Shown here piece by piece: positions 1 to 64,000 of a DNA stretch of 64,000 nt. A model generated the notes under the pieces. The model was given only the letters and a program-made list of their open reading frames with translations. It did not search any database and was not told the origin of the DNA. The position numbers and the translations under genes are program-made. The stretch's first letter is position 1, and every line of letters begins with the position of its first letter. The DNA lies in contig CP137323.1 of the NCBI GenBank assembly GCA_033182465.1, forward strand, positions 868,001-932,000. Direction: 5' to 3'. The stretch comes from Sanghuangporus weigelae. Lineage: Eukaryota > Basidiomycota > Agaricomycetes > Hymenochaetales > Hymenochaetaceae.

Positions 1-199
1 ACGGGGCATCTTGTCCCCCTCAGCTTTGCCGTAGTCGACGAAGGTCGTTCGGAGTGCGCCAAGCTTATTCTGCTCAACGTGCCGCTCAATACGCGCGTAT
101 CTATTACTACTACATACTAGTACTACTAGTCGGAAGTACCATCTTCGACGCGTCGCACTAGCTACTGCTCTTTTTGACTGCGGAATATCTTAACAGACA

Positions 200-3100
200 A
201 TGGCGATGTTTAGACATCACACTCATCCAGACGACCTCGATACAGATGAGGACAATGACGGGACTATAGATCCTGATCTACGTCTCCGCACAGTTCGGAC
301 GGCGGCTTCGACTATCGCGGAGTCCGTAGCAGACGAGCAACGCATACACAAGAGGAAGACGAAGATTCGTCAACGTCGTAGATTCTTTGGGAGTATTAAG
401 GGTAAAGAGAAACGGAAACATCCTTCAGATGTTTCGGAGACGGGGGAAGTAGGACTGGTGGAAAGAAAGCCCCGTGTTGCTCAACCTACGGGCAGAAGGA
501 GAAACATCTACGTCAACATGCCCCTCGAACCATCGGACTGCAGCAGGTACGGTGAACCTGCACAACGTTATGTGCGAAACAAAGTGCGAACAACGAGTGC
601 GTATATTCTTTGCTTTCCATTAGTAACGCTGGCTTATCTGACTCGCAGAGTATACTATTATAACATTTATTCCGAAAAATCTTTACGAGCAATTTCGACG
701 GTGCGTTCTATTTTGTTTGATGCATCTGTATATCATCTGATGCCCTTCCTACAGTGTGGCGAATCTTTACTTCCTTGCATTGGTTATTATCGCTAGTCAG
801 TCCAAATTTAGGGGTTGCTTGGTTTGCATCAGCTTCTGATTGATGTTCTATCTTGTCCTTTTTTCCAGTTTTCCCTGTTTTCGGCGCTGCAGCCTCACAA
901 ATATCCATGCTTCCGCTGGTCTTCATTATCGCGGTGACAGCCATCAAGGATGGTATCGAAGACTACCGACGCGCGGTATTGGACGAAGAAGTGAATACAT
1001 CCGCTGCAACAAAGCTTGGCGATTGGCGAAACGTGAATCAGCCAAAGGATCCGCGTGCGTGGTACGAAAAGCTACTCGGTCTCAACAAGCCTGGGAAAGT
1101 CACCAAGGGCGTACGGAAGCTGAGAGAACGAGAAGCGGATTCTTGGAGTCGGATCGTTCTTCAGAAAAGTGGTGACATGCAGGATGCGATGAGTGATAGC
1201 GACAAGACGGTTGCCGTGCATGAGCAGTTAGTGGATGAGAGTAGCGTTACGCTTGGCATGTCGAAGCCTTCTGTCGCGAAGCTCGGAGATCCGAGTGAAT
1301 ATTCGTTGACGTACCCTCCTCCTCAATCGCTGCCGCCGAGTTACGCGGCTCGCGTCTCGTCGTCTGACCTTGGCAAACGAGCGAGGAGCGACTCGTTAAG
1401 TGGGATGTCAAGCAAGGCGCTGTCCACCCGCTCGCGAAAGTCTTTCGGTGTCGTTGACTGGAATAAACAAACTCCTGGTACTGCTCGATGGGAACGAACG
1501 CTATGGAAGAAACTGGAAGTCGGGGATATCGTGTTATTACGTGATAACGATCAGATTCCGGCTGATATTGTTGTTCTGTCCACTTCGGAGGAGGATGGAT
1601 TATGTTATGTGGAGACGAAGAACTTGGACGGCGAGACGAATTTGAAGCCTCGACGGTCCTTGAAGGCTACGTCTGGTCTACAGAGCGAGGAAGACGTCGA
1701 ACATGCGAGCTTCATCCTCGACTCGGAACCTCCACACGCTAATCTTTATCTATATAACGCCATATTGAAGTACCGGGATCAGCAAACGGGAGAAGAGAAG
1801 ATCGAACCAGTGACGATCAATGAATTACTGCTTCGCGGATGTACCGTGCGGAACACGAATTGGATCATCGGCCTCGTCGTCTTCACCGGTGCGGATACAA
1901 AGATCATGCTGAACGGAGGCAGCACGCCGAGCAAGCGCAGCAAGATTGAGAAGGAGACAAACTTCAATGTCGTAATGAACTTCGTTGTGTTGATGCTCAT
2001 GTGCCTTGCGACGGCCGTTGCGAATGGTGTGATTGACTCGAGAGATGATACAAGTGCAGCGTTCTTTGAGAGGGGAAGTGACCCGTCGAGTTCATCGGTT
2101 ATTAATGCTATCGTCACCTTTGCGTAAGTGCCGCATATTTATTTACTTTTCTTATTGAAGCATGTTGCTGATTGTGTTTGTGTCTTTAGGTCTTGCTTAA
2201 TTCTATTCCAGAACATCGTTCCGATCTCGCTATACATTTCGATCGAAATCGTGAAGACTATCCAAGCATACTTCATCTCTCAGGATATCGACATGTTCTA
2301 CGCCCCGTATGATACAGCCTGCGTCCCGAAAACATGGAACATCTCTGACGATCTCGGGCAAATTGAATACGTTTTTTCCGATAAGACCGGCACGCTCACA
2401 CAGAACGTTATGGAGTTTCAGAAATGCTCGGTCAATGGCATGCCGTACGGAGAAGGGATAACCGAAGCTCAGCGTGGCTCTGCGATGCGTAAGGGTGATG
2501 CGGTGATGACTCCGGAAGAACAGAGCGAACACCTGGCGGCGTTGAAGCAGGATATGTTACAGAAGATGTCGCGAGGGTTCACGAATCATTGGCAGCAAGC
2601 CGACAAGCTGACCCTTATCTCGCCTAAACTTGCTGTGGATCTGACAGATTCATCCAGTCCCCAGCGTGAACACCTCATCCCGTTCTTTCGCGCCCTTGCG
2701 ATTTGCCATTCCGTGATCCCGGACAGACCTGACCCACAGATGCAGCCGTATCGCGTCGACTACAAAGCTGAGTCACCGGATGAGGCTGCGCTGGTTGCTG
2801 CTGCGAGGGATGCTGGGTTCCCATTCGTGAGCAAATCGAATGGATCGCTTGAGATTGAGGTCATGGGTAATCGCGAACGATATACTTTGCTCAAGATGCT
2901 CGAGTTCAACAGTACGCGAAAGCGCATGAGTGTCGTCGTGAGAAACGCAGAGGGCAGACTCGTTTTGTACACGAAAGGCGCTGATTCGGTCATTTACGCG
3001 CGTTTGGCGGCGGATCAAGACCCAGAGCTGAAAGCGAAGACACAAAAGGATATGGAAGATTTCGCGAACGGCGGATTACGAACTCTGTGCATTGCATATC

Positions 3101-5672
3101 GGTATTTGGGTGAGGAAGAATATGCGGATTGGGCGAAGATGTACGATGCTGCTGCTGCGTCTGCTACGGACCGTGAGGAGGCGATCGGAGAAGCATGCGA
3201 ACAGATCGAACATTCCTTGTATATCCTTGGTGCAACGGCCTTGGAGGACAAGCTACAGGAAGGCGTTCCGGATGCTATCGAGATGCTTCACAGAGCTGGA
3301 ATCAAGCTCTGGATCCTCACTGGCGACAAAGTCCAAACCGCTATCGAGATCGGCTACAGCTGCAATCTTCTGAAATCCGATATGGACGTCATGATCATCT
3401 CCGCGACATCGAAAGATGAGGCGAGGTCAAAGATAGAAGCTGGTTTGAATAAGATTGCTTCTGTGCTTGGTCCGCCGAAGTGGAACCTGAAGTCGCGTGG
3501 GTTTATCCCGGGTGCACAAGCAAGCTTTGCTATAGTTATTGATGGGGATACGTTGCATTTTGCGCTAGAGCCTGATTTGAAGCCATTGTTTTTGAACCTT
3601 GCGACGCAGTGCGAGACGGTTGTTTGCTGTCGTGTTTCGCCGGCGCAGAAGGCGCAGACTGTGAAACTTGTAAGTTCACTTGACATTTCTTTTCTCGTAT
3701 TATGCTCTTTTGCTGAATTTGTGTCCCTTTTCAGGTCAAGGATGGACGGAACGCTATGACTTTGTCAATTGGAGACGGTGCGAATGACGTTGCCATGATC
3801 CAAGAAGCAAATGTTGGTTGCGGTCTGCTGGGTCTCGAAGGTTCTCAGGCAGCTATGTCTGCGGATTACGCATTTGGACAGTTCAGATTCTTGACTAAGC
3901 TCCTGATCGTCCATGGAAGATGGTCGTATCTGAGGATAGCGAACATGCATGCTAACTTCTTCTATAAGGTGCGTACTTTGTCAAGTGGTTAGGATTCGAG
4001 TGATCTGAGTCGTCTACAGAACGTTGTTTGGACCTTTGCTTCGTTCTGGTTTTTGTTTTGGAACAGGTATGGCGCGTCCGTGTCAGAGACGCGATGCTGA
4101 GCTAATTGTCTGTTTCTTACAGCTTCGATGCAACCTACTTGTATCAGTACACATTCATTTTGCTCTACAATGTCGTCTTCACTTCGCTGCCTGTTATATC
4201 TCTCGGAGGTGAGTCTTTAGTTACTTCCGAATGACAGCCTGCCCCATTCCTCCTTCAGCCTTTGACCAGGACATCAATGCGAAAGCGGCACTTGCGTTCC
4301 CTCAACTATATTTACGCGGAATTCGTGGACTGGATTACACTCGGACGAAATTCTGGATGTACATGGGTGATGGTTTTTACCAGTCTATCGTGGTATACTT
4401 TATTCCGTATTTCGCGTGGTCTCTGGCTCCGGCGGTATCATGGAATGGTAAAGCCATGGATTCCCTTGCGGACTTCGGAACGACGGTCGCAGTTGCGGCT
4501 ATCCTCGCTGCGAATACTTACGTCGGACTTAATACATATTAGTGAGTGATGTTGGCCCCAATGAATATGAATTGATACTGACTTTTTTGCTAAGCTGGAC
4601 TGTGATCACTTGGATTGTTGTCATCGGTTCATCTTTGGTGATGATCATTTGGATAGCTGTCTATTCCGCCTTCACGTCTGTGGACTTCATAGACGAAGTT
4701 ATCATCCTCTATGGTTCGGTTACTTTCTGGGCTACGGTGCTGATTTCGATGATAGTCGCTCTGGGTAAGTTGCGTGGAGTTGTTCGTATGTTCGTGTATC
4801 TGACAGTATGAATAGCTCCTCGCTTCCTGGTCAAGGCCGTTCGGTCATGCTTCCTCCCACGTGATCGTGACATTGTCCGTGAGATGTGGGTGAAGGGTGA
4901 CCTCAAGAGACGTCTCGGCATTAAGCCTTCGAAATCTGAGGAGAACTTGGAGGCGAACGGAGAAAGCCTAGAAACGAGGCCCATTCGCGGGTATCATGAC
5001 CGCTCCGTTTCCTCAACGAGTCGCTACGAGACTGGATATGAGCCTGCGAGTACGCACAGTCCGGGAGAGTATGAGATGACTCCCCCTCAGACCGTTGGTG
5101 CGGAAAGGTCTTCACCTGAGGACTGGCCACGGGACAATGGGTCCGTTCAGTATATTATTGAGGGAGATCCTGATGAGTCGAACGTCTTACCGGCTGGGGC
5201 ACATCCTTCTCCTGGTGCTCCTGCTTCACCACATCCATCATATTACTCTGCTTCGGACATTCCTCCTCCTTCGCCGATGCCTGAACCGCAATATATTTAT
5301 TATAGTCCTGGACCCGCGTTGGTTCCTGGAGTTTCGAGCCCTGCGTCTGGAAATGCTCCCTCCCCTAGAAGTAATCTCGAGGTTCCGTACCAAGTTCCTG
5401 TGCGAAGCGAATCTGCTACTCGTGAAGCGGTAGAGATGCGTTCACGAGCTCCACCATCTGCGTTCCCAGTGAGTTTGATTCCCGGCTCGGGTCCGCCTAG
5501 AGCTGCTTCTCGAGCGAGCGAGAATTCAAGTCACCCGAGAGCCGCTTCGCGAGCAAGTGAACATTCACGATACGCTACGGCGAGTGAGGGCTGGAATGAT
5601 GAAGATGACGATGACTCGTCGACGATCAACGGACCTGGATCAACTTACTCGACATCTCCTCATGCTTTATAG
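200..5672 (+). CDS. DNF1: P4-ATPase phospholipid flippase, DNF1/DNF2 class
   Basis: Flippase that moves phospholipids from the outer to the cytosolic leaflet of plasma and endosomal membranes, normally with a Cdc50/Lem3 partner. I join eleven GT-AG exons: 200-596, 649-700, 755-795, 869-2123, 2190-3669, 3735-3968, 4020-4066, 4123-4208, 4259-4541, 4595-4764 and 4816-5672, giving 1,633 residues, the usual size for fungal Dnf1. Visible motifs are DGET of the actuator domain (about residue 417), the [12 protein letters not shown] signature of P4-ATPases in TM4, the phosphorylated Asp in DKTGT (about D646), and GDGAND (about 1088). About ten membrane helices flank these. The N terminus is acidic then Lys/Arg rich; the last 250 residues are a Ser/Pro-rich tail. 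The [12 protein letters not shown] and YYAPYDTAC-like context favours DNF1/2 over DRS2 or NEO1; which of DNF1 or DNF2 is not decidable. Confidence 0.95.
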
Positions 5673-6141
5673 TTCACGCTTAATCCTCTCCTTCCCTTTC
5701 TCTCTCTTTTATTCTGAAATGACGTCTGTTCGTGCTTTCCTTACTCTGCTTTGGATCGGGTCCTTCAAGGTTACTACTTCGTCCTCCTTCCTTCCCGCGC
5801 TCTCTCGTTCCATTCCGGTCCTTGTACTTAATGCTTCGTTCTTTCATACTTCATGCTACATACTATCTGCTTGCTATCCGTGCTCCGGCCGGCGGACTCT
5901 CGCATTTAACCCTCCACGATCCATCTCGATTGTATTTCACATGACATTAGTGCATCTAGTTATTTATTTTTACGATCATTAGTTTCTTGATTGTTTACCT
6001 GGATACCAATAGAAGACGAATACGTTTGTCTGGTATTGTTGAGGATCGTAAGGTACAGTTGTGATCGGTAATGTTTTTGAGGGACCTGGTTGAGAGCAAG
6101 GACAAAATGATCGACGCTAGGTTGAATCTGGTCAATGAAAG
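5673..6141. other. Intergenic region, flippase 3' end to RPP1 start
   Basis: About 470 bp between two genes on the same strand. The first part is T/C rich, as expected for a 3' untranslated region. I see no conserved reading frame or repeat here; it should hold the flippase terminator and the RPP1 promoter. Confidence 0.6.
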
Positions 6142-7629
6142 ATGTACTTCGACCTGAACGTACCCGTACCAACACCAGCGAGTCTGCCTCAGAAGCAAGG
6201 GCAAACATCTAAGAAAACCAAAGGAAAGCAGCCTGCGACACAAGCTCAGCAACCGAAAGTGGTATTCAGTGCGGCTCAACTCGCAAGATTGGAGGCACGT
6301 ATTGACTTGCTCGTTCGATGTGCGTCTATTACATTCTTACTCCTGAATTTATTGGCTAACTGGTGAATGATGATAGTAGGATATACAGTCGTTGCTTTTA
6401 ATCAGACCGTTCTTAGCAAGGTTGACCCGAGGAACCATGTCAATGTGCTTGATCCATTGTTGAGTCAACTGGGGAAAAGAGAGGGTATCTTGTACTTGAA
6501 AAGACTGACGATCGAACTGAACGAAGACAGCGAGAAGGGGAATGGTTTGGTACGTAATCACTGTCTCTATGCTTAAACGTGTCTGTTGAATCAAGATCTA
6601 GTCGACGGGCAACATATCGCTTTTCACATCCTACGACATCCTCGCTCTCAAGCCCACAACCCAAACCAACCTATCAAGTGCATGCCTAACTCACACACAA
6701 CCTTCACCTCTAACGACTTACATCATTTCCATTCCTCTCACCGAACCACGTCTGCCCTTTCGTCCGAAACACACGCTCGTGCGCACCGCCATTAAGAACG
6801 GCGCAGTGTTTGAGATAAATTACGCCGGTGCTTTGCTGGGAGGAGGAGCGGGAGAAGGAGGTGGAGATGAAGAAAGACGAAACTGGTGGGCTGCGGCTAG
6901 AGAGCTTGTGAGGGTTACCAAAGGGAAGGGATTGATTGTTAGTAGCGGTGTGGATAACGACCAGCTCCTCCGTGCGCCCAGGGATGTCGGAAACCTGTGC
7001 GTACAGCTTTTCCCTCCTTTTTTCAACATTCTGATATATTGTCCTCTTTGCTTTAGGATAACGCTTCTCGGGATTGCTCAAAACCTTGCGCATGATGCTG
7101 CGACACTAACGCCCAAGTCTTTACTACTTCGTGCCCGTAAGTCACATCACAACTGATATATTATCAATTATATGTTTTTCGGAGATGTCTGACACGAAAC
7201 TGACCATTCTCTCCCGTAGAAACGCGCAAGACGTATCGGTCGATACTGTCGGAGCCAACTTTGATAATGCCGGACAGACAAGCTCCTGGGACTGCGCTTG
7301 AAGAAGCCAGCGGCTCACCCGCGCCCACTTCGCTGTCTACTAATACCGAAGCGCCATCACAGACCAACGGAAACGTCTCACAGGATGCAAATGACAAAGC
7401 TCTTGACAATAATGGCATTACTCCCGCAGAGACGCCGGAGAAGTCTGATACGGGTGCAGAAAAGACAAATCGAACTCGGAGTAATGGGAAGAAACGAACT
7501 ATTGGTGATCTGGACGAAAATGATGCGACAGCTCCAGCGGCGAATGGGGAAGTTCCTCCTAATGACGCCGTGGATAAGAAGAGAAAGAAGAAAAGGAGAG
7601 CGAAAGCAGCGGAAAGCAGTGCATCGTGA
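6142..7629 (+). CDS. RPP1: Ribonuclease P/MRP protein subunit p30 (Rpp1)
   Basis: Protein subunit of nuclear RNase P (tRNA 5' processing) and RNase MRP (pre-rRNA processing). Five exons: 6142-6319, 6377-6549, 6602-6996, 7057-7136, 7220-7629; 411 residues. The protein opens with MYFDLNVP, the typical start of the p30 TIM-barrel fold, and carries family blocks such as GYTVVAFNQ, the R(S/T)AIKNGAVFEINYA block and the SSGVDNDQLLRAPRDV block near the C-terminal part of the barrel. Yeast Rpp1 is about 290 residues; the extra length is a low-complexity tail (about residues 285-411) rich in Thr, Ala and Asn and ending in a Lys/Arg run that probably acts as a nuclear/nucleolar signal or RNA contact. 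The start codon is fixed by the MYFDLN motif. All five exons keep frame. Confidence 0.93.
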
Positions 7630-7831
7630 ACAGGGTTGGTCTCTTCTTCTATCGGCTTTCGCCTACATATTGCATCTAAGTTTCTCGTAACCATTGTAGA
7701 AATGCAACGCAAAGCACCACACCCGCAACTGTCGCTTAAGTTTCCGCGCTAAAATCAGCTGTTGCGAACAAAATGTGCTGCTGGTGATGTACTACTACGG
7801 AGGACCCCGATATTCACTGCGGCAGAAATGA

Positions 7832-8806
7832 TTAGATGGCATCAAAACAAGAACGCATACCTAAACATTGCATACCGGCTTTTCTGTCCCATGAACTACC
7901 ACGTTTACTGGACGCGTGATTAGATCTGAGGTTTAGATGGCTCTCGTAGAAGCGTTTGACTTTTCCTGGAGGAAGTGTGCCAGACGCAGCCAATGATACG
8001 CGCGTAGATTTCGGAGATATTGTGCGGATGGTCTTTGAACTACAATAAATTATACTCCCAATCATGCAACTATGTTTCGAAATAGTATTAGATGCTTACC
8101 CTAAGACGATGTCTTTCGTTTTACGCTTCTTCGTTAGCTTGCGTTCTTGATTGGATTTCGTTCTAAGAGATTGTTCATCAAGCGAACTATCCTTCTTCGA
8201 TCGTGTTGCGGCTTTCTTCGACAAAGCCTCAGAGAACAGATGGTCGGGCAAGTAGTCCAGCTCTGGATCATTTGAAGGTTCTGCGTCAGATGGGCCTTCG
8301 CCCATGCCTTCTTCCTCAACGTCGTATATAGACTCGTCAGAACTGAGTTCGTTTTCTTCAGAAGGATGGTCCGAGCTGTCTGAATCACTACCAGTCCCAA
8401 CGCCAACTTCGATATCTTCTTGATCTTCGAAATCTCCCCAGCTTTCTTTCTCATCGTCCTCTTCCACGTCCGCTTCTTGCATTGCACGTTGCATTCGAGC
8501 CTCTAAGTTCCGTGTTTCTTCATCCTCATTTTCGTTTGTTTTCTCTCTCTGTAGCCGACGTTCGTTCCGCCTTTTGTCATCTCCACGAGTCTCCTGAGCA
8601 CGTCTCTTCAGGTTTTCGTCCCTCCGTCTATTTCTTTCCTTTCTCTGCCGCTTTGCATCGGATTCAGCTGTTTGTTGGACTTTATTCAGCCGCTTCGCAT
8701 GTTTCTTCGAGTCTGAAAGAGTGATTGTCTCGGGAGCGATGTCTTCATTATCACTGATGTCCGATGCAAACGCAGAGATGGTAGTGGTAGCTCGTGAAGG
8801 TGCCAT
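7832..8806 (-). CDS. Bud21/Utp16-like small-subunit processome protein
   Basis: Two exons, 8806-8100 and 8039-7832, give 304 residues. The first 230 residues are very charged: a Lys/Arg-rich coiled segment (about 35-95), then a Glu/Asp/Ser-rich acidic segment (about 100-190). The spliced C terminus reads on through KTIRTIS and LPPGKVKRFYESHLN into WDRKAG, which resembles the short conserved C-terminal block of Bud21/Utp16, a U3 snoRNP component needed for 18S rRNA maturation in the nucleolus. The assignment rests on that C-terminal pattern plus the charge profile, so it is less secure than its neighbours. It is transcribed divergently from the oxidoreductase at 9098, with 291 bp between start codons. 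Confidence 0.7.
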
Positions 8807-9097
8807 AATGAAGTCGACGAGATAAGAATTTGCAGCAGCGTTGATTGTACTTATGTAATGTAACTCAAAACCGTGAGAGAAGACCTCACATCATTACATC
8901 ATTCTATTCGGTAACGTACGTAACTCTTTCACAAATATACTTACATAATAATATTCATTACTGTCTTGAAGCTGACTAACCTGATATGACGTGCGAATAT
9001 GCTTGATCTTGATGATAATGCTTTATAATGACATCGACTGAAGTTAATAGCAGCCACTCGCCGAGCTTTTCAATCTCAACCTATCCATCCTTCTGCA

Positions 9098-10690
9098 ATG
9101 GCCCCAATTACCAACGCGCGAGTACTTTTCAATGAATATCCTACAGGTTCCTTACAAGTTCACTGAGCCTACTAATCGTTACTGATCGAGTGCGGCTCCT
9201 GTTGATTCTCAGGTTATCCTGAGCCTGGAAAGACCGTGATTCTTGACAAGTCAAAGGCTATTGATCTCGAAAATGAACCCTTGAACGGCGGAGTTCTTGT
9301 TAAGGTCTTGGCACTGTCTGTTGATCCGTACCTTCGTGGTATGATGAACAAGGAACATCACTACAGAGTGAATACCTCTCCATGAGTATCTTTCTTCTTT
9401 GAGTTCATCGCTGATACTTTTCAACGCGAAGAACCCGTTCCAAATTGGTGAACCGTATGTTTCACGATGTACAGGTATTGATTTATTGTACGATAAGTCT
9501 GATTATTGCATACGGTAGAATATTTGGAGGTGGCATAAGCAAGATCATTCGCTCAGAAAACCCGAAGTTCTCTGTCGGAGACCATATATATGGTATTCAC
9601 CGTAAGTGTGTCTACTTATATCTACAAAATATCTTGCCTTAGTTTTCTTCCGTTGTAGCTTTCGTCGAATATACTGTCCTGAAAGACCTCGAAAGCCACA
9701 GAAAGATTGACAACTCAGAGGGTTTATCTTGGTCGGTCTACCTCGGTGTCTGCGGAATGCCAGGTCAGTAAGCATACTGATTCGAGTAGGTACAATCCAA
9801 ATATAATTCTTATAGGCAGGACCGCTTATCACGGATATAAGGAGTTCATGCAGCCCTACGTCAAAAAGGCGAGTCATGAATCTACACAAATTTATCCATA
9901 CTGATTTACGAGGAGCAGGGTGACACTATATTCATAACCACAGGAGCAGGAGCAGTTGGATCGTAAGTGATAGGTTTCGCTCGGCAGAGTACCAACTGAC
10001 TCCCGTGGCTACATGGAAGGCTTGTCATCCAACTAGCGAAGCTTGACGGATTGAAAGTCATTGCTTCTGCAGGATCGGAAGAGAAAGTGAAGTTCGTAAA
10101 AGAATGCGGTGCCGACGTCGCTTTCGATTATAAAACCACAAGCACCAGAGACGTACTTAAGGAACATGGACCGATCAACTTGTAAGAGCATTGCCTTTTC
10201 CACCTGCCTTATCAGCTAACAGAAGTCTGCAGCTACTGGGATCACGTTGGTGGTGACTCTCTTGATCGTGCCCTGGAGGCTGCTGCGCATTTCGCGCGTT
10301 TTGTGGTAAGCTTCTCTGTCGACGACATGTATTCGAGATGCATTAATTACTTGAAGATTTGCGGTTTGATTTCAGGTTACAACGGCCAGCCCCAGCCCGT
10401 GAAGGTAGGAACCTCGCAGGTATTGGAAAGCAAACACTGATATCGCCTTTTCGCAGAATTTCGGGTTTATACTCTACAAGAGTCTTACAGTGAACGGCTT
10501 CATTGTCGGCAACTTGGATGCAAAGCATGGTGCTTCGTTCCTGGACTTTGTTCCACCAAAGACTGCCAGAGGGGAATTCAAGTATAAAGAGGATGTGAGA
10601 CGCGGCCTCGAGGCTGTTGGGCAGACGTTGCTTGACGTTCAGACTGGCAGGAACGAAGGAAAAGCTGTCATCGCAGTGGCTGACGACTGA
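9098..10690 (+). CDS. NADP-dependent oxidoreductase, zinc-free MDR (alkenal/prostaglandin reductase type)
   Basis: Medium-chain reductase that should reduce activated double bonds of enals or enones with NADPH in the cytosol. Exons: 9098-9146, 9213-9367, 9432-9454, 9519-9601, 9659-9763, 9816-9868, 9919-9962, 10020-10181, 10233-10305, 10357-10404, 10457-10690; 342 residues, normal for the family. Family blocks seen: LSVDPYLRGMM near residue 60, the Rossmann glycine motif GAGAVGS near 165, AFDYKT after it, FYWDHVGGDSLD, and the C-terminal NGFIV block. The structural zinc lobe of alcohol dehydrogenases is missing, which fits this subfamily. The intron 9869-9918 appears to be GC-AG (donor AG|GCGAGT); a GT alternative at 9860 is possible and would change four to seven residues. 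Eleven exons in 1.6 kb is intron-dense even for this window. Confidence 0.88.
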
Positions 10691-11165
10691 TCTCATCTGA
10701 TTCGCTTATGAAATTGGATTGATCACGGAGTATATAATAGCTTTCCGCATGAGTAAATACTTACCGAATCAGTCCATCAAAGGGAACAACTTTGAGAGGA
10801 GAGTCTCTGTTCAGGCGAGAAGTTGACTTCGCGACGATCATGACGCACCGGACTCAGACCAGCACAATTGATTGAAAGCTACCAGCTGATTGGATCAAAT
10901 AAATTTGAAACGCGGGTAAAGACTCTTTGAAATAAATAAGAAGTAGGTCGGCGATCAAACTATTACAGGTTATAGTACACTAGCTATGGATCGGGAACCA
11001 TGAATAAGGTAAATACAAGTCTGTGTGGCACATAAATTTATGCGAAACTGTTGAGGTTTGCGGAACACAATGCATGGACGAAAGCAAGATCTCGGCTGAT
11101 TAGAAGAATGGGTAAAGTAGCAACACTGCCTTAGTTGTCCCAACGGACTTAACGAACGGATCACA
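10691..11165. other. Convergent intergenic region
   Basis: About 475 bp between the 3' ends of the oxidoreductase and the glutathione S-transferase. It is AT-rich after 10880 and shows no conserved frame or repeat. It must carry both terminators. Confidence 0.6.
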
Positions 11166-11969
11166 TCAATCCATGTACTCCCGACACCTATCCATAAGTC
11201 TGTTCCAACGCCCGCCATTCCAGGTCCTGACACGTGGCCATATGTCTTGAGGAGAAATACGTTCGATCCATATGAGTATCGCGCACAAGGCAAAGTCTGC
11301 GTAAGTGATATCGTGGCCTTGGACGACGGTCCCATCGCCATCGTCGCCATTATTCTTGTCAAGAACAGAGGCAAGGAAGTTGAAATTCTCGCGAATGGCG
11401 GCCCATGCTTGTTCGCGCTGGGGTCCTGTGAGAGGGGGGTTGGATGGTCCCTGCCCCGGCGGGAATAAGTGGGCCTGGCTGCGCTCCGTAAGGTGTTGGG
11501 CGCTGAGAGGTATCATGATCGGAAGAAGCGGCCTCAAGAAATTATCATGAAGGTAGTGGACAAACATCGTTTGTAATGCCTTGCTTCCGTCCGGGTAAAG
11601 TGGACGAGCTGGGTAGTGTATCTCGAGATACTCAGATATGACCGATGGATTGGAAAGAACGACAGGTGCATTGGGGGAACGAATTGGGTCGACGATGACA
11701 GGAAGAGAATAAACTGGACGTCCGTCGGAACGCTTTGACGTTGCAGGCGCGCCGATCGAGCGCATGGTTCGGTCTAGGTCTGGTAGCTCAGTCCCTTTGA
11801 TTCGGTATGGAAGTCGTTTGTAATTCAGAATTAGCCTAGTAAAAGTTCAGAATCATAGTAGCTTCCAGGAAAAACAGGAGTATCGACACCTTATCCTCCA
11901 GATGCTCGGCGCCCATCCGTTCGATTGAGAAGAAGGCGTGTCGTACAATGTAATGTAAGGCTGCGACAT
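11166..11969 (-). CDS. Glutathione S-transferase, fungal GSTFuA/Ure2p-like
   Basis: Two exons, 11969-11890 and 11835-11166, give 249 residues, the usual size of a cytosolic GST. The N-terminal thioredoxin-like domain starts MSQPYITLYDTP and carries the region around LILNYKRLPYR, then the cis-Pro strand (SLPVIVDP) and the glutathione-binding LSNPSVISEYLE helix (Ser/Glu pair expected to hold the glutathione gamma-glutamyl group). A helical C-terminal domain follows with a loop rich in Gly/Asp (about residues 185-195) and the conserved DITYADFALCA capping motif. Basidiomycete relatives with this pattern belong to the etherase-type GSTFuA expansion linked to handling wood-derived phenolics; the exact class cannot be proven by eye. 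The gene is convergent with the oxidoreductase, another detoxification enzyme. Confidence 0.85.
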
Positions 11970-14032
11970 CGGTGAGGAAATAAGAACGGAAGCACGATGA
12001 GGAAGTATGCTACTCACGTTCGACTTCATCTTAAAGCTTGAGCAATCGCGCAGGTGGCTCAGGAATGTCGAATACAAGCTGGTTGAAACAAGATCGCCTT
12101 TCTCTCTTAGTGATATAGCAGCACAGATGATTTGAGATGATCTGTACACTTGCTTTTATGTCTGAACGGAAATACAAAGTCATGTTTGATGAACCTATCC
12201 TTGTAGCATTGCACTGGACATAGAACCTGGGCGGTGTTACGTTCAAAGTGAATCAACCATCCTCTGACACGGAAAGAAACTAGTGGCGAGGTAAGAGCTC
12301 CGTGACAGACAGGTAGAGAGACGGCGGACAAATTGATAAACCGTTTCGCTCAAGAAATACAAGCAACGCTCGGTAAGAGGAAGCTGAGTCAAGGGACACC
12401 TGCCCTCCTAGACAAAATAGAGTGGGAGATTGATAAAGTTGGACTCATCCTGTGCTGTGCATAGTAGTATGCAGGCGGTGCACAATGACCCCATCATTCT
12501 CCCCAAGTCAACAAGCCGGTCTCTCAAAGAGTATCCCGACATAGTCTAACGCATTAGTTAGTGTCAGGAAATGAGCTGTTATTCAATTTGCGCGTAGAAA
12601 GCACCTGAGCTGCGAGGACATAGTTACGAGGAATGAATCATCGCGGTTATAATGGCGTTGCTTGTCTTGTCTTGGCCGGTGACAATCACCGTCAATACGA
12701 AGCATGATGCCTGAACGATCAATAGGATGGACGGCGGCACGTATGTAGAGATTTACAGCAAGCCGACGAAATGTTGGGTTTGAGTAATTTTTGAGTTTGA
12801 CTTGTCTCGAAACTGATGTCCGCTGTCCGGGGTCCGTCACGGAGATCCTGAATGAGAAGATTTCCATTTTGGGCTGGTACCCTGGAGACCAAGTTATTAG
12901 GAAAGGGTGCACGCTGTAGCGTGCGTCAAGACCTCTACGTTTGCGATGTGCTCTTGATTTCCGAACCGCCTCTTTCATGACTCCGATCTGACCTTGTTTG
13001 CCCCCATTATTTGGGTGGCGGATGTGAAAGCCAACCGAGACACCACCTAAATATGTACCACCAAGTTTGAGTGTCGACCAATTCTATAGCCGATCAGATG
13101 AGATTGACGTAGAAAACATCTTTTGATCCGTGATCGTATGTCCAGGTGGAATCCGGCTTATGACTCGGGTTATTTTGCGAATGAACACTTTTTGCGTGAA
13201 GGTCATTTCATTCTTGTAAACTTGTCTGTGAGAATTCGAGTCATCGTATGTTTACAGTAAACCGCGTTTCACTTACCGAATTCGCGACTGCAATCTTGAT
13301 GATCATCATTGATATTAGTTGTGATAAATTGACAGGCCTCAGCGGAGCGGAAAATGAATCAAATAGCCTTCGGACCACAACCTCCGTACTGTACGCAGTA
13401 TTTAGCCTTCACAAGGTACCAGACAGATCGAGACACAATGTAGCACAGCTTGTCACCACAACCAAATTTGAATGTGTAGAGGCCTCGAGACTGATGACTC
13501 GGTTGAAAGGAAGCCCGCATCGACCAGAGCTCGTCGACCCTAGTCGCGTATCCGCATTCATCTGGATAAGGAGTCGTCCACGCTGAACTTACAGTGCTGA
13601 TATCGGGCCTTGTGCATTGCCTACCGCCAGGTTGATAGAATGTGGCATCGGTCCCGAGTTCGAATACCGGCCTGGCAATTGCGCTGTTCTCCTGATCTTG
13701 ATACGGACAGATATGACCGTGTCACCGCCACAGATGCCAACAAAACGGTATCTGCACCTTGCGTCAGTAGGGTGTACCATGCATGTGAATGGGACTCGGA
13801 CGTCCCAGAGCACAGAAACTTGAATGTTGTGATTTGTAAACTCGGCGGAAGAACTTAGACACAGCGTGATACAAATAGAAGAGGTCAGTTTGCGGCGTGC
13901 GCTTTACTTTCAAAAGCTCGATTATCATTACGAGCGATGCGTCATGCGTCGTTGGTGGATGGATATTAGGATAGGATAGGAGACACTGGCGATGTCGGAA
14001 GCGGCCATTTAGAAAGAAAATCAACAGTACTA
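11970..14032. other. Long intergenic stretch without a recognised gene
   Basis: Two kilobases upstream of the GST start. The longest open frame is a minus-strand run of about 131 codons (12978-12583), basic and unlike any family I know; it has no splice context that extends it. A tRNA box-B-like segment at 13650-13680 does not fold into a full tRNA. I see no repeat that recurs elsewhere in the window. Confidence 0.5.
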
Positions 14033-14668
14033 TAAGGCTCCGCGCGTATCGTATACGATACGCGCGTATAATTTTAGGCATATACGCATACGCTCGTATT
14101 TTATACGAGCGTATATTTGATTTTGAACTGAGATACGGATACGCGCGTATATATACGGCGTATACGGCATATACGGGTCCACACCAACAACACAATATTC
14201 TGACCATTGCACGTCATGTTTGTGCCTAGAAAATACTTTCATTGCATTCCTTAAGGTGAGACACCTAATACAAATACTAATTTTTGTGCACAAATGACGA
14301 GGCTCTGCCAGAATTCTGTCAGCATGAAATTACGTAATTTTTGCATTATAAGCGAGACAACTCTAAATATTATGCTGGACGTGTACTAGAGACCGTGACC
14401 ACACACCCAACAGTAAGATTTCGGTGAGTTATGTCTAATTTCGAAGCAAAGAGGCAAATTTCTCATTCGAGTGCAAGATTTCTTACTGTTTTCAGGCCCA
14501 AAAATATACGCACGTATACGCCGTATACGCCCAAATTTCCAAAATATTATACGCATACGGGCGTATAAATACGCGCGTATAATCCAGTTACTTGAGCTGA
14601 TACGCATACGCGCGTATAGCGTATACGCCGTATCGTATACGCTATATACGATACGCTGCGGAGCCCTA
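14033..14668. mobile_element. hAT-type MITE with 8-bp target site duplication
   Basis: A 636-bp unit flanked on both sides by CAGTACTA (14025-14032 and 14669-14676), an exact 8-bp duplication. Its ends are inverted copies of TARGGCTCCGC followed by GCGTATCGTATA-like sequence. An 8-bp duplication plus TAGGG-type ends is diagnostic of the hAT superfamily. The subterminal 130-170 bp on each side are dense in alternating TATACG and CGCGTA motifs, themselves palindromic; in hAT elements such subterminal repeats bind transposase. The middle (about 14175-14495) is ordinary AT-rich sequence with no transposase, so the element is non-autonomous. It lies 308 bp upstream of the HMG-box start codon. Confidence 0.9.
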
Positions 14669-14975
14669 CAGTACTACGATAGTGCTGCAGCATAGATTCA
14701 TTCGAAAGTATCCGAAAGTTGGCCGCTTTGGTGGTGAGTGCAATACTTAATGGGTAACATCGTACTTTAAGTTGTTGAGATACGTAAAAAATTGCACACC
14801 GTGACGCTTCAGACAGTGGAAGTGGAAGAGACCGTGATGATGTCACTTTACGCATTGTGACGTGTCACTGGCAGTCACAGCGTTATTTAGCGACAGCAAC
14901 CGTTGTTCATGTTCGTTCATTTCATTTTCTGTTCATTTTCATCGTCGTCTCTGCTATCGAGCACAAGTCGTTTTC

Positions 14976-16082
14976 ATGCTCTTTCCGCGTCTTGCGACGC
15001 GCCTTCTGGCGCGTAGTGCCTCTTCGGCCTCGAAACTCGTTTTAGGACATGTCCCAGTGACCCAGATAACGCGTTCCTTCAGTGTCTCAAGTGTTGCGTG
15101 GGCGCGCGCAGGTGCTGCTGCAGCAGCATCAAAAAAGAAAGCATCAACCAAGAAAGCACCCGCAAACAAGAAATCAACGACAAAGTCTGCGAAAAAACCT
15201 GCCAGCAAGAAGAAAGGGGCCAAGAAGTCGTTAAGACCTCCAGGGAGGCCAAAGAAGAAGGTCGTAAAGAAGAAGAAGGGTATGCTATTAGATATCTCTG
15301 CTATTTTATCCGTCTTTGATCTTATATCCTTACAGAGGGACCAGTACGAATCAGGCCTGGAGATAAACCGCCTAAGAGGCCGGCTGCCAGCTACGGCGTC
15401 TTCACTACCGAACAACTCAAATCTGAACAGGTTCCTGAAGGAACCACGTCTACACAGTATATTGCCAACAAGGCTAAAGAAGTCAGTGCATCCTGGAGGG
15501 CGTTATCAGAACAAGAGAAACAAGTTGGGTCATCCGAATTTTCTACGGGTATATAATAACCGAGAGTGCCCATACAGCCCTATATCGAACAAGCGGCAGC
15601 GGCAGCGGCAGACTACAAGAGACGTCTTGAGGAATATATCAAGACCACCGACCCTCAAATAATCAAAGAAATCAATAGGTATGATGCTCTGTCCCCCTTC
15701 CATTACTTACCTTTACTCAAGTAACTTTGCAAAGGCGCCGGTCCGAGAAGGGCAAGACGAAGTTGAAACGCTTTCACCGCCACACGAATGGATTTATTTT
15801 GTAAGTCCAAAGTTCCTATGAGCTTTAGTTGCGTCATTCTCTTTCTAGGTTCACGTTGGAGGAACGGCAGAAGAGGCCAAGTCCCACATCTCTCGATGAG
15901 GGCAAGTTGCTCGTGAGGGACCTCGGACAGGCGTGGAATGCCCTGTCGGACGAAGCGAAACAGGTCGGTTGCATTTCTTTTTCACATTTTCCAGCGGAGC
16001 AGTCTTCTTATCAAAAGGTCGACCTGTACAGTCCTACAGGGAAAGAGCCATAACCAGAAACGCCGAACAAAAGCAACGTTGA
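14976..16082 (+). CDS. Mitochondrial two-HMG-box DNA-packaging protein (Abf2/TFAM-like)
   Basis: Six exons: 14976-15279, 15336-15523, 15578-15678, 15735-15800, 15849-15963, 16032-16082; 274 residues. The first 40 residues are rich in Arg, Ser and Ala and lack acids, as in a mitochondrial presequence; an in-frame upstream ATG at 14862 would bury it, so I chose 14976. A Lys-rich AKKPASKKK linker (about 50-100) precedes two HMG-box-like helical regions: one around SYGVF ... VSASWRALSEQEKQPY (about 115-185) and one around GFILFTLEERQ ... LGQAWNALSDEAKQSYRERA (about 215-270). This layout fits proteins that coat and bend mitochondrial DNA (yeast Abf2, human TFAM). The second box sits at the extreme C terminus. 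An alternative is a nuclear HMG protein, but the presequence argues against it. Confidence 0.82.
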
Positions 16083-16526
16083 TAGTATACCTCTTCTCCT
16101 ATTCCTTAAATCCAGCTGCATCATGCAGGCGCCTTACTTCTTCATCCCTTGAGTGACCAATAAAGTAAAGTACTTTCTTCGTCCTTCTTTCCGCTGGCAG
16201 GGACACTGTACAGTACACTAGCTACCTTTTGTGAATACCATAACGCTCAACGAGCTAATCAGTCTTCATATTTGAGACGAGCGTGACATGACTGCGGCGT
16301 ACAACACCGCAAGCGAAAGACAACTGTGTATCACGGAACCTGGGGGAGGTTACAAGAGGCCGGTATTATTTCATTGCGTAAAAAAAGGTCAGGGTGTAAA
16401 ATGGGTATGTGAGTAAACTTGCAAAGAATAGGAGGATCGAATGGGGAAGTTTGACAACGCAAGGCAAAGGTAATAAGAAATGGAGGAGTCAAGAGCCGAG
16501 ACCCAAGAAGAGCAAAGCTATTTGTC
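16083..16526. other. Convergent intergenic region
   Basis: About 440 bp between the stop codons of the HMG-box gene and RAX1. No conserved frame or repeat seen. Confidence 0.6.
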
Positions 16527-17950
16527 CTACAGCCGATGGCCCGGTACTGCCCAAAATATGAGCGTGAGTGCGGCGTCGCACGCGGCAACCAGCAGTGTAA
16601 CCCAGATTGCCCGACCAAGGAGGAGCTTCTTGACGTATGGCTCCCGAATTCGCAGAGTACGGAACGGCGTTGTTTCCGACTGGCTTAGGAAGACAAGAAT
16701 GGGGTCGAGTTCGTATTGATGGCTTATTAGGAAAAGAATAGCGAACGTAAACGGTAGGAAGAGCTGGAAATACAATAAGATTTAATAAACAACGACTAAA
16801 GCAAAGCAGTGACTTACGAAGAATCGTTTGGACTTGGGTTTGGTGTCCAAGAAAATAAGAGAGAAGCCGACCGCGAGGCCAATCCACAGAATGACCAATC
16901 CGAGTACAAGACGAACGAGGGCGCTGACCGGAGTAAGATTTCCGAATGCTTTTGCTCGCAGGAATCGCGGATAGGCGTCCTGTTCCATCGCGCGGAAACA
17001 GTACTCCTTTTGTGCATGAAACATATCAGGAATCTGTGCGAGCGCATTGAGTTCCTCTTGCGTTTTTGGCTCTCGGGTGGATGAAAGAACGAACGAATGA
17101 ATTCTTAAAGCAGGAGGGAGGTATATTTCGTGGTTTACGGAGGGATCGGCAGCCATGGACGCATGCGCAGGGGGGGACAGGTACCTAAAATAGATCCGCT
17201 CTGCGGAAGCTATGAGATCCATACGAGTGATGGCGGCAGTACGAGGAATGATTGTGGGGGCTTTGCTAACACGTTTGTGCAGTGCTGACGCTCTTCCAGA
17301 GAATGAGAACGGCGTGGAGGAGCGTGGAGGATCCTGGCCGTCGTTAGGCGACGCAGCCCGGACCTCCTTCTCATTGAATGCAGGAGTTAACGAACGAGGG
17401 CTCGCGCTTCGCTCGCCGATGCGGTGCTTCTCGTCACTTGCCCCAAAACGTTCCTGCTCGGCATCACCACCGGTACTAACCGTACTACGCTTCGTATTGA
17501 GGTCGCCACCTCGCATGCTGCCACTAAAGCCTCCGATGACCGTACCATAGATGGAGCCCCGACGGCGTGCGTAGTCCCAGTATTGCGGCCAGTCCTCCTT
17601 GATAGTTCGACCTGACTTGCGCACGTCCTTGAAATAAGCGCGACACAAATTCTCATGCTGCTGGACGTCAAGCCAGAAATCTAGTATGTCTTCGGAACCC
17701 TCGCGCTGCAAGAATAAACTGGAAGCAAAAACAAGCAAAGCTGGGTCAGCACAATGCCAAGCAGACGGGTTACTCTCGCATGGACGATGCGACGATATCA
17801 AATCAAGAAGAGAACGAGGACGCACTAAAACATGAAGAGGTCGACTGGCGGCCTAGTTTTCCTGGATAGAACCTCTTGAAAAGTCGGGAGGCGATTCCGG
17901 CGTCCATCATCGAACACGTCGTTGTTGTTCCCGGAGTTATCGCCGTCCAT
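16527..17950 (-). CDS. RAX1: Rax1-like RGS-domain membrane protein
   Basis: Three exons, 17950-17826, 17718-16818 and 16763-16527, give 420 residues, close to yeast Rax1 (435). The N-terminal half is a split RGS fold: TFQEVLSRKTRPPVDLF, then FLQREGSEDILDFWLDVQQHENL; a variable Ser/Arg-rich insert (about 100-190) follows, and the fold resumes with IYFRYLSPPA to YCFRAMEQDAYPRFLRAKAF. Three predicted membrane helices come after (about residues 310-330, 343-360 and 390-415). In yeast Rax1 with Rax2 marks bud sites; in filamentous fungi its RGS and TM layout is conserved and linked to polarity and G-protein signalling. The intron before the second helix is in phase 0. Divergent from the NDUFA2 gene. 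Confidence 0.88.
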
Positions 17951-18138
17951 GGCGCTGGCCTACAGAGCACGACAACGAGAAGGAGAAAAGGGAGTGAGAG
18001 AGTGAGGGAAAGTAACACGGACTGATCCAGACTACAGCATCAGTTGGAAATACCCAATTGGCAGTTAGTTCTCACGACCTTGTGCCTGGATCATCACGCC
18101 AACCCTCAGTTCAGTTGCTGCTTTGCTTCAGTCCAGCC
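17951..18138. promoter_or_regulatory. Shared divergent promoter region, RAX1 / NDUFA2
   Basis: Only 188 bp separate the two start codons, so both 5' regions and promoters must lie here. It has pyrimidine-rich tracts on each strand (CCCTTTTCTCC-type on the minus strand). No TATA box is evident. Confidence 0.5.
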
Positions 18139-18531
18139 ATGGCATCACTGGTGGCAAAGGCTCTGTCGCCGTCCATCAGAGAAATTCGTCTTTTGTGTTG
18201 CCAGTCGAGCCCAGCATCTGCTGGAATAAGGTATCTGAGCCTCTATCTCTTTCGTGGCATCAAAATCATCTTGTTCGACAGGCAATTCATCCATGCTGCG
18301 TATCCCTCATTGAAGCAACACAATCCGCATCTACCAGTGCTAATCCGCGAGGCTCATAAGACTCCTGCCCGTGCCTTTGCTCGCTTTGGTATTTTTATTT
18401 TCGCTTCTCACTTTCATTGCGCACGCGTTTGACTCACATTTTCAGAGTACGGTGTGGAAAAACACGTCGAGTTGGATAACCTATCCGTCAAGGAGGTCGA
18501 GCAACAGATAGCGCAGCTCCTTGCATTATAG
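18139..18531 (+). CDS. NDUFA2: NADH:ubiquinone oxidoreductase subunit NDUFA2/B8
   Basis: Accessory subunit of mitochondrial complex I (B8, 10.5-kDa subunit in Neurospora), in the matrix arm. Three exons, 18139-18230, 18282-18388 and 18446-18531, give 94 residues, the standard length. It has the thioredoxin-like pattern of the family: IREIRLLCCQSS at the N terminus, GIRQFIHAAYPSLKQHNPHLPVLIREA in the middle with the LPVLIREA strand, and the ARFEYGVEK ... VEQQIAQL end. Adjacent cysteines at about 20-21 occupy the site of the single conserved cysteine. All exon joins keep frame and reproduce the family blocks across introns, so the model is secure. It is divergent from RAX1. Confidence 0.93.
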
Positions 18532-18890
18532 ATTTTCCCCGCCATATACTGTACATTGCTAAAATAACTATTGCATGGATTTGGATAAATTCGTCCAAGA
18601 CGGTTGGACCATCGACTCGTCGACACTGTGACGAGGAATCGACTTTTTGGTGCAAGAATTTTGCCGAGAAGCCCACGCAGGAGACGAATAATTGCCCACC
18701 TCTTGGGTATTCGATATATTTTAGTGTGCGAGTTTACGTGACATCGACTTCAAAAAATAACATAAATGGCATGGATTTGAGAATACGCGGATTCATATGT
18801 ATCTGAGAGACCGTGTCCCAGGGGCTGATCGGCGCAGCCTTCTTCGCTACTCTTACATAAGTGCATGTTCTTTACTCAGGCTCTTGACCA
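18532..18890. other. Intergenic region upstream of ketopantoate reductase
   Basis: About 360 bp, AT-rich in the middle (18710-18800). No frame, repeat or RNA gene recognised. Confidence 0.6.
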
Positions 18891-20381
18891 ATGTTCACTC
18901 CTATCTTTCACTCTCAATCTCGTAGATCTATTAGACTTTTCCAACGAGTCTGCTCGTCTCATACAGTGAGGTCATACTCGATGATGTCTGCCACGGATAC
19001 GAAAGATGTTCTGCTCGTTGGACTTGGTGCAATCGGCGTCATATGTGAATTGTTACTTCATACCGGGGCATTGAGGAGAATTAATCAATTCTCTATTCGT
19101 CGAAGATGCGCATGTTCTGGAACGGAGTGGCAGAGCCCGTGTCACCGCAGTAGCGAGAAGTAACTACGAAGCTATAAAGCGTCGGTGAGATTTATCGTTT
19201 ACTTGTTCCATGCATTCATGGAAGTACTTCCCCAGGCGATGGGATGCATATCATGAGTGATAAGTATGGCGAAATTCCGAGTTGGAGACCACACCGCTGT
19301 ATGCCTCTAGTCCGTCCTTGATTCCGAGATAACCGAATGGCAGTTCTAGTGTACCCGTCGGTGCAAGAAGCTCTCGACCGATCTTACTCATACGTCGTCT
19401 TAGCTACAAAGTCTCTTCCTGAAATAGCACCTACTTATCACCGCTCCTATCACCGAAATATACGCATCCCCAACCCGCTTATGTTCTCTTCCAGAACGGA
19501 CTGGGAATCGAGAATGATCTTTTCGAAGCTGCTTCGAAATTGGTTAGGGATGGAAAGCCTCGGATTCTTAGCTGTACATTGCACATTGGAACAAACCTAC
19601 TAAGTGATAATGTAGTCCAACATAACGTCTTGGTGAGTTCCTCGTTCAGCTATTTACACGGCGGGTTCGGCAAACTAAACGTGCCCCCTCTGTCGGCAGG
19701 ATAGGATTGTCATGGGCCTTTATAAACATGGGAATTTCACGGATGTGTCTCAAACACCAGAAGAGATCGAGCTTCTTAATGATTTTGGCGGAATGCTCAT
19801 CGCTGGTGGGAGCGAGATTACTCTCGTTCCTGAAATACAGCGTCATCGATTCAGGAAAAACTTCTGGTAAGATTGTCTTTCGTGGGAACAACTTCTTATC
19901 TCTGACGTGAGATAGGAACCTTGCATTCTCATCTGTTGCCACGCTGAGCCATTACTCTCTAAGGGCGATATTCCAACAGCCAAGAGTCGAAGCTACTGCA
20001 GTGCCGATCATTCGCGCGATCATGCTAGAGAATCTTGCTGTCGGGAGAGCCATGGGCCTTGACGAGGATGCACTTCCCTCGTCTGTCATCGACGATACGA
20101 TCAAGTCGACAGGAAACTTTCATCGCAGGCCAGATTCGAAGCATAAACCTAGCATGCTCCTGGACTGTGAGACGGGACGACCTATGGAAATCGAGGTGAT
20201 AGTGGGCGAAGTCTTGCGAAAGGCAAAGGAACTTGGAGTCGAGACACCTGTAAGTATTAAAAATATTTCTTTAGTCTAGGCGCACTGGAGTTCCTGACGG
20301 ATGATACTTCAGCGAATAGAGTTGTTGTATGCTCTTCTGGTGATAATACAGGGACAATTATTGAAAGGAGGGGCAAAGTAG
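18891..20381 (+). CDS. 2-dehydropantoate 2-reductase (ketopantoate reductase), probable frameshift
   Basis: NADPH-dependent reduction of ketopantoate to pantoate in pantothenate/CoA synthesis. Exons 18891-19044, 19106-19184, 19225-19298, 19350-19632, 19700-19866, 19916-20249 and 20313-20381. The glycine motif GLGAIGV opens the Rossmann domain; splicing at 19044/19106 continues it into YAHVLERSGRARVT. Later blocks include VVLATKSLPE, FQNGLGIEND, the EITLVPEIQRHRF-type region, then the C-terminal helical domain with RPDSKHKPSMLLDCETGRP and EVIVGEVLRKA, all typical. Within exon 4 the frame carrying ATKSLPE does not continue into the frame carrying FQNGLG: one base is missing, or two are extra, near 19,420-19,445, and no plausible intron fixes it. 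So the copy is either damaged or the sequence has an error there. An alternative start at 18981 would remove a possible targeting segment. Confidence 0.85.
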
Positions 20382-20597
20382 GATGATATCCAATGTGCAT
20401 TAAAACAAATTATAGAGAGAGATAGAACAGGGTTATGTAATTCGATTCCCCTGTTACATAAGGGATCGTCGTCGCGTAGTATACATACAAGGAGCGTGCA
20501 TTGATTCCACGGTTCTTTCTTGTTTCTTGTTACCCTCCATCATCATCATCAGTCTCTGCGCCATCTACAACAAGATACATAGGTTATCAAATACAAC

Positions 20598-21469
20598 ATG
20601 TCTGAAGTTGCAGTCAAAAGTGGTGATCAAATTCCAGAGGGAGTCTTCCAATATGTTCCCTATACCCAGGAATTGGCGGATGGGGTCAGACTGGACGCTT
20701 ATCTTGATCATTTCCCCTCCGACTGACCCGTCTCTCTTTATCTTTATGTTATAGCTCGCTTGTGGAATCCGTGAGGAGTCATCGATGTTCATAGCGATGC
20801 TCAAGTCTGAGACATAATTGCTGTTATAGCTATTCAGCTGAAGACCGATGACTGGAAGGGCAAGAAGGTAGTACTGTTCTCGATCCCTGGCGCCTTCACT
20901 GTAAGTTTCTCGTCTCCTTTTACATTTATCCGTTTGTTAACAAAGTCAACCGTTTTCTAGCCAACTTGCCACGTGGACCATCTTCCAGGATTCCTGAAAA
21001 AATATGATGAATTTAAAGCCAAGGGCGTCGATGTCATTGCAGTCGTCGCTGCAAATGATCCTTTCGTGATGAGTGGATGGGGACGCGTCGAAGGGGTTCA
21101 GGACAAGGTACTGAGCAAGTCCACCATGGTATCGATAAAGCTGACTGTTATGATGCACAGATACTCTGCTTGTCAGATACAAGTTAGTCTCTTCTGCGAG
21201 ATTTGATCGCAGTCATCTTAATCTCGTTCAATCACCAGATGCGCAGTGGTCCAAATCGCTTGGTCTTTCCATAGACCTCAGTGAACGCGGGTTGGGAGTC
21301 CGTACAGCTCGGTATGCACTGATAATCAATGACTTGAAGGTTGAATATATCGGAGTGAGTCCATTCCCGAACCCTCGCAGCGCTATGGACACCTGCTCAT
21401 CACCGCCAGGTTGAATCTGCCCCCGGTGTGACCGTGTCTGGTGCGGATGCGGTCCTCGCTAGGCTATAA
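20598..21469 (+). CDS. Type-5 (Ahp1/Pmp20-like) peroxiredoxin with PTS1-like end
   Basis: Thiol peroxidase that reduces peroxides. Seven exons: 20598-20684, 20755-20770, 20830-20900, 20961-21107, 21161-21182, 21239-21354, 21410-21469; 172 residues, typical for the family. The peroxidatic cysteine is in PGAFTPTCH; the conserved Thr three residues earlier, the DLPGFL-type helix (DHLPGFL) and the catalytic Arg region (GLGVRTARYAL) are all present. Exon 2 is only 16 nt and exon 5 only 22 nt, yet both are needed to keep frame and family sequence. The last three residues are Ala-Arg-Leu, which fits the peroxisomal targeting signal 1 consensus, as in Pmp20-type enzymes. The neighbour, 149 bp away and convergent, is PEX19. 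Cytosolic location cannot be excluded. Confidence 0.92.
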
Positions 21470-21617
21470 AGATCTCCGATGATAATAGAAACTGTATAGA
21501 TAGAATCCGGGAAAACGGCCCAACTTCCTATACTTACAAGCCTGGACTGCATTATCTTGTTACTTGTTAAATTCACAGGAAAAGGAGAAGTGGGTATGGA
21601 ATAGAATACAGATATTG

Positions 21618-22809
21618 TTACATTATGGTACACCCATCCGGTAGTTTGGGGGCGCCATCGGGCCCCAGGTCCAATCCAGGTGGTAATGGACCCATGATTT
21701 CGGAAGGCGGAGAACCGAAGGACTGCATCTATTAGTTGCAGAGCGTTAGTTCACGATAGTAATGACTGGGCGGGCGGCGTCGTCGACTCGCCTCATTCAT
21801 AAGCGAAACGATTTGAGTGCCCTTCTCTTGGTTGTCCTCCTTATAAGACGGGTCTTCAAAGATCTTTACGATCGCTGAGACGCGCGTCATTTGATTTTGA
21901 TATCTTGTCTTATCCTCTGACGACAATTTCTGCTCGTTTTCGGATAGATAGCCAGGGAACTATGTGTACGTTCGTATGAGCACGTAGCGGTGGAAGAGCA
22001 AACACTTTCCATACCTTGTCATGAAGCTCTTTCAATGGCTCATACAGAACCTCCTTGCTCATTAATTGTTGCATCATAGTTTCGAGCATATCCTGTAAAT
22101 CCTCGTTGTCTTCGCCCGATTCATCCAACCCTGAGCTCAATTGGCTTAGGAGGGCTTCAAGAGGGTCGTCTGAAGCGGCAGCTGCAGAGGACGCGTCCGT
22201 CTGCAGGAAATGAGTTTCGTTCTACATGGAAGATGGAAACCCAAAACCTACATGTAGAGTAGAATCACTGTCCTTGAGTTTCTCCATTGCTTGTAATATA
22301 CTTGATTGGAATTCATCGACAGTCTTTTTCGACGTCGAGCCAGGAAGTTCGGAAGGCTTGGCCCTGGAGCTGCGGTCCAGTAGCTCGTCCGTCCCCATGT
22401 TGTCCATGCCATCTATGAGCGTTTTCTCCCAGGCTTCCTGTCGTTTTCTTTCTTCTTCGTTAGCCGGACCGTGGTGTGCCTCTGCCAATTCGCGCATGAG
22501 AGATTCCATGCCTTCTGCGAGTTGTTTTGCGAGGTCACCGGGAAGTGGTGCAGCTGGGCCATTAAGGCTGTCCCTAGAGCTCGATGGACCCGGTTCAAGC
22601 TCTGGCTCGGACTTGGAAGAGGATGGGGCGTTCAAAGGGCTGGATGTTGATTGAGGAGGCGCATTGGACGTAGAGGCATGCTTTTTCGGGTCAAATTGCT
22701 CGACAATATCTGCAAGACAATGAATTACCAGATAATCATTTTTAATGAAATGGCTCGCACCATCCAGGTCGTCGACGTCCTCCTCCCGTATCGCAGACTT
22801 GTGCGACAT
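21618..22809 (-). CDS. PEX19: Peroxisome biogenesis factor Pex19
   Basis: Farnesylated chaperone and import receptor for peroxisomal membrane proteins. Exons 22809-22761, 22709-22252, 22200-22015, 21959-21792 and 21728-21618 give 323 residues. The N terminus has VDDLDDIVEQFDPKK, the Pex3-binding type start; a Pro/Ser-rich stretch follows, then the helical cargo domain (LAKQLAEGMESLMREL; DFQSSILQAMEKL-like; LQDMLETMMQQLMSKEVLYEPLKEL) and FPGYLSENEQKLS. The protein ends Cys-Thr-Ile-Met, a CAAX box for farnesylation. The intron 21729-21791 begins with GC (AG|GCGAGT) and no GT alternative keeps the frame, so it is a GC-AG intron. Divergent from NDC1. Confidence 0.95.
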
Positions 22810-22984
22810 GACTGTAGAAATAAGATAATAAAATGATTGTAAATCACGCTGATCAGTCTCTGTTGACGCGTTGTTTGTTCTGAAGCCACGCGAGCCAGAC
22901 TCTTTCACGGGTACCACCATCATTGTTAACATCGTCGCTGCCGCCATGAAAAATGTCGTATCGAAGAGCAAACCCGCACAGGAC
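22810..22984. promoter_or_regulatory. Shared divergent promoter region, PEX19 / NDC1
   Basis: About 175 bp between the PEX19 start and the chosen NDC1 start. The NDC1 frame is open further upstream (ATG at 22946 and 22871), so the NDC1 start is not fixed and the true spacer may be shorter. Confidence 0.45.
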
Positions 22985-25515
22985 ATGGTGACAACGATAT
23001 CTTCATCGCTCTCAAAGCGCTCCAGTCCGACAATACCGCTAGCAAGCGCTGTATATGAACCGCTGGTCAAGTCAGTTCTTGCTCGAAGATTCGTGTACAA
23101 CGTGTTGTCCACGTCCGCCGCCATTGCTTGGCTACTAGCCGCCATATGGACCTGCTGGCAGCAAGGTGGCCTCGGTTCTTTGGGTATCTTTGGTGGAATC
23201 GTGAGCTGGCTTTCTCCATTGACTTTGTTTTCTGCCATTCTCTGGTGGTCCCTTGCCTCCGTTCCAATCGCTGTACTACGAAAATTTTACCTTCAAGGTG
23301 AACTCGTTCTCTTGTATTCCACAGGATGTTGTCTGACTTGCGCAATTCTAGCCACATATTCTCCGTCACCCTCTCCTCGCCAGACACTATATCGGAATGC
23401 CGCCGAACGTCCGTATCAGTATGCTCTGGTAGTCATTCTAGCATCCTCCGCTTGCTTGACAGTATATCAAGCTCTGGTGGCTCAGTCAGTTGAAAGGTAC
23501 AGCAGGGGTGATCCTAAGCTCGGTATTTGGGCTGGTTCACGGTAAGTGAATCATCCCCGATCACTTATGCTCTCAAGACTGAGCTAGTCATTCCATCCAG
23601 AAAACACCCGTATCATCTCAATGGAAATCTTTGTTTCCTCTTCCTATCTCAACTGACCTGCGCCTCGTTCTACTGGCTTCGCGACATTCTCAAAAATCGC
23701 TTCAGTATCCGTTGGTCCAGCCAAGAGAACGTGGGTTCTCTGCCCTTCATGTTACGCTTTCACTGACCTTCGAACAGCTCTTTGTTCAAGCATTCCCTCT
23801 GCTGTCTTCTTCCTTGTTTTCAATGGTCATGCTTTCAGCGACATCGACTGCCTGCTCATTAGTTATATTCGCCATATTGCGTTCCATCATGTTACCCGTC
23901 TTATATCGACTTCCTGTCATCCATAGCTTCTTACGGTCTGTATCATTCCATGCTTCTGTTATTTTGTGCTACACTGACCGTCCAAAACAACGTAGTCCCT
24001 TTGTGGCCCACTTCCTCCGGCCGACATACACTCTTTCATTCTTATGGACTCACATAGGTCTGATCATTCGCGCATTTTTCCTCGCCTTGACTAGTCATGT
24101 CTTGTGGGAAGTTCCTTCGTCGTTGTTCGACGCCGTTTTCTCTCTCGTAAGTGAAAGGATGCTTGTTGGCTGAGAGGATTGTACATTCGAATACCTGAAT
24201 TAGCCTGTTGCAGCGACGGATGCTCTCAAGGATCCTGGACTTATTCTTGTTTCAGGCATCAATGGCGACAACGGATACTTTCGGGTTAGTCCGACAATCT
24301 GATTCCAGTCGTGATCTAGTTTATTGACCTCCGTGGTATATGTGGACTTTAGTTACATGCATTTCGGGACCTTTGCTCGATCGCTTCCAACGAAGAACAG
24401 ATGGTTTCAAAGCGAGCTATAATCTATAACGATTCAAAGCACAGCCCTACTCTGTGGTCGGCGTTAGTCCGACGGAGTCTCTTGCTCTTAGGTGCTGACT
24501 ATTATCTCTTCCTTCGTCGCGGTAATCTACCTCCGCCTGCACCAGGTCAGATCACAATTTTTCTATTCAAGGTGGTAACTGACATTCTGTTCAGCTCCCC
24601 AGGTACCTGTTATAAAGCAACCGGAAATGAAACCACAGACCCCCGTAATACGCGCACAGATTTACAAAATCTCGCAGGTCACGCCAATCGATCGCATTGC
24701 AGATACTCTCGCTTCTGATAGTCCTGTCACTGGAGCGTTGGCTAGATCGACAGGCGATTCTATTGCTGTGTCTGAGTCTTTGACAAGGATGTTACGTTCT
24801 CGCCTACCTTCTATCCAACTCCCTTTCCCGACGCCGACCATGAAGACTGTGAAAAGCAGTATAAAAGCTGCTTCAGGTCTGATACCTTGGTCTATATTAC
24901 CCGTCTATGACGTTCGCGAATGGTGGACCAGGGAAAGAAAGGACAGAGCTGCAATCAAGGCACTGCCTAATAGAGAATTGGATCTTATGATAATCGAAGG
25001 TGCGTTGTTCTCATTCTTTCATGTATCTTCGCTTGTCGGAACTGCGTGTCGTCAGTGCTCAGCAAAATGGTGGGCCATTCACTTCAAGAGGATTTGCTCG
25101 GCTACGTGCAGAGGGACATACCATGCGTGCTTGAGGCCATGGTGTCGTTCCTCATGGCCACAGAAGAGTATCAGACTGAACTCAATCGTTTCATGAGCGC
25201 CAAGGAATCAAGTCGCGCCGTAAGTCTCGTCCATTTACTAGAGAAATTTGACTCTAATTACTGTTTCCTCTTCAAGAAGCAGTCCGAGCTCATGCTGCTA
25301 AGAGAGGAGGTGGCCGCAGCCAGCGAGTGGGTGGAAGGTTTATCGGAAGGTTTGCCCTTAGCGAAAGGAATATCTGCATTGAGCTGAATGAACTTCCCAT
25401 AGGTTTGCGGACCGGCATAACCCTTATCGTCCGCATCTTCGGAGATCGCCTTGCAAAATACAGGTTCCCACCCAGAATTGCTACCAGAATTCAGGTATTC
25501 GCGGACTATATATGA
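22985..25515 (+). CDS. NDC1: Nucleoporin Ndc1
   Basis: Polytopic membrane nucleoporin that anchors nuclear pore complexes and the spindle pole body in the nuclear envelope. Eleven exons: 22985-23297, 23352-23541, 23601-23730, 23778-23935, 23996-24146, 24204-24284, 24353-24545, 24595-24999, 25056-25219, 25277-25349, 25403-25515; 656 residues, normal for fungi. Six hydrophobic helices lie in the N-terminal half (for example AIAWLLAAIW, FGGIVSWLSPLTL and LFSMVMLSATS). The cytosolic half has the family block LHAFRDLCSIA ... RRAIIYND-like and helices around IPWSILPVYDVREWW. The first intron (54 nt) is free of stops and in frame, so unspliced RNA would also be translatable. The last intron has two equivalent donors. 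Start chosen at 22985; 22946 is equally in frame. Confidence 0.9.
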
Positions 25516-25564
25516 ACTTTCATCGTCTACCTGCCCATTTATGTTTCTCTTGATACTGCCATTA

Positions 25565-26230
25565 CAGCTGTTTTCAAAATACCAGAGAGACACGTGATTG
25601 CATCACTTTTCTTGTCACAAGAGCCTCAAAACACAAATAATTTCGTATCTCACCCGAAACTCAACGGTTTCACATCTTCTAAGCTGCTAAATTCATGTTT
25701 TCGAAAGGGCTTTCATTTAGAAACAAACTCAAGAAAATATAGCAAAAAGTGACCCCAAAATGGCGAAAATATCATTTTTTGCCTCTTCTTTGCATGTGCA
25801 TTTTTTTCTGTGATCCCTGCTGATCCAGAACTTCCCCAAAGCTGTCAAAAATGATAATATGATTATAATGTGAATTTACAGGTTGAATTTGAGTTGAATT
25901 GTGCACCAGAACATACTGCTTTGAGGCATGTCTGAATCACTCAAAACTCATCATTTCGCCCAGCCTCCCAAGCTCCAGGAAAAAATCTTACAGGCCAGAT
26001 TCATGCATGTAAATTCATTTCAGATATAGTAGACTAGGTTTGTATATTAGCTAGGGCCTCAGCATCCACTGGTGAGCTGGGCTGAATAAGTGATTCTGGT
26101 TGTATACATCATTTTAGACAGCATCTTCCCAGCTCACCAGTGGATGCTGAGGACCTAGCTAATATACAAACCTAGTCTACTATATCTGAAATGAATTTAC
26201 ATGCATGAATCTGGCCTGTAAGATTTTTTC
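25565..26230. mobile_element. Foldback MITE family A, truncated copy
   Basis: Begins CAGCTGTTTTCAAAAT after a TA at 25563-25564, only 49 bp past the NDC1 stop. The sequence matches, with drift, the left arm of the complete copy at 53101-54184, including CACGTGATT near the end and the conserved hairpin core around GCATCCACTGGTGAGCTGG (26060 and 26138, inverted). The right arm is cut at about 26230, where unrelated sequence begins. Confidence 0.75.
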
Positions 26231-27726
26231 AATATAACCACGTAAAGAAAGAGTAAGAAAGCACGCTGAAACTCCTGTGGGCGTTCTGATACCGGACAGG
26301 GAATATAAAGTTCGAGGGGCTGCCCTAGAATACCTTTGAGTAGTCAGCAGAGAGTTACACCTAGACCAAAAGCAAGAGGAAACAAAGGGATAAGGGAATA
26401 TATGAAGGAAGGGTTGTAAGAGGGCTGAGAAGTGCGTGGGAAGCACTCGAGAAATGATTCTGAGGATGGGCTTCTCCCAAGATTGATGGTGGCGGTGCGA
26501 AGGCTAAATTGACTCTCCGGCTCAACTGCAAGCTCTGGACTAAAGCCAACTAACACAAGGCACGAGAACTAATCTATCTAATGCTACACTAGTTGAACCA
26601 CCAACTCGAACGTGACTAATCGACTGTGCTAACACACTGGGAAGCGACGGCAGCTGATCTCACTCGTAGTCTAAAGTGTTGGAACGTGGTGTAACGATTC
26701 GAAACACGATACGATGGACGGAGGGACTGTACGGTGATAGAAAGGGATGATATGGTGTCCTTTTCTGATGACAGTGGAGAGGGGAAGGTCTTGTGAGACC
26801 GAAAGCACGTGGCACACTAGGTAATGGGGTTATGAGCGAAACCAGCGAAACAGATCGGAACACACGAGGAGGTTTTGATACGGATGATAGAGGCAAGAGG
26901 AGTCCTTTACACGAACACAGCGAACTGTACGAACGTACGAATGGCTCTGCTGCAAAGAGAGATCACCGATCAACTGTGCAGAACACGAAATATCGTATAT
27001 TAGACTTTAGAGACGAGAGTATCCACTACGAACAAGTAGAACTCGAAGCTGGGGGACTTGAGACGATGTGAGAACTCCCAGCTCCCACTAAGCTGTCCCC
27101 TCACTACGAGAGTCGTGCTATATTTATACTAAACATCCAATGCTGAGCCTCCCATCAGTTAGAGAACATAAGTCATAAGAAAGAGAGGAACGCATATCAC
27201 TATCTATAAAGGAGAGGGGTGCATATGAATGGTTAAGGGACACATAAAGCAGAAGGAAACAATACTAAGCATGGTCGGAACGAGAGCATAAAGAAATAAG
27301 AGGGACGCATATAGAAAGATGAGATCATAAGCGAAACCTTCGGAACCAGGTGTCTTTAAGCGGAACGAGTCGGAACTTGGGGAAAGGACTTGGAAAGACC
27401 TCGGCTAGCCTTACAGGGCAAATCTGCGACGTTTTGAATGGGAGAGGGACTGTGGACAACGCTGCAGGGTCAAATCTCTTTGTCAGGAGTACAGATCTGG
27501 GATCCGGAGACTTGTAATTGACGCGTGTAGGATTGTTGCGTGATTCTTCCGCTGCGTCTGATATGATGGCCGATCATGGAATGGTGCACGTGCCATTTAG
27601 ACTATGGCGTTCTTGCTAAGTCCACTCGCTCCAGCGAAACCAGTTGGAACCGGGCGAAACCAGTTGGAACACCGTGGAACTGGTCTTAACGACTTTGTAT
27701 GCTCCTAAGCTTTAGTCTTACTCTTC
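26231..27726. repeat. Diverged repeat block 1 (probable decayed LTR-type sequence)
   Basis: No protein recognised. Several segments parallel block 2 at 32.2-34.8 kb in the same order and orientation: a GCTGAAACTCCTGTG segment (26266 and 33730), and a TATTTATA segment followed by CATCCA/CATCCTGAGCCT, ACATAAG and GCATAT motifs (27120-27310 and 34528-34690). Repeated GGAAC and GAAACCAGTTGGAAC motifs fill the right end. The pattern suggests two old copies of one non-coding element, perhaps an LTR, but its ends are not clear. Confidence 0.35.
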
Positions 27727-28970
27727 AGCGCCTCCAACGATGTAACTATATCCCAAAGATGTTGTGTGTACGTGGTGGAACAAAAAAAGACATCCTCATC
27801 AAGTCCGTACTCACGATCTCTCTCAGGCAATGCAAAAATTGTAGCTTACGAATTATTCCATGCAATGATCTGATTTGAGCGGCATAAATCATGCTATATC
27901 CAAGGCTATCCATGGCTGAGTTTTTGTGGCATGTCTTGTGCTGTTTATGATAGAGCAGGGCAACATGCCAGCATGACTATTTGCAGGATTCCTCTCTCAG
28001 CATTGCATCTGCTATCGCTTATGCAGTTCAACAGCAAAAAATCTGATTCTTTCGGCTGAAATCATCTTCTAATTGATGCTTTCGGAATATGTGAGATTGA
28101 GTTCATTTGATGACTTGTATAGTTGTGGTATGTGAGTTGTTTTATGGTACAGGTCAGTACATGTACCTATCCCATTCGGTCGATGCTCTGAACAGCAATT
28201 GCAGCAGTGTCTGGAGCTAGGTCCATCAACGTCTTTGATTTCATCTTCGCATTTCAAGCCCAAGCAGACTAAGAAGCCTGAACAACAGACCGGTCGGCTG
28301 CAATCCGTTGTGCCTGTCATCGCTCGATGGAGTAAAAGTGTACAGCGAGCGCACACCTGCACCATCGTCTACAAGAAACAACCCCAATTGAACTCTTGTC
28401 TAACCAAAAGCAGGTGGAATCGCTACTATACAACACAGTCTGATTCTGCATATGTAGGTCAAAATACAAGGGAACTAGAGACCAGCCTGCATTCCTAAGA
28501 ACACATCATAGATAGGGAGATGAGGGGAGCATAACCTAGCGACACCTAATGTACACAAACACAATCGCAAAACGAAAAGGAGTACAGATGTGAGTCGGCA
28601 TAAGATGACTTGAAGCATAACAGAAATACAGAATGCAATCCTTTCGAGCAACAATCGCCAAACAAAACAAGGAAGGAAAGGCAAGGAGGGTGTTATTCCG
28701 CCCCTGAAGAGTAAGCGATCGTCCAGTCCATGATACTTTTGGCCTCTGATGGTACAGTAAGGCTGGATAGTCCCTGTCCCAGCTCACGCTGCCTCCACCT
28801 CTGGATCCGTTGTCCCCGACTCCTGGTTCGTCGGAACAGGGTTTAACAAATCCAGCCAATGCAACAGAATATGGTAATCCATATAACCCTTACTTCCCTC
28901 CCCTTCATCGCTTGAAAGACTTGAAGCCTGCTCTTCAATGAACGTGTCGATCGCTTTCTCTATCGTCCGC
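27727..28970. repeat. Arm 1 of a 1.24-kb inverted duplication
   Basis: This stretch reappears, reversed and nearly identical, at about 39,910-41,147. The outer limit is sharp: CCTCCAACGATGTAACTAT at 27732 against its complement near 41,140. The inner limit is in the 3' coding part of the coiled-coil gene, where similarity drops to paralogue level near 28,970. It contains the 3' end and downstream flank of that gene. Confidence 0.9.
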
Positions 28971-30636
28971 GAAGCTTCAGTGGTTTCATCTTTGTTCGCG
29001 TCGGAGGCTTCCTCCGTCCTGCGCAGAGCTTTAATGGAATTGAGGACTTCCTGCAAATCGACTTGGTCCCATTCCGAGGTACCAATCTTCTTGACGGTAG
29101 CCCAGGCATGTTCCAACTCATCGGAGCATGTTTCGACTTAGAGAGTGCCTACCTTTTCAAGTTCAAATATGCGCAAGGCTCCAGATATTGCTAGTTTCAG
29201 TAAATTGTTGTCAGTAAGCACCTTCAGGCACCGCTTGAGAATATTGAGCCGGTGAGTGCACTTCCGCCGCTCCTCAAGAGCCTTTGCCAGCCCCTTCCCA
29301 AAACCTTCCACGTTCGTAGATAAGTCCCGTATTAATTTCAGCTTGGCTGGAGGTAGCTCGATCTGAGGACCCTCAGGTGTGGAACCTGGATGCTGCACTG
29401 GAGACCTCCTGTTACTCTTGGACTTGGAAACTTGGAAGATTCGCCATCCGAGATGCCAACAGTATCTAATTGTCCATTCAGAGAATTTTAAAATCACTGT
29501 GAAGAACTTTCTGAAGGGTCCATACCTTCTTCCACCTTGCGCTTCAGTGACGTATGAATGCCTCCAAGAGTGTCCGATCTGAACTCATTCCCTACGGCGA
29601 TCTTGTGCTGCAATGAGCTGGTGGTATGGGGCGCCTGAGGATGCTGTGGAGCGTAGGAAGATGTCGCTTCTTCCAATGTACCACCACGACGGAGTGTTCC
29701 TATGATGTGGGATTGCTCAGCCAACCTAGTGTTCAGAATTTTAATTTCCGTGACCACTTCTGCCACACTCTTCTTGCACGCCTTATACTCCCAGATTATG
29801 AGTGGGGCAAAGAACATCAGGATGCGACCTGTGAATTCGCCGACAGACTCCGTATTATAACGTCCCATCTCGTCACAACTGTTGTATGCAAGTTTCCCTT
29901 GAAATTGTTCAACGATTGCAGTATCCGGAAGACTGCCAGAGTCCGGGTGATTCGGTGGGTGCCATCCCTCTTTCAGAAAATAGTGAAAAACGGAGTAACG
30001 AGGACAAAACTGGTATATCCCGTTCGCCTTTAATTCAACATCAAAATGGCGGTGGTAATGCTCAGACAGGTTGGATAAAAACATGTGCCACATGTTAGCG
30101 GGCATCGCCCACTCCAATTCAGGTAGGAAACCCGTCACTGCGAAGAACTCAGGAAGGATGAGCGTGAAACCACACGCTAGGTCAATTCGCGAGTTGATCA
30201 TCGCCCTTCGTACATGTAAGAGCAGCGTGACTGCATCATTCTGACAAGATGAAAAGAAAGAGTGATGGTCAGGCAAGATATGGTATGTCTAAATGTCAAT
30301 GTGTCACCTACCCCTAGAGCAGCAGCCTCGAGCATCCTTACATGCTCCACCATATCGAAGAGTGCCACCGCACTTTCGGAAATGTCCTTGCGTGCAGCTG
30401 TGGAGTGATCTTTGATCTTCACTTGTTGTTCGTTTATACCATCCGCTATGCCCTCACACTTCTTTTGGAGGGAGGACATATCTTTGCGAAGTTTCAGAAC
30501 TACATCACACAGAGCATTTGTGATAACCATCGCTGTGTCGTAGGTGCCACCTGATTCAGCAGTATCTCTGAGTTGATTCTTGATCTCCCGTTGGTCGGAA
30601 AATATTCCTTTCACGGGGTCTAAATATGCCCCAAGC
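28784..30636 (-). CDS. Unrecognised coiled-coil protein gene, intact-looking copy
   Basis: Exons supported by frame and by comparison with the paralogue on the other strand: 30636-30312, 30240-29526, 29430-29153 and 29116-28784, about 550 residues. A first exon probably lies upstream (start near 30780), but I could not join it in frame. The protein has helical, heptad-like segments (KLRKDMSSLQKKCEGIADGI; KKSVAEVVTEIKILNTRLAE; LIRDLSTNVEGFGKGLAKALEE), a middle part with many aromatic residues (HMFLSNLSEHYHRHFDV), and an acidic C terminus rich in Ser, Asp and Glu. I do not recognise a family and assign no function. The intron after the AALG residues is at the same place as in the paralogue. The last intron would be only 36 nt. 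A role in the transposon island is not shown. Confidence 0.5.
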
Positions 30637-30971
30637 CTTTCAGGACAAACCAAGTGATGTTAGGAAGAATACTCACCTTCCTTCATCATCGTGATAAGGC
30701 TTGGAGGGCCCACCTGCAGACGGGCGCTGCGCCCCCTGGTGATGGAACGGCCTGGAGGGAAATGCATGGTGTAAGACATTCTGAACGATCTGGACTATGG
30801 TGAAGGGAGCAGGTGGATGTGTTTCCCTATGGCCTATGAGAGCGAGGGAGGTTGGTGTCGGTTTTGGGGTGGCTCCTTATCATGCATGCCAACTTACTCT
30901 GACTAAGCCAGCAACCCTGCTGCAAGGAAGATTATGGCATGTGATGCCCTTGCCCTTTCAGGCTGGCCATC

Positions 30972-32142
30972 ATGACGCACGGCGTTCCTATCTCAGACGA
31001 TCTACGCTGTGTTATCATCCACATGTCCATGACCTGTAGTCTAGACGTAAAAGGCATTGTTTGTCTCACTGTAATTCCTCAATGTTCGGTGTATCAGATT
31101 TTGAATGCTTGGAAGCAAACCAGTGAAGAGAGTCTCGCACGCCATTCCAAATCAGGGCGTCCGAGGGCATTGGACTTTGCTAATACCCAGGTATGACTGA
31201 GGAATTGTGATCTCATAACTGTAGCTAACAGGGAAACTGCAAGTTTCTTTTGAAAACGGTGACGCGTCACAATGATATATATCTTAATGAACTCAGATGT
31301 TCGCTCGAAGAAAGATATGGTGTGCGAGTGTCTGATGCTACCATTTGGAGAACTCTAAACTGGGCAGGTTTTCAAATGAAGGAGGTAATTTGTAGGTTAT
31401 CCAAATGGATTGATCAAAGATCGTTAGTTTTTACATAGGTCACAAAGCATGCGCAAGAACGCAATAAGTTCCTTCAAGCAGAGTACCGGCTTCGCATTGG
31501 AGCAAATTATTCTCCAGAGCAGCTGGTCTTTGTTGATGAAAGTGTGTGTGATTGAAGGACATATTTGCGTGGTAGGGCATGGGCATTAGAGGGAGTTCGC
31601 GCATGCCGAAAACAGGTCTTCACGAAGGGAAAACGGTATGCCTTTCAGAGATACCTATGTGCTACGTCATTTTCATACTTTTAGGTATTCCATCCTCCCT
31701 GGTATTTCTCTGAATGGAATTGTGGAGTGCATGATAGTTGAGGGGTCATTCAATATGCAGCTTTTTATGGTTTTCATCGAGGACCTTCTGGCCAAAATGA
31801 AGCCATTTCCGGTGCCAATGTCTGTCATTGTTATGGACAATTGTGCCATCCACAAAGCCCCCGAACTTTGCGAACTCATTGAAGGAAGGTGATCATCTCA
31901 ATGTCTATTGTTGAAACAATATTCACGGTTTTAATAGTGGAATGAGGCTTGAATATTTGCCACCATATTCTCCCGACTTCAACCCAATCGAGTTAGCCTT
32001 CTCGCTGCTCAAACATAATCTTCGTTGCAGCCCTCCACCAGATGGAGATGAGTTTCTCACCTATGAATACCTATATCTTCAAACGTTTGGCATCAGTGTG
32101 GCAGATTGTCAAAAATTCTATCATCAATCAGGCTATCTCTGA
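30972..32142 (+). pseudogene. Tc1/mariner-type transposase (DD34E), one premature stop
   Basis: Exons 30972-31190, 31232-31384, 31439-31635, 31685-31888 and 31938-32142 keep one frame of about 325 codons. The N terminus is a helix-turn-helix region (SVYQILNAWKQTSEES; a GRPRAL linker); the DDE domain has FVDES, VIVMDNCAIHK and YSPDFNPIELAF, with 34 residues between the second Asp and the Glu, the canonical Tc1 spacing. A TGA at 31553-31555, just after the first catalytic Asp block, interrupts exon 3; it is one transition from CGA. All catalytic residues and splice sites are otherwise intact, so inactivation looks recent. I could not find terminal inverted repeats around it. Four introns in a Tc1 transposase are common in basidiomycete copies. 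Confidence 0.88.
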
Positions 32143-35105
32143 CCGGGTCTCAACATTAATCCCAATGAGCAAATGCAGTTGAAGTGGTTTTATGATTTTT
32201 GTGTACATAGAGAAAGAGCTGTTGAAGCCCAAAATGGAGTAGTTACAGAGAATCAAAGATGAAAAGAAAGAAAAAGAGTACTTTACATGCGCTGTATGAT
32301 CGATAGGGTGGGTCGATGATCGGACTAGGTCTGTAGGTGCGATCCTAGCAGGCTAGGGCATTCAATCCTATAGGGAGCGAGCGAGAACGAATTGGGGAAA
32401 CCTAACCAAGAGGGGTGATCCGGAAGACTCCCCTGAGATAGACCGAGACTCCGGCCTACTCTGTGGGAACCGTGGATAGTCGGGATACCTCCGGCCGGAA
32501 CGGTCGGTGTGAACTATCTAAAAAGGGAAGAAAAGGGGGAGCGAATACACGTAGGCAAGATGTGGTACTCAATGGTCGTCTAGGGAGGCCAATCCGGACG
32601 TGCTGCAGTGAACCAAGTGAATACTTTGGCGACTTGATCACCTCAGAGATGAGTCAATGAAGAAAGAAGACAAGCTGAGAGTATCCGAGTCACCCCCAGG
32701 ACGTCCAGACTAGTCTAGACAAAGAAGACAAGACACCCAAGGCAAGTACTGCGGCTTTCTATGAGTGACAGAGTTGGTCGGGACGGTCTGAGAGTCTCCG
32801 GAACAGAAGATGCGTGCGCTGAACAGATCTCTGGTATTTGCTATCTGAAAACTACAACATCTGGGCGGGTTTTATCGACTATGGGGGTCCAAAACATGTA
32901 CAAAATGACTGATCTGGGACTGGGGTAGGATCGTGACAAGACGTGAGGTGAAACGTAATAAAACCACAACAAGGAGCGTGAAACCGACGAGACAGAAGTC
33001 TAGTGGACTACAGGAAACTGTGAAACAGGATGAAATCATAGCAAGGAGTGTGAAACTGACGTGATAAGGGTCAGACGGACTGCAAGGAACTGTGAAACAA
33101 CATGAAAACTGTCCAGGAAGGGTCCTCCGAACCGCACACCCAAGTCGGTGAACAAACCGGATGGAGTGATCAAACAGATGTACCAATTGGCGAACCCCAA
33201 TCGGAAGTCCGAACCTCAGAGGCCACTTTGGCAAAGTCCAAACAACGGAGTATACCTCGTGGAACATCTAGGATGAAGGTACGCGATTGTTGGGTACCTC
33301 GAAACAGGTCAGAATGATCCCTGGCAGTGTGAAACGCTGATGAAAGGGCCTAGGGTCCCTTCAGGAGTCTGGGTCCAGGCTTCGGAGTGCTGATATCCAC
33401 TCGGGTGACTGAGGCGGAGGTCGGCGAGTGGTAGTGTGACAAAGTATGGACAACAAAATATGGCGTGGTGCCTATGGTGCAGTATTAGCGGGTCTTCAAG
33501 GTCTCGGAATGTGACATATGTGTAATGGAAGGTGAAATGGGGTGAGCCAAGATATGTACAAAGTCTCGGGCGTGTCCTAAGGTATGGCGGAGCACTTGGA
33601 AGGATCGAATCAAGTCATATACACCCTTTGTGACTGTTGGAGTCACTCGGGCAGCTGATACACCAGTGTGTTGGACACTGGTGAAGTATGTACAATACTC
33701 GACCGCTGACACCCAGAATAGCGGTGTGCGCTGAAACTCCTGTGTACTGTCTGTTAGCAGAGGAGTGTCACAGTTCTGTTGGGGGCTGTTCTGTAAGATT
33801 GAGACGAATGAGATAGCAGAAGGGTGACTATAGGCCAAAGCTGAGGTGATTCCGAAGGGTTGAGCTAGGTTCCGAAGCGGTTTCGGAGGAGATGAGTGAG
33901 TTGAGATTAAAGGCTGCTGAAAGTGTGCAAGGGTGGGGATTTGAGCGGAGAAGAGAAGCCGAGAAGCAAGCAGGAGAAGTCGAGGCGAGAGGGATTGGCG
34001 GTGGCGATACGATGGTACAAACGATGTCCTCACAGGTAACCCTTCGATGGATTCGAACCCTGGGGAGTAGTAACGATGCGACGAAGCTTGGGACGATATT
34101 TCCGAAGCTTAGAACGAAGCTAGAGTGATCCTACGAGGATCCGATACGATGCGACGGGATGCAATGAAACGCAAGGTGTTGCGCAGTGTAACGATGCGAT
34201 ACGACGCGGAACAGAGCGGGGGGGGGGGGACGAGAGTTGAACAAAGGGACCAGTAAGTTGCGAGTAGAGCAATGCGAGTCGAACTGAGCACACTGGTCTC
34301 GGAACACGACTGCTAGGCAGGGGTCTTGGGACGAATGAAACAGAACTATTGTATATTTGATAGAGGCAAGAGAGTCGAAGTGAGTACAGTGAGAGTCAAG
34401 GTGTTTTCGACTGTAGCAAAGAGAGAAGACGAGTAGGACTAGAACTGGGCTTTCCAGTCCAGACTTGACTCCTGTACTGATCTGTGGGCCGGACTGAACT
34501 GAACTCCCCTACACAAATAGATTGTCTATTTATAACATTGTCCATCCTGAGCCTTCGAAGCATCAGGGACCATAAACAAAGAGAAGTCGGAAGGCATATC
34601 TCAAAGGGGAGCATGGAGAACAAAAGACGAGGTGAACATATCTGGAAAGTGGCAAGCACATAGATCATAGGGCATAAAACAAAATATGAGTGCATATAGA
34701 ACATAGAGGGGAGAAGTCGGAGCGCATTGCATCGGATCGAAGCTTGGGAGGTGTCGGGCGTCGGTCTCGAGTCTCACAATTCAAATCTTGGGCTTGGGAC
34801 TGATAAGACGAGTCGGCTGAGCCTTCCTTTGTGGAGTCGACTGGGTGGCTCAGGCGTCTGATCTGCTATCCTTGAGCGATTTCCAACATCGTAAGTTTTT
34901 CCCCGGCGGCAGTCCAATGCGTGAGGCTGTAATAGATTGCTCCGCTTCGAATCATGTTGATTCGCGCCGGATTAAACTGTTACAACGCGGAACATGGCGG
35001 AATGTGTGTCATGTGTGTGATTTCGGACCTAGCGCGTCGTTGCTTCTTACAGCGCTACAGCGCTGAACATCAACCAATTAATGGAGAAAGAGCGACTGCA
35101 CCATT
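32143..35105. repeat. Diverged repeat block 2 and unannotated sequence
   Basis: Nearly 3 kb with no protein I recognise. It is purine-rich on the plus strand and shares ordered motifs with block 1 (see 26231-27726). It contains a G12 run at about 34218-34229 and a region 34845-35050 whose start resembles a tRNA box A (GTGGCTCAGGCG), with a weak box B about 90 bp later. Likely an old non-coding element, perhaps LTR-derived, plus a possible SINE fragment. Confidence 0.35.
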
Positions 35106-37835
35106 TCAATAGGTGGGCAACCTTCCATCCCTCTTGACATAAGTAACATCCTCCGTTGCATAATCATAAATGCGATTCACAAGCCCAATTGTCACATCTA
35201 TCCCTTCTGCCCTTGCCAAAGCTTCAATCTTGTCTGCATTCATTCTTGCAATATCATCGATCCTTGTGCAACCATTACTCGAGAACACGGGTGCTAATTT
35301 CTGGTATTCGTGGTTGTCCCTACCGCGCTCCAAATCATCCTCACATGCCTTAAGCCAATCTCCAATGGCCGGGTAGTTCAGCAGTCCTTTGAACATTGTA
35401 GGGGCTGAAATTTCTTGCGCTACTGCTACTCCAATGGGCACCACATGTGTATCTGTCTGTGCCTTGTGGGCTCGACTGTCAGAAAGAGGAAGCCCCTGAT
35501 TCACTCTTCCTGGCCTCTTGTAGTCGAGCAATTTTGCCGACATGGACTCTGGGACTTTATTAGCAATTGCATGCAACTCCCGCTATGCCTCATGATGTCC
35601 AGTTATTAGATCAGCAAGCAAAAAGAGTCAGACACGAAACTTACGAGTTTTTGCGCATGTTCCAAAATGAGGTCCGGGGTATAAACGCTGCAAGTTCCAT
35701 TATACTTCTCATAACATACATGGTTATGCACTTGGCAGAACATGGCGGCCTGGATACTCTTTGTTGCTTGAATGATCTTGTCGTCGGCAGAACCCTTAGC
35801 AGAAAATGTGGGATCTATCTGCTTTACTGCCTTTTTCATATGTATTGTCACTTGCGACTTCTGTGATTTTTGTCACACAGAACACCTCAAAATATAAAAA
35901 TCACCATATCTCATTCAATTCTTGACCGTTTTGCATGATATAAGTTTCTAAATTCATAGTTTTAAGATATGTTTCAAACTCCAACAAGGATGAAGAGAAA
36001 TGAGCAAAGAATGAGTGAGATATGTTGTAAAAGGTCAATTTTAGACACTTCCTTCATGTGCAGTTTTTCCTGCCCTCAGACTGGGTGCTACAACAATCTA
36101 GACTGCACCAAAGTGAGTCTATTGGTATAATATGAACTTACAGACATCAGATTTCCTAAGAATAAATTTATTTTGAGGTCTGGGAGTCCTTGAGAAAAGG
36201 TAGGTTTGAGCACAGCTCAGACATGCATCAAACCAGCAGATACAACACAGAATAGAGCTCAAAGTCAGTCTGTAAACTTAAAATAAAATAATCATATCAT
36301 TTTGGACTTGCTTAGGACTGTAGAAGCAGGGATGAGGGCAGGAAAAACTGCACATGAAAGATGTGTCTAAAATCGGCCTTTTACGACATATCTCACTCAT
36401 TCTTTGCTTACTTCTTTTCATCCTTGTTAGAGTTTGAAACATTTTCAAAAAATATGAGCTTAGCAACTTAGATTATGCAAAGCGGTCAAGAATTGAGTGA
36501 GATATGGTGATTTTTATATTTTGAGGTGTTCTGTGTGACAAAAAACACAGAAGTCGCAAGTGATAATACATATGAAAAAGGCAGTAATGGCCTACCTCTC
36601 GGCGCATCGGCTGCACGGACTGCTGTCTTCGTGACACTCTATAGCAGATCTCCTGAGTAAATGATGACCTATTCTCGGGAAATAGCTTACCTGAAGGATG
36701 TCCAACATATTACGAAAAATAATATTGCACGTAATCTCCTGGCCACGATTGCGGTGTTTGCTCTGTTGATCCTTTATGTACCTCCTATAGGCATCCCAGA
36801 ACTCCATAAGTTCATCTGGGTTGGACATATATGTAAGACTTCTCTTTGTTCCTATCTTCGAGCTTTAAGGAGCTTTGTAGCCAATTTCAACAAGATGATT
36901 TGGTCGTTTCATCGCTTGGGCGGTCTTCTCTAAAACATCAACGTGGCGGTCCAGAGATGATATGGTAACAGTTCGCTCTGCCAGTCCATCGTGGATCTTA
37001 ACCTTTATCTCTTGAATCTCCAGTTGTTCTTGGGCGCGACATATGTTCTTGCCTCTAGTTGAGTCTGATGAGACCAGTGATAATATGTCATCTTCATCAT
37101 GATTAGTCTAGGTCTCATTCAGCACCGAAAGCATGGAATTCATTACCGTCATCTTCAATTTCATTAAAATCAGAATCAGACAAAGGGATCGTGGAGTTTG
37201 CTATTCTGTCTGCAAGGACTTGTGCAAGCACGTCCTCCGTTAACTCCCCGCCAAATGTTCTGTCGTCAACAGGTTCTCCGTCAGAGGATAGTAAAAGGGT
37301 TTTCTTAATTGAGTCTCGATTCAGCACTCGAAAAATAAATGACGTACATTAAAGTCTGGATACCTCCGGAACTGAGTTTGAAAGGTGTTTGCATTTGTGA
37401 GGTTGGACAATGGGCTTCAGAAAAATTAGGACGTAGGGAGATCCATAATAGGCTAAGAATACCTTATTATTTTTGTCTCCTTCAGAATCCATAATGACAA
37501 CAGTGTCTCCCATCTCTAAATCGAAATGCTCCATCCTATGACATTCTTGCTGCTTCAGAGGTGGTCAATGGCAGATACAAGAGTTTCTTCTTTTTTATAA
37601 AAAAGAACATACCTGACTATCCCTGTCAGTTCCAGTCCTGTTTTGACACTGAATTTTCACGGCTTGAATAGCATGCTGCAACGAATATATAGAACCCAGC
37701 GCATGGCAGAAAAGATGGAACATACTTTAGCTTTATCAACGCACAAGTGAACATTTGAGTCCCGCTGTTCTGGTGCAACTTTGCAAAGGCATCCATGACC
37801 ATGCTTGATCGTAGGAACATCTTCAACAGCTGCAT
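35106..37835 (-). CDS. Unrecognised multi-exon gene with a MITE inside
   Basis: Exons with consistent frame are 37675-37613 and 37552-37463 (reading on from a Cys-containing stretch near 37,735-37,835), then 36828-about 36706 and the next exon ending 36596, 35821-35645 and 35582-35106. The C-terminal exon encodes a helical SAM-like domain (IGDWLKACEDDLERGRDNHE ... RMNADKIEALARAEGI); just upstream is a stretch with HNHVCYEKYNGTCSVYT. A helical segment (QEQLEIQEIKVKIHDGLAER) is readable near 36,950-37,100. Joins between 37,463 and 36,828 are unresolved. The region 36595-35822 between two exons consists almost wholly of MITE family B. I do not recognise the function; it may be a decaying gene. 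Confidence 0.4.
35827..36584. mobile_element. Foldback MITE family B, copy 1
   Basis: A 758-bp palindrome-like unit. Ends are CTGCCTTTTTCATATG and its complement, flanked by TA on both sides (35825-35826 and 36585-36586). The arms are about 350 bp, pairing for example AACTGCACATGAA near 36,345 with its complement near 36,055. No coding capacity. A second copy lies at 56681-57435 with the same ends and TA flanks. TA duplication fits a Tc1/mariner-mobilised MITE. Confidence 0.88.
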
Positions 37836-38249
37836 TGAGAACTTTCTAAGATGGCTTTCACCAGTGTTTGCCTTCTACAATTGCTGCTGAAGATTGGTTT
37901 GCAGAAGAGAGCCCAGGAAGCATGATGTAGTAGGTAAGGAAAGGGGAAAGAGGAAAATTTCATTCGTGATCGTTATAGAGTCACGTCAGCACGTGCCCAT
38001 GCTTCTATCCCCATATCATTGGTTGGTACTACGAGGACGAGAACACCGTCGCTTACAATGTCGGAGTCAGATGAAGACCCTAGACTTTCCCGTTATCTTT
38101 CATCTTAACACCACGTTGACATAACCTCCGTTGACAATTTTCTGTGTACAATGTCTCCCTCTCAAGTTGGCGATGCAACAAGATTAGAGGAAAAGAGCAT
38201 CAAGAGTACGTGAGATTTGGGATGCTGCGTGTCTACCCAACTAATCAGT

Positions 38250-40091
38250 GTTGTAGGTGTGATTGAAAACCTCCAGAGGTTGAAAACTGAATTACCAGAA
38301 CGCTGAAATGACGCTACGACACGTCTGCTGAAGAAGATGGTGGACATGGTTGTCAAGCTTGCCAAAAACATGAGAACGTCGGTCGAGAAGACGGATTCAC
38401 AAGGCGAAGAGATCAAAGAACAGAAGAGTCTATTGGAGAAAGTCGAGAAGACAGTCAAGTCTAACATTGAGGAACAAGCCTTGTCAATGGCAGAACTGAT
38501 GGAAGTCTCGATGCTGCTGGAAGCAAAGGCCCTTGGAGTAAGCATGTCGCGTAATATCCAGATGCATCTTGTCTGACGCTGGCTTGTTCCTAGTACTGGG
38601 AAAGCCACGAGGCAATTGTCCTCCGCAGGAACCTTGATGATGTCCGCTTCGCCGTCACAAATAGATTCATGCTCACTTTGCCCCAGCATTTCACCGTTAA
38701 ACTTGTTAATTGTCGTTTGGTGGAAGTTTACCAACACTGTCATGAAGGCGTAGTGGGCTTTTCATGATTACAAACAATCGGATGAGGACAAGGAACATTA
38801 CTTCTGCATTCAGTACAAGAGCGTCTTTTCGAATCTTCCATGGAAAGGCAATGAGCTACATGCAGCTGTTGTCAACGAGGTTATGAGAAACCTCTCACCT
38901 AACGAGTTGTTTTGCAACGAGAGAGGCCGCTTGCTGCCAACGGATGTCACGCAGAAGGAGGAGCCAGAGAATGACACTTTGCTGAGACAAATGAGGTTCT
39001 TCGTGCCACGGCTCGTGTGGTGCTTCACATCGGCGAAAGATAACTTAATCTGAGCATACAACAAGGTCAATCACGAGAAAGCTTATATCAATTACTACAA
39101 AGAACTTCTCGACCGATTGACACGCGATGAAGGAACTGCTGAGGAGCTGTTGGCATGTGCCGGAACCAGAGCGCAACCAGAATGATAGGCAGCGTTTCGT
39201 TTACGGAACGGCTTTAGATATACGGGGACAGAAAACCTGGTGTGATGTACTCGAACTATTGTGCGATGGACGTGATATGAAGAAGAAATCACAAAAACGA
39301 AAGTCCGAAGACAATGGTGGCCCTTCAGCAAATCAGAAACCTTGTATCAACTTATCGACTTTGGCCAATAGTTACGCCGCTGAGGGACTCGCAAAGGTCC
39401 ACTCGACCTACTGGAGTGAACACCAACCCGACTGAAGTGCTCACAACCAGGAAGCTCCTTCCATTCCTTCCTCAGCACTAGAGCGCTCAGTTGTTCTCGC
39501 ATGGACCGAGCAGTGGGCTTCTTTATGTCCAGGCTATCCGATGCTAAGCAGGAATACGACTCTTGGAATACGAGGTTTAACACAATTTGCAAGTGCCTTT
39601 ACATTCTACTTTCCGAGAATCTCTGCAGAATGGCGGTAACCGGTCCACTAGCACTCCGAGACATATTAGACTATCTAGCACACCGCAGGCATACATTCGA
39701 CATCGATTACTTCGATGTCATAGAACACGTTGAAGATCTGATGAAGAAGACTGTGAATGATCTCAAGGGCTCCGACGTAGTAGGACTGGCAACTTCATTC
39801 CACAAAGCGATGGCGGAAGAAGAAAAATTAGGAATTGATTGCCGAAGTGAATTTGTGCGGGCATGTAAGGTTCTTCAAGATGACAACTACATCCAAAGTG
39901 AGGACGCGACGACAGAGAAAGCTATTGACATGTTCATCGAAGAGCAGGCTTCAAGTCTTTCAAGCGACAAAGGGGAGGGAAGTAAGGGTTATATGGATTA
40001 CTATATTCTGTTGCATTGGCTGGATTTGTTAAACCCTGTTCCGACGAACCAGGAGTCGGGGACAACAGATCCGGAGGTGGAGGCAGCGTGA
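38250..40091 (+). pseudogene. Decayed paralogue of the coiled-coil gene
   Basis: Aligns in order with the gene at 28784-30636. It has the helical segment KKMVDMVVKLAKNMRTSVEK ending in KALG at the same intron position, then WESHEAIVLRRNLDDVRFAV, a middle part, HRRHTFDIDYFDVIEHVEDL, and finally the shared acidic C terminus. A TGA at 38304-38306, a further stop near 38,769, a frame change before 38,770, and a TGA near 39,050 break it. The 5' two thirds are only distantly similar to the other copy, whereas the last 180 coding bases and the 3' flank are nearly identical, so the 3' part was copied or converted recently. Confidence 0.6.
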
Positions 40092-41147
40092 GCTGGGACA
40101 GAGACTATCCAGCCTTACTGTACTGTCAGAGGCCGAAAGTATCATGGACTGGACGATCGCTTACTCTTCAGGGGCGGAATAACACCCTCCTTGCCTTTCC
40201 TTCCTTGTTTTGTTTGGCGATTGTTGCTCGAAAGGATTGCATTCTATATTTCTGTTATGCTTCAAGTCATCTTATGCCGACTCACATCTGTACTCCTTTT
40301 CGTTTTGCGATTGTGTTTGTGTACATTAGGTGTCGCTAGGTTATGCTCCCCTCATCTCCCTATCTATGATGTGTTCTTAGGAATGCAGGCTGGTCTCTAG
40401 TTCCCTTGTATTTTGACCTACATATGCAGAATCAGACTGTGTTGTATAGTAGCGATTCCACCTGCTTTTGGTTAGACAAGAGTTCAATTGGGGTTGTTTC
40501 TTGTAGACGATGGTGCAGGTGTGCGCTCGCTGTACACTTTTACTCCATCGAGCGATGACAGGCACAACGGATTGCAGCCGACCGGTCTGTTGTTCAGGCT
40601 TCTTAGTCTGCTTGGGCTTGAAATGCGAAGATGAAATCAAAGACGTTGATGGACCTAGCTCCAGACACTGCTGCAATTGCTGTTCAGAGCATCGACCGAA
40701 TGGGATAGGTACATGTACTGACCTGTACCATAAAACAACTCACATACCACAACTATACAAGTCATCAAATGAACTCAATCTCACATATTCCGAAAGCATC
40801 AATTAGAAGATGATTTCAGCCGAAAGAATCAGATTTTTTGCTGTTGAACTGCATAAGCGATGGCAGATGCAATGCTGAGAGAGGAACCCTGCAAATAGCC
40901 ATGCCGGCATGTTGCCCTGCTCTACCATAAACAGACATGCCACAAAAACTCAGCCATGGATAGCCTTAGGTATAGCATGATTTATGTCACTCAAATCAGA
41001 TCATTGCATGGAATAATTTGTAAGCTACAATTTTTGCATTGCCTGAGAGAGATCGTGAGTACGGACTTGATGAGGATGTCTTTTTTTGTTCCACCACGTA
41101 CATACAACATCTTTGGGATATAGTTACGTCGTTGGAGGTGCGCTTTC
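39910..41147. repeat. Arm 2 of the 1.24-kb inverted duplication
   Basis: Reverse complement of 27727-28970 with only scattered differences (for example three to four amino-acid changes over 108 codons in one frame; none over a 98-codon frame at 40510-40806). The arms are 11 kb apart. Confidence 0.9.
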
Positions 41148-41619
41148 TTACTCTTTCTTTATGTGGTTATATCATATTTTATTGTGCAGTATTTCCCGAG
41201 AAATATACTGTTTAATTTGTTTTTGGCTTTTGAGGGAACGACGTGTGTCAAAAAACACGTGAATTTCGGCTTTTGCCATTACTTTTGCAAATAGCTGTAA
41301 GAAAAGCGATCGAGAAAATAGAGTAAAAAGTGACCCCAAAATGGCAAAAATATTTTTTTTTGCCTCTTCCTTGCATGTGCATTTTTTTCTGTGATCCCTG
41401 CTGGTCCAGCATCTCCCTAAAGCTATCCAGAATGATAATATGATTATAAAATGAATTTACAGATTGAATTTGAGTTGAATTGTGTGCCAGAATGTACTGC
41501 TTTGAGGCATGCCTAAATCACTCAAAACTCATCATTTCCCTCTAGCCTCCCAAGCATCAAGAAAAATCCTTGCAGGCTAGATTCATGCATGTAAATTCAT
41601 TTCAGGTATAATAGATTAT
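41148..41619. mobile_element. Fragment of foldback MITE family A
   Basis: From about 41,300 it follows the left arm of family A (GACCCCAAAATGGC, GATCCCTGCTGGTCCAGC, CAGATTGAATTTGAG) and stops where the Copia fragment begins. At about 41,274-41,295 there is a family-A-like terminus (TTTTGCAAATAGCTG followed by TA), so two partial copies may abut. Confidence 0.65.
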
Positions 41620-43336
41620 AAAATAAAGGCTGGCTGTTCTGGAATCCTCTTACCAGGAAGAAAGTTATCAGTGACTCTGCTTAGTTTGATGAGAGAGTGT
41701 TCCCTGGTACATCCAGAAACTTAGTTGACCTGAGGGTGAATCTGCCTCTACAGACAAAAAAAAAGAACAGGGGGGAGTAGAGGATGCTATTGTTCTGCCA
41801 GCTCCTCCTCCTCCACCTGCTCCTGGACATCCAGCAGATCCTCCTATACCTACACCTACACCTACACCCAGTCCTCCACCTAATCTATCACCTAGTCCTC
41901 CACCACATGGTCCTTCACATCATCCTTCTTCATCACCAGCTACTCATCCTCCAAAGCATGAACACACTACTTCACCACTGCCATCTGAGCAGGCCTCAAA
42001 AAAACAAAGGCTTACTTCTCCCTAGTGGCCAGATCCAATGTGGAGGCCTATTAGACATCATACCACTGGCTGGTGCGATATGGACTATGTTGGAAAGCAC
42101 CTTTCTAGACGTGTGCCAGGCTCTCCTGTTGCACCACAGCGCTTCAACTTCAACTCTGCAGAGCCAACTGCACCTGACACTGCTTCTGATACTGGCTCTG
42201 CAACTCAGCCAGACATTGTAGAGCAGCCAGAGCAAGATGCTGAGATGGACAGTGATTTACCTGATGAACTGGACATCATGTCAGAGGAGGAGTTGCAAGC
42301 TGAAGCACTGATGTTTGCTGGCCTCATAGATTTTGGTGCTAATGTAGGACTGGAGGACATTTATCTGTCTTATGAGGATGCTCTGGAATATGCATTTCAG
42401 ACATCTCATTGCGCTGAGCATGTGTTCTCTGCACAAGGAGTACAACACATCAGTCCTGAACCCTATCAGTGGATGGACATTAAAGGACGTCCTGATGCAG
42501 ACCTCTGGGAGAAGACAGCCATGGAGGAGTTTGTCAGTCTGATTGAGAATAGCACATTTGAGCCAGACAGACTGCCTTCTGGCAGAAAGCCTATTGGATG
42601 CAGATGGGTGTTCAAGCTCAAGCACAAGGCAGATGGATCTGTAGATAGGTAAAAGGTAAGGCTGGTGGCCAAGGGCTTCTCACAGCAGCCAGGACTTGAG
42701 TTCTCTCAAGTGTTTGCTCCTACAGCTAAGTGGGTTGCACTTAGAGCCATTGGCTGCATTTGAGGATCTTGAGTGTACAGTGTTGACATCTCTACTGCTT
42801 TCCTCAATGGTGAGATGGAGCATGATGTCTACATGAACCAGCCTGAAGGATTTGAGGACTACTTTGGCCCTGGATTTGTTCTCAAGCTGATCAAGTCTAT
42901 CTATGGCCTTAAGCAGGCTGGCCATCAATGGCACAAGAAGCTTGATTCAGTGATGAAGAGCATGGGCTTCAATCTAGTGCGCTGTGATTACAGCATCTGG
43001 GTGTACAGCAGGGATGAAGTGCGCATCATTATTCCAGTCTATGTTGATGACATGACCATTGCTGCAAAGTCCAAGCAGCAGTATGAGTCTGTCAGAGATG
43101 AGCTGGCCAAGCACTTCAAACTGCATGAACTAGGCCCAACCTCATTCCTACTAGGAGTCCACATTGAGAGAGACCGCTCTAAGCACTCTATCAAGAGCGC
43201 TTTAGCATGAACAACTATGGCACTGTCACTACTCCTCTCCCTGAGCAGAAGCTCAGCAAGAGCATGGCTCCTAAGACCCCTGTAGAGACTGAATATATGA
43301 AGCAAGTGCCCTACAAGTAATTGGTTGGTGCACTCA
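41620..43336 (+). pseudogene. Defective Copia pol fragment (direct arm)
   Basis: Corresponds to 49,646-51,420 of the intact Copia: the end of integrase, the Pro-rich linker and the first two thirds of reverse transcriptase including YVDD (about 43,050). It contains frameshifts in the linker, a TAA at 42650-42652, a small deletion at about 42,750, loss of two bases at about 42,772 and a deletion of about 42 bp near 43,192. Sequence identity to the intact element is high. It ends exactly where its inverted copy begins. Confidence 0.9.
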
Positions 43337-44299
43337 GGATTAGAACTGAAGCATCCCAAGACACCAACTGCATATGCAATGTCTGGCCTAGTAGCTATAG
43401 CCAGATACATGAGTGCACCAACCAATTGCTTGTAGGGCACTTGCTTCATATATTCAGTCTCTACAGGGGTCTTAGGAGCCATGCTCTTGCTGAGCTTCTG
43501 CTCAGGGAGAGGAGTAGTGACAGTGCCATAGTTGTTCATGCTAAAGCGCTCTTGATAGAGTGCTTAGAGCGGTCTCTCTCAATGTGGACTCCTAGTAGGA
43601 ATGAGGTTGGGCCTAGTTCATGCAGTTTGAAGTGCTTGGCCAGCTCATCTCTGACAGACTCATACTGCTGCTTGGACTTTGCAGCAATGGTCATGTCATC
43701 AACATAGACTGGAATAATGATGCGCACTTCATCCCTGCTGTACACCCAGATGCTGTAATCACAGCGCACTAGATTGAAGCCCATGCTCTTCATCACTGAA
43801 TCAAGCTTCTTGTGCCATTGATGGCCAGCCTGCTTAAGGCCATAGATAGACTTGATCAGCTTGAGAACAAATCCAGGGCCAAAGTAGTCCTCAAATCCTT
43901 CAGGCTGGTTCCTGTAGACATCATGCTCCATCTCACCATTGAGGAAAGCAGTAGAGATGTCAACACTGTACACTCAAGATCCTCAAATGCAGCCAATGGC
44001 TCTAAGTGCAGCCCACTTAGCTGTAGGAGCAAACACTTGAGAGAACTCAAGTCCTGGCTGCTGTGAGAAGCCCTTGGCCACCAGCCTTACCTTTTACCTA
44101 TCTACAGATCCATCTGCCTTGTGCTTGAGCTTGAACACACCCATCTGCATCCAATAGGCTTTCTGCCAGAAGGCAGTCTGTCTGGCTCAAATGTGCTATT
44201 CTCAATCAGACTGATGAAGTCCTCCATGGCTACTCTTCCAGAGGTCTGCATTAGAGCGTCCTTTGATGTCCTTCCACTGATAAGGTTCAGGACTGATAC
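43337..44299 (-). pseudogene. Inverted copy of the defective Copia RT fragment
   Basis: Reverse complement of about 42,452-43,336, plus 75 bp more of RT sequence at the centre. It shares the direct arm's private lesions: the same TAA, the same missing bases near the VDISTAF block and the same deletion before MNNYG. The two arms therefore arose from one damaged copy by inverted duplication. It ends at about 44,299 against a Gypsy fragment. Confidence 0.9.
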
Positions 44300-44304
44300 T
44301 TTTG

Positions 44305-44566
44305 TGATTTTAGAAAAAGCTTGTTACGTTGAAAAATCTCAAAAACCCATTTAGTTTGCTCACAGTGTTCTTCTAATGTGTTCGAGAGGATGAGTATATC
44401 GTCAAGGTAAATAACAACACCCTCATGAATCATTTCCAAAAGATAACGTTCATGAAGTCTGGAATGTCACTGGCACATTGTATAAACTAAAGAATATTAC
44501 CGTTGGTTTGAATAATCCCAGGTTCATCCTGAATGCTACCTTCTACTCGTCACCTTTGCAGATCCG
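44305..44566 (-). pseudogene. Gypsy reverse transcriptase fragment (C-terminal palm part)
   Basis: Read on the minus strand it begins with KGDE, a stop (TAG at 44545-44543 where the family has Trp), KVAFRMNLGLF, then a frame change and VVIYLDDILILSNT, the catalytic YLDD box of Ty3/gypsy RT, and FQRNKLFLKSQK. It continues the RT fragment at 52603-52960 codon for codon; the two were separated by insertion of repeat R. Confidence 0.85.
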
Positions 44567-44567
44567 G

Positions 44568-46067
44568 TGTAGTAGGTGTTGTGTGGTCTCTGAAGGCACT
44601 ACAGATGTCCATCCTACTAAGGGTGCTGAATGTATAAAGAAACCTTCAAAAACAAGATGCCAACACTATCAGACTCTAAATCCTCACTATCTAGCAGATG
44701 CCAGGAACTATTGGAGATGTGATGGACAAGTCTAGGGATGCCAAAGTATGAAAGGAATAAGCTAATAGGACCGCCACTTGAAAGGGGGGATTACAGGAGG
44801 CTGCTAACATGGTGTAAACTTAGACACAGGATCACTAGGAGCATATAAAATGAATATAAGGACTAAAATGGAGCGAGTGGGTGGATAAGGCACCAATGGG
44901 TCATCTGGTAGGATGCCTGTGTCATCGAAGGGTTGCTGACGTTAAATAGAGGGAGCAGGAACAAGAGAGAGGCTGTACAAGTCTGCCAAAGTAGAGTAAA
45001 CTCAATAGACAAAAGGAAAAGATTGTATAAGATCAATATATAAAATAAACTAGATTAAAGGCTTGAAAGGATGCTGCAGGGGAGTCTAATAAGAAACCTG
45101 GGTCACCAACATCAGATAAAGGGGTGTCGCATAGGTATCAAGTGTGGGAAGGAGGCTCAGGGTTAAATCCCGAGCCCTACTCACTGAACGTCAGAGTGGC
45201 AGAGGCATATCAGAGGTGGCAAAGGCAAGTAAAATGATAAGTCAAGCAAGAGGAGATGTCAATGATAGTATATGGTCAAGGGGGAGGCTTAGTATATGAG
45301 GAGAGACTCAGAGTGAGGTATATCTCGAACTCTGGCGCTCGATCTAGTCTATGTTCTACTTCCTTCCTAAGCTACAAGTTAATATAAGCTCTATATATAC
45401 TCTACTGCTGTCACCAACATATTCTACTGTCTAACAACATCTTCCAAGTCATCTGAGTTGGCAAGGGCCGCTGCTGGAGTGCCCAGGTGAAATCTATAAG
45501 CGGCAACGTGAGAGAGGCATCTAATGGCATGGAATATCAAGTATGTGAAATAGTACAAGCACTAGCGGAGTTGGGCTTGGCACACCAATATACCACATGC
45601 CTACCTTCCATATATGGTCTAATGGGGGCTACCACGTCGGGAGGAAGTCGGGAAACATCGGAGCCAATGATCAGAGGCTAATATTGTATATATGAGACAA
45701 GAGGTGCATAGTCAGTGTTCCTGAGATGTCCGATGCATTGGCGGCACTCAATACAGAGTGTGGATGATCCTTAGTGACTAATATAAGTGGCTGGAGTGGC
45801 AGTACCGCAGGGGACTGCAGGACTGGTGGCAGATACGTTGTGATGAGGCATATAAACAAATATGACAATATATAGCTCCCTAGGCAATGGGAGACTGCTT
45901 AGTAAGCTATAAGATGCATCAGTGAGGGTACCTGAGAATGTCTGAGGGTCCGCTGCATTAATCAGCACCATAGAGGGCCAACTCAGAGTCATCCAGAGTC
46001 ACTATAAGGCTATATGTATGGTACATTGTAAGATCAGCAGCCTGTAGTCACTGAGGAATGTGTCCTA
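44568..46067. repeat. Repeat R copy 1, left part
   Basis: Starts TGTAGTAGGTG directly after the Gypsy RT codons and runs to the Copia insertion; its right part is 52344-52602. Total length is about 1.76 kb. It is related to 61710-62655 and 62656-64000. Compared with them it shows TG or CA at most places where they have CG. No coding sequence recognised. TG start and its position inside Gypsy show that R is mobile; it may be an LTR or a non-autonomous element. Confidence 0.75.
46063..46067. repeat. Copia target site duplication, left
   Basis: TCCTA immediately before the 5' LTR, repeated at 52339-52343 immediately after the 3' LTR. Confidence 0.9.
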
Positions 46068-46319
46068 TGTTAGAAGTGTGATTCTGACACTGTTAGTATT
46101 TTGTTGTTTCTTATTCTGTTTATATTGTTTGTTATGTCCGCTTTCTTGATCATGTGATGCTTATGTAATCTTCTGTAAAAGCGGCACAGTCCATTGGTGA
46201 GTACCCTACATCAAGTGTACTCACCACTGGACTCAGGTATGTAGTTAGACTGTTAATATACATCAAGTATACTCACCACTGGACTCAGTGGTCCATTGCT
46301 GGACTTGTGTGATCTAACA
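46068..46319 (+). repeat. Copia 5' LTR
   Basis: 252 bp, TGTTAGAAG ... GATCTAACA. It differs from the 3' LTR at three positions, all transitions. It holds two direct copies of a segment with ACTCACCACTGGACTCAG and one inverted copy of the same motif. The internal region begins GGTTATGAGCC, probably the primer-binding site; I cannot name the tRNA. Confidence 0.95.
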
Positions 46320-47505
46320 GGTTATGAGCCTTGAGCTCTAGCTGTCTGCACTGCCGCATTTTTGAGTTTTTGGGTTTGGAGAGCTGCTGTTGTTGTCAGA
46401 GAAGCTTTTGGTGTTCTGGACTGGCCTTTTGGTGTGTTCCCAGTGTTCCCATCACCTTCTGCACCCTTCTGTGCAGTTTCCACAGTCCCAGAGCCCTCTG
46501 CTGCTTTCTTTGGCTGTTATCAGTGCCAAATCTCCCCAAAACTTCGCCGCTTGATTGCTCCACAACCGTCCAGCCGTGTTTGACGCCCTTTGGCACGTTT
46601 ACTCGGCCCATATAGGCCTACTGTCCTGCCGAGTTTCAGCCCGATCCGTCGCAATTTGACGCTGCTGCAGCCCTATCAATTTGGGCTATCTTCGAACTTC
46701 TATTGCCTATTCCGGAGGAACCGCTGATCCGTTTCTCACGAAACTTGGCACGTCTATTTGGCCTATTGCAACGTCCTTTGTCGCGAAGTTTCAGCCAAAT
46801 CGGTCAAGAACTCGCCGACTTATTGCAGGTTCTCTGTTTTGAACCTCATTTTGCCAATTTCCGATTTTCTCGGCATCCGTTGATCCGATCCAGACGCCCT
46901 TTGGTGTGCATATGGCTCCCATACCTCTGCACCCTTCCACCAAGTTTCAGCTTAATCGGCTGCGGTTTGACTGCGCTGCTAGCTGTTCTTGTTCTGTCGG
47001 AAATCGTTGATTGCCGCCGATCTGCCGATCCGATCCGCGTGATCTTTACACCGTTCGACTCGGCTCGTCGTCCTCTATCTGCGTGCCAATTTGCGCACCA
47101 ATCCGCCTATCCGTTCCCTCTCTGCGCTGCATTTTGTGTCTGGCAGCTCTGGTGTTAATTGGTGTGTGGCTCCATCACTGTTGTTGGATCAGCCTAGCCT
47201 ACAGACTGTGAAGCTTGCCTGCCCGGCCTTAGTTCGCTGGTTGTAGTCGCTCTTTGAGTGTCTACTTAAGCCTAGAGCCTCTCTCAGTTAGCGGTGCCTG
47301 CGGGGTCTTAGCAGACCAACAGACCAGCACTGTCTTGCGGCAAATCTGTGTATACTTCAGTGACTGTAGAAGACTGCACTGGTTGGCATTGATCTGTCAC
47401 CTCCAGACATAAATTTGTTAGCGCTCTCTCCCTCATTACTCCCTCACTGCTTATTTCTTCTGAGCATCACTTGTCCACTCTCATCCACACCTCATTCCAA
47501 CAATC
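46320..47505 (+). other. Copia leader with degenerate 156-bp tandem repeats
   Basis: A 1.19-kb untranslated leader, C/T-rich. Three units recur with a period of about 156 bp; each has AAGTTTCAGCC-like followed by an ATCGG-like sequence (46631, 46786, 46942). It should hold the RNA dimer and packaging signals. Open frames inside it do not resemble known proteins. Confidence 0.6.
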
Positions 47506-50500
47506 ATGTCTGATCCTGTCACCTCTGAGACGCTATCCACCATCACCAAGCTCAATGACAGCAATTACTCTGTCTGGAAGCATGATATGCGTGCTACACT
47601 TCAAGTCAAGAAGTTGTGGCGCCTGACCTCTGGTCAGGAAGCTAAGCCTAGTGCTCCAGATGATGCTGTTCAGCTCTGGGAAGAGAAGGCTGAGCAAGCT
47701 GCTGGCCTGATCTATCAGAGAATTGAGCATAGCATGCAGGTCATGGTGCAGGACTACATGGATGATCCAGTCAAGATGTGGACTGAGCTTCAGAAGATCA
47801 ATGAGCAGGACAACCCAGCTGCGCGCTTTAATGCTTATGATGAGTTCTTCAACATCACCAAGAAGGAAGATGAGTCCCTCACCAACCTGGTGAGCAGGGT
47901 TGAGCTGGCATTGCACAAGATCAGAAGCACTCGTTCTACCACCCTCAAGCTTGAGGAGTTTGAGAATGAGCTTGCATGTGCATGCCTGATACGTGCTCTT
48001 CCTGAGGACTATGCCTCCTTTCGCTCTGCAGTGCTCCTTATGAAGGAATTCAAGTGGAATAACCTCAAGGAAGCATTTGCTCAAGAGCAGCAGAACCGTC
48101 AAGAGCGTGTCCAGCTTCAGCCCCAGGCCATGTTCACATCCACCAGTAGTGCTGCTAAGCCTATCTCCTCTCAAAATGTCACTTGCACATTCTGTGGCAT
48201 TCCTAAGCACACTGAGGAGAACTGCCATATGAAGCAGGCAGCCTCTAAGGATGCACATGCCAGGGCTAAGAGAAACAGGGAAGAGAAGAGGAGGAGAGGC
48301 TGGAAGGGCCAGAAGGCCCATATTGCTCAAGATGAATCTGCTGAATCTGCTGAATTTGCTGGCAATGCAAGTGCTCTTGACTTCACCAATCCCCATTCAC
48401 CTCTTATCCCAGATGCAGGAACTGACTGGATTGCTGACACAGGTGCCACTTGCCACATGACTCCACATCGTCATTGGTTCACCAAATACTCAACAAATCA
48501 CACTCCAATTCGTTTAGCCAACAACCAAGTTATTTATTCAGTTGGCATTGGCACAGTGCACTTTCAGCCTGTAGTTGGTGGCAAACCTGGACAGTTACTT
48601 GAATTTGAGCATGTATTACATGTTCCTGATCTTAGAAACAATCTCCTCTCAGTCCTGTATTTGACTCGCTCCAAATCATATGTTGTCACCATTCATCATA
48701 ACAAAATGCTTTTCTATCGTCATAGATCAGTCCTGTTCACTGCAAACATCACTCCCAACAATGCAGCAAGTCTCAATGGCCACATTGTCCCCACTATTGC
48801 TTATGCTGCATTTACAAGCACCTGTCCACTTGACACTACACTTTGGCACAGGCGCTTTGCACACCTTAATCATGGTGATGTGAACAGGTTGATGACTGAG
48901 GAGTTGGTCAAGGGAATGGTTATCAAGTCCAAGAGCACTCCAGATCCTATCTGTGAACCTTGCATTGCTGGCAAGCAGCACAGGTCTAATGTCTCCAATA
49001 ATGTCTCCAAACTTGCATCTCACAGAGCTTCTGATCTCCTTCAATTGGTCCACTCTGCCGTTCATGGTCCATTGCCTGTCCAGTCTAGACATGGCTTCAA
49101 GTATTGGATCACCTTCATTGATGATTACAGTCGCTACTGGGCTGTTCTCCCTTTGAAGAAGAAGAGTGATGCATTTGCTGCCTTCAAACAATTTAAGGCC
49201 TATGCAGAGAATCAATTGGGAGTAAAGATTAAGGCCACTCGTGATGATAAAGGTGGAGAGTATGTGTCTAAGGAATGGGACCAGTTCTGCATCACTGCAG
49301 GCATCCACAGGCAGCACACTATTAGAGATGAACCTCATCAGAATGGTGTTGCAGAGCGTGCCAACAGAACACTTGCAGAGGGCATCACTACTATGCTTAA
49401 TGAAGCGCATTTGCCCTCTACCTTCTGGTGGGATGCAGTTGCAGCATTTGTGCATGTGCACAACCACTCTCCCACCTCTGCTGTGTCTGCCAGTACACCC
49501 TATAAGCTCTGGTACCAGTCAAAGCCAGATGTCTCTCACCTGCGTGTATTTGGGTGCACCTCCTATGTGCTTGTGAAGAAAGATCAACACAAGCAGCTGC
49601 AGTCCTACACACAGAAATGTGTGTTCCTAGGCTACCCCTCCAATTATAAAGGCTGGCTGTTCTGGAATCCTCTTACCAGGAAGGAAGTCATCAGTGACTC
49701 TGCTCAGTTTGATGAGAGAGTGTTCCCTGGTACATCCAGAAACCCAGTTGACCTGAGGGTGAATATGCCTGCACAGACAGAAGACCTGCCAGAACAGAGG
49801 GGAGTAGAGGATGCTATTGATGTTCTGCCAGCTCCTCCTCCTCCACCTGCTCCTGGACATCCAGCAGATCCTCCTATGCCTACACCTACACCTACACCCA
49901 GTCCTCCACCCAATCCATCACCTAGTCCTCCACCACATGGTCCTTTACATCATCCTCCTTCACCACCAGCTACTCATCCTCCAAAGCGTGAACATACTAC
50001 TTCACCTCTGCCATCTGAGCAGGCCTCAAAGAAACAAAGGCCTCCTTCTCCCTGGTGGCCAGATCCAATGTGGAGGCCTATTAGACGTTATACCACTGGC
50101 TGGTGGGATGTGGACTATGTTGGAAAGCGCCTTCTCAGACGTGTGCCAGGCTCTCCTATTCCACCACAGCGCTTCAACTTCAACTCAGCAGAGCCAACTG
50201 CATCTGACACTGCACCTGACACTGCTTCTGAAACTGACTCTGCAGCACAGCTAGATGTTGTAGAGCAGCCAGAGCAGGATGTTGAGATAGACAGTGATTC
50301 ACCTGATGAACTGGACATCATGTCAGAAGAGGAGTTGCAAGCTGAAGCACTGATGTTTGCTGGCCTGATGGATTTTGGTGCTAATGCAGGACTGGAGGAC
50401 ATCTATCTGTCTTATGAGGATGCTCTGGAATATGCACTTCAGACATCTCATTGCGCTGAGCATGTGTTCTCTGCACAAGGTGTGCAACACATCAGTCCTG

Positions 50501-52059
50501 AACCCTATCAGTGGAAGGACATCAAAGGACGCCCTGATGCAGACCTCTGGGAGAAGGCAGCCATGGAAGAATTTATCAGTCTGATTGAGAATGGCACATT
50601 TGAGCCAGTCAGACTGCCTCCTGGCAGAAAGCCCATTGGATGCAGATGGGTGTTCAAGCTCAAGCGCAAGGCAGATGGATCTGTGGACAGGTACAAGGCA
50701 AGGCTGGTAGCCAAGGGATTCTCACAGCAACCAGGACTTGAATTCTCTCAGGTGTTTGCTCCTACAGCCAAATGGGCTGCACTTAGAGCTATCCTGGCAT
50801 TGGCTGCATTTGAGGACCTTGAGCTGTACAGTGTTGACATCTCTACTGCTTTCCTCAATGGTGAGATGGAGCATGATGTCTACATGAACCAGCCTGAAGG
50901 ATTTGAGGACTACTTTGGCCCTGGATTTGTTCTCAAGCTGATCAAGTCTATCTATGGCCTTAAGCAGGCTGGCCACCAATGGCACAAGAAGCTTGATTCA
51001 GTGATGAAGAGCATGGGCTTCAAGTTAGTGCGCTGTGATTACAGCATTTGGGTGTACAGCAGGGATGAAGTGTGCATCATTATTCCAGTCTATGTTGATG
51101 ACATGACTATTGCTGCAAAGTCTAAGCAGCAGTATGAATCTGTCAGAGATGAGCTGGCCAAGCACTTCAAACTGCATGAACTGGGCCCAACCTCATTCCT
51201 ACTAGGAGTTCACATTGAGAGAGACCGCTCTAAGCACTCTATCAGTCTGTCACAGAGACAATACATTATTGATGTGCTAGAGCGCTTCAGCATGAGCAAC
51301 TGTGGCACTGTTACTACTCCTCTCCCTGAGCAGAAGCTCAGCAAGAACATGGCTCCCAAGACCCCTGCAGAGATTGAATACATGAAGCAAGTGCCCTACA
51401 AGCAATTGGTTGGTGCACTCATGTATCTGGCTATAGCTACAAGGCCAGACATTGCATATGCAGTTGGTGTCTTAGGACGCTTTAGTTCTAATCCTGGTCC
51501 AACTCATTGGAAGGCAGCAAAGCATTTATGTCGCTATCTGCAGGGCACCAAGGATTTCAGGCTAACCTATGCACCTGATCCTAAGTCCTCTGAGCTGTTC
51601 ACTACCTTCTGTGATGCTGACCATGGAGGAAATGAGGATAACAGGCGCTCCACAAGTGGGATGGTTGTCAAGCTGGGAACTGGTGCTATCAGCTGGGCTA
51701 GCAAGCTACAGCCCTTTGTGACTCTGTCCACCACTGAAGCAGAATACATTGCTGCTGTCAGTGCAGGACAAGAGATTATGTGGCTTAGAAATCTGTTTAC
51801 AGAGTTTGGCTACAAGTTTGATGCACCTTCTTCCCTGTACATTGATAACCAGTCTGCTCTGTCTGTGGCAAACAATCCTGAGCATCATGGACGCATGAAA
51901 CACCTAGATCTGCGCTTCTACTGGTTGAGAGATGTTGTAGAGGCTGGTCATATCAATGTGCATTACTTGCCTACTCAGACCATGCCAGCTGACATCATGA
52001 CCAAAGCACTAAGCAGAGTGAAGGTGCAGGAGATGTGTAGGATGCTGGGATTATGTTGA
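47506..52059 (+). CDS. Copia (Ty1/copia) gag-pol polyprotein, single frame
   Basis: One uninterrupted frame of 1,517 codons. Order: gag (about 1-225, UBN2-type), CCHC zinc knuckle C227-C230-H235-C240, protease DTGAT (D311), GAG-pre-integrase (LWHRRFAHLNHG and CEPCIAGKQ), integrase core, a Pro-rich linker (about 760-840), RT with YVDD (D1198/D1199), and RNase H with FCDAD, STTEAEY, YIDNQSAL and HLDLRFYW. In the integrase the second Asp (DDKGGEY) and the Glu (NGVAERAN) are present, but the first catalytic Asp, normally in HSDV.GP, is Ala518 (codon GCC at 49057-49059). So copying could still be possible, while normal integration should fail unless helped in trans. Confidence 0.96.
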   Translation: MSDPVTSETLSTITKLNDSNYSVWKHDMRATLQVKKLWRLTSGQEAKPSAPDDAVQLWEEKAEQAAGLIYQRIEHSMQVMVQDYMDDPVKMWTELQKINEQDNPAARFNAYDEFFNITKKEDESLTNLVSRVELALHKIRSTRSTTLKLEEFENELACACLIRALPEDYASFRSAVLLMKEFKWNNLKEAFAQEQQNRQERVQLQPQAMFTSTSSAAKPISSQNVTCTFCGIPKHTEENCHMKQAASKDAHARAKRNREEKRRRGWKGQKAHIAQDESAESAEFAGNASALDFTNPHSPLIPDAGTDWIADTGATCHMTPHRHWFTKYSTNHTPIRLANNQVIYSVGIGTVHFQPVVGGKPGQLLEFEHVLHVPDLRNNLLSVLYLTRSKSYVVTIHHNKMLFYRHRSVLFTANITPNNAASLNGHIVPTIAYAAFTSTCPLDTTLWHRRFAHLNHGDVNRLMTEELVKGMVIKSKSTPDPICEPCIAGKQHRSNVSNNVSKLASHRASDLLQLVHSAVHGPLPVQSRHGFKYWITFIDDYSRYWAVLPLKKKSDAFAAFKQFKAYAENQLGVKIKATRDDKGGEYVSKEWDQFCITAGIHRQHTIRDEPHQNGVAERANRTLAEGITTMLNEAHLPSTFWWDAVAAFVHVHNHSPTSAVSASTPYKLWYQSKPDVSHLRVFGCTSYVLVKKDQHKQLQSYTQKCVFLGYPSNYKGWLFWNPLTRKEVISDSAQFDERVFPGTSRNPVDLRVNMPAQTEDLPEQRGVEDAIDVLPAPPPPPAPGHPADPPMPTPTPTPSPPPNPSPSPPPHGPLHHPPSPPATHPPKREHTTSPLPSEQASKKQRPPSPWWPDPMWRPIRRYTTGWWDVDYVGKRLLRRVPGSPIPPQRFNFNSAEPTASDTAPDTASETDSAAQLDVVEQPEQDVEIDSDSPDELDIMSEEELQAEALMFAGLMDFGANAGLEDIYLSYEDALEYALQTSHCAEHVFSAQGVQHISPEPYQWKDIKGRPDADLWEKAAMEEFISLIENGTFEPVRLPPGRKPIGCRWVFKLKRKADGSVDRYKARLVAKGFSQQPGLEFSQVFAPTAKWAALRAILALAAFEDLELYSVDISTAFLNGEMEHDVYMNQPEGFEDYFGPGFVLKLIKSIYGLKQAGHQWHKKLDSVMKSMGFKLVRCDYSIWVYSRDEVCIIIPVYVDDMTIAAKSKQQYESVRDELAKHFKLHELGPTSFLLGVHIERDRSKHSISLSQRQYIIDVLERFSMSNCGTVTTPLPEQKLSKNMAPKTPAEIEYMKQVPYKQLVGALMYLAIATRPDIAYAVGVLGRFSSNPGPTHWKAAKHLCRYLQGTKDFRLTYAPDPKSSELFTTFCDADHGGNEDNRRSTSGMVVKLGTGAISWASKLQPFVTLSTTEAEYIAAVSAGQEIMWLRNLFTEFGYKFDAPSSLYIDNQSALSVANNPEHHGRMKHLDLRFYWLRDVVEAGHINVHYLPTQTMPADIMTKALSRVKVQEMCRMLGLC

Positions 52060-52077
52060 AGGAAGAAGTGTCAGATC

Positions 52078-52086
52078 AGGGGGGAG
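52078..52086 (+). promoter_or_regulatory. Copia polypurine tract
   Basis: AGGGGGGAG directly before the 3' LTR, the expected plus-strand primer site for reverse transcription. Confidence 0.85.
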
Positions 52087-52338
52087 TGTTAGAAGTGTGA
52101 TTCTGACACTGTTAGTATTTTATTGTTTCTTATTCTGTTTATATTGTTTGTTATGTCCGCTTTCTTGATCATGTGATGCTTATGTAATCTTCTGTAAAAG
52201 CGGCACAGTCCATTGGTGAGTACCCTACATCAAGTGTACTCACCACTGGACTCAGGTATGTAGTTAGACTGTTAATACACATCAAGTGTACTCACCACTG
52301 GACTCAGTGGTCCATTGCTGGACTTGTGTGATCTAACA
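52087..52338 (+). repeat. Copia 3' LTR
   Basis: 252 bp, TGTTAGAAG ... GATCTAACA, followed by the TSD TCCTA at 52339-52343. 249 of 252 positions match the 5' LTR. Confidence 0.95.
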
Positions 52339-52343
52339 TCCTA

Positions 52344-52602
52344 TAGTGCCTGGTGCTGGGTAGGAGTCATCAGCAGACCTATCTGAGTGTCAGAGAGCTA
52401 TCAGCAGATCAATCTAGGCCTTAGGAGGGTGCTGCAGTACAGTAGATGTACTGAAATTAATGGAAATGTGCTTAAATGGTGTCTCGAGTGCAGTAGGAGT
52501 ATACCCTCACACTCTGAGGTGTAGGCGGCACTGGGATATAGTATCTGCAGCAGGAGGGAACCATAGTATAAGTGTACTAGCACAGAAGGGGCCAGTGTGC
52601 TA
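52344..52602. repeat. Repeat R copy 1, right part
   Basis: Continues R after the Copia insertion and ends near CAGTGTGCTAC, where Gypsy RT codons resume. Confidence 0.65.
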
Positions 52603-52960
52603 CGCTGAATATTGTAGTATCCCCAATGGACATCGAGTTTGGTGATGTACTTAGCGTCCTTGACCTTATCAATGAGTTTGTTGATCAGCGGCAAGGGATT
52701 CTTATTTTTAACCATTCCATCATTGAGCTTTTGGTAGTCTTGGATCGCTCGCAAGCTTCCATCCTCCTTTTAATAAAGAAGAATAGTGATACCATTAGAG
52801 ATTTTAACTACCTAATATATTCCAATGCAAGGTTCTCTTCAATGAATGCCTTCATCACCTCTTGTTCCTTGGGCAACAATAGGTATACCTTGCAGTCACT
52901 TAGCTTGAAATCTGGCTTCAGGTTGATAGCATGGTCCCATGTTAGATGAACAGGTAACTG
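52603..52960 (-). pseudogene. Gypsy reverse transcriptase fragment (N-terminal part)
   Basis: On the minus strand: WDHAINLKPDFKLSDCKVY, EEN, FFIK, a one-base frameshift at about 52,770, then RAIQDYQKLNDGMVKNKNPL and AKYITKLDVHWGYYNIQ. These are the fingers and palm blocks of Ty3/gypsy RT. The reading stops at the edge of repeat R and resumes at 44566. Confidence 0.88.
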
Positions 52961-53100
52961 CACAAACAATTCCTCACTAAAGATGTTGTCAAGTAGTTTT
53001 TATAATTGATAATATCTATGCAAATAGACTTAACTAATATACTACTTCTGAGTCAACCAGATTATTTATGCAATTAGGTAGTTTTCCTAGTTATTTGTTA

Positions 53101-54184
53101 TAGCTAGTTGCAAAATTGTTGGCAATCACGTGATTTCACCACTTTTCTCACCATGAGAGCCTCAAAACACAGATAAAATCTTATCTCACCCAAATCTTAA
53201 CGGTTTCACATCATCTAAGTTGCTAAATTCATCTTTTCGAAAGGGCTTTTGTTTAGGAAAAATGATTGAGAAAATGGAGCAAAACATGTCCCCAAAATGG
53301 CGAAAATCTCGTTTTTTGCCTCTTCCTTGCATGTGCATTTTTTTCTGTGATCCCTGCTGGTCCAGCACCTCCCCAAAGCTATCCAGAATGATAATATGAT
53401 TATAAAATGAATTCACAAACTGAGTTTGAGTTGAATTGTGTACCAGAATGTGCTGCTTTGAGGCATGCCTGAATCACTCAAAACTCATCATTTCCCCCTA
53501 GCCTCCAAGGCTCCAGGAAAAATTCTTACAGGCCAGATTCATGCATGTAAATTCATTTTAGATGTAATAGACTAGGTTTGTGCACTAGCTAGGGCCTCAG
53601 CATCCACTGGTGAGCTGGGAAGATGCTGTCTAAAATGATGCATACAACCAGAATCTCATGTTCAGGCCAGCTCACCAGTGGATGCTGAGGACCTAGCTAG
53701 CACATAAACCTAGTCTATTATATCTAAAATGAATTTACATGTATGAATCTAGCCCATAAGAATTTTTCCTAGAGCCTGGGAGCCTGGGGGGAAATGATGA
53801 GTTTTGAGTAATTCAGGCATGCCTCAAAGCAGCACATTCTGGTACACAATTCAACTCAAACTCAGTCTGTAAATTCATTTTATAGTCATATTATCATTCT
53901 GGATAGCTTTGGGGAGGTGCTGGACCAGCAGGGATCACAGAAAAAAATGCACATGTAAGGAAGAGGCAAAAAACGAGATTTTCGCCATTTTGGGGTCATT
54001 TTTTGCTCTATTTTCTCGACTATTTTTTTGAAATGAAAGCCCTTTCGAAAAGATGAATTTAGCAACTTAGATGATGTGAAACCGTTGAGACTTGGGTGAG
54101 ATATGATTTTATCTGTGTTTTGAGGCTCTCATGGTGAGAAAAGTGGTGAAATCACGTGATTGCCAACAATTTTGCAACTAGCTG
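53101..54184. mobile_element. Foldback MITE family A, complete copy
   Basis: A 1,084-bp inverted repeat with arms of about 530 bp and a short loop near 53,630. Ends are (T/C)AGCTAGTTGCAAAATTG, flanked by TA on both sides (53099-53100 and 54185-54186). No coding capacity. Inserted in the Gypsy element between RT and protease. Confidence 0.88.
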
Positions 54185-54186
54185 TA

Positions 54187-54699
54187 AAACTCATAAGCCC
54201 ATAAGGTAGTTATTCATTTCTAACTTCATAAATGATCACTTATAGTGTCATACATAGAATTTGGGTTGATTGAAGTACCTCTGTAGAAGTTGAATGGGTT
54301 GCATGGTTCTTTGATGATTATTGTATTATTCCTAGAATTATTCAGTAAGCCCATACATTCTTTACTGTACAAGCAGGTTTCATTCATACATCATTAGACG
54401 TATCAAATTCGACAATTTTAAAGAGGAATGATATTATGATGAGTGTTAGAGCCTTTTGCAGTATTCACAAACTGTCTTGTGTTGTTGCGAATTATGTCTG
54501 TTAGCAATGAGATGTGACCGCTATTAGTTATTATGTAATATATTTATAGCCTGACAATGTCTGTGTACTCTTCTAGGTAAGGTGGCCACTTTGTCACCTC
54601 GCCCAACTGCACCTTTCATGCATACTCATCATCTGCCTCCTCCTTTGATAGTATAGATGCACATTCATTAGGACAGTAGGTGAAGTTATGTTTTTGTAA
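54187..54699. other. AT-rich remnant between MITE A and Gypsy protease
   Basis: Should correspond to the Gypsy segment between protease and RT, but I see no readable frame. Confidence 0.4.
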
Positions 54700-55134
54700 C
54701 TAATTGTGACCGAGGAAGATGTTACTCAACACTAACAATGTTACGGCTAGACAAATTTCTTCTTCATGCTTTCCAAAGATCATACATATGACTACATATT
54801 CTTTAATTAATCTGCCTTCATTGCTTGTATCATTAGTGTTGAAGACTGGTCTTAGGCATATGTACCTCTGAGTCAGAAAACCATATCGCTTGACAAACCC
54901 TTCGTCAATGCAAGAGCCAGTACAACCTGAGTTGATGAGTGCATGAGCATTGATGGGGTTATCTTCCTCTAAAAGAGGGTTTGATACCTCTGTCTCATCA
55001 TCATTTGTTACCTGGGGGTGTATGATGCTGATAAAAGTGTCCAGTTCCTTGCCACCACTTCTTCTGATGAACTGTCTATATGCCATGTCCTCTATGCCCT
55101 CATGCCATACCTCAGCTGTGCGTCTGCCAACCAT
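54700..55134 (-). pseudogene. Gypsy aspartic protease fragment
   Basis: Retropepsin-like domain: NAHALINSGCTGSCIDEGF, then a flap-like part (FNTNDTSNEGRLIKEY) and the NIFLGHN end. The active-site triad DSG reads Asn-Ser-Gly (AAC; complement at 54931-54933), a G-to-A change, so it should be dead. Open for 144 codons. Confidence 0.85.
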
Positions 55135-56064
55135 ATCTCATATTGCCTCAGTATTGTTTGTCTGGGTGACAATGTTCTCATTGTAAGGTTTATCTGTCAC
55201 AACCTCATTTTTATAGCGGTTTGAATCCACTTATCTGCCCTTATCATATCTGAGCCACCTCCTTGAGCACTCACTCTTCTGATAAACAAGTCATCATAGA
55301 CGTTGAAGTCATTATTGTCTTCTGACTCTTCTAGGGTTATGTCAGACAGAATCTTTCGAAGATTAAAACCACCTCACATTTTTGCATCTAGGTAGTATAT
55401 ATCGGGGCAATTATATTTCAATGAATATGAGAAAAAGAGACCTTTAATTGTTTGACCAGTCGTTGTCGTACTGAGAGTGGACTTGTAAATAAATTCTACA
55501 GTGCTCTCACAGAGTCAACCGGTCTATTTATCTAGACGGGTAGTCTTCCCTGTTGTTCGTTTAGCTAGGGGCAACTAATTCTTAGACTACGTATGATATT
55601 ATTGACCATTGGGTAAGTAATGGAAGTCGATATAGATAATTTTTGGGTGACAACATATGATAGGTGTGATTTGCTGATAAGAGTCCTGAACTCAAACTTA
55701 ATACGTACTAGGTTCTAGAAGCAGCACAGTAGTAGTTCTAGCAACCTTGCTTATCGTTATTGGTCCTAGTAGCAACACTCTTCGCAGTACTAGCAATTGC
55801 ACTTATTCTTAACAGGTACTAACAGCAAACACTAAAGTAGTGCTAGCTACCTGTGCAATGAGGTATAAACAAGTACCTGACTTAAGTGCACCGCACTAAA
55901 TAATGACAAACACCTCTGTGTGCTTGCAAGTCTAGGGTTCTGAACAGTAATGAGATAATAGTAGTTAACACCTTAGCTTTATTACCAACTGCCTAATTTG
56001 TACAGTAGTAACAAAAACTAACACTAACACTAAGCAACAAACTAGAGAGAGATGATGATAGTTA
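55135..56064. other. AT-rich decayed sequence within Gypsy
   Basis: No frame or repeat recognised over 0.9 kb. Located between Gypsy gag and protease and split by the MITEs at 56065 and 56681. Confidence 0.4.
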
Positions 56065-56517
56065 GGGCCTGATCGGTAAAAAAAATAACGGCGGATAGCT
56101 TATCCAAAGATTAAGATCGTGCGACTCGGAGGCTACCTGTTGTGAGGTAATTTAGTCGGCAGCACTCGGCATCTGCTGATCACTGGATTACAAACGCGAT
56201 CGACACACTTGCCACATTTAGAAGTTACATGTCCCAACAGCTGATGGTGACTTAGAATTACTTGGTAATAATAAAAGTAGCTTTACTCTGTCAGCATGCA
56301 AGTCAAAGTCTACATATCCCAACTGGATGATTTATTGCAAATGTATGATTGAGGCAGATCCCTGCCATTTTGGTACCGGAACATTACGGAAGTGATGATT
56401 ACACTATCTGAACAAATAGGAACAAATAAAGAGGGAAAATGCCGGATCCCACGTCGTTAACTCGTTATCCAGTTATCTGCCCTTATCCACCCGTTATTTT
56501 TTTTACCGATCAGGGCC
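56065..56517. mobile_element. PIF/Harbinger (Tourist-like) MITE
   Basis: 453 bp. Inverted ends GGGCCTGATCGGTAAAAAA and its near-exact complement, then ATAACGG..GGATA on both sides. Flanked by TTA at 56062-56064 and 56518-56520. A 3-bp TTA duplication with GGSCC-type ends is diagnostic for PIF/Harbinger. No coding capacity. Confidence 0.88.
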
Positions 56518-56680
56518 TTAAAGGTCAAGTTGCTCTCCCTGTTGGCGCACTTGCTCGCTCGCCTTATAGGCAGAGCTTATTAAGCATTATTAAGCATTAC
56601 AAAGCAAGGCCAAGAAAATAAACTAAAAATAGAACTCAAATGCACTTGCTTATATAAGAAAATTAAGTTTGGCCTTCTTA

Positions 56681-57435
56681 CTGCCTTTTTCATATGTATT
56701 GTCACTTGCGACTTCTGTGATTTTTGTCACACAGAACACCTCAAAATATAAAAATCACCATATCTCACTCAATTCTTGACCGTTCTGCATGATCTAAGTT
56801 TCGAAATTTATAGTTTTAAAATATGTTTCAAACTCTAACAAGGATGAAGAGAAATGAGCAAAGAATGAGTGAGATATGTCGTAAAAGGTTGATTTTAGAC
56901 ACTTCCTTCATGTGCAGTTTTTCCTGCCCTCAGACTGGGTGCTACAACAACCTAGACTGCATCAAAGTGATGCTATTGGTATAATATCACAGACATCAGA
57001 TTTCCTAAGAATAAATTTATTTTGAGGTCTGGGGGTCCTTGAGAAAAGGTAGGTTTGAGCTCAGCCAAGACATGCATCAAACCAGCAGATACAACACAGA
57101 ATAGAGCTTAAAGTCAGCCTGTAAACTTAAAATAAAATAATCATATCATTTTGGACTTGCTTATAGGACTGTAGAAGCAGGGATGAGGGCAGGAAAAACT
57201 GCACATGAAAGATGTATCTAAAATCGACCTTTTACGACATATCTCACTCATTCTTTGCTCATTTCTCTTCATCCTTGTTAGAGTTTGAAACATATTTTAA
57301 AACTATGAGTTTAGCAACTTAGATTATGTAAAACAGTCAAGAATTGAGTGAGATATGGTGATTTTTATATTTTGAGGTGTTCTGTGTAACAAAAATCACA
57401 GAAGTCGCAAGTGACAATACATATGAAAAAGGCAG
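56681..57435. mobile_element. Foldback MITE family B, copy 2
   Basis: 755 bp, same CTGCCTTTTTCATATG ends and TA flanks (56679-56680 and 57436-57437) as the copy at 35827-36584, and about 95% alike by eye. Inserted within decayed Gypsy sequence. Confidence 0.88.
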
Positions 57436-57437
57436 TA

Positions 57438-58242
57438 ATATAGAATCTGGTTTCCATCTCGGCTTCTTGTTCTGCAAGTCTAAAGCTTATATCTCTTTAT
57501 GGTATCCTAACAAAGATCGGACTGCCTCCTGATTTGGTCATGACATATGCCTAAGCATTGACTTATTGTAACGTAGTCGTTGATAGGGAGACTGAATTGT
57601 CTTGTACAAATCTAGACTTATACCCTCAATTCTAGTGCGCATTATTAGTCTGCTTCAGGTCAATAAGCGATTTGAATATCTCTGAACGGGGACCTTAAAG
57701 AAGCTTGTTGGACCCTGTATAGCTTAGACCAATTCAGTATAAATTATATATGAGTGACGGCGCGGTCTTCTCAATTCGTATCTTCTCAAAATGCCTTCTC
57801 ACAGCCCTTTTATACACCTTTCACACATGTGGCATTGTATGAAGAAGGTATTGAGGTTAATTTGTAGGCCTCATTGGATCACTATTGAATAGCTACAGTA
57901 AGTGTTGGCATTGATATCCAAGTTGATTTCTTCTGATGTGGTATTAGAATCATGATTGAGACAACTGTTATGACTAGGGTGGAGCCGCTTTTTTTGGTAG
58001 TTTCACATTGCTATCACCCAATGCTTATCTGGTATAGGCTTCTGTCATTATGCTCTTGCTTTCCTTTCTGATCGCACTAGTAGAGAGCATGCAAATGAGC
58101 TGAATCTGAGTTTCAAGGATTTATATATCACATCTTGTAGAGCTATTGTTTAATAATAACGACGGATCCTGTGCTATTCCTTATGTTTATGTCTAGGCAA
58201 TTTTATAGCCTGACATCGTTCTAACATTTACGCCTGGTCATC
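57438..58242. other. Decayed sequence downstream of Gypsy gag
   Basis: AT-rich, no readable frame or repeat. Expected to be the Gypsy gag-protease junction and other insertions. Confidence 0.4.
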
Positions 58243-59457
58243 CTAAAAACTCTCACCATTGACTATCTCTTTCAGCTCAGCTGGGACTACTTGCATGTCA
58301 ACATCTTCGAAGGATAATTCCTTCACATTGCTGAGCTCTTTGAGGAGAGCCAGTCTGTCTTCTGGTTCAAAGGCAGCAATGATGGACCTGATTGCCTCAT
58401 GACCACATGGGCAATCCATAATGAAGTGACCAGTCTGGCCACACTTGTAGCATGCGCATTGAGCACGTGCTTGGTTCATGGCGACATCTATGGGTTGTCC
58501 AAATCCTCCATATGTCACTTCTGTCGCATCATGACGATTAGTCTGAGGGAAAGGTGCTGCTTGCTAAGCAGGTTGTTGAGGGAGTTGAGCGTAAGGATGA
58601 GCGAACTCCAGCTGTCTGACTGGTTGGGTGGTGACTGAACATTGTCCTTGACATTGTGCGGCCAAGTTTCTGATTTGACATTCCACATTGTCCACCTTAA
58701 TTGCTCGCTTCCTCCAATCAACATATGTTGTTGGCTCTAGGTTAGTTCACATAACTCTGTTGACGATGGCTGAGTAGAGTGCTTCCTTGAGCCTGTCAAT
58801 AACTATCCCATCATGCTCCATCTTTGTGAGTCTGGTGTATATTCTGACAATGTCAAACTCGTTGAGGAACTTGTCGGCTTTCTAGTCACCTTGCTTTATT
58901 GTGTTAAAGCACTGGAAGGCTTTCTGGTGACAGCTCGGATCATCAAACGAGGTGTTGAGTTTGCTGAGGAATTCCGCCCACATATTACTAATGACAAGGC
59001 ATCCTGTCTGTGATGCCACCACAACATAGTTTTCTGCCCACATTGTTGCACTCCCGCTCTTGAGGTACAAAAGGATGAAGATGATCTTGTTCTTGTTGCT
59101 ATGGAAATATGGCTTGTATGACTTGAGGTACAGCTGTACTTCACACCTAAAGCTGATATAGTCCTTACTGCCTGAGTATTTACATGGAGATGACACACCC
59201 ATCTTCTTGTTCAATATGTTACTACTGGCCTTCATCTGCTGTAGTGCCAATGCAATGGCTGTGGCCATAGCAGTTACTTGGTCTTGATTGAGTGGTCCTG
59301 CCATCGTTGCTGTTGGAGAGGGTGGTGCTTCAGGCGTTGTGCTTTGACTTTCGACTGGTGGAACTGGTTCTCGTAGTTCAGTGAATGACAACAATGATTG
59401 AAGTGGAGGGGCAATTACTGGTTTGGAAGCAACAGGGTGAGGTACGTTTGATATCAA
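58243..59457 (-). pseudogene. Gypsy gag with CCHC zinc knuckle, three stops
   Basis: One frame of 405 codons on the minus strand, interrupted by exactly three stops: TAG at 58884-58882, TGA at 58749-58747 and TAG at 58566-58564. It starts with a Pro-rich segment, then a retrotransposon gag core (SPCKYSGSKDYISFRCEVQL; WAEFLSKLNTSFDDP; EFAHPYAQLPQQP), and ends with CYKCGQTGHFIMDC, a CX2CX4HX4C knuckle. Each stop is one C-to-T or G-to-A step from a codon expected at that place (Trp, Arg, Gln). Confidence 0.88.
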
Positions 59458-60055
59458 TAGTTCTGGTTGAATAGCTTGTTCCTTTGGCAGCTAATAGACT
59501 GCTCACTTGTTGACTATAGAGGCCCAGCTCTTACATGTTTTGTCCTAGATGACCTTGTAGGTATCATTGTTTACACGAGTGATGTATTGATGCCTCAACT
59601 CCGACTATCTGACGTTACTTAGGAAGGTATCCCTCTGTTTGTTAGTTAGCTCTACGGTAATAATCTGGGGGTGGGACGGGAATCAGCAAGTTTAAATGAG
59701 GCCGACTTTGGATATTCGGCTTGTCATAGAAATAGAAGACTATTTAGAAAACTCCAACAAATAGAATAAAAGATAGATCTGGTACTACATAAATTCTATA
59801 CATCACCTACGAGTAGGTCAGGTGATTGCTCCATCAGATCCTAATATGGAGTGTCACATTGACGTCTGAGCATTCTTGGTAATGGGCCTTCGATATGAGT
59901 TAGCACTCATTTGTCTTGCTTACTCAGGGCCGATGCAATGTCATCCAGATCAAAATCAATATGATCTCTTACATCCTCCCAAGTGATGAAGAAATGTTTT
60001 GTTTGTTCTTAATGATGTTCATGAGGATGACAACAAGTCTGATAACGAGTAGGTG
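59458..60055. other. Unannotated 0.6-kb region
   Basis: Upstream of Gypsy gag; might contain remains of its LTR. No terminal repeat pair or frame seen. Confidence 0.4.
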
Positions 60056-60272
60056 CTAGGTGTTAGAAATTGCTTTAGTCAGCATTATAGAATGCACATG
60101 ACAGCATACAAGCAAGATGTATACACGCTCATCGAGAACGCTCGAAGCCATGACAAAGAGAATAGTTAACCAAGGGCGAGCCAGTGAATAGCTAGAAGTA
60201 AAGGACTGTGAGAAATGTCAACAAGCACATCAAATCGGATGGGACATTTACTGTACAATAATTATATCGATC

Positions 60273-60854
60273 TTGATGACCGAAGTATTACAAATGAACT
60301 TCGACATACAAGCAACACACAGAATATTCCCAGGATACATAGTACAGGATGAAATAGAGAAACCTAACCCAGAATACAAGACATACGAACATGTGATAGC
60401 AATATTCTCATATGACGAACGAGATTACTTAATAGATGCGAGAGTACAGATTAAATTCTCAAAGTGTAAATATTTAAAAAAAGGTTAATTTGTTCATATT
60501 AACATTGACATAACTATACAGGAAGAGAGCTAAGAAATAGTATGACGAGTAACAGAAAATATATCAACTAGAGTCAAAGAATTCATTAGACTTATTGATA
60601 CAGAAGGAGTATCAATTATAGACAAGCAGATCACTAAGTTAATAATAGAATATAGAATAAAGTTTATCATTGGCAAGATTAAGATCTTGAAGCCACCAGA
60701 AGAAGGATTCATAAGAATGACAACATATTTATACAAATTAAGCTTTCCAGTAGATGATAGAATGCCAGTTGGGAAGCCAACAGGACTTCTAGAAGAAGAC
60801 ATCATACTGAGCAGGCACAAAAGCTCAGAACTCATGGAGATTGATGATTACTAG
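60273..60854 (+). pseudogene. AT-biased open frame inside the TGTTAGAA element
   Basis: Two open segments in the same frame (60273-60488 and 60546-60854) separated by three stops. Codons end mostly in A or T (aga, ata, gaa), unlike the host genes. It reads DIQATHRIFPGYIVQDEI and later RVKEFIRLIDTEGVSIID and MPVGKPTGLLEED. I recognise no family. Start and any intron are uncertain. Confidence 0.35.
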
Positions 60855-61352
60855 ATACACAAAGATAATCTTCTCAGAAAAGGAGATAGGAAGCAATTGC
60901 AAGTAGTAGATAAGAGTAAAGACATTCCAGCCTGCACAGACAGAGTAGCAGAATGAGTCAATAGGAGTTAAAGCATCAGTCAGATAGTCCAAGTCGAAAG
61001 AAGCATGTAAGTCCTAACTCTGAGGAAGAAAAGCTGTGGAACGAACCAGAAGGAACTGGTAGAACTCAGTATCAAAGACTTACCAGCAAAATTGCTGAAG
61101 ATAGAAAGTATGCACCAGAATGTGCTAGTAACAATTAAACTATAGGAGTAGAGCTCAGGCATTGTAGCACACAGCATTGTGGAGCTGTGAAACTGGTAGA
61201 ACGAACCAGAACATAAAGTATGATCGGAATTGACAAGGAGCTCTAGAAATTGACTTGGAACGCAAGGAATTGACAAGGAAAGGATTGTGGACAGCACAAA
61301 GACAGAGGTAGATAGTTATAGTAGTAGCCATAGCATAGCCACACCTGTAGAG

Positions 61353-61360
61353 TATAAAAG
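61353..61360 (+). promoter_or_regulatory. TATA box of the LTR-like element
   Basis: TATAAAAG, 210 bp before the element's right end. Confidence 0.5.
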
Positions 61361-61709
61361 GAGGCCAAACGAGCCATCCAAGTGTCAGTTTAATTCATCT
61401 TCCAAACACCCTACAAAGCAAGTTGGAATCTTCTCTCATACAAACACTAGCTTGATAGCTACCTTTATCTGATTCATCAATATCACTTATTATCTCAAGC
61501 AGTGTGAGACACTTGCTTCAGTAGTAAATCACATATATTACTCATCTTACTCTGATTCTAACACTAGGATGATTGTCTGTTCTTGTTAAAATATCACAAC
61601 ACATCGGCGTTAAACACCAATGGGCTAGACAGGGTTGCTTGGATAATTTCAGGATGAGCATGATCAGATGGTCGTCAATGTGACTCCTTGCGTGGAGTAG
61701 TGATAACGA

Positions 61710-62655
61710 TGTAGTGGGTAGTGTGTGTCTCTGAAGGTGCTACCAATGTCCGTCCTACTAAGGGTGCTGAATGTATGAAGAAACCTCCAAAAACGAGATG
61801 CCGACGCTATCAGACTCTAAATCCCCACTACTCAGCAGATGCCGGGGACCGTCGGAGACATGATGGAGGGGTGTAGGGATGCCGAAGTATGAAAGGGATA
61901 GGCTAATAGGGTCACTGCTCAAGAGGGGGGATCACAGGAGGCTGCCGACGTGGTGGAAACTCAGACACAGGGTCGGCAGGAGCGTATGAGATGAATATAA
62001 GGGATAAAATGGAGTGAGTGGGCGGAGAAGGCGCCGCTGGGTCATCTGGTATGATGCCTATGTCACTGGATAGGCGCTGACATCAAATAGAGGGGTACAA
62101 GAAGGAGGGGGAGGTCACACAAGTCCGTCGAAGTAGCGTAAACGTGATAGGTGAAAGAAAAGGACTGTATAAGATAAGTATATGGACTAAGCTGGGGTGA
62201 AAGGCTGGAAAGGGTGCCACAGAGGAGTCTGATAGGAGGCCTGTGTCACTAAAGGGTTGCTGACATCAGATAGAGGGGCGCCAACGAGGTACAAAGTGCA
62301 GGGAGAAGGCTCAGAGTTAAATCCTGAGCTTCTACACACTCGCTGAATGTCAGAGCGGCCGAGGCATATCAGAGGCAGCAAAGGCAAGTAGAATGATGAA
62401 TCAAGCAAGAGGAGATGTCAAGAATAATATATAGTCAAGGGGAGGCTTAGAGTGAGGGATATCTTGAACTCCGGTGCTCGGACTAGTACATGCTCACTTT
62501 CTCTAAGATGGTCTCTACCAACCTAATATAAGCTTTATATATACTCTGCTGCTGTCGCCAACACATCCTACTGTCTGACAACATCTCCTGAGTCATCTGG
62601 GTCACCAAGGGCTGCTGCCGGAGCGCTCAGATGAAATCTGCAAGCGGTGTCGGTC
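61710..62655. repeat. Repeat R copy 2 (partial)
   Basis: Starts TGTAGTGGGTAGTG and follows R copy 1 through GGTGCTGAATGTATGAAG, AAGAGGAGATGTCAAG and GAAATCTGCAAGCGG. It then passes straight into copy 3, so copies 2 and 3 are in tandem with a period of about 0.94 kb. It keeps CpG at most sites where copy 1 has TG or CA. Confidence 0.75.
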
Positions 62656-64000
62656 GGCGGTGTCGTATCTGAAGGTGCTACAGATGTCCATCCTACTAAG
62701 GGTGCTGAATGTATGAAGGGACCTCCAAAAATGGGATGCCGACGCTATCAGACTCTCAAAGACCTACTACCCGGCAGGTGCCAGGAACCGTCGGAGACGT
62801 AATGGATGGGTCTAAGGATGCCGCTGGATAAAGGGAATAGGATAACAGGGCCGCCGCTCAAAAGGGGGGATCACAAGAGGCTGCCGACGTGGTATAAACT
62901 CGGCCACAGGAAGGTATGAAGCGTATAAGATGAATATAAAGGATAAAATGGAGTGAGTGGCTGGAGAAGGCGCCGCTGGGTCGTCTGATAGGATGCCTGG
63001 GTCATCGGATGGCCGCCGACGTCGAATAGAGGGGTGCCGGACTGAGGGGGAGGCCGCAGGAATCTGCCGAAGTAGCGTAAACGCGATAGATGAAAGGAAA
63101 AGACCGTATAAGATCAATAGATGGGATAAACTGGAGTGAAAGGCTGGAAAGGACGCCGAAGGGGAGTCTGATAAGAAGCCTGGGTCGCCGAAGGGTCGCC
63201 GATGTCAAATAGAGGGGCGCCGGACAGGTATAAAGTGTGGGGAGGAGGCTCAGGGTTAAATCCCAAGCCCTACTCACTCACTGAACGTCAGAGCGGCAGA
63301 GGCGTACCGGAGGCGGCGAAGGCAAGTAGAATGTGGAGTCAAACAAGAGGAGATGTCAAGGATAGTATATAGTCAAGGGGGAGGCTCAGTACATGAGGGG
63401 AGACTCAGAGTGAGGGATATCTCGAACTCTGGCGCTCAGTCTGGTACATGCTCTTGGAATCCTTGCTAGGCTTGGAATCCTTTCGTCTACAAGCTAGTAT
63501 AAGCTCTATATATACTCTACTGCTGTCGCCGACACATCCTACTGTCTGACAACATCTCCTGAGTCATCTGGGTTGCCAAGGGCCGCTGCCGGAGCGCCCA
63601 GGTGAAATCTGAGAGCGGCAACGTGAGGGGGGCATCCAATCACATGAAATATTGAGTATCTGCAATAACACAGGCGCCGGCGGAGTTGGGCTTGGCGGCG
63701 CGAGTCGGTGGCTTGGCACGCCGATGTACCACATGCCTACCTTCCATACATGGTCTAATGGGGGCCGCCGCGTCGGGGGGAAGTCGGGAAACATTGGAAC
63801 CGATGATTGGAGGCTGATATCGCGTATATGAGACAAAGGGGGCATCAGCCGATGTCCCTGAGGTGTCCGATGCATCGGCGGCACTCAATACAGAGTGTGG
63901 GCGATCCCTAGTGACTAATATGAGTGGCCGGAGCGGCAGTGCTGTGGGGGACTGCCGGACTGGTGGCAGATACATCGTAATGAGGCATGTAAGCATATAT
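62656..64000. repeat. Repeat R copy 3 (runs off the window)
   Basis: Repeats the unit again (GGTGCTGAATGTATGAAG at about 62,700) and continues past the end of copy 2 with sequence matching 45,500-45,866 of copy 1. It is truncated by the window end. It is the most CpG-rich copy. Confidence 0.75.

Follow-up and report, generated by a model that had tools for sequence, protein, structure and literature searches.

The window analysed here, a stretch of 64,000 nucleotides at C6:868001-932000 in the 33.87-Mb genome (13 contigs) of Sanghuangporus weigelae, carries an inverted repeat with two arms of 888 bp (42449-43336 and 43410-44297) facing each other across a spacer of 73 bp (see Table). The arms belong to two Copia fragments, both ~90-91% identical to the polymerase region of an LTR-flanked copy of the same family present nearby. 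The arms contain polymerase sequence only, with no LTR; the junction between the two copies, where they overlap by 2 bp, likewise lacks one. The 73-bp centre is not foreign DNA, as it continues the right copy and is 94.5% identical to the LTR-flanked copy.

In the LTR-flanked copy, the order of Pfam domains (gag, rve, RVT_2) together with the LTRs and the 5-bp target site duplication identify a Copia-type LTR retrotransposon; its two LTRs have 3 differences. In a protein search with Copia the first named relative was Hohenbuehelia grisea (65%); another protein search gave Gymnopus androsaceus and Agrocybe chaxingu, among other mushrooms, at 72-73%, which suggests an agaricomycete. A preliminary description of this DNA had placed an intact Copia 3.2 kb from the repeat; this distance is right for the open frame, which starts at 47506, while the element itself begins 1.77 kb away. 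Family LTRs were found in the window only at 46068 and 52087, and both face away from the repeat.

Table. Features of the inverted repeat and its surroundings in the window, and inverted Copia pairs in other clusters
Feature	Position	Strand	Comment
Left Copia fragment	41623..43336	+	90.8% identical to 49646-51421 of the LTR-flanked copy; inner end is the left arm
Outer left arm	42449..42607	+	~8% different from outer right arm; not homogenised
Inner tract, left half (putatively homogenised)	42608..43336	+	3 differences in 729 bp
Right Copia fragment	43337..44297	-	opposite strand; includes the 73-bp centre
Spacer	43337..43409	-	73 bp; junction with the left copy overlaps by 2 bp
Inner tract, right half (putatively homogenised)	43410..44138	-	3 differences in 729 bp
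Outer right arm	44139..44297	-	not homogenised; best match at most 92% among 28 loci compared
Flank of right arm	44298..44564		no closely similar copy elsewhere; top match 77%, in C4
Dispersed repeat	44565..46067		stops where the Copia LTR starts
LTR-flanked Copia	46068..52338	+	LTRs 46068-46319 and 52087-52338; 5-bp repeats 46063-46067 and 52339-52343
Copia gag-pol frame	47506..52059	+	1517 aa; Pfam Retrotran_gag_2, rve, RVT_2
C12 pair			arms 6,069 bp, 100% identical; spacer 1,798 bp
C3b pair			arms ~7.6 kb; 4 differences in 6,114 bp and 3 in 1,406 bp; spacer 195
C3a pair			arms 3,098 bp, 99.3% identical
C13 pair			arms 5,065 bp, 97.9% identical; spacer 723
C2 pair			arms 4,688 bp, 94.6% identical

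Other repeats are present in the window as well. A near-perfect palindrome of 1,090 bp (53098-54187), 91% identical to its own reverse complement over the full length, represents a family with ~40 near-complete copies scored out of 217 candidates in the genome. A second dispersed family, ~762 bp long with 255-bp inverted ends, is seen at 35824-36588 and 56678-57439 (40 of 206 candidates scored). These two palindromic families are dispersed over the contigs, yet many of their copies are near Copia clusters too. There is also a second inverted pair, 27728-28967 and 39908-41141 (1.24 kb, 97.3%), which was not matched by the Copia probes and gave no Pfam match in the frames tried. No Pfam match was obtained for 10 reading frames from the non-Copia repeats of the window, and Rfam had no match anywhere in it.

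Similarity between the arms is distributed unevenly. The inner 729 bp have 3 differences; the outer 159 bp, with 157 aligned sites, have 12 (~8%) and small indels in addition; this outer divergence is as large as that between other Copia copies. When viewed by blocks, the arms show 10 differences in 247 positions (plus 6 gap positions) followed by 3 in 638. With 729 bp of near-perfect complementarity, the inverted repeat cannot be a chance occurrence. One could suspect that an error of assembly or polishing had made the arms identical; we consider this extremely improbable, since the arms retain an outer part with 8% difference and a defined centre, their flanks differ, and on other contigs, too, mosaic arms have diverged blocks lying between identical ones.

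Lesions shared by the arms, and rare or absent elsewhere, were found mainly in the inner tract. Both arms carry the stop codon at 42650-42652, which is missing from every one of the 20 other copies that can be read at this site (among 27 rows surveyed, 6 do not reach the site and 1 is gapped). Three deletions in the inner tract are common to both arms; two of them were seen in no other copy examined and one is also present in a copy on C5. Five substitutions of the inner tract are common to both arms and absent from all the other copies examined. The sole deletion found in the outer part is present in the right arm only, and private substitutions of the outer 159 bp comprise three common to both arms, two confined to the left arm and five confined to the right; the three shared ones suggest that a small part of the outer arms may have a common history as well. 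Each of the two window copies is nearest to the other (1.7%), with the next nearest copies 4.9-5.2% away.

Since the private lesions are shared, sequence has been copied between the arms over the inner tract. The preliminary description had stated that two nearly identical arms point at each other around a short centre, that both carry a private TAA at 42650 and the same deletions, and that one arm was copied from the other. The arrangement is real, with outer limits within 3 bp of those given, and the stop codon is indeed private to the two arms; near-identity, common deletions and copying hold for the inner 729 bp, with the reservation that one of the deletions is shared with C5, and do not extend to the outer 159 bp. 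We attempted to find the donor arm by comparing the inner tract, the outer parts and the flanks with other copies; correlations were weak and mixed, and neither direction was favoured.

Sharp-edged identical tracts combined with arm-private variants, the features of a gene-converted repeat, are thus present in C6, and we infer from them that the copying would have been homologous gene conversion. A single event of inverted duplication could be proposed instead: a broken or stalled strand folds back, copies the inner 729 bp and then switches template for the outer 159 bp. It would leave much the same pattern as conversion, and the extension of the 729-bp tract exactly to the centre, the short asymmetric spacer with the 2-bp overlap at the junction and the lesions common to both arms all agree with it. 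However, the outer right arm differs by at least 7% (substitutions) from every copy compared, a set to which the C7 and C11 copies do not belong; thus, no source for the template switch was found. Furthermore, like patchiness is seen in C13, C2 and C3a as well as in head-to-head pairs of C10 and C11 with copies 9.1 and 12.9 kb apart. We therefore regard the fold-back event as rather unlikely, and gene conversion as the better explanation of the inner tract.

Considering the whole genome, we saw that this Copia family is restricted to one cluster per contig and has no match elsewhere, the counts of matches being lower bounds. The 885-bp arm probe gave at least 37 matches (32 of 32 candidates scored); with the LTR probe of 252 bp there were at least 46 (40 of 59 candidates scored). 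With either probe the matches were confined to one cluster per contig on all 13 contigs. Together, the LTR clusters span 167 kb of the 33.87 Mb. None of the Copia clusters is situated at a contig end, the clusters of C13 and C5 being ~80 kb and ~100 kb from one, respectively. A telomere pattern, four units of TTAGGG, had no match on either strand (simple repeats were perhaps skipped by the search), so the contigs need not be whole chromosomes. Several LTRs are without much the same stretch after position 169 (C12:1066245-1066444, C9:927639-927837 and C1:3784063-3784262); this is perhaps a loss of one internal direct repeat, either recurrent or shared.

The clusters measured are poor in CpG. 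The ratio of observed to expected CpG in the lowest 2-kb step was 0.05-0.22 in the 10 of 13 clusters measured; within the window it is ~1.1 in the genic first 25 kb versus 0.09-0.14 in the Copia stretches measured. Such depletion would be the expected trace of long-standing cytosine methylation. The open frame 47506-52059 is itself nearly CpG-free (0.14, versus 1.08 in the window's first 25 kb), which would fit a family that has long resided in methylated DNA and yet stayed open.

The Copia clusters are most likely centromeres, because a single cluster-exclusive Copia cluster per chromosome marks the putative centromeres in Agaricus bisporus and in Ganoderma leucocontextum. The assignment is putative, being drawn from sequence.

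The clusters were read over 40 kb each in C1-C5, 64 kb in C6, 10-20 kb in C8, C10, C12 and C13 and 3.9 kb in C9; C7 and C11 were read only around their Copia copies. We found five longer inverted Copia pairs, with arms of 3.1-7.6 kb and identity up to 100%; the window pair is the shortest of the six homogenised tail-to-tail Copia pairs. These six are located on 5 of the 13 contigs (C2, C3, C6, C12 and C13, with C7-C11 read in part), and the 40-kb stretches of C1, C4 and C5 had no such pair. The C5 stretch had no inverted pair of at least 500 bp at 94% or more, save one self-palindromic dispersed repeat. A non-Copia inverted pair with 1.8-kb arms (98.4% identical, the inner end being more diverged) is situated at C4:2665473-2669976. 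On C1 there is an inverted pair of 1.5 kb (95%) whose Copia identity is not established.

Patchy identity is not a peculiarity of the window. The C13 arms differ by 0.8% over the outer 750 bp and by ~6% over the next 1.5 kb, and have no differences in the inner 2.6 kb; the two C13 copies are ~3.4% or more from all the compared copies on other contigs and have 0 differences from each other over 1,833 compared columns, so that C13, too, shows the tracts and the distance to other copies that characterise gene-converted repeats. The C2 arms differ by up to 18% in places, then by 0.2% over a 1-kb block, then by 6%; identity is patchy in C3a and in the non-Copia pair of C4 as well. In C3a the inner part is more diverged than the outer one; hence, homogenisation has no single polarity. 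In the C3b pair one arm has an extra 1.6 kb.

Identity arranged in blocks indicates copying between arms; two siblings inserted independently would not produce it. Sibling insertion of identical elements does not explain the mosaics of C6 and C13; for C12 and C3b, where the arms are LTR-bounded and 99.8-100% identical, it is possible.

Another conceivable reason for the inverted arms is function: the centromere may depend on them, as it does in Candida tropicalis and fission yeast. Inverted homogenised pairs do occur in several putative centromeres; however, the tail-to-tail Copia ones were found on 5 of 13 contigs (C7-C11 read in part), none in the 40 kb of C1, C4 or C5, and spacer sizes vary, which makes such a role very unlikely. 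An inverted-repeat centromere on every chromosome was rejected, given the 40-kb C5 stretch without a pair and the 5 contigs of 13, with C7-C11 read in part.

Orientation was examined in all the same-contig copies sharing at least 400 columns within the polymerase region (1,851 bp), which gave 23 pairs (pairs with fewer than 400 shared columns were omitted, and C1, C8 and C9, with one usable copy each, had no pair). An identical run of at least 250 bp was present in 8 of 15 inverted pairs versus 0 of 8 direct pairs (Fisher two-sided p = 0.019, an optimistic value as pairs share copies; the 250-bp cut-off was set after the runs were known). By class, tail-to-tail pairs had such a run in 6 of 9 cases, head-to-head pairs in 2 of 6 and direct pairs in none of 8. 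The two head-to-head cases are C10 (281 bp, copies 9.1 kb apart) and C11 (638 bp, 12.9 kb apart); no long tract was seen in the remaining four head-to-head and three tail-to-tail pairs. With the cut-off at 300 bp and a set of 20 pairs the counts were 6 of 8 for tail-to-tail pairs versus 0 of 12 for the others.

Direct pairs at comparable distance (843 bp to 13 kb) are 5.2-7.9% different; the longest run among them, 157 bp in C6, is above chance (p = 0.007). Loss of near-identical direct pairs by recombination could be behind part of the contrast between inverted and direct pairs. Between contigs, 226 pairs differed by at least 3%, and 10 of these had a run of no less than 300 bp; all ten involve two C13 copies against five young copies and probably represent one event.

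Taking these observations together, we consider the window repeat to be old Copia debris in a likely centromere, with its inner tract homogenised by gene conversion between inverted neighbours (probability about 0.7). The reading builds directly on the structure, the shared lesions, the sharp change of identity, the single cluster per contig and the confinement of long tracts to inverted pairs among those compared. The course of events would be as follows. Two old, defective Copia copies came to lie tail to tail, with their 3′-ends facing, in the C6 cluster; presumably one Copia was nested in another and the central tails were lost afterwards. Conversion from arm to arm, before or after the loss of the centre, would have made the inner 729 bp near-identical and given both arms the same private lesions, without reaching the outer 159 bp, which stayed different. 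On C2, a copy that has both of its LTRs is situated inside an opposite-strand copy whose remainder follows on the far side, i.e. a nested insertion; the C2 pair may thus represent an earlier stage of the proposed route. In C13 and C3a the LTR of the right copy abuts a broken left copy.

The preliminary description had also suggested a silencing role for the repeat: a transcript across it would fold into long dsRNA matching the intact Copia, a layout like that of maize Mu killer. Such a hairpin, with 0.7 kb of dsRNA over the inner tract, would feed RNAi against intact Copia copies. The genome encodes RdRP, Piwi and Dicer-dimer families and has four DNA-methylase matches; RNA-guided silencing is therefore available in principle. 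A third of the 21-mers of the inner left arm (237 of 709) match the LTR-flanked copy exactly, and the strong CpG depletion of Copia suggests long-standing methylation. On the other hand, none of the family LTRs found in the window points into the repeat, the arms have polymerase sequence only, and the reading frames tried near the repeat gave no Pfam match besides those of Copia itself. Inverted pairs elsewhere are longer and several of them (C12, C3, C13) are more identical; thus, any silencing could have its source in a pair other than the window repeat. Young Copia copies, 0.4-2.1% apart, are still present in seven clusters. The proposed role has no specific support in the window, and a hairpin acting against Copia appears quite improbable here; a dedicated silencer is possible without being the reading that the sequence favours. 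Putative sources of dsRNA would be better sought in the C12 and C3 pairs, which have LTR-bounded copies in facing orientation.

The likeness to Mu killer is partial. Mu killer is an inverted duplication of a part of a transposon that could silence relatives; it contains terminal repeats and sits between two genes (PMC3440606). The window repeat is likewise an inverted duplication of a part of a transposon; however, its arms have no LTR and no LTR was found pointing in, though fungal promoters of an unrecognised kind may be present.

One could speculate that inverted centromeric Copia pairs make up a working part of the centromere: the LTR-driven pairs of C12 and C3 would make dsRNA keeping the clusters methylated, conversion between inverted neighbours would renew the arms, and short LTR-less pairs of the window type would be worn-out relics. 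Improbable as we find it, such an organisation would be an Agaricomycete parallel, built from retrotransposons, to the inverted-repeat centromeres of fission yeast and C. tropicalis.

Beyond the window, the larger finding is that putative mushroom centromeres contain a set of inverted Copia pairs with homogenised arms. In the open-licence literature, as far as titles and abstract openings tell, there was nothing on conversion between the arms of such pairs in mushrooms. If debris homogenised by conversion is the right reading, one genome records the evolution of centromeric retrotransposons in mushrooms: neighbours in opposite orientation would overwrite each other in tracts from 0.25 kb to at least 2.6 kb, whereas the direct neighbours compared do not. 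It would also provide a sequence-only test of recombination inside centromeres, usable on other long-read mushroom genomes. Near-perfect long inverted repeats in such clusters would then be expected debris and, taken alone, no evidence for a silencing locus.

Among known systems, the closest in distribution are two mushrooms. Copia-28 of A. bisporus is present in all, and only in, the single large repeat clusters of the chromosomes (PMC7473861). As here, the Copia is cluster-exclusive and many copies are truncated; the clusters are heavily methylated there and CpG-depleted here, they span 110-280 kb there, and the main text of that account has neither ‘inverted’ nor ‘palindrom’ (PMC7473861). 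Copia-28 and the present family are likened here by distribution. In G. leucocontextum, the Copia LTRs designated GlCEN427 are present on all 13 chromosomes and there exclusively in the predicted centromeres; paired and solo LTRs, with orientations drawn in a figure, are akin to the copies described here, the LTR length being ~427 bp there versus ~252 bp here, and arm-to-arm conversion was not found in the centromere passages of that account (PMC10817607).

Homogenisation within a centromere has a precedent in C. tropicalis, where inverted repeats within a centromere resemble each other more closely than they do those of other centromeres and homogenisation has been proposed; the repeats are present at all seven centromeres and their inverted order matters for CENP-A loading (PMC4741521). 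Unlike in C. tropicalis, the pairs described here are present in some clusters only and are made of transposon copies. In maize, conversion of CRM2 was reportedly tracked by genetic markers in crosses, whereas the tracts described here are situated between neighbouring inverted copies in one assembly. With this difference, gene conversion among centromeric retrotransposon markers has been described for CRM2 in the cores of maize centromeres (PMC2834711).
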